DNA of 50,371 nt from an uncultured Gammaproteobacteria bacterium (GTDB lineage Bacteria > Pseudomonadota > Gammaproteobacteria > Pseudomonadales > Pseudohongiellaceae), in assembly GCA_903876785.1 (NCBI GenBank), contig CAIRBI010000286.1, forward strand, positions 1 through 50,371. Direction: 5' to 3'. A program made the translations under genes and the position numbers. Below, one piece after another: positions 1 to 50,371 of this stretch; position 1 is the first letter of the stretch, and the number at the start of each line of letters is the position of its first letter. Below the pieces are notes generated by a model. That model made no database searches. It was given only the letters and a program-made list of their open reading frames with translations, and was not told where the DNA came from.

Positions 1-546
1 CCCGTGCTCGCCTCGGAGACGGTGCCGAAGGCCGAGCTGGACAGCGAGCAGCTGGAGCGGCTCATCATGATCTATCTCGACCGCTGGGGCGTGTTGTTCA
101 AGCGGGTGCTGGAGCGAGAGAGTTTCGCGCCGTCCTGGCGAGTGCTGCTCTACGCCTTGCGCCGGATGGAGCTGCAGGGCATTCTGCGTGGCGGCCGCTT
201 CATTGCCGGAGTCAGCGGCGAGCAGTTCGCGTTGCCGGAGACGGTGACGACGCTGCGCAAGTTTGGCCGCAGTCAGGAACTGAGCGAGCGCGCTACGGAG
301 TATGTCAGTCTGGCCGCCGCCGATCCGCTCAACCTGCTTGGTATCGTGCTCCCGGAGACGCGTCTGCCGAAGCTCAGCCGCAACCGGGTGTTGTATCGGG
401 ACGGTCTGCCTTTGGCCGTGCTGGAGAGCAACAAAGTGAAGTTTCTGCGCGAGGTCGCCCCGCAGGAACAATGGCAATTGCAACAGGTGCTGATGCACCG
501 CGAATTCCCCGCGCGACTGCGCGCCTATGTTGGAGGAAAAAAATGA
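1..546 (+). CDS. C-terminal end of Lhr-like large DEAD/DEAH helicase (5' truncated by window)
   Basis: Open from window edge; GGRFIAGVSGEQFALPE and downstream sequence resemble the Lhr helicase C-terminal region. Confidence 0.8.
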   Translation, partial: PVLASETVPKAELDSEQLERLIMIYLDRWGVLFKRVLERESFAPSWRVLLYALRRMELQGILRGGRFIAGVSGEQFALPETVTTLRKFGRSQELSERATEYVSLAAADPLNLLGIVLPETRLPKLSRNRVLYRDGLPLAVLESNKVKFLREVAPQEQWQLQQVLMHREFPARLRAYVGGKK

Positions 547-1241
547 CGTTACTCTTCGCTATACAGAATCCCAGCGTGGCCATCGTGGGCCGCCCCGAAC
601 GCTTTCCGGTCAACCGCATCTATTGTGTGGGCCGCAACTATGCGGCGCACGCCAAGGAAATGGGCGGCACCGAGCGCGAGTCGCCATTTTTCTTCAGCAA
701 ACCGGCCAATGCCGTCGTCGAAAATGGCGCGCAACTGCCGTATCCCTCGCGAACGGCCGATCTGCATCACGAAGTGGAGCTGGTAGTCGCGCTGGCCGGT
801 GCGGCACTGGCAGCAAAGGGGGAGAATCTGTCGTTGGCGGAGGCTGGAGCGGCGGTGTATGGGTATGCCGTCGGTCTCGATTTCACGCGCCGTGATCTGC
901 AGGCGGAAGCCAAAGACAAAGGCCGCCCCTGGGACGTCGCCAAAGGTTTCGACAATTCCGCTCCGCTCTCGGCGCTCACGCCGGCAGCGCAGGCTGGAGA
1001 TATCGGTCAGGCACAGATTTCATTGCTGGTGAATGGCAAGGAGCGTCAGCACGGGGCGATCAGCGATCTGATCTGGAATATTCCGGAACTCATTGCCGAG
1101 CTGTCGACCTTCTACCGGCTGCAGCCGGGTGATCTCATTTTCACCGGCACGCCCGCAGGCGTGGCGGCGGTGGTCGCGGGGGATGTGCTGGAAGGGCAGA
1201 TCGACAATCTGCAGCCGCTGCGGATCAGCATCAAAAGCTGA
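543..1241 (+). CDS. Fumarylacetoacetate hydrolase family protein
   Basis: ATG overlaps upstream stop; YCVGRNYAAHAKEMG, FFFSKPANAV, GDLIFTGTPAGV motifs typical of the FAH family. Confidence 0.93.
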   Translation: MTLLFAIQNPSVAIVGRPERFPVNRIYCVGRNYAAHAKEMGGTERESPFFFSKPANAVVENGAQLPYPSRTADLHHEVELVVALAGAALAAKGENLSLAEAGAAVYGYAVGLDFTRRDLQAEAKDKGRPWDVAKGFDNSAPLSALTPAAQAGDIGQAQISLLVNGKERQHGAISDLIWNIPELIAELSTFYRLQPGDLIFTGTPAGVAAVVAGDVLEGQIDNLQPLRISIKS

Positions 1242-1590
1242 AGAAGCTGCTGATCGAGAGATAGAGCACGGCCGCGATCAGCAGGCTGAAGGCAATGAAG
1301 CGCACCGGATGGTGACGGAATGAGGTCAGCATGGAGTCGGCCTGGCCGAGCTTGATCAGCTCTTCGTATTCGTCGCGCATGCGCTGCGTGCGTTCCTGCT
1401 GGTACGCCTCCAGCAATGCTCTGGCCTCTTCGAAACGACTCTCGTCGTGCAGCCAGAGCGCGGGCATGGAGATGCCCCAGTTGCCCGCGCCGGTCTCGTA
1501 GAACTCGATGCAGTGTTCGGTGAGCAACTCGCGCACCTCGTCGGCTTCGTCATCCGGAACGTTGCGCAGCCTGAATAGCAGTTTGGACAT
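1231..1590 (-). CDS. Small membrane-anchored protein, DUF6164-like
   Basis: MSKLLFRLRNVPDDEADEVRELL...; single C-terminal hydrophobic helix; convergent with the FAH gene. Confidence 0.7.
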   Translation of the reverse strand: MSKLLFRLRNVPDDEADEVRELLTEHCIEFYETGAGNWGISMPALWLHDESRFEEARALLEAYQQERTQRMRDEYEELIKLGQADSMLTSFRHHPVRFIAFSLLIAAVLYLSISSFFSF

Positions 1591-1601
1591 TCTGATTCCC
1601 C

Positions 1602-1622
1602 TGTGGGAGCTTGCCCGCAAGC
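1602..1622. repeat. REP-like palindromic element
   Basis: TGTGGGAGCTTGCCCGCAAGC: GCTTGC/GCAAGC arms next to TGTGGGA, resembling Pseudomonas-type REP sequences. Confidence 0.55.
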
Positions 1623-1718
1623 GAAAGACTTCCCTGCGTACCTGCTCGTTCCCCCACCTCGAAGAGCATGCTACCTTTATCCCAATAACCCTGTAAATCA
1701 GCCAACAAGGACCTCGAC

Positions 1719-2630
1719 ATGCACCAAAGATACCCCGTCCGCCCGCGCGCGTTCATTGCCGCTTCGAAGCTGGCCTCGCTGCTGTTGCTGCTGGCGACGC
1801 TGCTGCCGTTGACGCAGGTCAGCGCGCAAAGCTCTGTCTGGGTGGCGACATCAGGGGAAGAGAAGGTCTATCTGGGCGGCACTGTACATTTGCTGCGCCC
1901 CACCGATTACCCGCTGCCCGCGCCCTTCGAGTCGGCCTATGCCGCGTCGGACAAACTCTATTTCGAGACGGATATCGCCGGGCTGAATGATGTTGCCGTG
2001 CAGGCGCGCATGCTGCAGGAGCTCACCTACAGCGATGAGCGCACGCTGCAGACAATACTAAGCCCCGAAGCCTACAACTCGTTGGCCGCTTATGCCGGGC
2101 AGGCGGGGCTGCCCCTGCAGATGATGGAGAAGTTCAAGCCGGGGCTGCTGGTTAGCATGCTGCAGGTCATCGAATTTCAGAAGCTGGGGTTCACGCCGCA
2201 AGGAGTGGACGCGTACTTCAATGGCCGGGCCATGGGAGACGGCAAGCCGGTCGGCGAGCTGGAGCCCATTGACGCGCAGATCGGCTTCATCGCCAACATG
2301 GGCGAGGGCAATGAGAGTGAGTTCATCATGCTGTCGCTGGCAGACATGAAGGAGATTTCCGTCTCCATGGAGCAGATGGTGAGCGCCTGGCGCAGTGGAG
2401 ACAATGGCCAGCTGGCCGAGCTGTTTGTCGATGACATGAAGGAACAACACCCGCCGCTTTACAAGTCCCTGCTGCTGGATCGCAACAACAACTGGATGCC
2501 GATCATCGAGGGCATGTTCAAGGAAGAAGGCACCGAGTTTGTGCTGGTCGGAGCGGCGCATCTGGTGGGTGAAGATGGCCTGCTGAGCCTGCTGGAGAAG
2601 AAGGGCTACGAGATCAGCCGCGTCGAGTAA
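1719..2630 (+). CDS. TraB/GumN family protein
   Basis: Signal-like N-terminus; VYLGGTVHLLRPTDYPLP and C-terminal FVLVGAAHLVGEDGLLSLLEKKGY motifs. Confidence 0.88.
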   Translation: MHQRYPVRPRAFIAASKLASLLLLLATLLPLTQVSAQSSVWVATSGEEKVYLGGTVHLLRPTDYPLPAPFESAYAASDKLYFETDIAGLNDVAVQARMLQELTYSDERTLQTILSPEAYNSLAAYAGQAGLPLQMMEKFKPGLLVSMLQVIEFQKLGFTPQGVDAYFNGRAMGDGKPVGELEPIDAQIGFIANMGEGNESEFIMLSLADMKEISVSMEQMVSAWRSGDNGQLAELFVDDMKEQHPPLYKSLLLDRNNNWMPIIEGMFKEEGTEFVLVGAAHLVGEDGLLSLLEKKGYEISRVE

Positions 2631-2648
2631 CGGATCATCGGCCCGCTG

Positions 2649-3542
2649 TCAGTCTGCGTGCCTGCACAGCAGTTCTAAGAAGGCTTTCCCCGCGTTACTC
2701 ATCAGCCGCTGCCGATGATAGATGCAGTCGAGATTGCGGGTCAGGGCGACTGGCGTTGCCGACTGCGGCAGCAGCACATTGAGGACACTCAGTGAGTTGT
2801 CGTGCAGCATGGATTGGGGCAGCACGCTCCACGCATAGCCCGCCGAGATCAGAGCCTTGATGGTTTCCAGGTAATTGGTTGCCAGATTGATCTTGAGGCT
2901 CAACCCCGCTTTGTCAAACAACTCTTCCACCAGCTTGGTCGTGTAGAAACGTCTCTCCGGCAGCAATGCCTGATAGGGGCTGATATCTGCGAGGCTGACT
3001 GTCGCGAGCTGGCTCAGCGGATGCTGGGGCGCCGCGACAAACCGCATCGTGTCGTGCCACAGAGTGCGGCTGCACAGCGCCTCATCCTGCTGATCGACCT
3101 CGGTGATGATGCCTAGATCGCAATCGCCCTTGAGCACAGCGGCGTAGGCCTCGGCCGAGTCCATGAAGCGGATATCCAGCTCGACCTGCGGGTAGCGCGC
3201 AGTGTACTCGCGCAGGATGCGCGGCAGTCTGTGCAGGCCGATGTGATGGCTGGTAATGAGTTTGAGCTGGCCTTTCACTTCTCCGCCAAGATCGGCAATG
3301 GCCTGGCGGGCGGACTGCATCTCTCTGAGAATGGCTTCGGCATGCGGCAGCAAGGTGCGCCCCGCTTCTGTGAGGGAGATATGACGTCCAATGCGGTCGA
3401 AGAGCTGAATGTCCAACTGCTGTTCGAGCATGTGGATGCGTTTGCTGATGGCGGGCTGGGTGATATGCAGCTTGTCTGCTGCCAGCGAAAAGGAGCGGCA
3501 GTCCGCGACGGCGACAAAGGCCTTGAGGTTTTGAGTGTCCAT
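2649..3542 (-). CDS. LysR family transcriptional regulator
   Basis: N-terminal wHTH MDTQNLKAFVAVADCRSFSLAADKLHITQPAISKRI followed by a LysR substrate-binding domain. Confidence 0.93.
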   Translation of the reverse strand: MDTQNLKAFVAVADCRSFSLAADKLHITQPAISKRIHMLEQQLDIQLFDRIGRHISLTEAGRTLLPHAEAILREMQSARQAIADLGGEVKGQLKLITSHHIGLHRLPRILREYTARYPQVELDIRFMDSAEAYAAVLKGDCDLGIITEVDQQDEALCSRTLWHDTMRFVAAPQHPLSQLATVSLADISPYQALLPERRFYTTKLVEELFDKAGLSLKINLATNYLETIKALISAGYAWSVLPQSMLHDNSLSVLNVLLPQSATPVALTRNLDCIYHRQRLMSNAGKAFLELLCRHAD

Positions 3543-3641
3543 GACCGTGCAGTATACAGGCAAAAGCCAGCCCTCATGGCACGCGCCATTGACACTTGAG
3601 GGGGTGGCTTTTACACGGGGAAACGTTGGGGAAGCGGAGAG

Positions 3642-3818
3642 TTAAGCGTTGCTCTTGTGGCTCAGTACGATCTGACGGGGGCCGCTGGTGGTAGTCTGAC
3701 CGCTGATTCCTGAAGGAATATGCTTGACCTTGCCACCGGACTTCAGAAAGGCGTCAATGTGTTCGGAGAGATTGATCCGGTTGTCTACTGCCGGGTCTTT
3801 CTTGGGTTTCGTTGCCAT
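3642..3818 (-). CDS. Small 58-aa protein with FLKSGGKVKHI motif (distant SutA-like similarity suspected)
   Basis: Complete ORF MATKPKKDPAVDNRINLSEHIDAFLKSGGKVKHIPSGISGQTTTSGPRQIVLSHKSNA read by eye; absent from the ORF track, apparently below its length cutoff. Confidence 0.6.
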   Translation of the reverse strand: MATKPKKDPAVDNRINLSEHIDAFLKSGGKVKHIPSGISGQTTTSGPRQIVLSHKSNA

Positions 3819-3944
3819 AACAGTGCCTGTTCCGTTTCGATGTGAAAGTCAGGCATTGTACACGACTGAACCCTATATCGAAAATCTGAATGCCGTGAAC
3901 GAGCCCGCAGGAACCTGCGAGCCCGGGATTGTCAGCCACTGTGG

Positions 3945-4241
3945 TCAGTCGGCATTCCTGCGGCGCTTGCGGGTGAACAGATCATCCGCCTGATCTGCTG
4001 GCAGGTCGCCCAGCAGTGTGTCGAGAGAGACCTTGTAGACCACTTTGACCTTGGCGAGCAGTTCAATTTCCAGATGGCAACCATAATCCCTAGTGGTTTC
4101 AATATCTTCCAGCTGCTTGCGGGAAACGCCCAGCAGATGTGAGCCCTCGGACATGGAGTGTCCGGCCAGCAGTCGCAAGCGTCGAACCTGTTCTTTGATG
4201 CGGATAGTGAGCGGAGAAAACTTGAGTTGTTGATCTGACAT
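3945..4241 (-). CDS. XRE-like helix-turn-helix protein
   Basis: IKEQVRRLRLLAGHSMSEGSHLLGVSRKQLEDIETTRDYGCHLEIELLAKVKVVY has HTH_XRE organisation. Confidence 0.75.
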   Translation of the reverse strand: MSDQQLKFSPLTIRIKEQVRRLRLLAGHSMSEGSHLLGVSRKQLEDIETTRDYGCHLEIELLAKVKVVYKVSLDTLLGDLPADQADDLFTRKRRRNAD

Positions 4242-4325
4242 TTTAAATGACTACTAAGTGATTACGGGAGAGAGACAGGTGCTAGTTGAACCTGTGGGTT
4301 TTGCCGGCAGTTTCGTCAACGGTTC

Positions 4326-4342
4326 GCATAATATCATTATGC
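4326..4342. promoter_or_regulatory. Operator-like palindrome GCATAAT-ATC-ATTATGC
   Basis: Perfect 7-bp arms, 3-nt spacer, between the divergent XRE-like and SlyD-like genes. Confidence 0.4.
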
Positions 4343-4505
4343 CATCATTTGCGGTCAAGCGGCCCGAGAGAATCATTCCGGTTTTTTAGAAATCACTGCA
4401 TCTGGTATTGCAGTTCTTATAAATGATGATCTCGCCGAAACCTGTCTGTGTCATTGGCGTTATCATCTTTGCTAGAATTGCCGAAACTGACTGGAGTACG
4501 GATGT

Positions 4506-5090
4506 ATGACTGAAGCAGCAACCCCTAAAAAAAGAGCAAAACCCAAAGCAAAAGTAGAAGCAGAAGTGCAGGTTCCTGCCAGGCAGGTCATCGGTAAGGA
4601 CTGCGTAGTAGCCTTTCACTACAGCCTCTGTGAGGTGAACGAGGCCGGTGAGTTGTCCGGCTGGTTGGAACAATCCGCCGGGAGAGAACCGCTGCTGTAT
4701 CTGCACGGCCACGGCAACGTGATTCCGGGCCTGGAGGAGGCAATGACAGGCAAATCCGAAGGCGACAAACTGTCCATCACTCTGGCGCCGGAGCAGGCTT
4801 ATGGGCCGCGCCGTCCCAACTCGGTTCAGCGTGTGCCTATAAAGCACCTGCACCTCAGGCAGGGGCAGAAGCAGATCATGGCTGGTGAGATCGTCGCAAT
4901 TCAGACTCACCACGGCATTCGCAACGCGCTGGTCGTCAAGGCGGGACGCTTCAATGTCGACGTCGACAACAATCATCCGTATGCGGGTCGAAACCTGCAC
5001 TATGAGATTGAGATTGTGGGTGTGCGTCCGGCGACTCCCGAAGAGATCGAGCACCGGCACGCGCATGGCCAGGGTGGCCATCACCACTGA
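4506..5090 (+). CDS. FKBP-type peptidyl-prolyl isomerase, SlyD-like, with Lys-rich N-terminal extension and His-rich tail
   Basis: DCVVAFHYSL, HGHGNVIPGLEEAMTGKSEGDKLSITLAPEQAYG; C-terminal HRHAHGQGGHHH. Confidence 0.88.
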   Translation: MTEAATPKKRAKPKAKVEAEVQVPARQVIGKDCVVAFHYSLCEVNEAGELSGWLEQSAGREPLLYLHGHGNVIPGLEEAMTGKSEGDKLSITLAPEQAYGPRRPNSVQRVPIKHLHLRQGQKQIMAGEIVAIQTHHGIRNALVVKAGRFNVDVDNNHPYAGRNLHYEIEIVGVRPATPEEIEHRHAHGQGGHHH

Positions 5091-5096
5091 GAACCC

Positions 5097-7370
5097 CTAC
5101 GGCTGCGGCATACAGACTTGCGAGATCAGCTTGCGATTGGTCACGACTTCGTAGAAGCACTCGTCGGAGGAGTGGTTGGGCACTGGTGCATCATCCTGCC
5201 AGAGCCCGACCTGAGCTTCGCGTATGACCAGATCGTGCATTCTGCCGCCAACGTCGGGGAACTTGCCGACATGCAGCACAACAGTGCTGGCATTGATCTT
5301 CACGGTAATGCGCTTGAGGATGATTTCCTGCTGCAGTTTGGCAAACCCTGAATCATCCAGAAGAATCCCGTTCACGTTGTAGCGGATCGAGTTCTGGCCT
5401 TTCTCACCGCGACCACGCTCGCCATCCGCCAGCGCAAATACCTCCACATTGAACAGTCCCGGCTGCACCAGTTTGCGCAGCTTCCAGGTGCAGGATGACA
5501 GCCGGTCGGCCTTGCCGATAGCGGAGGAGATCATGATGGGTTTGTCTTCGTCATACAGAAACAGCGGTGGCGTCGCCGCGTAACACAGGCCGATGCCAAG
5601 CTCGAGCTTGGGTAACCCCATCTGCTCCGAGTGCCGGTTGTTGGCATGCACGATATTGAGCATGTCTTTGGCGAGCCCGCAGGCCCGCGCGACGGCGAAC
5701 CACTGCTGGGGTTCCTTCTCGTGCTCGAGGAAACTCAGAATGACCGCGTCGCCCTCGATGAACACCTTGTTGGCCGCGTATAGTGGCAACAGTTTGTTGA
5801 TCGGGCTGAAGAAGCGCATGCTGAAATACGAGGCCGGATTCAGCGCCTTGTTCTGCAGCTCTTCCGTTACCGTGGTCGAGCCGCGCACGTCGGCCTTGAT
5901 GATGGCGTGATGCACGATGCGGTCTTCTTCATCCACCTGTTCATGTCGGGTCAGAAGGGAGTAAAGCGTTCCGGCCTCTTTGGAGAGCGTCAGCTCGCTC
6001 TCCAGTTTGAGAATCCTGAGTCTGTTGAAGGCCCGGTGCGCCAGGCGGTAATACTTCAGATGCAGCCGGAAGCGGCTGATGTCCTGCAGGATACCGAGGA
6101 TGCTCTCCATCTGTCCCGGGCCTGCCTCGCGCTTGATCTCCTGACGAATGCTCTCGAACTGCTTGAGCTGGGCGGGCGTAAAGGTCTTGCCGTTGAGCGC
6201 ACGGCTCTGCAGCTTTTGCGTGTTGATCAGGCCGCCCAGGTACTGACAGAGAATTCTCCCCTCGATCTGTTCCGCCAGTGCCGGCGACCAAATGCGCTGC
6301 ACGTGTGGCGACGCGATTAGCAGCGCCAGTATGCGGCGCTTCTTCAGTTGTTTGATAATGCTAAGCAGAATTCTTCGGCGTTTCTGCAGGTCCTTCTTGC
6401 CTTCCCACCACGCTCCCCAGCCAGACTGCCGACGCAGTTCCTGCAGGGCTGCCGTCTGCCGCTCGATGTTGAAGAGCAGATCGAGGTTGGCAGGGCTATC
6501 CAGCCAGGAAAAGTCCTCGGTCAGCGTGGTCTTCATGTCCGTGGCCATGCCCATGAACTTCTGGGTCTGAAACAAGCCTCCCAGTTCGTCATAGAGTTCC
6601 GGTGTGCCTGCGCCGGATGCCGCCAGCAACCCGCTGATGTGCAGGTGCGGCAGTTGCTCGCGAAGCAGTCTTTCCACGTCAGCGTTCAGCTCATTGAAGC
6701 CGGCATCCTCGCTGTCGCCGCCCCAGAGCCGGTAGCGATCAATCAGGAAGGCGCTGGCCCCCGGCTCGCTGGTAAACAGCATCGGGTTAAGGCGCAGGTC
6801 GAGCACGTTGTGGCCCGGCAGCGGCAGATACTGGGTGCGCACATCGCTCAATTGTCGCGTTTCGACACGCTCCAACTGCGCAAAAATCTGGCTGTTGACC
6901 TCCAGCAGGATGGCGTCGTAGTTCTTTTGCAGCCAGAACAGTCGCTGATTGGTGGTGAGCGCGTTGCCGGATTGACTCTGGTGCCCGGCAGCGCCATGCC
7001 CCTTGAAGCTGTCGATGCTCTCGTCCAACAGTCCTCTCGATGTGCTGAGAATGAATTTGAGCGTGGCAAATTCCAGCAGGCCGACGCTGTCCGGGTTCAG
7101 ATCGGTTTTCACCCGATGCAAGAGCGCGGTCATCATGTCGAGATAACTGGTACGCAGGGCATTGAGCTGGGGGCTTAGATCGATTGTTTGCGCGTTGGGT
7201 GCAGTAGCCTGGCTCAGCAGCGAGGTGGCGAGGCGGCGAACATCCGCAGAGAATTTCGGGCTGATGCGGACATCAATGTGGTAATTGTTGACGCCCTTGC
7301 GTAGCCCAGCCAAATCGAGCCGCAAGGCGGGCGCGGGAGACAGCTCTGTTGACTCTAGCGTGCTTTCCAT
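5097..7370 (-). CDS. 757-aa protein with uncharacterised N-terminus and divergent class III nucleotidyl cyclase-like domain
   Basis: IIKADVRGSTTVTEEL, VFIEGDAVILSF, LGIGLCYA, ISSAIGKADRLSS occur in class III cyclase homology-domain order. Confidence 0.7.
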   Translation of the reverse strand: MESTLESTELSPAPALRLDLAGLRKGVNNYHIDVRISPKFSADVRRLATSLLSQATAPNAQTIDLSPQLNALRTSYLDMMTALLHRVKTDLNPDSVGLLEFATLKFILSTSRGLLDESIDSFKGHGAAGHQSQSGNALTTNQRLFWLQKNYDAILLEVNSQIFAQLERVETRQLSDVRTQYLPLPGHNVLDLRLNPMLFTSEPGASAFLIDRYRLWGGDSEDAGFNELNADVERLLREQLPHLHISGLLAASGAGTPELYDELGGLFQTQKFMGMATDMKTTLTEDFSWLDSPANLDLLFNIERQTAALQELRRQSGWGAWWEGKKDLQKRRRILLSIIKQLKKRRILALLIASPHVQRIWSPALAEQIEGRILCQYLGGLINTQKLQSRALNGKTFTPAQLKQFESIRQEIKREAGPGQMESILGILQDISRFRLHLKYYRLAHRAFNRLRILKLESELTLSKEAGTLYSLLTRHEQVDEEDRIVHHAIIKADVRGSTTVTEELQNKALNPASYFSMRFFSPINKLLPLYAANKVFIEGDAVILSFLEHEKEPQQWFAVARACGLAKDMLNIVHANNRHSEQMGLPKLELGIGLCYAATPPLFLYDEDKPIMISSAIGKADRLSSCTWKLRKLVQPGLFNVEVFALADGERGRGEKGQNSIRYNVNGILLDDSGFAKLQQEIILKRITVKINASTVVLHVGKFPDVGGRMHDLVIREAQVGLWQDDAPVPNHSSDECFYEVVTNRKLISQVCMPQP

Positions 7371-7602
7371 AGACTCGATGGTTCCATTCGCAATGGTGTC
7401 GGAGCGGTTGTCCGGACAGATAAGATAACTCAGGCTGCAGCGGCCAAGACCGATCTTTCCAAATTTAACCGGCCGTGTCCAGTCGCTGCCGGACAGACTC
7501 CCGCGTGTAGGCAACACTTCGACCCTGTGATATCGTCTCCAGCCAGTCCGGCCCAAGGCGCAAGCCGTCAGTCATCAGTCATCAATCATAAGAGGTGTGT
7601 CA

Positions 7603-8826
7603 ATGAACCCCGAAGATTCCGAGAACTCTTCCATCGCCAACCCAGCAATGCAGAACATCGCCGTTGATAATCCGGGCAGAAGAAAGCTGCTCAAGGGGGC
7701 CATCAATACGGGCCTCGTCGCTGCAGGAGCGACCACCTTCCCGGGGTGGATGATGCCGGCGTTGGCGCAGGGTGAGATTGAAGTTCCCTTTACAGATATT
7801 CCTGACACCTTCAATCCGCAGCCGGTCCGCCCTGGTGCCACACACTTCCAGGATACCCGCAAGATTTCTTCGTTCTTCTCCACCAATGACGACTTCTATC
7901 TCGTACAGCATTACGGCCAGCCAGAGGTGGACAATGCCAGCTATCAACTGAGCGTAACCGGCCTGGTAGACCGCCCGCTGAATTTTTCTCTGGAGCAACT
8001 GCGCGGCCGCCCCGTCATCGAAAAGGATGTCGGCTTCGAGTGCGGTGGCAACGGTGGTCGAATTTTCCACGGCCTCATCGGGAATGCCACATGGCGCGGT
8101 GTGAGCCTGCGCGACATCCTGCTGGAGGCTGGCGTCCAGCCGGAAGGCAAGGAAGTGGTGTTTTTCGGGGCCGATATTGGCGAAGAAGAGATACGTGGTC
8201 GCAAGGTGCCCAAGGCTTTTGCGCGAGCGCTCTCTGTCGAAGATGCGCTGAACGAAAACAACATGCTGGCCTTTGAAATGAATGGCGAACCGCTGCCGCA
8301 TTATCACGGCAAGCCTGTGCGCCTGCTGGTGCCGGGCTGGTACGGCGTCGCCAACGTGAAGTGGCTGTCGCAGATTCACGTACAGGATACGCGTTATATG
8401 GGACGTTTCATGGGCCGCGACTACGTGACCCTGAAGCGCGAGATGGTGGGCGATCAGGAGCGCTGGGTTGAGAATTCAGTGGCAAAGATGAACCTGAAGT
8501 CGGCCATTGTGCGAGTGACCCGCAGCGGCGCAGATCACACCGTGATGGGTTTCATTCTCAACGACGGCACACCGATACGCAGTGTCGAGGTCAGCATTGA
8601 CGGTGGGCCCTGGCAGGCCGCCACTATTGATCCGCAGTCTTCGCAATTCACCTGGAAGCTGTTCACTTTCAACTGGCAGGGCGCACAGCCCGGCGAACAC
8701 ACGCTGGTGTCACGTGTCACCGATGAGAACGGCAAGACCCAGGCACGGCAGGAAGATCTGCCTGAGCGCGTCAGCTTCTGGGAAGAGTTCGGTCAGTTCC
8801 CGCGCCGGGTCATGATCAGCGCCTGA
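7603..8826 (+). CDS. Sulfite-oxidase-family molybdopterin-dependent oxidoreductase with Tat-like signal
   Basis: RRKLLKG signal region; FECGGNGGR molybdenum-Cys segment; W-x-GVSLRDIL; C-terminal dimerisation-type domain. Confidence 0.9.
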   Translation: MNPEDSENSSIANPAMQNIAVDNPGRRKLLKGAINTGLVAAGATTFPGWMMPALAQGEIEVPFTDIPDTFNPQPVRPGATHFQDTRKISSFFSTNDDFYLVQHYGQPEVDNASYQLSVTGLVDRPLNFSLEQLRGRPVIEKDVGFECGGNGGRIFHGLIGNATWRGVSLRDILLEAGVQPEGKEVVFFGADIGEEEIRGRKVPKAFARALSVEDALNENNMLAFEMNGEPLPHYHGKPVRLLVPGWYGVANVKWLSQIHVQDTRYMGRFMGRDYVTLKREMVGDQERWVENSVAKMNLKSAIVRVTRSGADHTVMGFILNDGTPIRSVEVSIDGGPWQAATIDPQSSQFTWKLFTFNWQGAQPGEHTLVSRVTDENGKTQARQEDLPERVSFWEEFGQFPRRVMISA

Positions 8827-8847
8827 TAAAGTCAGCGCCTGATAAAG
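8816..8847. repeat. Perfect 16-bp tandem duplication across a stop codon
   Basis: TCAGCGCCTGATAAAG x2; first copy contains the TGA of the upstream CDS. Confidence 0.95.
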
Positions 8848-8895
8848 AGAGCAAGCGTTTGGACGCAACCCCAAAGAAAGAGGAGAGGAACTGAA

Positions 8896-9414
8896 GTGGC
8901 GACTTATCTGGTACTGACAATCATCGGGGACGACAAGCCCGGTCTGGTGGAGCTGTTATCCGAGACCATCGCCCGGCACTCTGGAAACTGGCTGGAGAGC
9001 AATATGGCGCATCTGGCGGGCAAGTTTGCGGGAATTCTGCGAGTCAGCGTGGATGATCTGCATGCCGACGCTCTGGTGCAGGATCTGCAAAGACTCTCAT
9101 CGGTGCTGCGCCTCGTCGTGGAAAAAGTCAGTATGGCTGAACCGCCCGCTCATCAGCGCACCTTGCGGCTGACGCTGGTGGGGAATGACCGCCCCGGGAT
9201 CATCAAGGAGATTTCCCGGGCGCTGGCGGCGCAGCACGTCAACGTCGAGGAGCTGACAACTCAGTGCAGCAGCGCGCCGATGTCGGGTGAGCCGCTCTTT
9301 AATGCGCAGGCACTTCTGAAGGTGCCGGCCGATCTGGATCTGCATGATCTGCAGCGGCAACTGGAGAGATTGGCCGATGACCTTATCGTCGAGATCAATC
9401 TCGCCACGCTCTGA
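8896..9414 (+). CDS. ACT-domain protein, GcvR-like
   Basis: GTG start; two ACT-type halves (IIGDDKPGLVELLSETI; LVGNDRPGIIKEISRAL). Confidence 0.85.
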   Translation: MATYLVLTIIGDDKPGLVELLSETIARHSGNWLESNMAHLAGKFAGILRVSVDDLHADALVQDLQRLSSVLRLVVEKVSMAEPPAHQRTLRLTLVGNDRPGIIKEISRALAAQHVNVEELTTQCSSAPMSGEPLFNAQALLKVPADLDLHDLQRQLERLADDLIVEINLATL

Positions 9415-9451
9415 TATGCCTCTGGAGAGGCGAAGTTCAGACCTGTGCGCG

Positions 9452-10135
9452 TCAGAACTGCTGACCGCGCAGGCTGATGACGTCCCAGCCACGTTCGAGC
9501 GCGACTTTCAGCAGCGTCTGATCGGGGTCGACAGCAATGGCCGTGGCTGCCTTCTCCAGTAATGGCAGATCGTTGAAAGAATCACTGTAGAACACACTGT
9601 CCGCCATAGTCAGAGAGTTAGAGGCAGAACTATTTCGTGCGCTCAACCACTGCTCCAGATTGCGTACTTTTCCCGCTTGGAAATTGGCAATGCCCTGCAC
9701 GCGGCCGGTGTAGCAGTCGTTCTCCATTTCCAGATCGGTGGCGATCAGGGCATCGACGCCGAGCCGCTGTGCAATCGGTTCGGTGATGAAACGATTGGTA
9801 GCCGTAATGATCAGACAAAAATCGCCCTTGTCGCGATGCGATTTCAGTAACTGCAGTGCGGCTGGCAGAATCATCGGCTCGATGAATTCCGCCATGAAGT
9901 CACGATGCAGCGCCTCGCGGGTTGCTCTCGGCATGCCCTTCACCGGGCCGACGGCGAACTCGACATAGTCCACCATGTTCAGGCCGCCGTGCAGGTACTG
10001 ATGGTAGAACTGGTCATTGCGGGCCTTGTGTTGTGTAGCGTCCACCAAGCCTTTGCCAATCAGAAAATCTCCCCAGCTGTGATCACTGTCACCGCCAAGC
10101 AGGGTGTTATCGAGGTCGAAAATAGCAAGAGTCAT
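9452..10135 (-). CDS. HAD-IB family phosphatase (SerB-like)
   Basis: FDLDNTLLGGDSD, ITATNRF, YSDSFNDLPLL motifs. Confidence 0.9.
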   Translation of the reverse strand: MTLAIFDLDNTLLGGDSDHSWGDFLIGKGLVDATQHKARNDQFYHQYLHGGLNMVDYVEFAVGPVKGMPRATREALHRDFMAEFIEPMILPAALQLLKSHRDKGDFCLIITATNRFITEPIAQRLGVDALIATDLEMENDCYTGRVQGIANFQAGKVRNLEQWLSARNSSASNSLTMADSVFYSDSFNDLPLLEKAATAIAVDPDQTLLKVALERGWDVISLRGQQF

Positions 10136-10274
10136 TTGTTCAGAGTCCGGGTGCTGCCGTTGAAGGCGGGCATTATACCCGTTCCGCCGTGCTCCGCAGC
10201 CAGTCGTTGAACAAGCCTCCGCAGTTGTGAAACAATGCCGAGGTAGATTTTTTAGCTAAGGACCGGACACCAGG

Positions 10275-10760
10275 ATGATAGATTCTCAAGGTTTCAGACC
10301 TAATGTAGGCATCATCATCTGCAATCCCCACGGACAGCTGCTTTGGGCGAAACGCATTGGTCAGGATGCCTGGCAGTTTCCGCAGGGCGGCATCCGCCAC
10401 GGCGAGCGTCTGCAGCAGGCACTCTATCGGGAATTGAAGGAAGAGGTCGGGCTGGGTCCGGCCGATGTGGAGATCATCTCTTCGACCAAGGGCTGGCTGT
10501 ACTATGAGCTGCCCAAGAATCTCATCCGACAAAATTCCAATCCGGTTTGCATTGGACAGAAGCAGAAGTGGTATCTTTTGAGAATGTGCTGTGACGAACA
10601 GAAGATCGATCTGCGGGCCAACAACATGCCCGAGTTCGACGACTGGCAATGGGTCAGTTTCTGGTATCCCTTGAGTCAGGTCATTGATTTCAAGCGCGAG
10701 GTCTACCGACAAGCTTTGAAGGAACTGATCACTCCCCTGAATCGGTTCATGCGCCCCTGA
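10275..10760 (+). CDS. rppH: RNA pyrophosphohydrolase
   Basis: Nudix box [34 protein letters not shown] start; located upstream of ptsP. Confidence 0.96.
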
Positions 10761-10835
10761 GATCACACCAGTACCGGGACGCCATCCCCGGCCAATGCAG
10801 AGCAGCCACCCTAACAAGAGACACGGAATCGAAAC

Positions 10836-13112
10836 ATGATGTTGGAAAGACTGCGTGAGATAGTACAAGAGGTGAACACTGCGCGGGATCTGCAGTCGGC
10901 CCTCGATATCATCGTGACGCGCGTGCGCGCCGCGATGAACACGCAAGTCTGTTCCGTCTATCTGCTTGACCAGGAAATCAACAGCCATGTGCTGATGGCG
11001 TCCGAGGGACTCAAGCAAGAAGCGGTAGGGCATGTCAGTCTGCAAGTCGGCGAGGGTCTGGTAGGCCTGGTTGCCGGCAATGCCGAACCGGTCAACCTCG
11101 AAGACGCGAAATCACACCCAAATTACCATTACCTCTCGGAAACAGGCGAGGAGCAGTTCAGCTCGTTTCTGGGTGTGCCGATCATCCACCACCGCAAGGT
11201 GCTGGGGGTGCTCGTTGTGCAGCATCGGGAGATGCGCTGTTTTGACGAAGGTGAAGAAGCGTTTCTGGTTACCCTGTCGGCCCAGCTTGCCGGCGTGATC
11301 GCCGCTGCAGAGGCGACGGGCGCCATTCTGGGGGTCAGCCCCTCGGGGCAGCGCAAGTCCGATACCAGTTTTGCCGGTGTGCCCGGCGCCACGGGCGTTG
11401 CCATCGGGCACGCGGTAGTCGTGTTCCCGCCCGCCGATATTGACCTGATCCCCAACCGTGCCTGCGCGGACATTGACAAGGAAATCGACTATTTCAATGC
11501 GGCGCTGAATTCGGTACGCAAGGACATGACGGCGCTGATCCGCACGCTGGAGTCGCGCCTGCGGCCCGAAGAGGGCGAGATATTCGGTGTCTACCTGCGC
11601 ATGCTCGACGATGATGCGCTGGGCAAGGAAGTCATCGACAGGATTCGCGAAGGGCAGTGGGCGCAGGGCGCCCTGGCTGATGTCACCAAGGATCATGTGC
11701 GCGCCTTCGAAATGATGAAGGATCCGTATCTGCGTGAACGTGCCGCCGACATCAAGGACCTGTGCAGCCGCGTATTGTTCTATCTGCAGGATAAGGACGT
11801 GGTAAAGACTGACTACGCCGACGACACCATCCTCGTCAGTGAAGAGCTGACAGCAGCCATGCTGGCCGATGTCCCCAAGGAGAAATTGCGCGGGCTGGTG
11901 TCGGTAAAGGGGTCGGGTAACTCCCATGTCGCCATTCTTGCGCGCACCATGGGAATTCCAACGGCGATGGGCGTGGTGGATTTGCCATATCGGCAACTCG
12001 ATGGTCGCGAGCTGATCATCGACGGCTACAACGGGCAGGTCTACAGCAGCCCTTCCGATCAACTGCGCAATCGTTATCGTGAAGTGATCAAAGAAGAAGA
12101 GCAGCTCGTCAAAGGGCTGGAAGGCCTTATTCATCTGCCCTGCGAGACGCCGGACAAGCATCGTGTGAATCTGTGGGTGAACACCGGCTTGATGTCGGAC
12201 GTCATCCGCTCGCTGGATCATGGCGCAGAGGGGATCGGCCTGTTTCGTACCGAAGTGCCATTCCTGCTTGCCGAGCGCTTTCCCAGTGAACACGAGCAGA
12301 CAGCGATTTACCGCGAGCAGCTGCAGGCCTTTGCCCCCAAACTGGTGACCATGCGGACGCTGGACATCGGGGGCGACAAGGCGCTGCCTTATTTCCCGAT
12401 TGAAGAGGAAAACCCCTTCCTCGGCTGGCGCGGCATCCGCGTCACTCTCGATCACCCGGAAATCTTCATCACCCAGGTTCGCGCCATGATCCGCGCGAGC
12501 GAAGGTCTGAATAATCTGCAGATCATGCTGCCCATGATCTCCAACGTGCAGGAAGTCACCGGCTCTATCCAGATCATCAAACGCGCCTACCGGGAGTTGC
12601 GAGAAGAGGGGCTGGAAGTTCGCATGCCACCGATCGGCGTCATGATCGAACTGCCAGCGGCGGTATATCAGACGCGTGCCCTCTGCCGTCTGGTGGATTT
12701 TATCTCTGTCGGCAGTAACGATCTTACTCAGTACCTGCTGGCCGTGGATCGCAACAATCCGCGAGTGGCCAGTCTTTACTCCTCGTTTCACCCAGCGGTT
12801 TTGCAGGCGCTGCAGTTCGTCGTGACCGAGGCGCACGCGGAAAACCGAACCGTCAGCATCTGCGGAGAAATGGCGGGCGATCCCGCTGCGGCGGTGCTGC
12901 TCATCGCCATGGGGTTCGACATCCTGTCCATGAACGCGACGACTCTGTTGAAGGTGAAGGCCGTGATTCGCAGCATCCCGCTGACAATCGCCAAGAAGTT
13001 GCTGGAAGAGGTCATGCAACTGGATGAGGCGCAGATGGTGCGCAGCTGTGTCGACATGGCGCTGTACAACGCCGGCATCGACAGACTGTTGCGTTCGTCG
13101 CGCAATAACTGA
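10836..13112 (+). CDS. ptsP: Phosphoenolpyruvate-protein phosphotransferase PtsP (GAF domain + enzyme I)
   Basis: N-terminal GAF domain; GSGNSHVAILARTMGIPTAMG, GIGLFRTEVPFL, SVGSNDLTQYLLAVDRNNPRVA. Confidence 0.96.
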   Translation: MMLERLREIVQEVNTARDLQSALDIIVTRVRAAMNTQVCSVYLLDQEINSHVLMASEGLKQEAVGHVSLQVGEGLVGLVAGNAEPVNLEDAKSHPNYHYLSETGEEQFSSFLGVPIIHHRKVLGVLVVQHREMRCFDEGEEAFLVTLSAQLAGVIAAAEATGAILGVSPSGQRKSDTSFAGVPGATGVAIGHAVVVFPPADIDLIPNRACADIDKEIDYFNAALNSVRKDMTALIRTLESRLRPEEGEIFGVYLRMLDDDALGKEVIDRIREGQWAQGALADVTKDHVRAFEMMKDPYLRERAADIKDLCSRVLFYLQDKDVVKTDYADDTILVSEELTAAMLADVPKEKLRGLVSVKGSGNSHVAILARTMGIPTAMGVVDLPYRQLDGRELIIDGYNGQVYSSPSDQLRNRYREVIKEEEQLVKGLEGLIHLPCETPDKHRVNLWVNTGLMSDVIRSLDHGAEGIGLFRTEVPFLLAERFPSEHEQTAIYREQLQAFAPKLVTMRTLDIGGDKALPYFPIEEENPFLGWRGIRVTLDHPEIFITQVRAMIRASEGLNNLQIMLPMISNVQEVTGSIQIIKRAYRELREEGLEVRMPPIGVMIELPAAVYQTRALCRLVDFISVGSNDLTQYLLAVDRNNPRVASLYSSFHPAVLQALQFVVTEAHAENRTVSICGEMAGDPAAAVLLIAMGFDILSMNATTLLKVKAVIRSIPLTIAKKLLEEVMQLDEAQMVRSCVDMALYNAGIDRLLRSSRNN

Positions 13113-13260
13113 GGCTGCGGCCAAACGTTGGCAGCAGGGGTCGACTGGCGGATATTTTTCAATGCCATGGCAAATTTCCTACAGAATTCCCCACGAATAT
13201 AAGGATAATGCGGTCTCAGGATAGCTCTTGGATGAGAGTGCCATAGGGACATAACGAGAA

Positions 13261-13288
13261 CTGACGAATCTACGGATGGAATCGTCAG
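13261..13288. promoter_or_regulatory. Inverted repeat CTGACGA-N14-TCGTCAG
   Basis: Perfect 7-bp arms upstream of the Arc-like gene. Confidence 0.35.
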
Positions 13289-13307
13289 CCTCAATCTAAT
13301 AGACTGG

Positions 13308-13324
13308 CCGGAATTGAATTCCGG
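13308..13324. promoter_or_regulatory. Palindrome CCGGAATT-G-AATTCCGG
   Basis: Perfect 8-bp arms with 1-nt centre, 11 nt before the Arc-like start codon. Confidence 0.45.
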
Positions 13325-13335
13325 TTACACATCCC

Positions 13336-13653
13336 ATGCCCGAAAACCAACACGCCGATCAGAAGGCCCCGACCACGAACGACAAGCAGGAATACAAGTT
13401 CGTCCTGCGTCTGCCAAGTGGCTACCACCAACAAATTGCAGCGCTCTCGCGCAGAAATCGCCGCAGCATGAACTCCGAGATTACGTTGTTGCTGGAGCAG
13501 TTCGTCGCCAGAGACGGCGCGCCGATCGGCGCCGAGCGTATCGGTCTGGCGCCGGTAGTGGGTGATTTGAATAATGCTGCGCTGCGCCTGATCGAAAAAT
13601 TCCAGCAGTTGTCCATGGAGAAGAAGAAGGCGCTTCTCGATCTGCTCGAATGA
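13336..13653 (+). CDS. Arc/ribbon-helix-helix family DNA-binding protein
   Basis: KFVLRLPSGYHQQIAALSRRNRRSMNSEITLLLEQFV matches the Arc-like RHH pattern. Confidence 0.8.
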   Translation: MPENQHADQKAPTTNDKQEYKFVLRLPSGYHQQIAALSRRNRRSMNSEITLLLEQFVARDGAPIGAERIGLAPVVGDLNNAALRLIEKFQQLSMEKKKALLDLLE

Positions 13654-13672
13654 ATCTCCGGAATAACCGCCC

Positions 13673-14452
13673 ATGCTGACCTACCCCCAGTTCGATCCCG
13701 TTGCCTTCTCGCTCGGCCCGCTCTCCGTCCACTGGTACGGCGTCATGTACATCATCGCCTTTGGTGGCGCCTGGTATCTTGCGAAGCTGCGCGCGCGCCG
13801 CAGCCCCGGGCTGTGGACTGATGAGCAGATCGCCGACCTGGTGTTTTACGGCGCTCTTGGTGCTGTTGTCGGCGGGCGTATCGGTTCTGCATTGTTCTAC
13901 AATTTTGACAAGCTTTCGAGCGATCCGCTGTGGGTGCTGCGCGTCTGGGAAGGTGGGATGTCCTTTCATGGCGGCTTTCTGGGCGTCATGGGCGCGCTGT
14001 ACTGGTATGCCGGCACGCTCAACAAGCGCTACTTTGAAGTGCTGGATTTCATCGCACCTCTCGCGCCATTCGGACTCGGCGCCGGACGAATTGGCAACTT
14101 CATCGGCGGAGAACTCTGGGGTCGCCCGACGGAGGTGCCCTGGGGCATGGTATTTCCGCATGTCGACAATCTGCCTCGTCACGCCTCCCAGCTCTATCAG
14201 TTCGCGCTGGAAGGTGTCGTGCTGTTCAGCATCATGTGGTGGTTCTCTTCGCGTCCGCGCCCGCTGTACGCTGTTTCCGGATTGTTCGGAATAGGTTATG
14301 GCGCGCAGCGTTTTTTCGTGGAGTTTTTCCGCCAGCCCGACGAAGGCCTGGGATTCGTGGCGCTGGACTGGCTGACCATGGGCCAGTTGTTGTCGTTACC
14401 GATGATCGCGGCGGGTATTTTTCTGATGGCGAAGGCCTATCGCACGTCATGA
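13673..14452 (+). CDS. lgt: Prolipoprotein diacylglyceryl transferase
   Basis: VHWYGVMYIIAF, GRIGNFIGGELWGRPT motifs; upstream of thyA. Confidence 0.97.
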   Translation: MLTYPQFDPVAFSLGPLSVHWYGVMYIIAFGGAWYLAKLRARRSPGLWTDEQIADLVFYGALGAVVGGRIGSALFYNFDKLSSDPLWVLRVWEGGMSFHGGFLGVMGALYWYAGTLNKRYFEVLDFIAPLAPFGLGAGRIGNFIGGELWGRPTEVPWGMVFPHVDNLPRHASQLYQFALEGVVLFSIMWWFSSRPRPLYAVSGLFGIGYGAQRFFVEFFRQPDEGLGFVALDWLTMGQLLSLPMIAAGIFLMAKAYRTS

Positions 14453-14503
14453 ACCTGCCCTGCAGGCGACTGGATGAAGTGATGTTGGAGAGATGACACA
14501 GAC

Positions 14504-15298
14504 ATGAAGCAATACCTCGATTTGATGCAACGCATTCTCGATGAGGGTGCCACCAAAACGGATCGCACCGGTACCGGCACGCTGTCGGTATTCGGCCATC
14601 AGATGCGCTTCGATCTGGCGCAGGGTTTCCCGGTGCTGACCACCAAGAAGCTGCACATGCGCTCCATCATTCACGAACTGCTGTGGTTCCTTACGGGTGA
14701 CACCAACATCCGCTACCTGAAGGAAAACGGCGTCTCCATCTGGGATGAGTGGGCGGACGAGCACGGTGATCTGGGGCCGGTCTATGGCTTTCAGTGGCGC
14801 TCCTGGCCCGGCCCCGATGGCCAGTCTGTGGATCAGATCAGCAAGCTCATCGAGCAGATCCGGCGCAACCCGGATTCAAGGCGCCTGATGGTCGTCGCCT
14901 ACAACCCGGCTTATGTCGATCAAATGGCGCTGCCGCCCTGCCATTCCCTGTTCCAGTTCTACGTGGCCAATGGCAAATTGTCCTGTCAGTTGTATCAGCG
15001 CTCTGCCGATACGTTTCTCGGCGTGCCGTTCAATATCGCTTCCTATGCCTTGCTCACGCACATGGTGGCGCAACAGTGCGATCTCGATGTCGGCGATTTC
15101 ATCTGGACCGGCGGCGACACACATCTTTACAGCAATCATCTGGAGCAGACGCGCCTGCAGCTGACCCGTCAGCCGCTGCCGCTTCCGCGTTTGCACATCA
15201 AGCGTCGGCCTGCCGATATCTTCAGTTATGTCTATGATGACTTCGAGATCGTCGGCTATGAGTCCCATCCCCATATCAAGGCGCCAGTTGCCATTTGA
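14504..15298 (+). CDS. thyA: Thymidylate synthase
   Basis: [42 protein letters not shown]; ends in IKAPVAI. Confidence 0.98.
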
Positions 15299-15325
15299 TC
15301 CGCTGCTGTTGCGAGGACCCCGCGT

Positions 15326-15832
15326 ATGAAACTCGCTTTGATCTGGGCCATGTCGCGCAATCGGGTCATCGGCCGCAACAACGCCCTGCCGTGGCATCTG
15401 TCGGAAGACCTGCGCTATTTCAAACGCGTCACCATGGGCAAGCCGATCATCATGGGCAGGAAAACCTGGGAATCGATTGGCCGTCCGCTGCCTGGACGTA
15501 CCAATATCGTCATCACGCGTGATCAGAATTTTCAGACGGTGGGTGTGCGCGTGGTGCATTCGCTCGATGATGCGCTGCGGCTTGCCGAACACATCGGTGT
15601 CATTGAAGGTGCTGAAGAGGCGGTGGTAATCGGCGGCGCCGAGATCTACGCGCTGGCACTGCCTAAGGCAGAGCGTCTTTACCTCACGCAAGTTCATGCG
15701 GAAGTGGACGGCGATGCCTGGTTTCCCGAGTTCGATTTGTCGCAATGGCAAGAACTCGCCCGTGAGGACTTCAAGGCCGAAGGCCCGAATCCTTACCCTT
15801 ACAGTTTCATCGTGCTGGAGAGGCATGGATGA
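15326..15832 (+). CDS. folA: Dihydrofolate reductase
   Basis: IWAMSRNRVIGRNNALPWHLSEDLRYFK; MGRKTWESIGRPLPGR. Confidence 0.97.
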   Translation: MKLALIWAMSRNRVIGRNNALPWHLSEDLRYFKRVTMGKPIIMGRKTWESIGRPLPGRTNIVITRDQNFQTVGVRVVHSLDDALRLAEHIGVIEGAEEAVVIGGAEIYALALPKAERLYLTQVHAEVDGDAWFPEFDLSQWQELAREDFKAEGPNPYPYSFIVLERHG

Positions 15833-15992
15833 GCCCGCTGCACTCAATTTAACCTCCCTCCACTTGTTGTGATCGCATTGCTCATCGGTGACGCTGACGC
15901 CGATCTCGGAATTCGGTAAAGTAAGCCTCACTTGATCTAAAACGACACTAGAACGTTCTGTTACATTTCTTTGCTTCCCTTGGAGCACGCCG

Positions 15993-18047
15993 ATGAGAAA
16001 ATCTGTTGCGATGCGACACTTGCGAGTCTCTTTTTTGGCTACCGCCGCAGTTACCACAAGCTTCACCCAGGCGAAGCCCGGCACTGCGCAAGCTGATAGC
16101 AGCATCGCGCAGCCCGCCGTCGAAGAAGTGGTCGTCTTTGGTCGCAACTCCAATCTGCTTGGCAGTGCTGTCGCTGCCAGTCAGGGCTCGATCAGCGGTG
16201 CTGATCTGCTGATTCGTCCGATGTTAAAGCCCGCCGAGTTACTTGAATCGATGCCTGGGATGGTGGCTGTGCAGCACTCGGGCAGCGGCAAGGCCAATCA
16301 ATATTTTCTGCGCGGATTCAATCTTGATCACGGCACAGACTATTCAGTTCATATCGACGGCATGCCTCTGAATCTGCGCTCGCACGGACACGGTCAGGGC
16401 TATCTGGATATCAACGGCCTGATTCCCGAGACCGTGGAGAGGATTGATTATCGCAAGGGGCCATATCGCGCCGATCTCGGTGATTTTTCCGTTGCCGGCG
16501 CGTCATTCATCAGCACCATTGATTCGCTGGATCAAAGATTTGTGGCAGCCGATGCCGGGGAACATGGCTGGCGCCGCTACGCAGGGGGTGGCAGTCAGGA
16601 AGTTGGTCGCGGTACGCTGACTCTGGCAGGAGAGGTCAAAAATTATGATGGCCCCTGGGAAAGCCCCGAGGAACTGGCGCATGTCTCTGTGTGGAGCAAG
16701 TACCTTGTGCAGACGGGGTTCGGTGAGGCGGCGGTCACACTGTCTGTCTACGACGCCAAGTGGAATCCTACTGAACAGATTCCGGAGCGGGCGATTGGCA
16801 CCAGCGCCTGTGAGGACGAATTCTGCACGCTCGACAGCACTGCCGATGGCAGCACGTCGCGCTGGATTCTGACGAGCAATTTGAGTGGTGACGATTGGGC
16901 GGCAAGCCTCTTTGCTCAACACTATGATTGGCACATGCAATCGAATCCGACCTATGATTTTCAGCTCAATCAGTTCGACAAACGCTGGGCCATCGGCGGT
17001 AAGGGCAACGCCAGCCTGATTGACACTGAAGGTCTCAGCGTAGTGTCAGGTGCTGATTTTCGTTATGACGACGCGAGCAGCGTAGGCCTCGATCATTTCG
17101 ATCGCGGTGTGTTTCTCGAATCAGTCAGTGACAACAAAATCAAGGAGGGGTCAGTTGCCCTCTATCTTGATGCCACGCTGCGCATCAATGAAGCACTGCG
17201 GCTGATGGGCGGGCTGCGTGGGGATTATTATGATTTTGATGTCACTGCCAACAACGCCAACAGCTTTGCGGGGCAGCAGACGGATTCGCGAGTATCGCCG
17301 AAAATCGGACTGGCCTGGGCGGCTATGCAGACGCTGGAACTGTATGGCAACTGGGGGCGAGGCTTTCATTCCAATGACGCGCGCGGGGTTGTCAACGCGC
17401 TTGATCCGGTGGAAGGCCTGTCTCCTGCCAAAGGGTATGAGGCCGGTGCGCGCACCAGTATTCGTGATATCAAGCTCACTGCTGCATATTGGTGGCTGAA
17501 TCAGAAGAGCGAACTGATTTTTGTCGGTGATTCCAATTCGGTGGAGGCCAAGGGTGGCTCCAAGCGCCAAGGCGCAGAGTTGACTGTCTTTTGGCAGCCA
17601 ACCGAGTGGTTGGGCATTGACGCCGTCTATACGGCGAGCGACGCACGTTATATCGACGACAGCGAAGGGGCTCACGTGGAAGGTTCCATCGAGAAGTCAG
17701 CCCAGTTCGGAGTCTCTGCAACTCGTGATGTCTGGGACGCGAGCCTGCGCGTGCGCTATCTCGGCCCTTATGCTCTGTTGGCAGACAACACCGACCGCGC
17801 GGAGTCACTGTTTTCGGTCAACCTGCGTGCTGCGCGTCACTGGAATGCGCTGACGGTGTACGCCGAGATCATTAACCTGCTGGACAGCGACAGAAAGGAG
17901 ATCGTCTACAACTACCCGTCCTATGTCCCCGGTCTGGACCCAGTCGGCATCACCTCAGAAGACATCGACTGCTCGCTGACCAACTGCCGCGTCAGCCGCG
18001 TCACCGAACCACGCACTTTCCGTGCAGGCATCAGCCTGAAGTTCTAG
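15993..18047 (+). CDS. TonB-dependent outer membrane receptor
   Basis: EEVVVFGRNSN TonB-box-like segment, plug (YFLRGFNLDHGTDYSVHIDGMP), C-terminal aromatic beta strand ending in F. Confidence 0.93.
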   Translation: MRKSVAMRHLRVSFLATAAVTTSFTQAKPGTAQADSSIAQPAVEEVVVFGRNSNLLGSAVAASQGSISGADLLIRPMLKPAELLESMPGMVAVQHSGSGKANQYFLRGFNLDHGTDYSVHIDGMPLNLRSHGHGQGYLDINGLIPETVERIDYRKGPYRADLGDFSVAGASFISTIDSLDQRFVAADAGEHGWRRYAGGGSQEVGRGTLTLAGEVKNYDGPWESPEELAHVSVWSKYLVQTGFGEAAVTLSVYDAKWNPTEQIPERAIGTSACEDEFCTLDSTADGSTSRWILTSNLSGDDWAASLFAQHYDWHMQSNPTYDFQLNQFDKRWAIGGKGNASLIDTEGLSVVSGADFRYDDASSVGLDHFDRGVFLESVSDNKIKEGSVALYLDATLRINEALRLMGGLRGDYYDFDVTANNANSFAGQQTDSRVSPKIGLAWAAMQTLELYGNWGRGFHSNDARGVVNALDPVEGLSPAKGYEAGARTSIRDIKLTAAYWWLNQKSELIFVGDSNSVEAKGGSKRQGAELTVFWQPTEWLGIDAVYTASDARYIDDSEGAHVEGSIEKSAQFGVSATRDVWDASLRVRYLGPYALLADNTDRAESLFSVNLRAARHWNALTVYAEIINLLDSDRKEIVYNYPSYVPGLDPVGITSEDIDCSLTNCRVSRVTEPRTFRAGISLKF

Positions 18048-18081
18048 CAGTCAGTTCTTCAACCGTCTGGCACTGAAAGTA

Positions 18082-18200
18082 GATCAGGGGTGCGAGGCTC
18101 TGCTGTCAAGGACCGTTGAGCGCCATGGATGGCGCGATCGAGCCCTACAAGGACGTATTCACGGGCGTGTCCTTGACAGCAGAGCCTCGCACCCCTGATC
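18082..18200. repeat. Long palindromic element: 32-bp perfect inverted repeat, 55-nt loop
   Basis: 18082-18113 GATCAGGGGTGCGAGGCTCTGCTGTCAAGGAC is reverse complement of 18169-18200; loop has GCGCCATGGATGGCGC; between convergent genes. Confidence 0.97.
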
Positions 18201-18230
18201 GGCATCCGAAGCTCAAACCAATTTCAAAAA

Positions 18231-19166
18231 TCAGTTCAACGGAATGAACGCCAGCGCATTGTTCTGGTTCATCGGAATGACCAGCTGATTCTGCACCGAG
18301 TCATAGCACATGGACGCCGCAGACGGGATGCCTGACGCAATCACTTCCGCTTCCTGCCCCGGACGAATCCGCGACACGCTGCCGTAGCGCACACTGCTAA
18401 CGTACTTGGTGTCGTCCGCCATGATCACCACGCCATCGTTGCCACCCTCAAACGCATGCTCCGTCTTCACGACTTCGCCAGCCGGGCTGAAGGTGATCAC
18501 CGCGTTGTCCCCCACGTTCACCACTACAATGTTGCCGTCGTTATCGATGGCAACACCGTTCGGAGCATTAAGCGGTGCGCCCTCTGCAAACACAGAGGTC
18601 TCGCCACTCGCAGTCACCTTGTAAATGCGCTGCGTGCCGCCGGTGTTGGAAGCGTAAACCGTGCCATCCGGGGCAACGCCCACGCCATTCAGGCCGGTCG
18701 CTTCGGGTACTTCCACAAAGCCCTTGGGTGCGCCGGTCACCAGATCAAACATGCGCACAGTGTTGATGTCTACCGCGTAGAGCGTGCCGTTCTGAATTGC
18801 GCTGCCCAGCGGCTGGTTCAAAGTCAGACTGTCGCGGGTGGCGCCGATCCACTTGGAAGTGTGCACGCTGCCATCCGGGTTGATCAGCGACACGAAGCCG
18901 TCGTTCTCCTGCAGGTTTTGCGCGATGCCATTGTTCATGGCCAGAATCAGGTTGCGCGCCGGGTCGAAGGTGCAGCTCTCTGCAGTGCGGAAACTGCCGA
19001 ACACCTTGACGTTGCTTGACATGGGCGTAGCCACGCCCGCTTCGTTGACAGTGCCCAGCGGGCCGCCGGCCGCGAATGGGCCGTTAGCAGGTGCTGCGGG
19101 CTGTTGAGCGATTGCGCCGGAGCTGGCCGCCAGGGCGACGAGGCTGGAAAGCAAAAATTTCTTCAT
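18231..19166 (-). CDS. Secreted SMP-30/NHL-type beta-propeller protein
   Basis: Signal peptide MKKFLLSSLVALAASSGAIAQ; repeats such as GLNGVGVAPDGTVYASN, APNGVAIDNDGNIVVVN. Confidence 0.8.
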   Translation of the reverse strand: MKKFLLSSLVALAASSGAIAQQPAAPANGPFAAGGPLGTVNEAGVATPMSSNVKVFGSFRTAESCTFDPARNLILAMNNGIAQNLQENDGFVSLINPDGSVHTSKWIGATRDSLTLNQPLGSAIQNGTLYAVDINTVRMFDLVTGAPKGFVEVPEATGLNGVGVAPDGTVYASNTGGTQRIYKVTASGETSVFAEGAPLNAPNGVAIDNDGNIVVVNVGDNAVITFSPAGEVVKTEHAFEGGNDGVVIMADDTKYVSSVRYGSVSRIRPGQEAEVIASGIPSAASMCYDSVQNQLVIPMNQNNALAFIPLN

Positions 19167-19267
19167 GAAGAGTTCTCCTTGTGTGGTGTTGGGATGCAGG
19201 GGTTGCGATAAACAATGGTCTGGCAGAGACCCGATTGCGAGAGGTTCTTGTTCACACGCCGGCTGAT

Positions 19268-20590
19268 TTAGAGCGGCTTGCGCAGAGCCTTCGAATTGCG
19301 CTGGTAGTTGTACATCCTCTGTTTCTTCTCTGGCAGATCGGCGACGCCGATGGGCGTAAAGCCTTTCTCCAGGAACCAGTGGGTGGTCTGGGTGGTCAGC
19401 ACGATCACATTCGTGAATCCGCTCTTCCTGGCATGCGCTTCCAGCGCGCCGAGCAGGTGTTCGCCGCGTCCGCTGTCCTGATAGTCCTTGTGAATCGCGA
19501 TGCAGGCGATCTCGCCGCAGGTGCTGTCCAGCGGGTAAAGCGCCGCGCAGGCGATAATCATTCCCTCGCGCTCGATCACGAAGAAGAAGCTGATCTCGGC
19601 CTCCAGCAACTCCCGCGAACGGTGCACGAGCACGCCCGCGTCTTCCAGCGGCTTGATGAGTTCGAGGATGCCGCCGACATCCTCGATGCTGGCCGGGCGC
19701 AGCTCTTCGAAATTGTCCTTGGACACCAGAGTGCCACTACCGTCGCGGGTAAACAGCTCCTCGATCAGGGCGCCGTTCTGCTCGAAATTGATGAGGTGGC
19801 TGCGGCGCACGTTGTGTCGACATGCGGCAATGGCCGCATTGAGTGCCTGAGCGACTCCATTGGCTTTGTTCTCGTCACGTGATTCGACCGCCACCAGGAC
19901 TTCCTGTGCAGAGGCGGGGCTCAGCGTGCTGACCATATGGCCGCTGCTGTCCATGATGCCATTCTGCGGAATGAACAGAATCAGCTTTTCCGCGTTGAGC
20001 GCGATGGCCGTCTCGGTCGCCACTTCCTCGGGGGACAGGTTGAACACCTCGCCCGTCGGTGAGTAGCCGAGGTTGGAGAGGACGACAATGTTGTTGCGGT
20101 CAAGATGCTGTTGTATCGCCATGGCATTGACCTTGCGGACCATGCCGGTCAGTGCGTGATCGATGCCATCCAGCACACCCAGCGGTCGCGCCGTGATGAA
20201 GTTGCCACGGGCGAGCTTGATGTCGGCGCCATGCATCGGCGAATTCGCGAGCCCCATCGAGAACAGCGCTTCGACATCAATGCTCAGCGCGCCAATGATC
20301 TGCTTGATGATCTGCAGGCTGATGGCATCGGTGATGCGCAGGCCCTTGTGATAGGTCGACTCGATGCCCGCGCCTTCCAGTGCCGCATTGATCTGCGGAC
20401 GCGCCCCGTGCACGAGCACCAGCTTCACGCCCAGGCTGTGCAGCAGCGTGATGTCATGCACGATATTGTTGAAATTGCTGTGCGCGAGCGCTTCTCCCGG
20501 CAGCAGCACCACGAACACCTTTTTGCGATGTGCGTTGATGTAGCTGGAGGAGTTGCGGAACCAGTCAATGTATTGGGGCGGATTTTTCAT
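19268..20590 (-). CDS. argA: Amino-acid N-acetyltransferase (N-acetylglutamate synthase)
   Basis: Amino-acid kinase-like N-terminus (VLVHGARPQINAAL) plus C-terminal GNAT domain. Confidence 0.95.
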   Translation of the reverse strand: MKNPPQYIDWFRNSSSYINAHRKKVFVVLLPGEALAHSNFNNIVHDITLLHSLGVKLVLVHGARPQINAALEGAGIESTYHKGLRITDAISLQIIKQIIGALSIDVEALFSMGLANSPMHGADIKLARGNFITARPLGVLDGIDHALTGMVRKVNAMAIQQHLDRNNIVVLSNLGYSPTGEVFNLSPEEVATETAIALNAEKLILFIPQNGIMDSSGHMVSTLSPASAQEVLVAVESRDENKANGVAQALNAAIAACRHNVRRSHLINFEQNGALIEELFTRDGSGTLVSKDNFEELRPASIEDVGGILELIKPLEDAGVLVHRSRELLEAEISFFFVIEREGMIIACAALYPLDSTCGEIACIAIHKDYQDSGRGEHLLGALEAHARKSGFTNVIVLTTQTTHWFLEKGFTPIGVADLPEKKQRMYNYQRNSKALRKPL

Positions 20591-20648
20591 GGGCTGAATA
20601 TAGTCTATTTGGTGAATGTTATGAAGCCGCGCTTTTGTCGCTGATTGC

Positions 20649-21818
20649 TCAGAGACAGTAGTGACGAATGAGATCCTTGAGCACCTCGATGCAGGGCCGC
20701 ACCCGATCCAGCGCAAGGTATTCATCGGGCTGGTGGGCCTGATCGATATCGCCGGGGCCAAGGATGATGGTGTCCATGCCGAGCTTCTGCAGCAGCGGCC
20801 CCTCGGTGCCGAAGGCGACACTGGCGGCGCTGTTGCCGGTGAGGCGCTCAGCGGTGCGCACCAGCTCATTGTCTGGAGCGGTCCAGAATGCTGGAAGGCC
20901 AGAGAACAGTGGTTTGAGCGTTGCTGCAACGTTGAAACGTGCGGCAATCGGCAGCACGCGTGCGCGAATCTCCTCGCGCATGGCGTCGATTTCCATGCCA
21001 GGCAGCAGGCGGATATCGAATTCAAGACGACAATGTCCGCAGATGCGATTGGGATTGTCGCCACCGTGAATGCAACCTAGATTCAAGGTGGGGCGGGGAA
21101 TGCTGAAGATCGGGCTGTGATAGCGCAGTTGCAGGTCTTCGCGAAACGCGATCAGTTCGCCGATGACGCTGTGCATCGCCTCCAGCGCGTTGTGCCCGAG
21201 CGCAGGATTCGACGAATGCCCGCTCTGGCCGAGCAGATCGATGGATTCCATCATGATGCCCTTGTGAGCGTGAATCGGACGCATGCCGGTAGGCTCGCCG
21301 ATGATCGCGCAACGCGCCTTCGGCCTGCCCAGCTCGGCGATGGTGCGCGCGCCCTGCATCGAGGTCTCTTCATCGGCGGTGGCGAGCACGATCAGCGGCT
21401 GCTTCAGCTTCATGCCCTGAAAGGCCGACACCGCTTCCATGACCAGCGGAAAGAAACTCTTCATGTCCGTGCTGCCAAGACCGTAAAGCTTGCCGTCCTT
21501 CTCGGTAAGTCGGAACGGATTCACGCTCCACAGCGCTTCATCCAGCGGCACGGTGTCGGTGTGGCCCGCCAGCACCAGCCCGCCGGGGCCGCTGCCCAGT
21601 GTGGCGATCAGATTCAGTTTGATGTTGCCAGAGGTCGCCGCCGTGGTGCCGGGGCTCTGAATGATCTCAGTGCTGAAACCGAGATCGCGGAAACACTGCG
21701 CGAGGTACTCGATGACCGGCGCATTGCTGGTGTCCAAAGAGGGATTCGCCGAGCTGACACTTGGTCTGCTGATCAGCGCGTCGAGGTGTTTCATAAGAGT
21801 CGGAAAGGCGGAGGGCAT
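20649..21818 (-). CDS. argE: Acetylornithine deacetylase
   Basis: M20 motifs LAGHTDTVPLDEALWSVNPF, GLGSTDMKSFF, ATADEETSMQGA; next to argA. Confidence 0.93.
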   Translation of the reverse strand: MPSAFPTLMKHLDALISRPSVSSANPSLDTSNAPVIEYLAQCFRDLGFSTEIIQSPGTTAATSGNIKLNLIATLGSGPGGLVLAGHTDTVPLDEALWSVNPFRLTEKDGKLYGLGSTDMKSFFPLVMEAVSAFQGMKLKQPLIVLATADEETSMQGARTIAELGRPKARCAIIGEPTGMRPIHAHKGIMMESIDLLGQSGHSSNPALGHNALEAMHSVIGELIAFREDLQLRYHSPIFSIPRPTLNLGCIHGGDNPNRICGHCRLEFDIRLLPGMEIDAMREEIRARVLPIAARFNVAATLKPLFSGLPAFWTAPDNELVRTAERLTGNSAASVAFGTEGPLLQKLGMDTIILGPGDIDQAHQPDEYLALDRVRPCIEVLKDLIRHYCL

Positions 21819-21819
21819 C

Positions 21820-22203
21820 TCAGTTGCCTGCGGAGGTGCTGGCAGCACTGTTGCTGGCGATGTTGTTAGCGACCAAGTCGGTCTTCGCGGCCATAATGAA
21901 ATCGTTAGGATGCAAGCCGTTGGCCTTGTGGGTCCACCAGTTGACCGTCGCCTTGCCCCATTCGATGAGCAGGCTGGGATGATGATTCTCGCGTTCGGCT
22001 AAAAGGCCGATCTTGTGTGCGAAGGCGGCGGCTTCCTTGAAATCACGGAAGTGAAACTCACGCCGAATCTGCTCCATGCCGTCTACCTGCACCTTCTTCC
22101 AGCGCGGGATCGAGGCCAGCATTTTATTGGAATCCTCGGGCAGCATCGCACGCGTGCCGATGATGCAGGGCTGGCAATGTTGTTCGTAGAGCGAACGGGA
22201 CAT
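21820..22203 (-). CDS. phhB: Pterin-4a-carbinolamine dehydratase
   Basis: FHFRDFKEAAAFAHKIGLLAERENHHPSLLIEWGKATVNWWTH. Confidence 0.95.
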   Translation of the reverse strand: MSRSLYEQHCQPCIIGTRAMLPEDSNKMLASIPRWKKVQVDGMEQIRREFHFRDFKEAAAFAHKIGLLAERENHHPSLLIEWGKATVNWWTHKANGLHPNDFIMAAKTDLVANNIASNSAASTSAGN

Positions 22204-22218
22204 GATGGTGCCTCCTTC

Positions 22219-23430
22219 TCAGAGAAACTCTTCGAGCACGCTGTTGAGAAACTGCTGTCCTTTTTCGGTGGGGCGAATGACACCGCCTTCCTCGATCAGA
22301 AGAGCCTTGTTTTGCAGGGATTCTACCTGCTTTTGCAATACCTCGAAACCCAGCCCGGTTGCCGCCTCGAACTGCGCGGCAGTGAAGCCTTCCTGCAGGC
22401 GCAGCACGTTGAGCATGAACTCCAGCGGCAAGTCTGCCGTGGCAATCGCCGTGGACTCGGCGCGGAAAGGCGTGGGCAGCAGTGAGCGGGCGGCCTCGAG
22501 ATAATGCCCTGGCTGTCGCGTCTTGCGGGTGCGCAGTATCTGGTTCTGCTGTGTCAAAGTAGAAAGGGCCGATGATGAGGGCGCCAATGTGATCTTGCCG
22601 TGTGCACCCGCACCGATGCCCAGATAATCGCCGAAGCGCCAGTAGTTCAGGTTGTGGCGTGAGCGGCGTCCTGCGCGGGCAAAGGCCGACACCTCGTAGC
22701 GCGCGTAACCGTATTGCGCCAGCAGGGCGAGACCGCCTTCCTGAATATCGTTCAGCTCGTCCTCGGGCGGCAGTGCCGGAGGTCTCTTGAAGAATTCCGT
22801 GTTGGGTTCGATGGTGAGCTGATACCAGGACAGATGCTCGGGAGCGAAGGAGATTGCCGCTTCGAGATCGGCCAGCGCGGCGCCGAGTGACTGCTCCTTG
22901 AGCCCGTACATGATGTCCACGTTGAGGTTGTCGAAGCCGGCCTGGCGTGCGAACTCGATGGCCCTTCTGCCATCGTTGCTGCCATGGATACGACCGAGGT
23001 TCTGCAGTTGTGCGTCATCGAAACTTTGAATGCCGATGGACAGGCGATTGATGCCGGCGCGCCGATAATCGGCAAACTTGTCGCGTTCGGCAGTGCCGGG
23101 GTTGGCCTCCAGAGTGATCTCTATGTCGGTGGCAAAACGCACATGCTGCAGCAGGCCATTCAAGAGTCGTTCATAGGCACGTGCGGAAAACAGGCTCGGC
23201 GTGCCACCGCCGAAGAAGATCGAGCCGATCTCGCGACCTTGCCCCTGTTCATGAATCCAGGGCAGATCATCCATGAAATCCCGCAACAGTGCATCGATGT
23301 ATTCCGACTCGGGAAGCTCGCCGTTCTTCTGATGAGAATTGAAATCGCAGTACGGACATTTACGCACACACCAGGGGATGTGGACGTACAGACTCAGGGG
23401 CGGGACTTGCAGCCGCTGGGAGTTGCTCAC
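22219..23430 (-). CDS. hemW: Radical SAM heme chaperone HemW
   Basis: LYVHIPWCVRKCPYCDFNSH radical SAM CxxxCxxC; FFGGGTPSLF; adjacent to rdgB. Confidence 0.96.
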   Translation of the reverse strand: MSNSQRLQVPPLSLYVHIPWCVRKCPYCDFNSHQKNGELPESEYIDALLRDFMDDLPWIHEQGQGREIGSIFFGGGTPSLFSARAYERLLNGLLQHVRFATDIEITLEANPGTAERDKFADYRRAGINRLSIGIQSFDDAQLQNLGRIHGSNDGRRAIEFARQAGFDNLNVDIMYGLKEQSLGAALADLEAAISFAPEHLSWYQLTIEPNTEFFKRPPALPPEDELNDIQEGGLALLAQYGYARYEVSAFARAGRRSRHNLNYWRFGDYLGIGAGAHGKITLAPSSSALSTLTQQNQILRTRKTRQPGHYLEAARSLLPTPFRAESTAIATADLPLEFMLNVLRLQEGFTAAQFEAATGLGFEVLQKQVESLQNKALLIEEGGVIRPTEKGQQFLNSVLEEFL

Positions 23431-24038
23431 AGATGTGCCCGGTTGCGCATGGCATTCCAGCTGGCAAGCAACTGGCGCAGTGCCTGGCCACGATGGCTGA
23501 TGCTGTTCTTTATCGCCGGTTCCAGCTCGGCAGACGCGCAGCCGTGCGTGGGGACGTAGAACAGCGGGTCATAGCCGAAACCGTTCGCTCCCGACGGGGC
23601 GTAGAGAATGCGGCCTTCCCAGGTGCCCTGGCTGATGAACGGCATCGGATCTTCGGCATGACGCATGAAGACGATCACGCATTGATAGCGCGCGCCGCGC
23701 TGTTCGATGGGGACGCTGGCGAGTGCGGCCAGCAGTTTGTCATTGTTCTGCTGATCCGTGGCGCCGACACTGGCATAGCGCGCCGAGTAGATTCCCGGTT
23801 GCCCGCGCAGCGCGTCGACTTCAATGCCGGAATCATCGGCTAGTGCCGGCAGGCCGGTCAGCGCGCTGGCGTGTCGGGCCTTGAGGATGGCGTTCTCCAC
23901 GAAGCTCAGGCCGGTCTCGTCAGCATCGCTGACACCGAGCGAGCGCTGGGTGACGAATTCAATGTCGGCACCGCCGAGCATCTGCTGGAATTCCCGGAGT
24001 TTGCCCGCGTTGCCGCTGGCCAGCACAATTCTGTTCAT
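23427..24038 (-). CDS. rdgB: RdgB/HAM1 family non-canonical purine NTP pyrophosphatase
   Basis: IVLASGNAGKLREFQQML; ALADDSGIEVDALRGQPGIYSARYA; GANGFGYDPLFYVP. Confidence 0.97.
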   Translation of the reverse strand: MNRIVLASGNAGKLREFQQMLGGADIEFVTQRSLGVSDADETGLSFVENAILKARHASALTGLPALADDSGIEVDALRGQPGIYSARYASVGATDQQNNDKLLAALASVPIEQRGARYQCVIVFMRHAEDPMPFISQGTWEGRILYAPSGANGFGYDPLFYVPTHGCASAELEPAIKNSISHRGQALRQLLASWNAMRNRAHL

Positions 24039-24048
24039 AAGGGGCGTC

Positions 24049-24642
24049 TCAGCGACTGATGTGATAAATGGCGGTCTCACCGAGCAGATTTGGCCACAGC
24101 TTGATGTACCAGTTGCCCTGATGATGATGGTCGACCACGGTGCGCGTGATGACATTGATGCCTTTCTCGCGGCACAGCACGTCGAAATCGCGCACGGTGC
24201 AGAAGTGGATGTTCGGCGTGTCGTACCACTGATAGGGCATGAACTTGGACACGGGCATTCTGCCCTTGCGCAGCAGATACAGCCGGCTGCGCCAGTTGCC
24301 GAAATTCGGGAACGTGACGATGCAATTGCGGCCAATGCGCAGCATCTCGTCGATGACCACGTCAGGATAATTCACCGCCTGCAGTGTCTGCGTGAGCAGC
24401 ACGGTATCGAAGCTCTTGTCGCCGAAATTCTGCAGCCCCTTGTTGAGGTCCTGCTCGATCACGTTGACACCCTTGCTCAGGCATTGGTGAATATTGTTCG
24501 CGTCGATTTCCAATCCGATCTCGGAGATTTGGCGCGTATTTTTCAGATACTCAAGGAGGCTGCCGTCGCCGCAGCCGAGGTCCAGCACGCGGCTGCCTGG
24601 CGCAATCCAGTGCTGAATGATATCGAGGTCAGGGCGCATCAT
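24049..24642 (-). CDS. metW: Methionine biosynthesis protein MetW
   Basis: [21 protein letters not shown]; 4-bp overlap with upstream metX. Confidence 0.95.
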
Positions 24643-25880
24643 GTTCTCACCTCTGTGGATTCCACCGCATGGCCGTTGACCTCAGCGCTGACGCGCCGCA
24701 GATACGTGGTGAGTGCCTCCATGTAACGAGGCACCGGCAGCAGAAAGGCGTCATGCCCCTGATCGGCTTCGATCTCCAGATAACTGACCGCCTTGCGCGC
24801 CTCCAGCAAGGCGTCGACGATTTCGCGTGTGCGTTCCGGCGGAAATCGCCAGTCCGAACTGAAAGAGATCAACAGGAACCGACAATTGCTGTTGGCGAAA
24901 GTGCGGCTCAGATCGCCGTCGAAGTCCACCGACGGATCGAAATAATCCAGCGCCTTGGTCATCAGCAGATAGGTGTTGGCGTCGAAGCGCTCGGAGAAGC
25001 GCTCGCCCTGATAATGCAGATAACTCTCCACCTGGAAGTCGGTGTCCAGCCCAAAGCTGAGCGTGCCGCTGCGCAGATCGCGCCCGAAGTTGCTCTTGAT
25101 CGACGGGCTCGTGATTGCCTGACTGTTCGGGTCGTCGACCGACTTGCCGAATTTCTCGCGCATGGCGCTGTCGGACAGATAGGTGATGTGACCCACCATG
25201 CGCGCCAGCATCACGCCCTTCTTCGGGTAGGTGCCGTGTTCCAGATAACGACCGTTGTGGAAGTTGGGGTCGGCCGTAATCGACTGACGCGCTACTTCGT
25301 TGAAGGCGATATTCTGCGCAGACAGTGTCGGTGCTACGGCAATCATGATCGCGTGGCGCACTTTCTCCGGATAGCTGATCGACCAGCGCATCACTTGCAT
25401 GCCGCCGAGGCTGCCGCCGATTACCGCTGCCCACTGATCGATGCCGAGCCGGTGCATGAGTCGCAACTGGCTGTTGACCCAGTCGCGCACCGTCACCACC
25501 GGGAAGTCGGGACCGTAGAAGGTGCCGGTGTCCGGATTCAGTGCGGTCGGGCCGGTACTGCCTGCGCAGCCGCCGAGGTTGTTGAGGCAGACGACAAAGA
25601 AATGGTTGGTGTCGAAAGGTTTGCCGGGGCCGATGCAGGTGTCCCACCAGCCGGGTTTGCCATCGGCATCCGTGTGATAACCCGCGGCGTGATGGTCGCC
25701 GCTGAGGGCGTGACAGATCAGAATCGCGTTGGATTTGGCTGCATTCAACGTGCCATAGGTTTCCACCATCAGGTCGTAACTGGCGATCACTTTGCCGCTG
25801 CGCAGTGTGAGAGGTTCGTCGAAGTGCAGACACTGCGGCGTGACGATTCCTACTGAATCTTTCGGGATGGTCTTGGGCAT
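24639..25880 (-). CDS. metX: Homoserine O-acyltransferase MetX
   Basis: [34 protein letters not shown] catalytic segment [12 protein letters not shown]. Confidence 0.95.
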
Positions 25881-25881
25881 C

Positions 25882-26232
25882 TTATGTTCTTGTTGTCCGT
25901 GCTGCTGGAGAAGCCCCGGTGCGGTCGAGTTGCAGGGCGGCGGGCAGTACCTGCGGATCCATGATCAGGATGCGCTTCTGTCTGCTGTTGTCTCCGCTCA
26001 TGATCTCCACACTGCCCTGAGGTACTTTGAACTGTTTGGCTAAAAACCTTATCAGGTGTTTGTTGGCCTTGCCGTCGACCGGCGGCGCCGTGATGCGAAT
26101 CTTGATTCTGCCCTCCGTCACTTCCGCAAACTCATCCTGCGCCGCCTTCGGTTGCAGGCGACAGTGCAGGATCAGGTTGCGATCCTGCCAGTGATAGTAA
26201 ACGGAGTCATCTGCGGATTCATGGTCTGCCAA
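25882..26232 (-). CDS. yggU: DUF167 family protein YggU
   Basis: [10 protein letters not shown]...[26 protein letters not shown]. Confidence 0.93.
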
Positions 26233-26235
26233 TAG

Positions 26236-26814
26236 CTATAACCCCAGCACCACAGCAGGATTCACCCCCATCGGCATGATCAGCATAGTGCGGATGACCT
26301 GGATGGCGAGGAACACGAAGATGGGTGACAGGTCGAGCCCGCCCATCGAGGGCAGGAGGCGCCGGAACGGCTCCATCAGCGGTTCGGTCAACTGACGAAT
26401 CAACACCAGTGCCGGATGGGCGCTATGCGGTGCAATGAAGCTGGCGATGATGGAGATCATCATGCCCCAGAAGTAGATGTTCAGCACCAGTGACAGCAGG
26501 CCGATGACCGACCAGGAGACCACCAGACCGGCACCGGGAATCCCGAATCCGCTGAGCGATATCAGCAGCGTGGTAGCGATGCACTGGACCAGCAGGGCCA
26601 GCACCAGTGAGGCGAAATCCAATCCGCGATAACCAGGGATGATGCGGCGGAAGAGCCGCACGGCGGGATCTGTCACCTTCACGATGGCCTGGGTGAACGG
26701 GTTGTAGAAATCTGCGCGGGCCACCTGCAGCAGAAAGCGCAGCATGATCGCGAGCAGGTATAACCCTCCCAGCGTATTGACGAGCAGAACACCGACATTA
26801 CCAATTGCACCCAT
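26236..26814 (-). CDS. yggT: YggT family membrane protein
   Basis: Paired YggT hydrophobic segments; LIRQLTEPLMEPFRRLLPSMGGLDLSPIFVFLAIQ. Confidence 0.95.
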   Translation of the reverse strand: MGAIGNVGVLLVNTLGGLYLLAIMLRFLLQVARADFYNPFTQAIVKVTDPAVRLFRRIIPGYRGLDFASLVLALLVQCIATTLLISLSGFGIPGAGLVVSWSVIGLLSLVLNIYFWGMMISIIASFIAPHSAHPALVLIRQLTEPLMEPFRRLLPSMGGLDLSPIFVFLAIQVIRTMLIMPMGVNPAVVLGL

Positions 26815-26902
26815 GTATCACTCTCTCCGTTTTTAATGCTGAGACCAAACCTGAATATTGCCGACCTGTGGTGATTGCGTCGCCTGACGGCGTGCGGGTG
26901 CT

Positions 26903-27721
26903 TCAGCCCGCCAGTTCCACGGAGCGCTTCTGTGCGGCACTCAAGGCGCGCTCCACCAGCCCACGGAAATCCTCACTCTCGAACTGCTCCAGCGCGGCCT
27001 GCGTGGTGCCATTGGGTGAAGTCACCCGGCGCCGCAACTCGTCTGGTCCGACATCACTGGTAGCGGCCAGCTTCGCAGCACCCAACGCTGTCTGTATGGT
27101 CAGCGCGCGCGCCAGTTCAGGTTCAAGACCGAGTGCGACGCCTGCCTCTTGCATGGCCTCCATCAACAGGAAGAAATACGCGGGGCCGCTGCCTGAGAGC
27201 GCAGTCACCGCATTGATGTCGTGCTCGCTGTCCAGCCAGAGGCTGATGCCCACGGCGGACAGAATCGTTTCGGCCAGTGCCCGCTGCGCTGGAGAAGTGT
27301 TGGCATTGGCAAACAGCCCGGTGGCGCCTTCCAGTACCAGCGCCGGGGTATTGGGCATGCAGCGCACGATGGCCTGAGCACTACCCAGCCACTGCTCCAT
27401 GCTCTTGAGCGGAATGCCGGCGGCGATAGAGATGATCAACGTGCCAGTTTGCAGAAGTGGACGCAGGGTCTCGCAGACCTGCCCCATCACCTGTGGTTTG
27501 ACAGCGAGCAGCAGTACGTCGGCGTCGACCGCGATCTCACTCATGCTGCCGGTGCGGATGCCGCATTCGGCGCGCAGTTCAGCAAGCTTGGCAGTGTCAA
27601 TGTCGCAGGCGGCGATGTTGACAGCGGGCACACCCTTGGCCAGAAGTCCGCGTATCAGGCTGTTTGCCATGTTTCCCGCGCCGATGAAGGCGATCCTGCT
27701 GCTGTTCAGATTGTCTCTCAA
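26903..27721 (-). CDS. proC: Pyrroline-5-carboxylate reductase
   Basis: IAFIGAGNMANSLIRGLL; RCMPNTPALV; ALSGSGPAYFFLLMEAM. Confidence 0.97.
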   Translation of the reverse strand: MRDNLNSSRIAFIGAGNMANSLIRGLLAKGVPAVNIAACDIDTAKLAELRAECGIRTGSMSEIAVDADVLLLAVKPQVMGQVCETLRPLLQTGTLIISIAAGIPLKSMEQWLGSAQAIVRCMPNTPALVLEGATGLFANANTSPAQRALAETILSAVGISLWLDSEHDINAVTALSGSGPAYFFLLMEAMQEAGVALGLEPELARALTIQTALGAAKLAATSDVGPDELRRRVTSPNGTTQAALEQFESEDFRGLVERALSAAQKRSVELAG

Positions 27722-27864
27722 AAAGGTATCTCTCCAATCGGCCTGTCAGGCAGGTTGCTTTGTTGAATTCGGGGGCTATTCTAGCCCATGTCCAAGCCAA
27801 CTCACACCACGGAGGTAAGCGTCGGTTCCCGCCCCTCTCGCATGCGATTGCCCGTTAGTGCCCG

Positions 27865-29178
27865 TCAGTGCCAAAGCGCGCTGATAGGCAGCGCCCACAG
27901 CCCCGGGCCAAACGAGACAATGTGCTCTCCGGTGTAGAGCACCAGCCCTGTAAAACGATGCTCTCCGGCCAAGTTGGTTTTAAACCATTCCAGATGTTTG
28001 AAGCTCTCTCTGCTTATCGCCGACGCAGCCTTTACCTCCAGCCCCAGGAGGTCGCCGTTCTCGTTTTCGACGAGAAAGTCTATCTCCCGCTTCTCTCTGT
28101 CGCGGTAATGAAACAAGGAGTAGTCCTCCTCCTGTGCATCCAGAATTGCCGCCAGTTGCGTGAAGACATACGTTTCAAGAAGCTTGCCGTACAGCTTGCC
28201 GTCCAGCCGCACCCGCTCGTGACGCCAGTTCAGGATGGACGACATCAGCCCTGAATCGGTCATCAGAATCTTGTCGCGTTTGCCCGCCCGGTCATAGTCA
28301 GTGCGGGTCCACGCGGGCACCCGCTCCACGAGATAGAGGGTTTCCAGCGCATTGATATAACTTTCGAGGGCTGGGCGCTGCAGAGCCAGATCAGCCCCGA
28401 TCTTGGCAACATCCATGTAGTTGGACGACCATGCGGCGAGTATCTCGAGCAGTGTCAGCATGCTGTCTTTGCGACGGATATTGATGATTTCCCTGAGATC
28501 TCTTTCGATCAGCGATTCCACGTAGTCCTTGTGCCATTGGCGGATTTCACGCTCGTTCTCAAAGCGCAGAGCCTCTGGGTAGCCCCCTTTGAGCGCCTGC
28601 GTGATGTAGAAATCCTGATCGAAAGCCCGCCCCTGCAGATTTTCAGGGTCTGAGCTGAAAGGGTCTGAGCTGAAATGGTTTGAGCGGAAGGCGGTAAATT
28701 CTTCGCGAAACGCGGCTTGCGGGAATTGCGGCGTGTTCCCCAGCAGTTCTCCTTGTGTGAGTGGCCGCAGTCTGAGCTTGCGCACACGGCCTGCGAGAGA
28801 TTCCGTGACGCCGGGCAGGGATTGGATATTGGCAGAGCCGGTCAGCAGGAAGCGACCGGGATTCTGGTTGTCATCCACATTGCGTTTGATGGCCTGAAGC
28901 AGAGCCGGAACCCGTTGAATCTCATCAATGATCATCAGTTCGTCGGCGTGAGCCACAAAGCCGGCAGGATCGCTCTGTGCCGCTGCCATGAGCGTAGGGT
29001 CGTCAAGGGTGCGATAAATGCTGTCAGCCCCGGCGAGACCTCTGGCCAGAGTGGTCTTGCCGCATTGGCGACACCCGGCGAGGATGAGCACGCGACGGGT
29101 ACTCAGTGCCTGCATGACTCGCTTTTCCTGCCAGCGATCATAGGGGTGTCGTGTCTTGTCGTTGTCGCCCATAGCCAA
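27865..29178 (-). CDS. AAA ATPase with DUF4143-type C-terminal domain
   Basis: P-loop LAGCRQCGKTTLARGL; ELMIIDEIQRVPALLQAIK; GSANIQSLPGVTESLAGR; C-terminal REIDFLVEN segment. Confidence 0.93.
   Translation of the reverse strand: MAMGDNDKTRHPYDRWQEKRVMQALSTRRVLILAGCRQCGKTTLARGLAGADSIYRTLDDPTLMAAAQSDPAGFVAHADELMIIDEIQRVPALLQAIKRNVDDNQNPGRFLLTGSANIQSLPGVTESLAGRVRKLRLRPLTQGELLGNTPQFPQAAFREEFTAFRSNHFSSDPFSSDPENLQGRAFDQDFYITQALKGGYPEALRFENEREIRQWHKDYVESLIERDLREIINIRRKDSMLTLLEILAAWSSNYMDVAKIGADLALQRPALESYINALETLYLVERVPAWTRTDYDRAGKRDKILMTDSGLMSSILNWRHERVRLDGKLYGKLLETYVFTQLAAILDAQEEDYSLFHYRDREKREIDFLVENENGDLLGLEVKAASAISRESFKHLEWFKTNLAGEHRFTGLVLYTGEHIVSFGPGLWALPISALWH
28646..28690. repeat. 15-bp tandem repeat, three units (two identical, one degenerate), in frame
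   Basis: GGGTCTGAGCTGAAA / GGGTCTGAGCTGAAA / TGGTTTGAGCGGAAG; encodes ...NHFSSDPFSSDP... Confidence 0.9.
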
Positions 29179-29298
29179 TTCTGTGCCCGCGAAAGTTAAT
29201 GAAGAGGCCTCGCGTTTTTATACATTTAAAGTCCGCGAAATGCAATTCAGCGCAAAAAATGAATGAGCGGGCATCACTCAAAGTGGCTGCTGCCCCCC

Positions 29299-29315
29299 TG
29301 CGACATTCGGTCGCA
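29299..29315. promoter_or_regulatory. Palindrome TGCGAC-ATTCG-GTCGCA upstream of TonB receptor operon
   Basis: Perfect 6-bp arms, 67 nt before the 29382 start. Confidence 0.4.
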
Positions 29316-29381
29316 TTGTTTCCTCGACACGAATCCCTAGACTGGCCAGCATCAACTACAACCTCACGGAAGTGAAAGATC

Positions 29382-31661
29382 ATGCTACGCAGAAACCCTT
29401 TGAACCTTGAAATCGCCCTGATTCTGGCCGCCCTGGCGGCATCGCCGCTGCAGGCTGCGGAGGATGACACCGTCGAAGAAATCGTGGTGTGGGGACAGGA
29501 GACGGTGCAGCGCGCCGCGACGTCGCACCCCAGCAGTATGCTGACGCAGCAGGATCTGGTGAGCATCAATGTGGCGACCACCGAAGACGTGGTCAAGTTC
29601 GAGCCCAGCCTGGTGATCCGCCGCCGCTTCATCGGGGATTCCAACGGCACCATGGGCATGCGCGGCTCCAACATGTTCCAGACTTCGCGCTCGATGGTGT
29701 TTGCCGACGGCGTGCCTTTGCACTATCTGCTGCAGACGCGCTGGAACGGTGCACCGCGCTGGACCATGGTGTCTGCCAGCGAGATCGCTCAGGTCGAGGT
29801 GCTCTACGGTCCGTTCTCGGCTGAATTCAGCGGCAACTCCATGGGCGGTGTGGTGCTGATCGAGTCGGCCATTCCGCAGAAGCGCGAGTTTCACTTCGAC
29901 AGCTCGTTCTTCTCGCAGAACTTCAATGCCTACGGTTTCGATGACACCGTCAACGGCTACAAGAGCTTCTTCTCCTACGGCGACAAGATCGGCGACACCA
30001 GTCTGTACCTCTCCTATAACCGTCTGGAGAGCGAGTCCCAGCCTCAGACCTTCTATTTCGGCTCCAACACCACGGCCGCCAGCGTCACGCCCGTCAGTGG
30101 CGGCATCGTTGGCAACGACGAGTTCGCCACCTCGCGGCTGTGGTTCGGCGACACCGGCATCGTGGATACCACGACCGACAACTACAAGCTCAAGATCGGC
30201 CAGGACTTTGGTGTGTGGGAAGCGTTGCTCAACGTGGCCTATGAGGACCGTTTCACCGGCAACAACAAGCCCAACAGTTATGTGAAGAATGCCGCAGGCG
30301 GCTCGGTCTGGAGCGGCAACGTGGTGCAGAACGGCTGGAAGATCAATATGCCGGCCGCGCGGCTGGGTGTCAGCGAGTTGCAGCGTGACAGCCTGTCCGT
30401 GGGCTTGCGCGTGCGCGGCGAAGTGGCCGAGGGCGTCATCTTCGAGAGCAATCTCAACGAATTTCAGGTGCTCAACGACGAGATGCGCGCCTCGCTGAGC
30501 AACCCCGGCGACAGCGCCTACACGCGCAACGGTCAGGTTACCGAGTTTGGTGACACCGGCTGGCGCAGTGCCGAGGCCAAGCTGAGTTTCCAGCAACTGC
30601 CAGTCGAAGGTCTGGGCCTGATCGTCGGCGCGCGTCACGATGCCTACGAGCTGAACATGGATGTCTACAATTCGGCCAATTACGTGGCTGGCAGCTTCAA
30701 CGATTTCACCAGCCGCAGCGGTGGTCAGACGCAAGTCGAGGCGCTGTTCGCGCAGCTCAACTATGACATCAATGCACAGTGGGACATGGGCCTCGGCTTG
30801 CGCTGGGAGTCCTTCGAGAGCAGCAACGGCTATTTCTCCCGCGACGTGAAAGCCACGCCGCAATACGATCTGGTTGCCGTGCCCAAGGTCAGCGACAAGC
30901 AGGCCTCGCCGAAGTTCTCCGTCGGCTATCAGCCCACCGAAAACTGGCGCTTCGCCTATGCGCTGGGCAAGGCTTACCGCTTCCCGATTGTGGAGGAGCT
31001 GTTCAGTCAGTATTCCGCCTACAACGCCATCAGCGTTGCCAACCCCGAGCTGCGTCCCGAGGCTGGCGTGCACCAGAACTTCATGCTGGAGCGGCAGATC
31101 GCCAACGGGGAACTGCGCGTGAATCTGTTCCAGGAAACCGTCAAGGACGTGATCGAATCGCAGTCCGACACCTTGCCCGGTGGCATGACCGTGCGCACCT
31201 TCATCCCCTTCGACGAGATCGAGACGCGCGGTGTCGAGTTCATCGCCAACCTCGACGAGCTGCTGGTGAGCAATCTCGAGATGCGCTTCAACATGGTGTT
31301 CACCGACCCTGAAATCGTGAAGAACATTGCCGACACCCGCATCGAGGGCAATGTCTATCCACGCATGCCGGAATGGCGTGGTAATCTGCTGCTGACCTGG
31401 CACTTCAGTGACAGATGGGACGCGGGCACCAACGTGCAATATGCCAGCGACAGTTTCGGTCGCAACGACAACGCCGACCGTCAGGACGAGGTCTACGGAG
31501 CGCAGGACGGCTATACCCGCCTCGGTCTGAAGAGCACCTACAATTTCACCAATGGCGTGGCCCTCGGCCTTGGTGTCGACAACCTGACCGATGAGGTCTC
31601 TTACGTTGCCCATCCGTGGCCTGGACGTACTTACTATGCCAATGTGTCTTATGATTTCTAA
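29382..31661 (+). CDS. TonB-dependent outer membrane receptor
   Basis: DDTVEEIVVWGQ TonB-box-like segment, plug (GTMGMRGSNMFQTSRSMVFADGVP), terminal strand TYYANVSYDF. Confidence 0.93.
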   Translation: MLRRNPLNLEIALILAALAASPLQAAEDDTVEEIVVWGQETVQRAATSHPSSMLTQQDLVSINVATTEDVVKFEPSLVIRRRFIGDSNGTMGMRGSNMFQTSRSMVFADGVPLHYLLQTRWNGAPRWTMVSASEIAQVEVLYGPFSAEFSGNSMGGVVLIESAIPQKREFHFDSSFFSQNFNAYGFDDTVNGYKSFFSYGDKIGDTSLYLSYNRLESESQPQTFYFGSNTTAASVTPVSGGIVGNDEFATSRLWFGDTGIVDTTTDNYKLKIGQDFGVWEALLNVAYEDRFTGNNKPNSYVKNAAGGSVWSGNVVQNGWKINMPAARLGVSELQRDSLSVGLRVRGEVAEGVIFESNLNEFQVLNDEMRASLSNPGDSAYTRNGQVTEFGDTGWRSAEAKLSFQQLPVEGLGLIVGARHDAYELNMDVYNSANYVAGSFNDFTSRSGGQTQVEALFAQLNYDINAQWDMGLGLRWESFESSNGYFSRDVKATPQYDLVAVPKVSDKQASPKFSVGYQPTENWRFAYALGKAYRFPIVEELFSQYSAYNAISVANPELRPEAGVHQNFMLERQIANGELRVNLFQETVKDVIESQSDTLPGGMTVRTFIPFDEIETRGVEFIANLDELLVSNLEMRFNMVFTDPEIVKNIADTRIEGNVYPRMPEWRGNLLLTWHFSDRWDAGTNVQYASDSFGRNDNADRQDEVYGAQDGYTRLGLKSTYNFTNGVALGLGVDNLTDEVSYVAHPWPGRTYYANVSYDF

Positions 31662-32904
31662 ACGTATGAAGTGGCTTTTTTCTGCCGGAATGACGGTCTT
31701 GATGACCACGCTGTTGTGGGGTGTCGATGCCGCAGCGGCGGAGAACTGCCAGTCATTGCGTGAACGCTCCGCCGGGCAACAGGTGATCAGCATCCACTGT
31801 GGTGGCGCTCCCAGCGCAACAGTGGATGCTGATGGCCGCTTGTGGGCAGCGTTCGTTCAGGACAAGCACGTGTATGTGACACGCTCGGACGATAACGGCG
31901 TCACCTACACAACGCCGGTGCGCGTGAACAGCGAGCCGGAGGATACCGAGTACAACGGCGAGAACCGCCCGAAGATTCTCGTGGCGGAAGACGGCACCGT
32001 CCTGTTGTCGTGGACCACCAAAACCTCGCCGAATTTTACCGGCGAGATCCGCTTCACCCGCTCTACCGACGCGGGCAAGACCTTCGAGCCGCCCCGTACC
32101 ATGAATGACGACGGCCTGATGACCGGCCACCGCTTCGACAGTCTGTTCCTCACCGCCTCCGGCAAACTCTATCTGACCTGGATCGACAAGCGCGATCTGG
32201 ATGCCAGCGCCGCACGCGGGGAAACCTATCCTGGCGCCGCGATCTACTACACCATCTCTGACGATCTGGGCGCAAGCTTCACGCCCAACTTCCGCGTCTC
32301 CCACAACAGCTGCGAGTGTTGCCGCATCGCCATGGCGCCACACGGCGATGACGAGGTCGCCATCCTGTGGCGCCAGATCTACGACGAACACATTCGCGAT
32401 CATGCCATCGCGGTGCTCGGTGCACAGGGCGAGGTCAGTGGGCTCACGCGTGCGACGGTCGACGACTGGTTTATCGACGCCTGCCCGCACCACGGGCCGA
32501 CCATGGTGCAGGCTGCGCAGCCGGGTCAGTACCACATCAGCTGGTTCAGCGATGGCAACCTGCACAGCGGCATTCACTACGGTCGTCACGACATGGCCAC
32601 CGGGACCACGGAAAACATCATTCAGGTCGATGGCACGCCGGGTGCGGGGCATCCGTTTCTGGCCCGCGATGACAACACGCTCTATATGGTCTGGAAGGGC
32701 TTCGATGGCATGGCCTCGCAACTGCAGCTGATGCGCTCGCAGGATGATGGCGCAACCTGGAGCGCGCCGCAGACGCTGTACAACACGGAGCGGGCCAGCG
32801 ATCATCCACTGCTGGTCACGGCGCCGCACGGTGTGTTTCTGAGCTGGTCCAGCGAGGAATTCGGTTATCTGTTTACGGAGATCGGTAGTGATGAAAAGCA
32901 ATAG
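31651..32904 (+). CDS. Secreted Asp-box (BNR/sialidase-like) beta-propeller with CECC and CPHHGP motifs
   Basis: Hydrophobic signal region; Asp-box repeats (TRSDDNGVTYTTP, TRSTDAGKTFEPP, TISDDLGASFTPN, MRSQDDGATWSAP); SHNSCECCRIA; FIDACPHHGPTM. Start may be 31651 or 31666. Confidence 0.82.
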   Translation: MISKRMKWLFSAGMTVLMTTLLWGVDAAAAENCQSLRERSAGQQVISIHCGGAPSATVDADGRLWAAFVQDKHVYVTRSDDNGVTYTTPVRVNSEPEDTEYNGENRPKILVAEDGTVLLSWTTKTSPNFTGEIRFTRSTDAGKTFEPPRTMNDDGLMTGHRFDSLFLTASGKLYLTWIDKRDLDASAARGETYPGAAIYYTISDDLGASFTPNFRVSHNSCECCRIAMAPHGDDEVAILWRQIYDEHIRDHAIAVLGAQGEVSGLTRATVDDWFIDACPHHGPTMVQAAQPGQYHISWFSDGNLHSGIHYGRHDMATGTTENIIQVDGTPGAGHPFLARDDNTLYMVWKGFDGMASQLQLMRSQDDGATWSAPQTLYNTERASDHPLLVTAPHGVFLSWSSEEFGYLFTEIGSDEKQ

Positions 32905-33373
32905 AGTTATCAGTGCGACAGCCACCCTGTGTCTTGGCCTGCTCATGTCCGCAGCGGCATTGGCCGACAGCATCCAGCCACTGGGCACCGGCACCTTTAC
33001 CGAGCTCAAGGCAGGCTTCGAAGGCAAGCCTTTCGTGGTCAGCCTGTGGTCGGTCGACTGTCTGCCCTGCCGCGTGGAGCTGGAACTTTTGGGCGAACTA
33101 AAGAAAGAAGATCCGGAATTTCCATTGCTGTTGATCTCCACCGACGCCATCGAGAAGCGCGAGGAAGCAGTGTACATTCTGGAAGAGTACGGCCTCGAAA
33201 CCATACCGTCCTGGATGTTCGCCGACGCCTTCATCGAGCGCCTGCGGTTCAGCATCGACCCGACCTGGCACGGCGAACTTCCGCGCAGTTATTTCTATGC
33301 GGCCGATCACAGCTTCAAGGCTCATAGCGGCATACTGACAGAGGAGAAACTCAAGGAATTCTTTCCGCGTTAA
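32891..33373 (+). CDS. Periplasmic thioredoxin-fold (TlpA-like) protein
   Basis: Signal peptide; FVVSLWSVDCLPCRVELELLGEL CxxC motif; overlaps the preceding CDS. Confidence 0.85.
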   Translation: MKSNRVISATATLCLGLLMSAAALADSIQPLGTGTFTELKAGFEGKPFVVSLWSVDCLPCRVELELLGELKKEDPEFPLLLISTDAIEKREEAVYILEEYGLETIPSWMFADAFIERLRFSIDPTWHGELPRSYFYAADHSFKAHSGILTEEKLKEFFPR

Positions 33374-33481
33374 CTACCTCGCTCTTCCTCCCGACTGACG
33401 CTCTGTCAGCAAAAAGTTCACAAAAATGCCATATACCCGGTGCTTTTGAGGGAGTTTTCCCGAGGTGCCGGTTGTCATTTT

Positions 33482-33500
33482 TATACAATAAAACTGTATA
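33482..33500. promoter_or_regulatory. Palindrome TATACA-ATAAAAC-TGTATA
   Basis: Perfect 6-bp arms, 7-nt spacer in the AT-rich region upstream of the TonB receptor at 33661. Confidence 0.35.
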
Positions 33501-33660
33501 GAAATAGACCGCACCTTGTCACATACCTCCGCTAATTTAACCCCGCTGACCAAGCAAACAATAGAAATGGGTTCGACCTGTCAAGGGTGTCGGACCGTCC
33601 ACAACAATGCCGCGCGTTAGGCGATTCCTTCTCGGACTGACGCAAAAGTAGAGGTTATTC

Positions 33661-36291
33661 ATGTTTAGCAGAACAATTCCATCTGACATTGCAAAGCCCA
33701 CGCTTAAAGCGGGGCTGCTGCTCTGCATATCATTCGCCATGTGGTCAAATGCCATTGCGCAGACCCCGGATGCTGAGGACACTGAAGAGCCTGAGGAGAC
33801 CGAGATCCAGGAAATACTGGTGGAAGGTAAGCCGGTACGCGGCGCTATCACCGCGCTCGCCATTGACCAGGCGAAGTTTGGTACCCAGATTCAACTGATC
33901 AGTGCCGACGAAATAGCCACCGGTGGCTTCACCAACTTCGGCGAACTTTCTGCGGGCCTGATTCGCGGCGCCAACATTGGTTATTCACCTGACGAAGGCG
34001 AGTTCACCATCCGCATCGATGGCGGAACTGACCGAGACACGCTGTTGTTGCTCGACGGCGTACCGACGTTCGACCGTGGTACTCCTCTGGAGAGCCTGTG
34101 GGGCGCGACAGCGATTGATCCGCGCATGATCGAGAACGTGGAGATCTTCCGCGGTGGCCAGAGTCTCTACTTCGGCGGCAACGGTGGTCTCGGCGTGGTG
34201 AACGTGCTTTACAAGAAGCCCGAGGCCGGTGAAGAAACGAACGGGGAGATAGGCGTTTACGCTGGCGCTTTCCGCACGCGTGAAATGTACGGCAACGTCA
34301 CCGTCCCACTCGGCAAGAACTCCGATCATTCTGTGATGTTCTTCGGTCGCTCCTATGAGACGGATGCACATCAATTGTTCGACCGGGAAGCATACACGGA
34401 TATCGTGTATGACCTTGGTGGCATGCATGATTTCCCCTACAGCTACAACCTGCTTGGTGCCAAGTATCTGTGGGCAATCAACGAAGATACAGAGTTTCGT
34501 CTGGGCTATCAGCACTCCACCATCTCGTTTGACGACTCCTTTCCTCCCACCACGATTTACCAGCCGAACTGGACTGAGTTTCCCATGTTCGACGCCAAGT
34601 TCACCACCGCATTCAATAGTCGCATGACGCTGGAATCGGAAGCCTATTTCACCAATCCGCGCCTTTGGAACACGGAGCTGGATGCGCGCGTTTGCAACAT
34701 CCCGCGTGTTGAGGATCTGCCGGCCAACATCCGCTCCATCGCCACTGGCAAAGGGATCAAGGCGTTCAACACCGCAACGCAGTACGAGGCCTTTGCGGCC
34801 ACAATTCCCGGATTGCCTGTCGGTTGTGTAACAGACCCCTACGGCGCCAATCAGGCCGCTGCGACGAGCGCCAAGACCGGTTACTACGTTGATCCTGCAG
34901 GCAAGCCCTACGGCACACTCGCCAACCCGTTCCCCATCGGCGCGCCGATTGGATATGTCATCCAGAGCACCGCCGGATTCGGTAACGGACAGCCTGTAAA
35001 GGGCTTCGGTGAAGTGGATCAGGCAAAGGCCGGTTACGATGACATGGGCATCAACAATCGTCTGAAGATGGCATGGAACGACAACGTCGAGACGATTCTG
35101 GGCGTGCAGCATATCAGCTACAAGGACGGCTCCGATGCGGCCTATGGCATGAAGTCGGACGCAGTGAATTCCACCGGCGTGTATGGCGAGCTGCGCCTTA
35201 ACTCCACCGCGTTCATTGATACCAGCCTGTCGATCTCCATGCGTAATGACTTCAACGACAACTACGCGGATGAAGATGTCTGGAAGTATGGTTTCCGTCA
35301 GGAGTTGCCCGGCGGATTCTATGTGCGTTCCAACGGCGGCACTTCGTACAGTCAACCGACGCTGATCGAAGCAGGCATGGCCGGCAATCAGGTGATCAAT
35401 GACTCTCTGGAAACCCAGCACGTCGAGACCTACAGCCTGGGAACCGGGGTCAACGGTGATCTGTTCGGTGGCACCTTCAACGTAGAGCTGGGCTATTTCG
35501 ACACGGTTATCGACAACATGTTCGGCTCTTCTGCAATCGAGCGCGTCTGTGCCAACTTCCCTGGTGTACTCGCGGCGGACATCAACCCCAACATCATTGT
35601 CCCCAACTCGTTCTGTAACTACGCTCTCCAAGAGGGCTTTTCCCGCTTTGATGTGGCGAACTTCAATCTGAAGCGCGAGCAGGACATCAAGGGCTATACG
35701 CTGGATGTGGCCTTCGACTTCGAAGAGTGGCAGGCAGATTTTACCTTCACGGACATGGAGTCACTTGAGCCGAACCCGATTTATGGCCAGAGTGCTCTGC
35801 TTGACGGTTCTGGTGCAGCGCGCAGCTTCATGGTGCCCGGCTTGGCCGGAACAGAGCAGTTCAGACAATCCGGCGAGCGTGCCGAATGGTCGGCATCACT
35901 GTTGCTCAGCTATACCCCGAACGAAGATTGGGCGTTCTCCCTGAACTCCAAATTGCAGGGACCAGAGTGGGCTTATTCCGATGCACGTTCCAGCCGCCTG
36001 GTGGACGCCAGTGGCAATCGCACCAACCCCGACAACAACTTTGGCGACTACATGGTGTTGAACGGATCGGTACAGTATTTCATGGGTGATGACAATGAGC
36101 ACCGCTTCCTGCTGCGCGCCGTGAACATTCTGGACGAGGCCTACTACGAGCGCGTGGGTGGCGGCAATCAGCGCGTCTCCAAGGCCGGTGTGCGTGGCGA
36201 GCTTGGGGTCAATAACTCCGACTACTACTACTTCTACGGCTGGAATGGCAAGCCACGCTCCTTCTGGGTGCAGTACGAATATCAATTCTGA
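33661..36291 (+). CDS. TonB-dependent outer membrane receptor (large)
   Basis: EIQEILVEGKPVRG, plug (FTIRIDGGTDRDTLLLLDGVPTFDRG), terminal strand SFWVQYEYQF. Confidence 0.93.
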   Translation: MFSRTIPSDIAKPTLKAGLLLCISFAMWSNAIAQTPDAEDTEEPEETEIQEILVEGKPVRGAITALAIDQAKFGTQIQLISADEIATGGFTNFGELSAGLIRGANIGYSPDEGEFTIRIDGGTDRDTLLLLDGVPTFDRGTPLESLWGATAIDPRMIENVEIFRGGQSLYFGGNGGLGVVNVLYKKPEAGEETNGEIGVYAGAFRTREMYGNVTVPLGKNSDHSVMFFGRSYETDAHQLFDREAYTDIVYDLGGMHDFPYSYNLLGAKYLWAINEDTEFRLGYQHSTISFDDSFPPTTIYQPNWTEFPMFDAKFTTAFNSRMTLESEAYFTNPRLWNTELDARVCNIPRVEDLPANIRSIATGKGIKAFNTATQYEAFAATIPGLPVGCVTDPYGANQAAATSAKTGYYVDPAGKPYGTLANPFPIGAPIGYVIQSTAGFGNGQPVKGFGEVDQAKAGYDDMGINNRLKMAWNDNVETILGVQHISYKDGSDAAYGMKSDAVNSTGVYGELRLNSTAFIDTSLSISMRNDFNDNYADEDVWKYGFRQELPGGFYVRSNGGTSYSQPTLIEAGMAGNQVINDSLETQHVETYSLGTGVNGDLFGGTFNVELGYFDTVIDNMFGSSAIERVCANFPGVLAADINPNIIVPNSFCNYALQEGFSRFDVANFNLKREQDIKGYTLDVAFDFEEWQADFTFTDMESLEPNPIYGQSALLDGSGAARSFMVPGLAGTEQFRQSGERAEWSASLLLSYTPNEDWAFSLNSKLQGPEWAYSDARSSRLVDASGNRTNPDNNFGDYMVLNGSVQYFMGDDNEHRFLLRAVNILDEAYYERVGGGNQRVSKAGVRGELGVNNSDYYYFYGWNGKPRSFWVQYEYQF

Positions 36292-36313
36292 GGACGGACA
36301 GGAGAATTTCACA

Positions 36314-37690
36314 ATGCAATTGAAAGCGTTATATGTCGCTACGATTTTCGGTTTGCTGGCAAGCTGCAGCACCCTGGCTGTCGCTCAGGATCTCGGGGTG
36401 CCGACTGCCGGCCCCCTGTCTTCAGATGGCTTGGCGTTTCAGGGTGAAGAGCGCTGGTGGAAAGGCAACACGCACACCCATACCTGGTGGAGCGATGGTG
36501 ATGCGCCTCCCGAATTGATTGCCGATTGGTACAAGAAGCACGGCTACGAATTCCTGGTGTTCAGTGATCACAACATCATGCAAAGCGGTCAGAAGTGGTA
36601 TCCAATCGATGAGCCAACCCGTCCGCTTGAGCAGGTGCAGGCCGCCTACAAGAACTATGTGGACGCTTTCGGAGATGACTGGGTGGAGGAGCGCACCGTC
36701 AATGGCAAGCGCGAAGTGAAATTGAAGACGTTGTCCGAATTTCGCTCGCTGTTTGAAGTCGCTGACAATTTCATCTTCCTGGTGGGCGAGGAAATCACGG
36801 ACAGTTTTCAGCGTCATCCCATTCACATGAACGGTGTGAATCTCGTGGAGCTGGTGCCCCCGCAGGGTGGCAGCAGCATTGGGGATACGATTCAGAACAA
36901 TCTGGATGCGGTGATGCGTCAGAGTGAAGAATATCGCCAGCCGATGGTGTTCCACTTGAATCATCCGAACTTTCATTACGCGGTGGCAGCCGAGGATTTC
37001 TTTCATCTGGAACACGAGACGGGTGATGGCTTCTTCGAAATCTACAATGGCCATGCCGGCGTGGATAACCACGGCGATGATCTGCATTTGAGCTCCGAGA
37101 GAATGTGGGACATCGTGCTCTCCAAGCGTCTCGGTGAGTTCGGCATGAGCATGATGTATGGCGTCGCAGTCGATGACTCACATGAGTACACACGCTGGGG
37201 CATCGGCACGACCAATCCCGGTCGTGGCTGGATCATGGTGAAATCGAAGTGGCTGACTCCCAACAAGATCACCGAGGCGATCAAGCGTGGTGACTTCTAC
37301 AACAGCACCGGCGTGACGCTGTCGCAGCTGCACGTTGGCGACGGGCGCATTGCTGTGGAGATTGAAGCAGAGGCTGGGCTTGAGTATCGCGTCGAGTTTG
37401 TCGGCACGCTGAAGAGTGCCGATCTGACCGGTCGTCCAGAGCAGAGCGAGACTACCAAACACGACCATCGCGGTAACGAAGAGCATCTGCATCAGGTGGT
37501 GACGCGCTACAGCGATGAAGTGGGCGAGATATTGAAGACTGTGAATGGTACGAGCGCGGAGTACGTCGCGACCGGTGACGAGATTTATGTCCGCGCGCGC
37601 ATCATCTCCTCCCGCATTCAGAACAATCCCTTCGCCGAGGGCGATGTGGAGATGGCTTGGACGCAACCGCTGCAGGTACAGCAGAACTGA
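36314..37690 (+). CDS. PHP-type metallohydrolase, CehA/McbA-like, secreted
   Basis: Signal/lipoprotein-like N-terminus (GLLASCS); WWKGNTHTHTWWSDGDAPPE and FLVFSDHN metal-binding motifs. Confidence 0.85.
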   Translation: MQLKALYVATIFGLLASCSTLAVAQDLGVPTAGPLSSDGLAFQGEERWWKGNTHTHTWWSDGDAPPELIADWYKKHGYEFLVFSDHNIMQSGQKWYPIDEPTRPLEQVQAAYKNYVDAFGDDWVEERTVNGKREVKLKTLSEFRSLFEVADNFIFLVGEEITDSFQRHPIHMNGVNLVELVPPQGGSSIGDTIQNNLDAVMRQSEEYRQPMVFHLNHPNFHYAVAAEDFFHLEHETGDGFFEIYNGHAGVDNHGDDLHLSSERMWDIVLSKRLGEFGMSMMYGVAVDDSHEYTRWGIGTTNPGRGWIMVKSKWLTPNKITEAIKRGDFYNSTGVTLSQLHVGDGRIAVEIEAEAGLEYRVEFVGTLKSADLTGRPEQSETTKHDHRGNEEHLHQVVTRYSDEVGEILKTVNGTSAEYVATGDEIYVRARIISSRIQNNPFAEGDVEMAWTQPLQVQQN

Positions 37691-37704
37691 GGGGGATTTT
37701 TACA

Positions 37705-39693
37705 GTGTCATTACAGGAGTTTCAGAAGCAAGCGGCGGCGTTGATAGCGCACGAGGAGTTGCCCGCAGCTATCGCGGGCGAGGCCCGCTCCCACAAAACC
37801 TCGACACTGCATGAAGCGTTGCCGTCTGGTTTCGAGCAGCTCATCGCGCCAGGTTTGACTCGACGCCGTTTTCTTTCCGGGTTCGGCGGTGTCGTCGGCG
37901 CTGCTGCACTGGGCTCGTTCATCGGCATGGCGCCGCTGCAGCGTCTCCACGGCAGCACGCGCAGCTCGCTCCTCGGGTTCATTCAGGTGACCGCGAGCAC
38001 CGCCGATGTTTTCGTAGTGCCGCGAGGTTACAGTGCGAGGCCTCTTGTTTCACGGGGTGATTCCCTGTTTGCAGACGCTCCGGACTTTGATGCCAGTGGC
38101 AGGCAGGATTCCGCTGCACAGGCGTTGCAGTTTGGGGACTGTACCGATGGCATGAGCCTTTTTACCATCGATGAGAATCGTGCGGTACTGGCGGTCAACA
38201 ACGAATTCGTGGATATCAAGAATTTCTACCCGCACGGGGGTAGCGCCATCACGGACGATGATGTCCTGAAATCCCAATATGCACACGGGCTGTCTATCTT
38301 TGAAATCCGTCGCGGTGACGACGGGTTCTGGAGCGTGGACAGGACATCTTCGCTGAATCGCCGCATTCACATGCGCACGCCGATCGAATTCAGTGGTCCG
38401 GCCGCCGGACACCCGCTGCTGAGCACCCGCGCCGATCCAGACGGGCGTGTAGCAATGGGTACGCTGGGTAATTGCGCCAATGGCAAGACGCCCTGGGGCA
38501 CCTATCTGACCTGCGAGGAAAATTTTCAGGATTACTTCGCTACCAGCGCAGAGGTGCAGTTCAACGCCACCCAACAGCGCTATGGTTTGAAGCAGCGTGA
38601 TGTTGGAGGCGACTGGTATCACCATGATGAGCGCTTCGATATGGCGAAGCACCCGCATGAGCCAAACCGCTTCGGCTGGGTGGTAGAAGTGAACCCGCTC
38701 GATCCCCAAGACACTCCGAGGAAGCGTACCGCGCTTGGTCGTCTGGCGCATGAGAATGCGGCCATCGTGGTGGCTGAGGACGGTCGTGTGGTCGTATACA
38801 TGGGTGATGATGCCCGTGGCGAACATATCTACCGGTTCGTTTCCGAGGGCCGCTTCAATCCGAATGATCCTGCAGCGAATCGTGACCTGCTGGATACCGG
38901 GACGCTCAGTGTGGCCCGCTTCGACGCTGTGCCGGGAGAGTTGCAGGGGCAGGGTCACTGGATTGCGCTTGTGCATGGCCAAAATGGGCTCACTCGGGAG
39001 AACGGTTTTGCCGATCAGGCCGAGATACTGATCAACCTGCGTGTAGCTGCCAGCATCGTCGGTGGTACCACCATGGACCGACCGGAATGGATCGTGGTGC
39101 ACCCGCATAACAACAGCGTGTTCTGTACCCTGACCAACAATTACAATCGTGGTGTGCTGGAGAATCAACCTGTCGATGCAGCCAATCCGCGGGCAGAGAA
39201 TCACTACGGGCACATCGTGCGCTGGACCGCGGCGCAGGGTGATCATCTGGCCGAGCAATTCGACTGGGATCTGTTCTTGATTGCTGGCAATCCTGCCGTG
39301 CATCCGGGAACTGATTATGCAGGCAGCGCCGCCATCAACGAAGACAACATGTTCAACAGTCCTGACGGCATGTCTTTCGATGCGGATGGTCGGCTGTGGA
39401 TTCAGACCGATGGGGACTACAGCAACAAGGGTGACTTCGCAGGCATGGGCAACAATCAGATGCTGTGCGCCGATCCGATCACTGGCGAGGTGCGCAGATT
39501 TGCAACGGGACCCAATGGCTGTGAATTAACGGGGATCACCTTTGCTACAGACTATCGAACGCTGTTTGTCGGCGTTCAGCACCCTGGGGCGGCTGACACC
39601 GAATCCCATTTTCCTGCCGGAGGTGACAGCAAGCCACGTTCGACGATCATGATGATTCGTCGTGATGACGGCGGCGTGATCGGCGCAGCGTGA
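37705..39693 (+). CDS. PhoX family (DUF839) phosphatase, Tat-like signal
   Basis: GTG start after PHP gene; TRRRFLSGFGGVVGAAALGS; NNEFVDIKNFYP; TPWGTYLTCEENFQDYF; NSPDGMSFDADGRLWIQTDG. Confidence 0.9.
   Translation: MSLQEFQKQAAALIAHEELPAAIAGEARSHKTSTLHEALPSGFEQLIAPGLTRRRFLSGFGGVVGAAALGSFIGMAPLQRLHGSTRSSLLGFIQVTASTADVFVVPRGYSARPLVSRGDSLFADAPDFDASGRQDSAAQALQFGDCTDGMSLFTIDENRAVLAVNNEFVDIKNFYPHGGSAITDDDVLKSQYAHGLSIFEIRRGDDGFWSVDRTSSLNRRIHMRTPIEFSGPAAGHPLLSTRADPDGRVAMGTLGNCANGKTPWGTYLTCEENFQDYFATSAEVQFNATQQRYGLKQRDVGGDWYHHDERFDMAKHPHEPNRFGWVVEVNPLDPQDTPRKRTALGRLAHENAAIVVAEDGRVVVYMGDDARGEHIYRFVSEGRFNPNDPAANRDLLDTGTLSVARFDAVPGELQGQGHWIALVHGQNGLTRENGFADQAEILINLRVAASIVGGTTMDRPEWIVVHPHNNSVFCTLTNNYNRGVLENQPVDAANPRAENHYGHIVRWTAAQGDHLAEQFDWDLFLIAGNPAVHPGTDYAGSAAINEDNMFNSPDGMSFDADGRLWIQTDGDYSNKGDFAGMGNNQMLCADPITGEVRRFATGPNGCELTGITFATDYRTLFVGVQHPGAADTESHFPAGGDSKPRSTIMMIRRDDGGVIGAA
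37774..37795. repeat. REP-like element inside the phoX-like reading frame
   Basis: GCGGGC-GAG-GCCCGC-TCCCACA hairpin-type sequence, translated in frame within PAAIAGEARSHKTS. Confidence 0.65.
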
Positions 39694-40059
39694 CTATGCT
39701 TGTCACCTGCGTGCGGGCTTTGCTTGCTCTTTCCAAATGCAGAATTAGTACGGGAAAAAAGTTGGTTCCCCGCTGCTGATCTGATTTGAATGACACTGAT
39801 AGGTGGGGCTTTTCCGTTTCGGATTTCGTAAAGGCTTTGACTGACTCGGCCAGTGTAAAGGGCTACGTCAAAAAGAGGCGCAGGCGTGATCAGCAGTTGC
39901 CTTGATGGCTGCGGATGCCAGGCTCAGGAAGACGCAATATGCCAACACCGATGACAAGCTGGGTATCATCGTCGTGTGGAGTTTTCGGTGTTGCCACAGC
40001 GCTAGCCGAGCCGGCAACATGCGTCTACAAAAATGCCGTGCGGGTTGAGGCGCTGGAAC

Positions 40060-40076
40060 CGTTACACGTTGTAACG
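40060..40076. promoter_or_regulatory. Palindrome CGTTACA-CGT-TGTAACG upstream of Panacea-domain gene
   Basis: Perfect 7-bp arms, 3-nt spacer, in a long non-coding gap. Confidence 0.45.
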
Positions 40077-40206
40077 CCTTGAAGCGTGATCATGTCAATA
40101 TCCGCTCAGGTTGACCAATCGAAGAACTTGGGTCTACACTCGTTGCAACAGTTGCTCGCTTGATTCTCGCAAGAGTTTGGCGGGCTTCATTTTTTGGTCT
40201 CCGAAA

Positions 40207-40758
40207 ATGCTCAACGAAAGAAAATCAGCTCAGATGGCCGCCTACTTCGCCAAGAAGGAAGGGGGGCAGATTGCTGTTCTCAAGCTGATCAAGCTTTTGT
40301 ATCTGGCCGATAGGGAAAGTCTGGATCAGTACAGTTACCCCATGTCCGGTGACTGTCCGGTTTCTATGCCTCACGGGCCGGTATTGAGTGGAACTTATTC
40401 GCTGATTTCCATGGGCAGTAATTCCCCTGATGGGTGGGAGTCCTGGATATCTGATCGTGAGAACCACGAGGTTCGATTGCATCGAGACTTTGAACGCAAG
40501 GATCTTGATGAGCTCAGCGATGCCGAAGTCACGATCATGCAGGAAGTCTGGCAGAGGTTTGGCCTGATGGATCGTTGGCAGATACGCGACTACACTCATG
40601 ACCATTGCTCAGAGTGGCAAGATCCGCAGGGGTCGTCACGCCCTATAAGTTTCGCTGATATTTTTAGAGCGCTTGGGCGTTCTCCAGAGGAAGCACAGGA
40701 GCTCGCTGAAAATTTGCGGTCGGAACAAGCGACTGATCAACTGCTGATGAGCATGTAG
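40207..40758 (+). CDS. Panacea-domain (DUF4065/SocA-like) putative antitoxin
   Basis: AAYFAKKEGGQIAVLKLIKLLYLADRESLDQYSYPMSGDCPVSMPHGPVLSGTYSLI matches the Panacea pattern. Confidence 0.88.
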   Translation: MLNERKSAQMAAYFAKKEGGQIAVLKLIKLLYLADRESLDQYSYPMSGDCPVSMPHGPVLSGTYSLISMGSNSPDGWESWISDRENHEVRLHRDFERKDLDELSDAEVTIMQEVWQRFGLMDRWQIRDYTHDHCSEWQDPQGSSRPISFADIFRALGRSPEEAQELAENLRSEQATDQLLMSM

Positions 40759-40761
40759 GCC

Positions 40762-41166
40762 ATGTTCTTGCCTTTTCCAAAGGCAACTCTGCTGGTGCCC
40801 TCCGGGCCCTCTCATGATCCAGATCGAAAACACCTCTTCATTGTTCTTACGAAGCCAGATGCTGCCCACAATGTTTTAATTGTCGGCGTCGCGTCTATTC
40901 CTCATCAGTCCAATCACGATAAAGCCTGCGAGCTAGCACGAGGAGAGCATGCTTTTCTGCGTCATCCCAGTTATGTTCGGTTTCGCGGAGCCCACATAGT
41001 CGCTGCACAATCTCTGATCGACAGCGTCAGCGCTGGGCTGATGGTTGTAAGAGAACCGATATCGGATACGACTATGGAAAGAGTTATTGGCGGGCTGCAG
41101 AAATCGCTCTTTGTTTCCCCGAAAATCAGGCAATATTTTTCACTTCAGATGCAGAGAGAGCTATGA
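40762..41166 (+). CDS. Uncharacterised 134-aa protein; candidate toxin partner of the Panacea-domain gene
   Basis: Starts 3 nt after the Panacea stop; MFLPFPKATLLVPSGPSHDPDRKHLFIVLTKP... KHLFIVLT/VLIVGVASI segments suggest a small beta-barrel. Confidence 0.6.
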   Translation: MFLPFPKATLLVPSGPSHDPDRKHLFIVLTKPDAAHNVLIVGVASIPHQSNHDKACELARGEHAFLRHPSYVRFRGAHIVAAQSLIDSVSAGLMVVREPISDTTMERVIGGLQKSLFVSPKIRQYFSLQMQREL

Positions 41167-41783
41167 GGCAAGGCGCCACAATGGTGACAAAGGACTCCGC
41201 CCTGCGCCGCGCCGTATTGCTGGTCGCGGTCCTCAACCTCTCCTACTTTGGCACTGAGTTCGGCGTCGCCATCGCGATCCAGTCTGTGTCTTTGTTTGCC
41301 GACTCGATCGATTTTCTCGAAGACACCTTCGTCAATCTGCTGATTTTCTTTGCGCTCGGCTGGAGCATGAAGCGTCGCGCTCAGGTGGGGATGCTGCTGG
41401 CGGTCGTGCTGCTGGTGCCGAGTATCGCCACCGTGTGGGCGGCCTGGCAGAAGCTGAATCTGCCGGTGGCACCAGACCCGCTGTTGTTGTCGTTGACCGG
41501 AGCAGGCGCGCTGCTGATCAACCTCAGTTGTGCCTTTATCCTCGCGCGCTTTCGTCATCAGAGTGGCAGTCTGACCAAGGCCGCCTTCTATTCGGCGCGC
41601 AATGATGCTCTTGCAAATGTGGCAATCATCGGTGCCGGCCTGGTTACGGCCATCACAATCTCTCCATGGCCGGATCTGGTGGTCGGCGTCGGCATCTTTT
41701 TCATGAATCTCGATGCGGCGCGAGAGGTCTACGAGGCCGCGCGCGAAGAGCATGCACTGAGCGGGCAGGAGTACAAAGCATGA
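41163..41783 (+). CDS. Cation transporter, CDF-like membrane protein
   Basis: Multiple TM helices; SVSLFADSIDFLEDTFVNLLIFF and YSARNDALANVAII resemble CDF motifs. Start may be 41163 or 41181. Confidence 0.78.
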   Translation: MRQGATMVTKDSALRRAVLLVAVLNLSYFGTEFGVAIAIQSVSLFADSIDFLEDTFVNLLIFFALGWSMKRRAQVGMLLAVVLLVPSIATVWAAWQKLNLPVAPDPLLLSLTGAGALLINLSCAFILARFRHQSGSLTKAAFYSARNDALANVAIIGAGLVTAITISPWPDLVVGVGIFFMNLDAAREVYEAAREEHALSGQEYKA

Positions 41784-41983
41784 GTGCAGCATTGCTGCTG
41801 TGGGGAGTGTTGTTCAGCTCCGTCGGCATGGGCTACTTCATCTATGGCAAGAAGCAGAACGCGACTGTCCCGCTGCTGTGTGGTATCGCACTGATGATCA
41901 TTCCCTACTTCATCACCAGTGTCCTGGTGATGGTACTGCTGTGTACGGCGCTCATTGCAGTGCCTTACTTCATCCGGTTGTGA
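41780..41983 (+). CDS. Small 67-aa two-TM membrane protein
   Basis: Overlaps the CDF-like stop by 4 nt; LLLWGVLFSSVGMGYFIYGKKQ... hydrophobic. Confidence 0.7.
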   Translation: MSAALLLWGVLFSSVGMGYFIYGKKQNATVPLLCGIALMIIPYFITSVLVMVLLCTALIAVPYFIRL

Positions 41984-41986
41984 ATC

Positions 41987-42565
41987 ATGTCTGAGCGAAT
42001 CACACACGCCACCTCGATCACCGCCTCGCTCTGCCCTGTAACCGCTGCCGATTTCGGCACCGTCGCCGCGCTCGCCGACACCATCTGGCGCTCGCACTAC
42101 TCTGCCATGATCAGCATGGCGCAGATCGATTTCATGCTGGCCGGGCGCTACACGACCGAGCGCTTGAGTCGCTATCTCGATGCGGCTGATTGCTGGCTGG
42201 AGTTGCTCATGGTGCATGGTCTTGCCGTCGGGTATTGCAGCTACGCCCTGACGGAAACGCCGCAGGAGATGAAGCTGCAGGAGCTTTATCTGTTGCCCGA
42301 TTATCGTGGCGGCGGGCTCGGCAGTTTCATGCTCCGGCATGTGGAAGCGCAGGCCCGCACGCGCGGCTGTACAGCGCTGCTGTTGACGGTGAACAAGGGC
42401 AACACGGACGCCATCGCTGTTTATCGCCACGCCGGTTTCAGCGTGCGCGAGGAGGCGGTGTTCGACATCGGCAACGGCTTCGTGATGGATGACTATGTGA
42501 TGGTGAAGAGCGTGATGGCGAAGAGCTGTCTTGACCTGGTCGATGTGCCGGATATACATTCTTGA
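41987..42565 (+). CDS. GNAT family N-acetyltransferase
   Basis: LQELYLLPDYRGGGLGSFMLRHVEAQARTRGCTALLLTVNKGNTDAIAVYRHAGF. Confidence 0.92.
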   Translation: MSERITHATSITASLCPVTAADFGTVAALADTIWRSHYSAMISMAQIDFMLAGRYTTERLSRYLDAADCWLELLMVHGLAVGYCSYALTETPQEMKLQELYLLPDYRGGGLGSFMLRHVEAQARTRGCTALLLTVNKGNTDAIAVYRHAGFSVREEAVFDIGNGFVMDDYVMVKSVMAKSCLDLVDVPDIHS

Positions 42566-42575
42566 TCCTGTATAT
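42552..42575. promoter_or_regulatory. Operator-like inverted repeat ATATACA-N10-TGTATAT
   Basis: Perfect 7-bp arms immediately upstream of the AbrB-like antitoxin start. Confidence 0.55.
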
Positions 42576-42598
42576 TGCAAGTAGTTGAGGGGGTCATC

Positions 42599-42844
42599 AT
42601 GCAAGTGTCCAAATGGGGTAACAGCCTGGCAATCAGGCTGCCCGCAAGTGTGGTGGAGGTTTTGGCGTTGAAGGAAGGTGACGATATCGAAGTCGTGGTC
42701 GCCGAGGAGAGAGTCTTCGCGGTGCGCCGAAAGCCTGACAGGGAAGAGCTGCTGACCCGGTTGAGAAAATTCCGGGGCACGCTGCCGGAAGATTTCAAAT
42801 TCAACAGGGATGAAGCCAATGAGCGACACCAGGATATTTCTTGA
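42599..42844 (+). CDS. AbrB/MazE-type antitoxin
   Basis: MQVSKWGNSLAIRLPASVVEVLALKEGDDIEVVV swapped-hairpin AbrB pattern. Confidence 0.92.
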   Translation: MQVSKWGNSLAIRLPASVVEVLALKEGDDIEVVVAEERVFAVRRKPDREELLTRLRKFRGTLPEDFKFNRDEANERHQDIS

Positions 42845-43226
42845 TAGCAATGTTCTCCTGTACCTGCAGTCAGCCGATGCTGAAAAAGCCAACCGGGCCG
42901 AATTGTGTGCCCGCAACGGCGGGGTAATCAGCGTACAGGTCATGAATGAGATCAGCCACGTGATGCTGCACAAATTCCGCCGTCCCTGGGAAGATATCAA
43001 CGAAGTGTTGTCGGTATTGCAACGGCTGTTTGTGATCCGTCCCTTGACGCTGGCGGAGCATCTGGAAGGGCGGCGCCTCGCACAGCGCTACAAACTGGGC
43101 CTCTATGATGCGATGATCGTGGCCTCTGCGCTGCTCGCTCAGTGCGAGATCCTGTATTCGGAAGACATGCAGGACGGCCTGCTGGTGGAGGGGCGTCTCA
43201 GAATACGGAACCCATTCATCCTCTGA
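42819..43226 (+). CDS. PIN domain toxin (VapC-like)
   Basis: FLDSNVLLYL, LYDAMIVASALLAQCEILYSEDMQ; overlaps antitoxin gene. Confidence 0.93.
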   Translation: MSDTRIFLDSNVLLYLQSADAEKANRAELCARNGGVISVQVMNEISHVMLHKFRRPWEDINEVLSVLQRLFVIRPLTLAEHLEGRRLAQRYKLGLYDAMIVASALLAQCEILYSEDMQDGLLVEGRLRIRNPFIL

Positions 43227-43250
43227 TGAAACAGAACAAGGACACCCCCC

Positions 43251-44078
43251 ATGCTTGAATCGATTCGCCAGCAGACTCTGGATGTACTGACCACCCTTAT
43301 CGCTCATCTTCCCAATGTGCTCGGTGGTCTGCTGCTGGTGCTGGCGGGCTGGCTGCTGGCGCGCTTTCTACGCATGGTCATCACACGTTTGATCCAGACA
43401 CTGAACCGCTTCCTCGATCGCCAGTTCAACGGCTCGACACTGCGCTTTTTCCGCATCTCCGCTGCTACCGAGAAGCTGCTCGGCTTTCTGATCTTCTGGA
43501 CCACGATCCTCATCTTCATCACCGTGGCGGTACGGGTCGTGGGCTTCTCGGCAGCAGCGGCCTGGCTGGACCGGCTGGTGGTGTACCTGCCGTCGCTGGT
43601 GTCGGGTGGGCTGATCGTCATCGTCGCTTATATTCTCGGCACCGTGGCGCGCCATCTGGTGAGTCAGGCCTCGGTAACCGCTGATTTCGCGCAGTCGGCG
43701 CTGATCGGGCAGGTCGCCCAGTCTGCTTTTCTGACTATCGGTGTGGTGATTGGCCTCGGGCAAGTGGGAGTAGACGTCAGCTTCCTGATCATCCTCTTTG
43801 CCATCATCTTCGGCACGCTGCTGGCTGGCTTCTCGCTGGCCTTCGGCCTGGGGGCGAGGCCGCTGGTGGAGAACCTGATCGCCACGCGGCATCTGCGTCA
43901 ATTAGTCCGGCCCGGGCTGCTGGTGGACATCGCGGGAGAGCGCGGGCGCGTATTGGAATTCACCGCCACGGGGCTGGTGCTGGAAACCTCGGAAGGGCGT
44001 CGGATCATTCCCGGCAGCCTGTGCATGCAGCAGTCCTTCAGCGTGATCACACGGGAGCCGACGGATGAAGCACTCTAA
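43251..44078 (+). CDS. MscS/CmpX-like mechanosensitive channel family protein
   Basis: Multiple TM helices with Gly/Ala-rich conserved TM segment; LARPLVENL-type (GARPLVENLIATRHLRQLVRPGLLVDI) linker. Confidence 0.75.
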   Translation: MLESIRQQTLDVLTTLIAHLPNVLGGLLLVLAGWLLARFLRMVITRLIQTLNRFLDRQFNGSTLRFFRISAATEKLLGFLIFWTTILIFITVAVRVVGFSAAAAWLDRLVVYLPSLVSGGLIVIVAYILGTVARHLVSQASVTADFAQSALIGQVAQSAFLTIGVVIGLGQVGVDVSFLIILFAIIFGTLLAGFSLAFGLGARPLVENLIATRHLRQLVRPGLLVDIAGERGRVLEFTATGLVLETSEGRRIIPGSLCMQQSFSVITREPTDEAL

Positions 44079-44931
44079 CGCCCTGAGTCTGGAATTTCTG
44101 GCCAGCAAGCCGCAGGCCGCCGCGCAGGTGCTGCAGGCACTGGAGGTTGAACAGGCTGCGCAATATCTGCGGGAGGTGCCCGTGCGCATTCTGGCGCCAG
44201 TGCTGGATGAGATGGAGACGTGGCCGGCCGCGCGCATTCTCGATCTGCTGACGCTGGAACAAAATGCCGCGATCTTCATGCAACTGGGTTATCGCAGCGT
44301 GGCCTCGTTGTTGCGTCTGCAACACGGCGAGCGCCGCGCAGCACTGCTGACGGCGCTGCCCGCCAAGCTGGCACGTCCGCTGACCCAGTCCCTGGCCTAT
44401 CAGGAAAGCACCGTGGGGGCGTGGATGGACATGTCGACGCCGCATTTCTATGCCGATCTCAGCGCGCATGACTGCCTCGCGTTGCTGCGCAAAATATCCC
44501 ACCCCTTCGGTTCGAGCCTGACGGTCATCAGCAAGAATCATCGCGTACTGGGCGTGGTGACACTGGATGCGCTGCTGATCAGCCCCGGGACATCCACGCT
44601 GGGTGAGTTGATGGACATGCAACTGACGCCGCTGCCGGCGGAGCTGAGTCTGGATGTCGCCCGCACCCTGCCCGACTGGCATGCCCACGGCAATCTGCCC
44701 GTGCGCAGCGCTCATGGGACTTTTCTCGGAACGTTGAGTCGCACCGCCCTGCATATGGCGCTGGAAGGCAACAAGGGGGCCAGCAGCCCGACACTCGACG
44801 ACTCAATGCTTACGCACCTGATGCGCGCAATGGTGACGACCATGGCCGGCATGTTGCGCCTGTCATCTAGCACGAGCACTCCCGCGGCAGAGTGGCAATC
44901 TGCCGCCGCCGAGGTTCGTCATGACCAGTAA
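44065..44931 (+). CDS. MgtE N-terminal/CBS-like cytosolic protein lacking the membrane channel domain
   Basis: Helical MgtE_N-like repeats followed by CBS-like region; no TM segments; overlaps both neighbours. Confidence 0.7.
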   Translation: MKHSNALSLEFLASKPQAAAQVLQALEVEQAAQYLREVPVRILAPVLDEMETWPAARILDLLTLEQNAAIFMQLGYRSVASLLRLQHGERRAALLTALPAKLARPLTQSLAYQESTVGAWMDMSTPHFYADLSAHDCLALLRKISHPFGSSLTVISKNHRVLGVVTLDALLISPGTSTLGELMDMQLTPLPAELSLDVARTLPDWHAHGNLPVRSAHGTFLGTLSRTALHMALEGNKGASSPTLDDSMLTHLMRAMVTTMAGMLRLSSSTSTPAAEWQSAAAEVRHDQ

Positions 44932-46258
44932 TCATGCAGCGCAACACAGTCCACTGCGCGGCGCCAGCGCTGTCGATATTGCGCTGACCCGCAAATTTCT
45001 CCTCGATTATCCCCGCGATGCGGCGCTGAAGATCGAGGCCATGGCCGTCAGCGAGGCTGCCGCCGCTCTGGCCATGCAGCCGGTGTATGCCCTGTTGATG
45101 ACGTGGAAGTATCTGCTGCCGAGCGTCGCAGCGGACCTCCTCAATGCCTTGCCCGAGGAGCATATCCGCCAGCTGCTGGCCGAGCTGCCACCGCAGGACA
45201 CCGTGCGCATGCTGGGGCAACTGGAGGAGCAAAGGCGTGTGCAGTTGCTGGCCATCCTCACTGAGTCAACACGCAAGGAGCTGAGCGAGCTGCTCACCTA
45301 CCCGGAAAACAGTGCCGGACGCCTGATGGACACCCGCGCCTCCGTATTCCGGGGCGAGATGACGGTGGCCGAGACGCTCAATGTGCTGCGCAAGGCCAAG
45401 CTGCGCACTGCCCGTGGAGTATTTCTGGTGGACAGCGAGGGCCGGCTGACGGCGAAGATTCCGCTGCAGGACATCGCAGTGGCCGAACCCCACGTGCGGC
45501 TGGTCGACCTGGCCCAGGCCGTGCCTGCGGTGGTGCCGAGCACCGCCGAGAAGGACGAGATATCCGAGCTTTTCGAGAAGTATCAGCTGCTGGACCTGCC
45601 AGTGGTCGACATCGATCAGCGCCTGCTCGGCATCATCAACCACAACAGCCTGGTGCAGGTGTCGCAGGAAGATATGTCGTCCGACGTGCTGGCGATGGTG
45701 GGCGCGAGCCGCGACGAGCGCGCCCTCTCGGGCCCCTTGTTTGCGGTTCGCAAACGCATGCCGTGGCTGCAGATCAATCTGTTGACCGCCTTCCTTGCCG
45801 CGTCGGTGGTTGGGCTCTTCGAAGACACGATCGCCAGTTTCACCGCGCTGGCGGTGCTCTTGCCCGTGGTGGCTGGACAATCCGGCAACGCGGGCGCGCA
45901 GGCGCTGGCGGTGACAATGCGCGGGCTGGCCCTGCGGGAGATCACCATCCGCCACTGGTTCCGGGTCATGTATAAAGAAGTGCGGGTAGGTTTTGTCAAT
46001 GGCCTGGGCATCGCTGCCACCTGCGGGCTGGGCGTATTCCTGTGGAGTCAGTCGCTCGGGCTGGTGCTGGTGATCTGCTCCGCCATGGTGGTGGCGATGG
46101 TGGCGGCAGGGTTTGCCGGGGCCATTGTGCCTATTGTGCTGGTGAGATTTGGCCAGGACCCGGCGCAGGCCTCCTCCATCATTCTGACGACGGTCACCGA
46201 TGTGGTCGGTTTCTTCGCGTTTCTCGGCATCGCCACGGCGCTGTCGAGCATGCTCTAG
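44921..46258 (+). CDS. mgtE: MgtE family magnesium transporter
   Basis: MgtE_N and CBS domains; LLPVVAGQSGNAGAQALAV and TTVTDVVGFFAFLGIA channel motifs. Confidence 0.93.
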   Translation: MTSNHAAQHSPLRGASAVDIALTRKFLLDYPRDAALKIEAMAVSEAAAALAMQPVYALLMTWKYLLPSVAADLLNALPEEHIRQLLAELPPQDTVRMLGQLEEQRRVQLLAILTESTRKELSELLTYPENSAGRLMDTRASVFRGEMTVAETLNVLRKAKLRTARGVFLVDSEGRLTAKIPLQDIAVAEPHVRLVDLAQAVPAVVPSTAEKDEISELFEKYQLLDLPVVDIDQRLLGIINHNSLVQVSQEDMSSDVLAMVGASRDERALSGPLFAVRKRMPWLQINLLTAFLAASVVGLFEDTIASFTALAVLLPVVAGQSGNAGAQALAVTMRGLALREITIRHWFRVMYKEVRVGFVNGLGIAATCGLGVFLWSQSLGLVLVICSAMVVAMVAAGFAGAIVPIVLVRFGQDPAQASSIILTTVTDVVGFFAFLGIATALSSML

Positions 46259-46857
46259 GCTGCGGGCGGCTGCAGCGGCACTGTGGACAGGACCGTATAA
46301 CGCACGGCATCCGGCAGGGTGTCGGAGCGATACAGGTGCACGGCGGTGACTGGCAGATTGCCCCATTGGCCTGCCTGGTGTTGTGTTATCCAGGGTTGGA
46401 GATCAAAGCCTGGATTGAGGCGCTTTTGTGTGGGGCAGGGAGTCGCGGGCAGATGTTTGAGGCGCGCCAGCGTCAGGTGCGGCCGGAAGGGTTTGGTCTC
46501 CCGGGCGTAACCCAGTGCGGCAATTGCTTCGTTCAGGACTGTGGCAAGCCCACTCAGCGCTGGATTTGGTTCCACTCCCAGCCACAGAGCCGATTGAAAA
46601 CTCCCCGCGCCCCGTAACTGCAGCGTAAAAGCACAACGGTTGGCTAGTGCTCGCTGCATGGCGCTGACAATGTCAGGCAGGGCGGGTGCTGACGCAGTGC
46701 CGATGAACTTCAGGGTGATGTGCAGGCTGTCAGGCGCCACGACTCGCAACCCCGCCGCCCGGCTATCAGCGGCTCCCTCCGGTTCGCCCGGCAGGTCGGC
46801 CAGCAGACGGGAGATGACTGGCGTGCAGGGGCAGGCGATGCCGATGAATAGCCGCAA
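46255..46857 (-). CDS. thpR: RNA 2',3'-cyclic phosphodiesterase (2H family)
   Basis: Two HxTL motifs: LHITLKFIG and PHLTLARLK; TTG start codon. Confidence 0.92.
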   Translation of the reverse strand: MRLFIGIACPCTPVISRLLADLPGEPEGAADSRAAGLRVVAPDSLHITLKFIGTASAPALPDIVSAMQRALANRCAFTLQLRGAGSFQSALWLGVEPNPALSGLATVLNEAIAALGYARETKPFRPHLTLARLKHLPATPCPTQKRLNPGFDLQPWITQHQAGQWGNLPVTAVHLYRSDTLPDAVRYTVLSTVPLQPPAA

Positions 46858-47003
46858 TGACGACTCTCCTGGTTTGGTTTTTTTTTTGGGGCGTCACGCA
46901 GTGTGAGCTGGTGCCAAATTGCAGGGCAATAATGCCACGAATGCTGAGGGAGCGAAGACTTTCATTGGTCTGCCCCCGGCCTGCGATGGCATAATGCCGC
47001 CCC

Positions 47004-49325
47004 ATGACTACCTCCAATCGCAAGACCTCATCTCGCCAGGCAAGCAAACAGCCACGCTGGTGGCCGAAATACCTGCTGCGCTTCATGTTGCTAGGCACCG
47101 TTGGGGTGGCCGTCTGGTGCGTCTGGATTGACTACGAGATCCGCCGTGACTTCAGCGCTCTGCAATGGGCGCTGCCTGCCCGCATCTATGCCCGTCCGGT
47201 GGAGCTGTATGTTGGCGCTCACCAGAACGCGGCAGACTTTACCGATTACCTGCGGCGGCTGGGCTATATCCAGACGACCCGCGTAACGGAATCCGGTCAG
47301 TTCAATCCGGCCGGTTCCCGCATCGTTCTGCACACTCGCGGCTTTGCCTTCTGGGATGGCACGGAGCCCAGCATTGCGCTGGAAGTGGGCTTCGATGGCC
47401 AGCGCGTCAGCCTGCTGCGCGCCATTCAGGGCGGGGCCGATGTCCCGCTGGTGCGCATGGAGCCGGTGGAGATCGCGCAGATCAACCCCGGCACCGGTGA
47501 GGATCGGCTGCCCATCGACAAGGAAGAGATTCCGGAAGCGCTCGTCAACGCGGTCATCGCCGTGGAGGATCAGCGCTTCTATGAGCATTTTGGTGTCGAC
47601 CCCATCGGCATTGCGCGCGCACTGGTAGCCAATATTCGCGCGGGCGAGATCGTGCAGGGCGGCAGTACGCTGACTCAGCAACTGGTCAAGAATCTGTATC
47701 TGAATCGCGAAAAAACCCTGCGGCGCAAGATCGAAGAGGCGCTGATGGCGCTGGCGCTGGAGATTCACTTCAGCAAGGAAGACATCCTTTACGCCTATCT
47801 CAACGAGGTGTTCCTCGGACAGGACGGCAGTCGCGCCATTCACGGTTTCGCGCTGGCCTCACAGCACTATTTCGGGCGCCCGCTGCAGCAACTCGATCTT
47901 GACGAACTGGCACTGCTGGCCGGTCTGCCGCGCGGGCCATCTTTCTACAACCCGCAGCGCAACCCGGAGCGCGCCACCGAGCGCCGCAACGTAGTGCTCG
48001 CGCGCATGGCTGCGCAGGGTTACATCACCGCAGAACAGCTCGAAGACGCGCAGGGCGCCACGCTGCAGGTCAGCGCCCGGCCGACCAGTCGGGGCGGCGG
48101 TTATCCGGTGTTCATGGACATGGTGCGCAGCGATCTGGCGCGGGATTATGACGCCGATGCCTTGCGCAACGAGGGACTGCGGATCTTCACCACCCTGGAT
48201 GTCAGCATGCAGGCGTCAGTGGAAGCCATGCTCGACAAGTCCGTGCAGGCGGTCGAGCGGCCGACCAAGGGCGAGCCCGCTCCACTGGAGGCCGCAGTCG
48301 TCATTACCGATGCCGCCACCGGCGATGTGCGGGCACTGGCGGGCAGCCGCCAGTCCGGCTACACCGGCTTCAACCGGGCACTGCTCGCGGACAGGCCCAT
48401 CGGCTCGCTGGTCAAGCCAGCGGTATATCTGGCGGCGCTGGAATCGGGCAACTTCAATCTCGCCTCCGTGCTGGCCGATGATCCTATCAGCATGAAGCTG
48501 GACAATGGCGATCTGTGGGAGCCGAAGAACTACGAAAACACGACGGCCGGCGATGTCTACTTTCACGACGCGCTGGAGCGCTCCCTGAACCTGGCGACTG
48601 TGGACCTGGGCATGAAGGTGGGCGTCGACCGGGTTGCCTACATGCTGAGTCGGCTCGGGCATACCGATCGTATTGAACCCTATCCGTCATTGCTGCTGGG
48701 CGCCATCAACATGACGCCCGTGGAAGTCGCCCAGATATATCAGACACTGGCCAGCGGTGGTTTTCGCTCGCCCCTGCGCGCCGTCGAGGCGGTCACCACC
48801 GGCGAGGGTGAGCCGCTCGAGCGTTATGGCATGGAGACCGATCAGGTGGCAGATCCGTCCTCGGTTTTCCTGCTGGAGTATGCGATGCAGGGCGTCTTCG
48901 AGCGTGGCACAGCCAAGACTGCCGCCCCACGGCTCGACAATCAGCTGCCGCTGGCGGGCAAGACCGGCACCACCAATGATTCGCGCGACAGCTGGTTTGC
49001 TGGCTATGGCGACGATCTGGTGGGGGTGGTGTGGCTGGGGCACGACGACAACCGCGAGACTGGTCTCACCGGTGCCACCGGCGCTTTGCGGGTGTGGACG
49101 GATATCATGGCGGAGCTGGATATCCAGCCCCGGCAATCGTTGCCACCGGCCGATATTCAGTGGCAGAGCGTCGCCCTGCGGCCCGTGCGCGTGGCCGAGG
49201 CCCGCAATTGCCTGGAGACCCGACAGTTACCCTTCCGGGCCGGAGCATTGCCGGATGCGGCGGTCAGTTGCGAGACAGGTGGTTCCCTGATGGAGCGCGT
49301 CTTCGACCGCTTCCGAGGCTGGTAG
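47004..49325 (+). CDS. mrcB: Penicillin-binding protein 1B
   Basis: Transglycosylase motifs EDQRFYEHFGVDPIGIARAL, GGSTLTQQLVKNLYL; transpeptidase GKTGTTNDSRDSWFAGY. Confidence 0.97.
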   Translation: MTTSNRKTSSRQASKQPRWWPKYLLRFMLLGTVGVAVWCVWIDYEIRRDFSALQWALPARIYARPVELYVGAHQNAADFTDYLRRLGYIQTTRVTESGQFNPAGSRIVLHTRGFAFWDGTEPSIALEVGFDGQRVSLLRAIQGGADVPLVRMEPVEIAQINPGTGEDRLPIDKEEIPEALVNAVIAVEDQRFYEHFGVDPIGIARALVANIRAGEIVQGGSTLTQQLVKNLYLNREKTLRRKIEEALMALALEIHFSKEDILYAYLNEVFLGQDGSRAIHGFALASQHYFGRPLQQLDLDELALLAGLPRGPSFYNPQRNPERATERRNVVLARMAAQGYITAEQLEDAQGATLQVSARPTSRGGGYPVFMDMVRSDLARDYDADALRNEGLRIFTTLDVSMQASVEAMLDKSVQAVERPTKGEPAPLEAAVVITDAATGDVRALAGSRQSGYTGFNRALLADRPIGSLVKPAVYLAALESGNFNLASVLADDPISMKLDNGDLWEPKNYENTTAGDVYFHDALERSLNLATVDLGMKVGVDRVAYMLSRLGHTDRIEPYPSLLLGAINMTPVEVAQIYQTLASGGFRSPLRAVEAVTTGEGEPLERYGMETDQVADPSSVFLLEYAMQGVFERGTAKTAAPRLDNQLPLAGKTGTTNDSRDSWFAGYGDDLVGVVWLGHDDNRETGLTGATGALRVWTDIMAELDIQPRQSLPPADIQWQSVALRPVRVAEARNCLETRQLPFRAGALPDAAVSCETGGSLMERVFDRFRGW

Positions 49326-49327
49326 GT

Positions 49328-49861
49328 ATGCCACTGAGAAGAATGATGATGAAGAATGTTCTGCTGATCCTGGCTCTCGGCCTGCTCACCGCCTGTAGCG
49401 GCAACATGGGCCGGGGCATCCCCGCGCCGGTCGAGACTCGTGGTCAGGTGATCCGTGCTCCGGCACCGGAGCCCGTGCAGCCGCCCATAGTCGGCCGCGT
49501 CATCGAGCCGATCGTGGAGCGTGATGTGCGTCCGGTTGAGGTCATACCGCCTAGCACGTCCGAGCCGGTCAGGCCCCCAACTCCCGCGTCGCCCGTGGCG
49601 ACACTGATGGCCTCCGTGGACACTGCCGTGGCAGCGGGCGAGCTCGAACAAGCTGCCGCGTTGTGCGAGCGCGCCTTGCGCATCAGCCCGCGTGACGGCT
49701 ATGTGTGGTATCGGTTGGCGAGTATCCGCTTTCAGCAACAGCGGTACTCGGACGCGGATGGTTTCGCGCGGCGCGCACTCGGCTTTGCCGGTGGGGATCG
49801 CGGGCTGGTGCAGGCTATCGACAGCCTGCTTGCCCGGATCGCCGTGGTCCAGCGGCAATAG
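49328..49861 (+). CDS. TPR-like lipoprotein
   Basis: Lipobox LLTACSG; Pro-rich linker; C-terminal AAALCERALRISPRDGYVWYRLASIRFQQQRYSDADGFARRAL TPR-like. Confidence 0.85.
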   Translation: MPLRRMMMKNVLLILALGLLTACSGNMGRGIPAPVETRGQVIRAPAPEPVQPPIVGRVIEPIVERDVRPVEVIPPSTSEPVRPPTPASPVATLMASVDTAVAAGELEQAAALCERALRISPRDGYVWYRLASIRFQQQRYSDADGFARRALGFAGGDRGLVQAIDSLLARIAVVQRQ

Positions 49862-49883
49862 CGTCACTTTCAAGTCTACTCGC

Positions 49884-50371
49884 CTAGTAAGTGTCTTCCA
49901 GGTAGCGGCCCGCTGCCTTCAGTCCTTCCACACTCAGGCTCAGAGGAGCCAGAATCTCCTCCATGGCCGTCGCCACGCAGGCCGCCATGCTGCGCCCGCC
50001 GCACACCAGAATTTGTCCGCCTTGTTCCAGCAGTGCTCTTATCTGCGCGGCATCCGCCTTGAGCTTGTCCTGAACATAGGCGCGTTCGCCGCCTCTTGAG
50101 AAGGCCGTCTGCAGCCCCGTGAGTCTGCCATCGTGCAGCCAGCTCTGGAGGTCCTTTTCGTAAAGAAAGTCAGACTGCGGGTTGCGTCCACCCCAGTACA
50201 GATACATCGGGTGCTGCGCTCCCTTGAGTCCTCTGTTATGTGCGCGGTTGTGGCGGATGAAGCCGACCAACGGCGCTATGCCGGTGCCAGCGCCGATCAG
50301 AATGACCGGCTGCTTGCCGCGTGCCGGACGGAACAGCGGGTTGTCTTGAATGAAGGCCTGGACTTCCTGCC
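49884..50371 (-). CDS. FAD/NADPH flavoprotein reductase C-terminal part (CysJ/CPR-like; 5' truncated by window)
   Basis: ILIGAGTGIAPLVGFIRHN upstream in frame; MYLYWGGRNPQSDFLYEKDLQSW; ILVCGGRSMAACVATAMEEIL; ends GRYLEDTY. Confidence 0.88.
   Translation of the reverse strand, partial: QEVQAFIQDNPLFRPARGKQPVILIGAGTGIAPLVGFIRHNRAHNRGLKGAQHPMYLYWGGRNPQSDFLYEKDLQSWLHDGRLTGLQTAFSRGGERAYVQDKLKADAAQIRALLEQGGQILVCGGRSMAACVATAMEEILAPLSLSVEGLKAAGRYLEDTY

Follow-up and report, generated by a model that had tools for sequence, protein, structure and literature searches.

A candidate copper-acquisition operon joining a TonB-dependent receptor to an Asp-box propeller and a TlpA-like thioredoxin

The grouping of a TonB-dependent receptor (TBDR), an Asp-box beta-propeller and a thioredoxin raises a question: what would such a triad take up, and what would the propeller do with it? 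In the window (the whole stretch of DNA analysed, 50,371 nucleotides), the three genes occupy positions 29382–33373 and, as a sequence-only reading had described them, are co-directional and overlapping (Table). The overlap is 11 bp between receptor and propeller and 14 bp between propeller and thioredoxin. The propeller ORF opens at 31591, coding being taken from the ATG at 31651; translation could as plausibly begin at the in-frame ATG at 31666, which would leave a 4-bp gap after the receptor gene.

Table. Positions of the three genes and of selected propeller and thioredoxin residues in the window
Feature	Position	Strand	Evidence
TonB-dependent receptor, 759 aa, probable copper-complex importer	29382..31661	+	Pfam Plug, TonB_dep_Rec_b-barrel
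Periplasmic Asp-box (BNR) beta-propeller, 417 aa, probable copper-binding protein	31651..32904	+	BNR_2, AlphaFold2, Foldseek, invariant Cys/Arg/His
CECC motif, propeller residues 221-224	32311..32322	+	C221, C223, C224 in 67/67
CPHHGP motif, propeller residues 278-283	32482..32499	+	C278, P279 67/67; H280 65/67; H281 62/67
Propeller His160 (GHRF)	32128..32130	+	His in 58/67
Propeller His295 (YHxSWF)	32533..32535	+	His in 66/67
Periplasmic TlpA-like thioredoxin, 160 aa, probably dedicated to the propeller	32891..33373	+	phmmer TlpA 1jfu 1.7e-5; fused/adjacent in 62/66
CLPC active site, thioredoxin residues 57-60	33059..33070	+	C57, C60 invariant in 16 homologues

The fold of the propeller offers one possible answer. 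Pfam recognises BNR_2 (1.6e-11) along with other BNR matches, the AlphaFold2 model is a propeller of medium confidence (pTM 0.75), and Foldseek searches with that model returned sialidases and PLL lectins; Asp-box repeats carried on a beta-propeller are a GH33-like trait. These repeats and fold matches are what an ordinary sialidase or glycan-uptake locus would present. In the GH33 (Asp-box) sialidases, a FRIP-type motif holds a catalytic Arg. That motif ([FYW]R[IVL]P) is absent from all 73 propeller homologues, in which CxCC and CP are invariant instead, and the operons of relatives hold copper genes, not glycan genes. The absence of the FRIP motif led us to reject sialidase activity or glycan uptake, a reading that we find scarcely credible; the sequence-only reading had leaned the same way.

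What, then, has been conserved in the propeller? An alignment of 66 core homologues with the window protein (n = 67) shows that C221, C223, C224, C278, R225, R241, R249 and D250 are present in every sequence; Arg106 joins these three arginines as a fourth conserved one. The motifs CECC and CPHHGP, which had been put forward as hallmarks of the protein, are thus invariant or nearly so, and some homologues contain only four cysteines. In the model, every Cys/His motif falls at the start of an innermost strand of a propeller blade. Judged from strand order in this medium-confidence model, the Cys and His residues would therefore cluster, in line with what had been anticipated from the sequence.

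The thioredoxin matches TlpA in a phmmer search; it has no Pfam match and misses the NCBIfam cut-off for the TlpA equivalog. Its features are nonetheless those of the TlpA/CcmG type, namely an exported thioredoxin fold with a signal sequence read from the N-terminus, CLPC and a cis-Pro (L130-P131). The CxxC, W53 and L130-P131 are invariant among 16 homologues. Among the 66 core loci, the thioredoxin gene is adjacent to that of the propeller in 54 and fused with it into one polypeptide in 8. These fusions require three changes on the tree and so, apparently, arose three separate times. Three loci with fused pairs (L048, L170 and L171) have no adjacent TBDR; we thus consider the propeller and thioredoxin to be the core of the system and the TBDR an exchangeable part. 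The propeller had originally been taken for a secreted capture protein. Both it and the thioredoxin of the window start with Sec-type signal sequences, and the two are one polypeptide in eight relatives, which argues that the propeller is periplasmic and not secreted.

A thioredoxin partner would also suit the thiol-based catalytic cycle of an enzyme. A copper chelate, or some other acidic ligand, might after import be reduced or degraded in the Cys/Arg/His pocket of the propeller, freeing the copper, with the thioredoxin restoring the catalytic thiols. The four invariant arginines (106, 225, 241 and 249) and D250, beside the cysteines, resemble an anion-binding active site, and the nearest folds are those of enzymes having their active site in the same place. 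Against this, the partners best linked to the propeller (PCuAC, YcnI and CopC) are binding proteins. We know of no enzyme family that combines CxCC with CPHHG, and we judge catalysis to be an unlikely function.

The locus is not a local curiosity: the propeller family is spread across Pseudomonadota, with homologues in 35 of 392 genomes sampled in the order, 27 of 369 in the class and 9 of 299 in the phylum. A plasmid search with the propeller of one relative (L164) gave no match. In relatives, receptors 59–97% identical to that of the window stand before the propeller, and TBDR genes, like those for the thioredoxin, co-occur with the propeller at core loci, as the sequence-only reading would have it; roughly a dozen loci also have TonB/ExbB/ExbD genes next to the triad. 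Relatives whose propellers are 33–37% identical keep the gene order and spacing, and the motifs do not vary; thus, the arrangement is far beyond chance.

Which metal, if any, is handled? The earlier reading had left this open. Its idea of redox-controlled metal handling fits the present results even though its secreted capture protein does not, and it is the surroundings of relatives that single out copper. In locus L164, a single strand encodes TBDR, propeller, thioredoxin, PCuAC, DUF1775 (YcnI) and CopC/CopD. In L167 and L161, a DUF2946 leader comes first in the operon (54.2 and 43.1 bits; cut-off 23.7), and PCuAC follows; leader ORFs of this DUF2946/CruR family respond to copper (PMC9426467). 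A divergent DUF2946 was found by motif scan in L122, where Pfam gives no score; around the triads in the first 68 genomes, Pfam itself found none. Six genomes have a PCuAC gene within 2 kb of that for the propeller, vs. 0.06 expected; for the control family PepSY_TM, 1 of ~110 genes was within 10 kb of a propeller (69 genomes). Only a minority of triads, most of them from distant relatives, have a recognised copper gene next to them, and those of the window and its genus do not. The window operon contains no PCuAC, YcnI or CopCD and no ABC transporter, with no PepSY_TM nearby, and the genome of the window has no DUF2946 or PCuAC match. Elsewhere, one divergent propeller homologue is preceded by CusB (with a heavy-metal domain) and CusA, and in L139 a CopA-type ATPase is encoded downstream on the same strand. 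The metal-specific neighbours that were found near propellers are overwhelmingly copper genes. This genomic context of relatives points to copper as the metal; since distant relatives have the set among copper-uptake genes, the triad probably captures copper.

We therefore favour, with a probability of roughly 0.6, an operon for copper acquisition whose periplasmic copper protein is kept reduced. The TBDR would import a copper complex into the periplasm, where the propeller would take the copper into a central pocket formed by C221, C223, C224 and C278 together with His 160, 280, 281 and 295; the conserved Arg 106, 225, 241 and 249 would perhaps bind the chelator through its acid groups. The dedicated TlpA-like thioredoxin would reduce the propeller’s cysteines in the oxidising periplasm, allowing Cu(I) to be held, a role modelled on that of TlpA, which acts on the copper chaperone ScoI before metallation. 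The copper would presumably then be passed on for the assembly of cuproenzymes, with PCuAC as intermediary in genomes that have it.

Could the triad serve instead to protect the cell from excess copper, the propeller sequestering periplasmic Cu(I) and the thioredoxin repairing copper-damaged thiols? The CusB and CusA genes before the divergent homologue and the CopA-type ATPase of L139 would agree with this. A TonB-driven importer is ill-suited to such a task, however, copper excess switches off CruR-headed operons (PMC9426467), and operons with PCuAC and YcnI/CopD are tied to acquisition (PMC8424229). Detoxification thus appears very improbable.

The receptor of the acquisition operon proposed here has clear Plug (1.4e-11) and TonB_dep_Rec (3.2e-38) domains in Pfam. 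It scores below every NCBIfam cut-off, including that of the TonB-copper family TIGR01778 (30.9 vs. 472.45 bits needed), and we thus rejected an OprC-type copper receptor. Its AlphaFold model (pLDDT 24.8) was left out of the evidence. In the PDB, the receptor profile is nearest to haem, PQQ and enterobactin receptors, with no copper TBDR among its matches. The triad might accordingly handle haem or a metal other than copper (manganese, zinc or iron), the copper neighbours of distant relatives marking a switch of substrate there. The window operon’s lack of an adjoining copper gene would agree with this, as would two precedents: an MntR-controlled pair of a TBDR and a periplasmic thioredoxin-fold protein in Stenotrophomonas (PMC13217887), and the zinc propeller AztD (PMC6689063). 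On the other side, the receptor alignment has no invariant Cys and hence no CQNC-type plug motif, and in the eight receptors matching the box pattern no His lies between the FRAP-like and NPEL boxes, on which ground a haem receptor was rejected. Fur control was likewise rejected, as the window has no Fur box at up to 3 mismatches. Set beside the predominance of copper among metal-specific neighbours, these results make another metal or haem distinctly improbable, and a copper complex remains the probable substrate of the receptor.

How does this putative copper operon compare with known systems? Copper acquisition by Gram-negative bacteria and the periplasmic route to oxidases are poorly known (PMC12914433, PMC12617631). 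The Bradyrhizobium copper-starvation operon pcuABCDE, as described in papers citing it, encodes the TBDR PcuB, PCuAC-like PcuA and PcuC, YcnI-like PcuD and the membrane protein PcuE (PMC8424229, PMC6696091, PMC12617631). Like the present loci, it places a TBDR and periplasmic copper proteins in one operon, and L164 has its TBDR, PCuAC, YcnI and CopC-CopD similarly ordered; in contrast, the window lacks PCuAC, YcnI and CopCD, and the pcu components named in those papers include neither propeller nor thioredoxin. The Bordetella CrtA/BfrG-CrpH operon (CruR, copper TBDR, PepSY_TM; PMC12914433, PMC13038864) shares with L161 and L167 a CruR leader, and with the triad the pairing of a TBDR and a partner of its own that is proposed to act on copper after import. 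Its partner, however, is a PepSY_TM inner-membrane protein and not a propeller with a thioredoxin. Caulobacter TccA is a TBDR that is needed for the aa3 oxidase and presumed to deliver copper into the periplasm (PMC12617631); no propeller or thioredoxin partner is reported for it. The copper brought in by CrtA and by TccA serves oxidases (PMC12914433, PMC12617631).

TlpA, which the window thioredoxin matches by sequence and in its copper context, reduces ScoI and COX II (PMC6696091), whereas the presumed client here is a beta-propeller rather than Sco or CoxB, co-encoded and sometimes fused. The Stenotrophomonas manganese module resembles the triad in setting a TBDR beside a periplasmic thioredoxin-fold protein with a CAPC motif, and differs in its CQNC plug motif, its MntR control and its having no reported propeller (PMC13217887). 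The literature searched, to which the original pcuABCDE paper did not belong, describes neither a propeller nor a protein resembling sialidases within copper/TonB operons. We tentatively suggest, with less assurance than for copper acquisition itself, that the CxCC/CPHHG propellers make up a new class of Cu(I) protein in the periplasm and are the first beta-propeller copper metallochaperone; they would strip copper from TonB-imported chelates, be kept reduced by a thioredoxin working solely for them, and replace PCuAC in lineages without it. With its four absolutely conserved cysteines, private thioredoxin and copper-operon neighbours, the family offers a tangible candidate, open to purification and gene knockout, for a part still missing from the copper route. 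The closest precedent in kind is AztD, a periplasmic beta-propeller metallochaperone that also belongs to a metal uptake system (PMC6689063). AztD differs in binding zinc, in having eight blades and in its AztABC transporter operon, and its chains are not among the PDB sequence matches of the window propeller. If our proposal is correct, the idea of a beta-propeller metallochaperone would extend from zinc to copper, and copper uptake would be tied to the thiol redox state of the periplasm.

The sequence-only reading proposed a three-gene operon with CECC and CPHHGP motifs in the propeller and CLPC in the thioredoxin. The three open reading frames (ORFs) lie where it had placed them, the motifs are all present, and the operon assignment was right; the propeller, which it had called secreted, belongs in the periplasm. 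The thioredoxin has a sequence match to TlpA (1jfu, 1.7e-5).

Features of the operon and its flanks in the window
Feature	Start	End	Strand	Remarks
AAA_14/DUF4143 ATPase	27865	29178	-	between proC and the receptor gene
TonB-dependent receptor (TBDR)		31661		Pfam Plug and TonB barrel
Asp-box propeller	31651 (possible)			Pfam BNR_2; ORF opens at 31591; ATG 31666 an alternative start
Thioredoxin	32891			start inside last 14 bases of propeller gene; no Pfam match
Second TBDR	33661	36291		overlaps metallohydrolase ORF
CehA/McbA-type metallohydrolase	36158	37690

The pair formed by the second TBDR and the metallohydrolase (33661-37690) follows the triad in its closest relatives only (loci L031, L032 and L053) and is therefore regarded as outside the conserved system. 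The ATPase looks like a movable insertion, because it is missing at that site in L031 and present in a different version in L032.

Does the triad persist elsewhere? Of the 96 relatives searched, 34 carry the propeller, among them all 13 other searched genomes of the window's genus. Wider searches with profile A2, built from 16 sequences, gave matches in 35/392 genomes for the order, 27/369 for the class and 9/299 for the phylum. The closest relatives with a name are metagenome-assembled genomes of Gammaproteobacteria, and the isolate name of one points to a lake survey.

The expected neighbours recur as well. The thioredoxin is encoded directly downstream of the propeller in 54 of the 66 core loci and forms the C-terminal domain of the propeller polypeptide in another eight. 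The other four are L134, for which little downstream DNA is available; L138, in which the thioredoxin gene instead precedes that of the receptor; and both propellers of L150, which stand in tandem behind one receptor at a contig end (genome G024; L150:5846-8418, +), the second near that end. On the maximum-likelihood tree, the fusion label requires three changes (one clade within the window's family, plus L046 and L133), a result also obtained from the starred branches alone; three separate fusions are the simplest reading, with the direction of change unproven on the tree. In 54/66 loci, the gene immediately upstream of the propeller is a large ORF, and every one examined is a TBDR according to NCBIfam, Pfam or BLAST clustering (partial, split or divergent in L119, L120 and L129). 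These receptors form at least two BLAST clusters, so the propeller and thioredoxin stay together with receptors of different types. About a dozen loci also have genes for TonB, ExbB-ExbD or both next to the triad. Up to seven loci encode a RegB/RegA-like two-component pair close to the receptor; in L123, L127, L128, L131, L139 and L140 it comprises a sensor kinase and a 182-aa Fis-type response regulator (redox control). In L131 and L139, the thioredoxin is followed by genes for TonB, a Phenol_MetA_deg outer-membrane protein, a small protein (with a weak dihaem cytochrome c match in L139) and a second thioredoxin-like (AhpC/TSA) protein.

Across the window's propeller and its 66 core homologues, R106, C221, C223, C224, R225, R241, R249, D250, C278, P279 and G282 are invariant (67/67), and five histidines are conserved to differing degrees: H295 (66/67), H280 (65/67), H281 (62/67), H251 (60/67) and H160 (58/67). 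CxCC and CP are also kept in divergent homologues (E-values up to 6e-24). Since the propeller ORFs of L050, L120 and L135 contain just four cysteines, C221, C223, C224 and C278 constitute the minimal set. An AlphaFold2 model built with six close sequences (pTM 0.75, mean pLDDT 71.5) matched sialidases and PLL-type lectins in Foldseek. In the predicted strand order, the conserved motifs mark the starts of first strands of blades: HCGG (49-52), ENRP (104-107), GHRF (159-162), CECCR (221-225), CPHHGP (278-283), GHP (333-335) and SDHP (383-386). In a propeller, such starts encircle the central axis at a single face, which in sialidases holds the active site. This topology, rather than measured distances, suggests that the cysteines and histidines gather in one central pocket.

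We propose that the metal is copper. Copper genes accompany the propeller in relatives, mostly distant and none within the window's genus. L164, in an 8-Mb genome of another class, encodes on one strand a TBDR, propeller, thioredoxin, PCuAC, DUF1775 (YcnI) and CopC-CopD; L161 and L167 run DUF2946, TBDR, propeller, thioredoxin, PCuAC. In L139, further redox proteins and a CopA-type ATPase follow the triad on the same strand. Six genomes (G910, G963, G979, G824, G1050 and G1007) have a PCuAC gene no more than 2 kb from the propeller, vs. 0.06 expected (43 PCuAC genes, 69 genomes), a significance that is overstated because the six are partly related and not fully independent. As a control, PepSY_TM gave ~110 matches in the same genomes, one within 10 kb of a propeller (G057). 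Directly upstream of the L122 receptor, a divergent CruR/DUF2946-like ORF (L122:4739-5254, -) carries RALVP, CxxC and a doubled RAPP, with no score against the Pfam model. The leader ORF CruR senses copper and stands at the head of operons that encode TBDRs, PCuAC, YcnI and CopC (PMC9426467); YcnI binds copper (PMC8424229), and oxidases obtain copper through the TBDRs CrtA (PMC12914433) and TccA (PMC12617631). A possible second role for the wider family, in metal efflux, is raised by L149 (7424-15081, -), where a divergent CDCC/CPVNGP propeller without a thioredoxin directly follows CusB-CusA; CusB carries a heavy-metal-binding domain, and a TolC-like protein also precedes.

We conclude that the triad is real and conserved and probably represents a variant form of TonB-dependent copper acquisition, apparently undescribed; our search of open-licence papers found no earlier description. 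The sequence-only preference for metal handling over sialidase activity was sound. The TBDR, which could be placed in no known family of copper TBDRs, would bring in a copper chelate. CrtA takes up copper bound to small-molecule chelators with carboxylate groups (PMC12914433), and a ligand of that kind would suit the invariant arginines. The propeller would accept the metal as Cu(I) on C221, C223, C224, C278 and histidine. The thioredoxin would maintain these thiols in the reduced state, by analogy with TlpA, which does so for ScoI and COX II (PMC6696091). Because PCuAC had no match in the window's genome (91% complete), the propeller-thioredoxin pair may stand in for it there. AztD, a periplasmic propeller metallochaperone (PMC6689063), offers a precedent for such a role, although its metal is zinc, whereas copper is proposed here.
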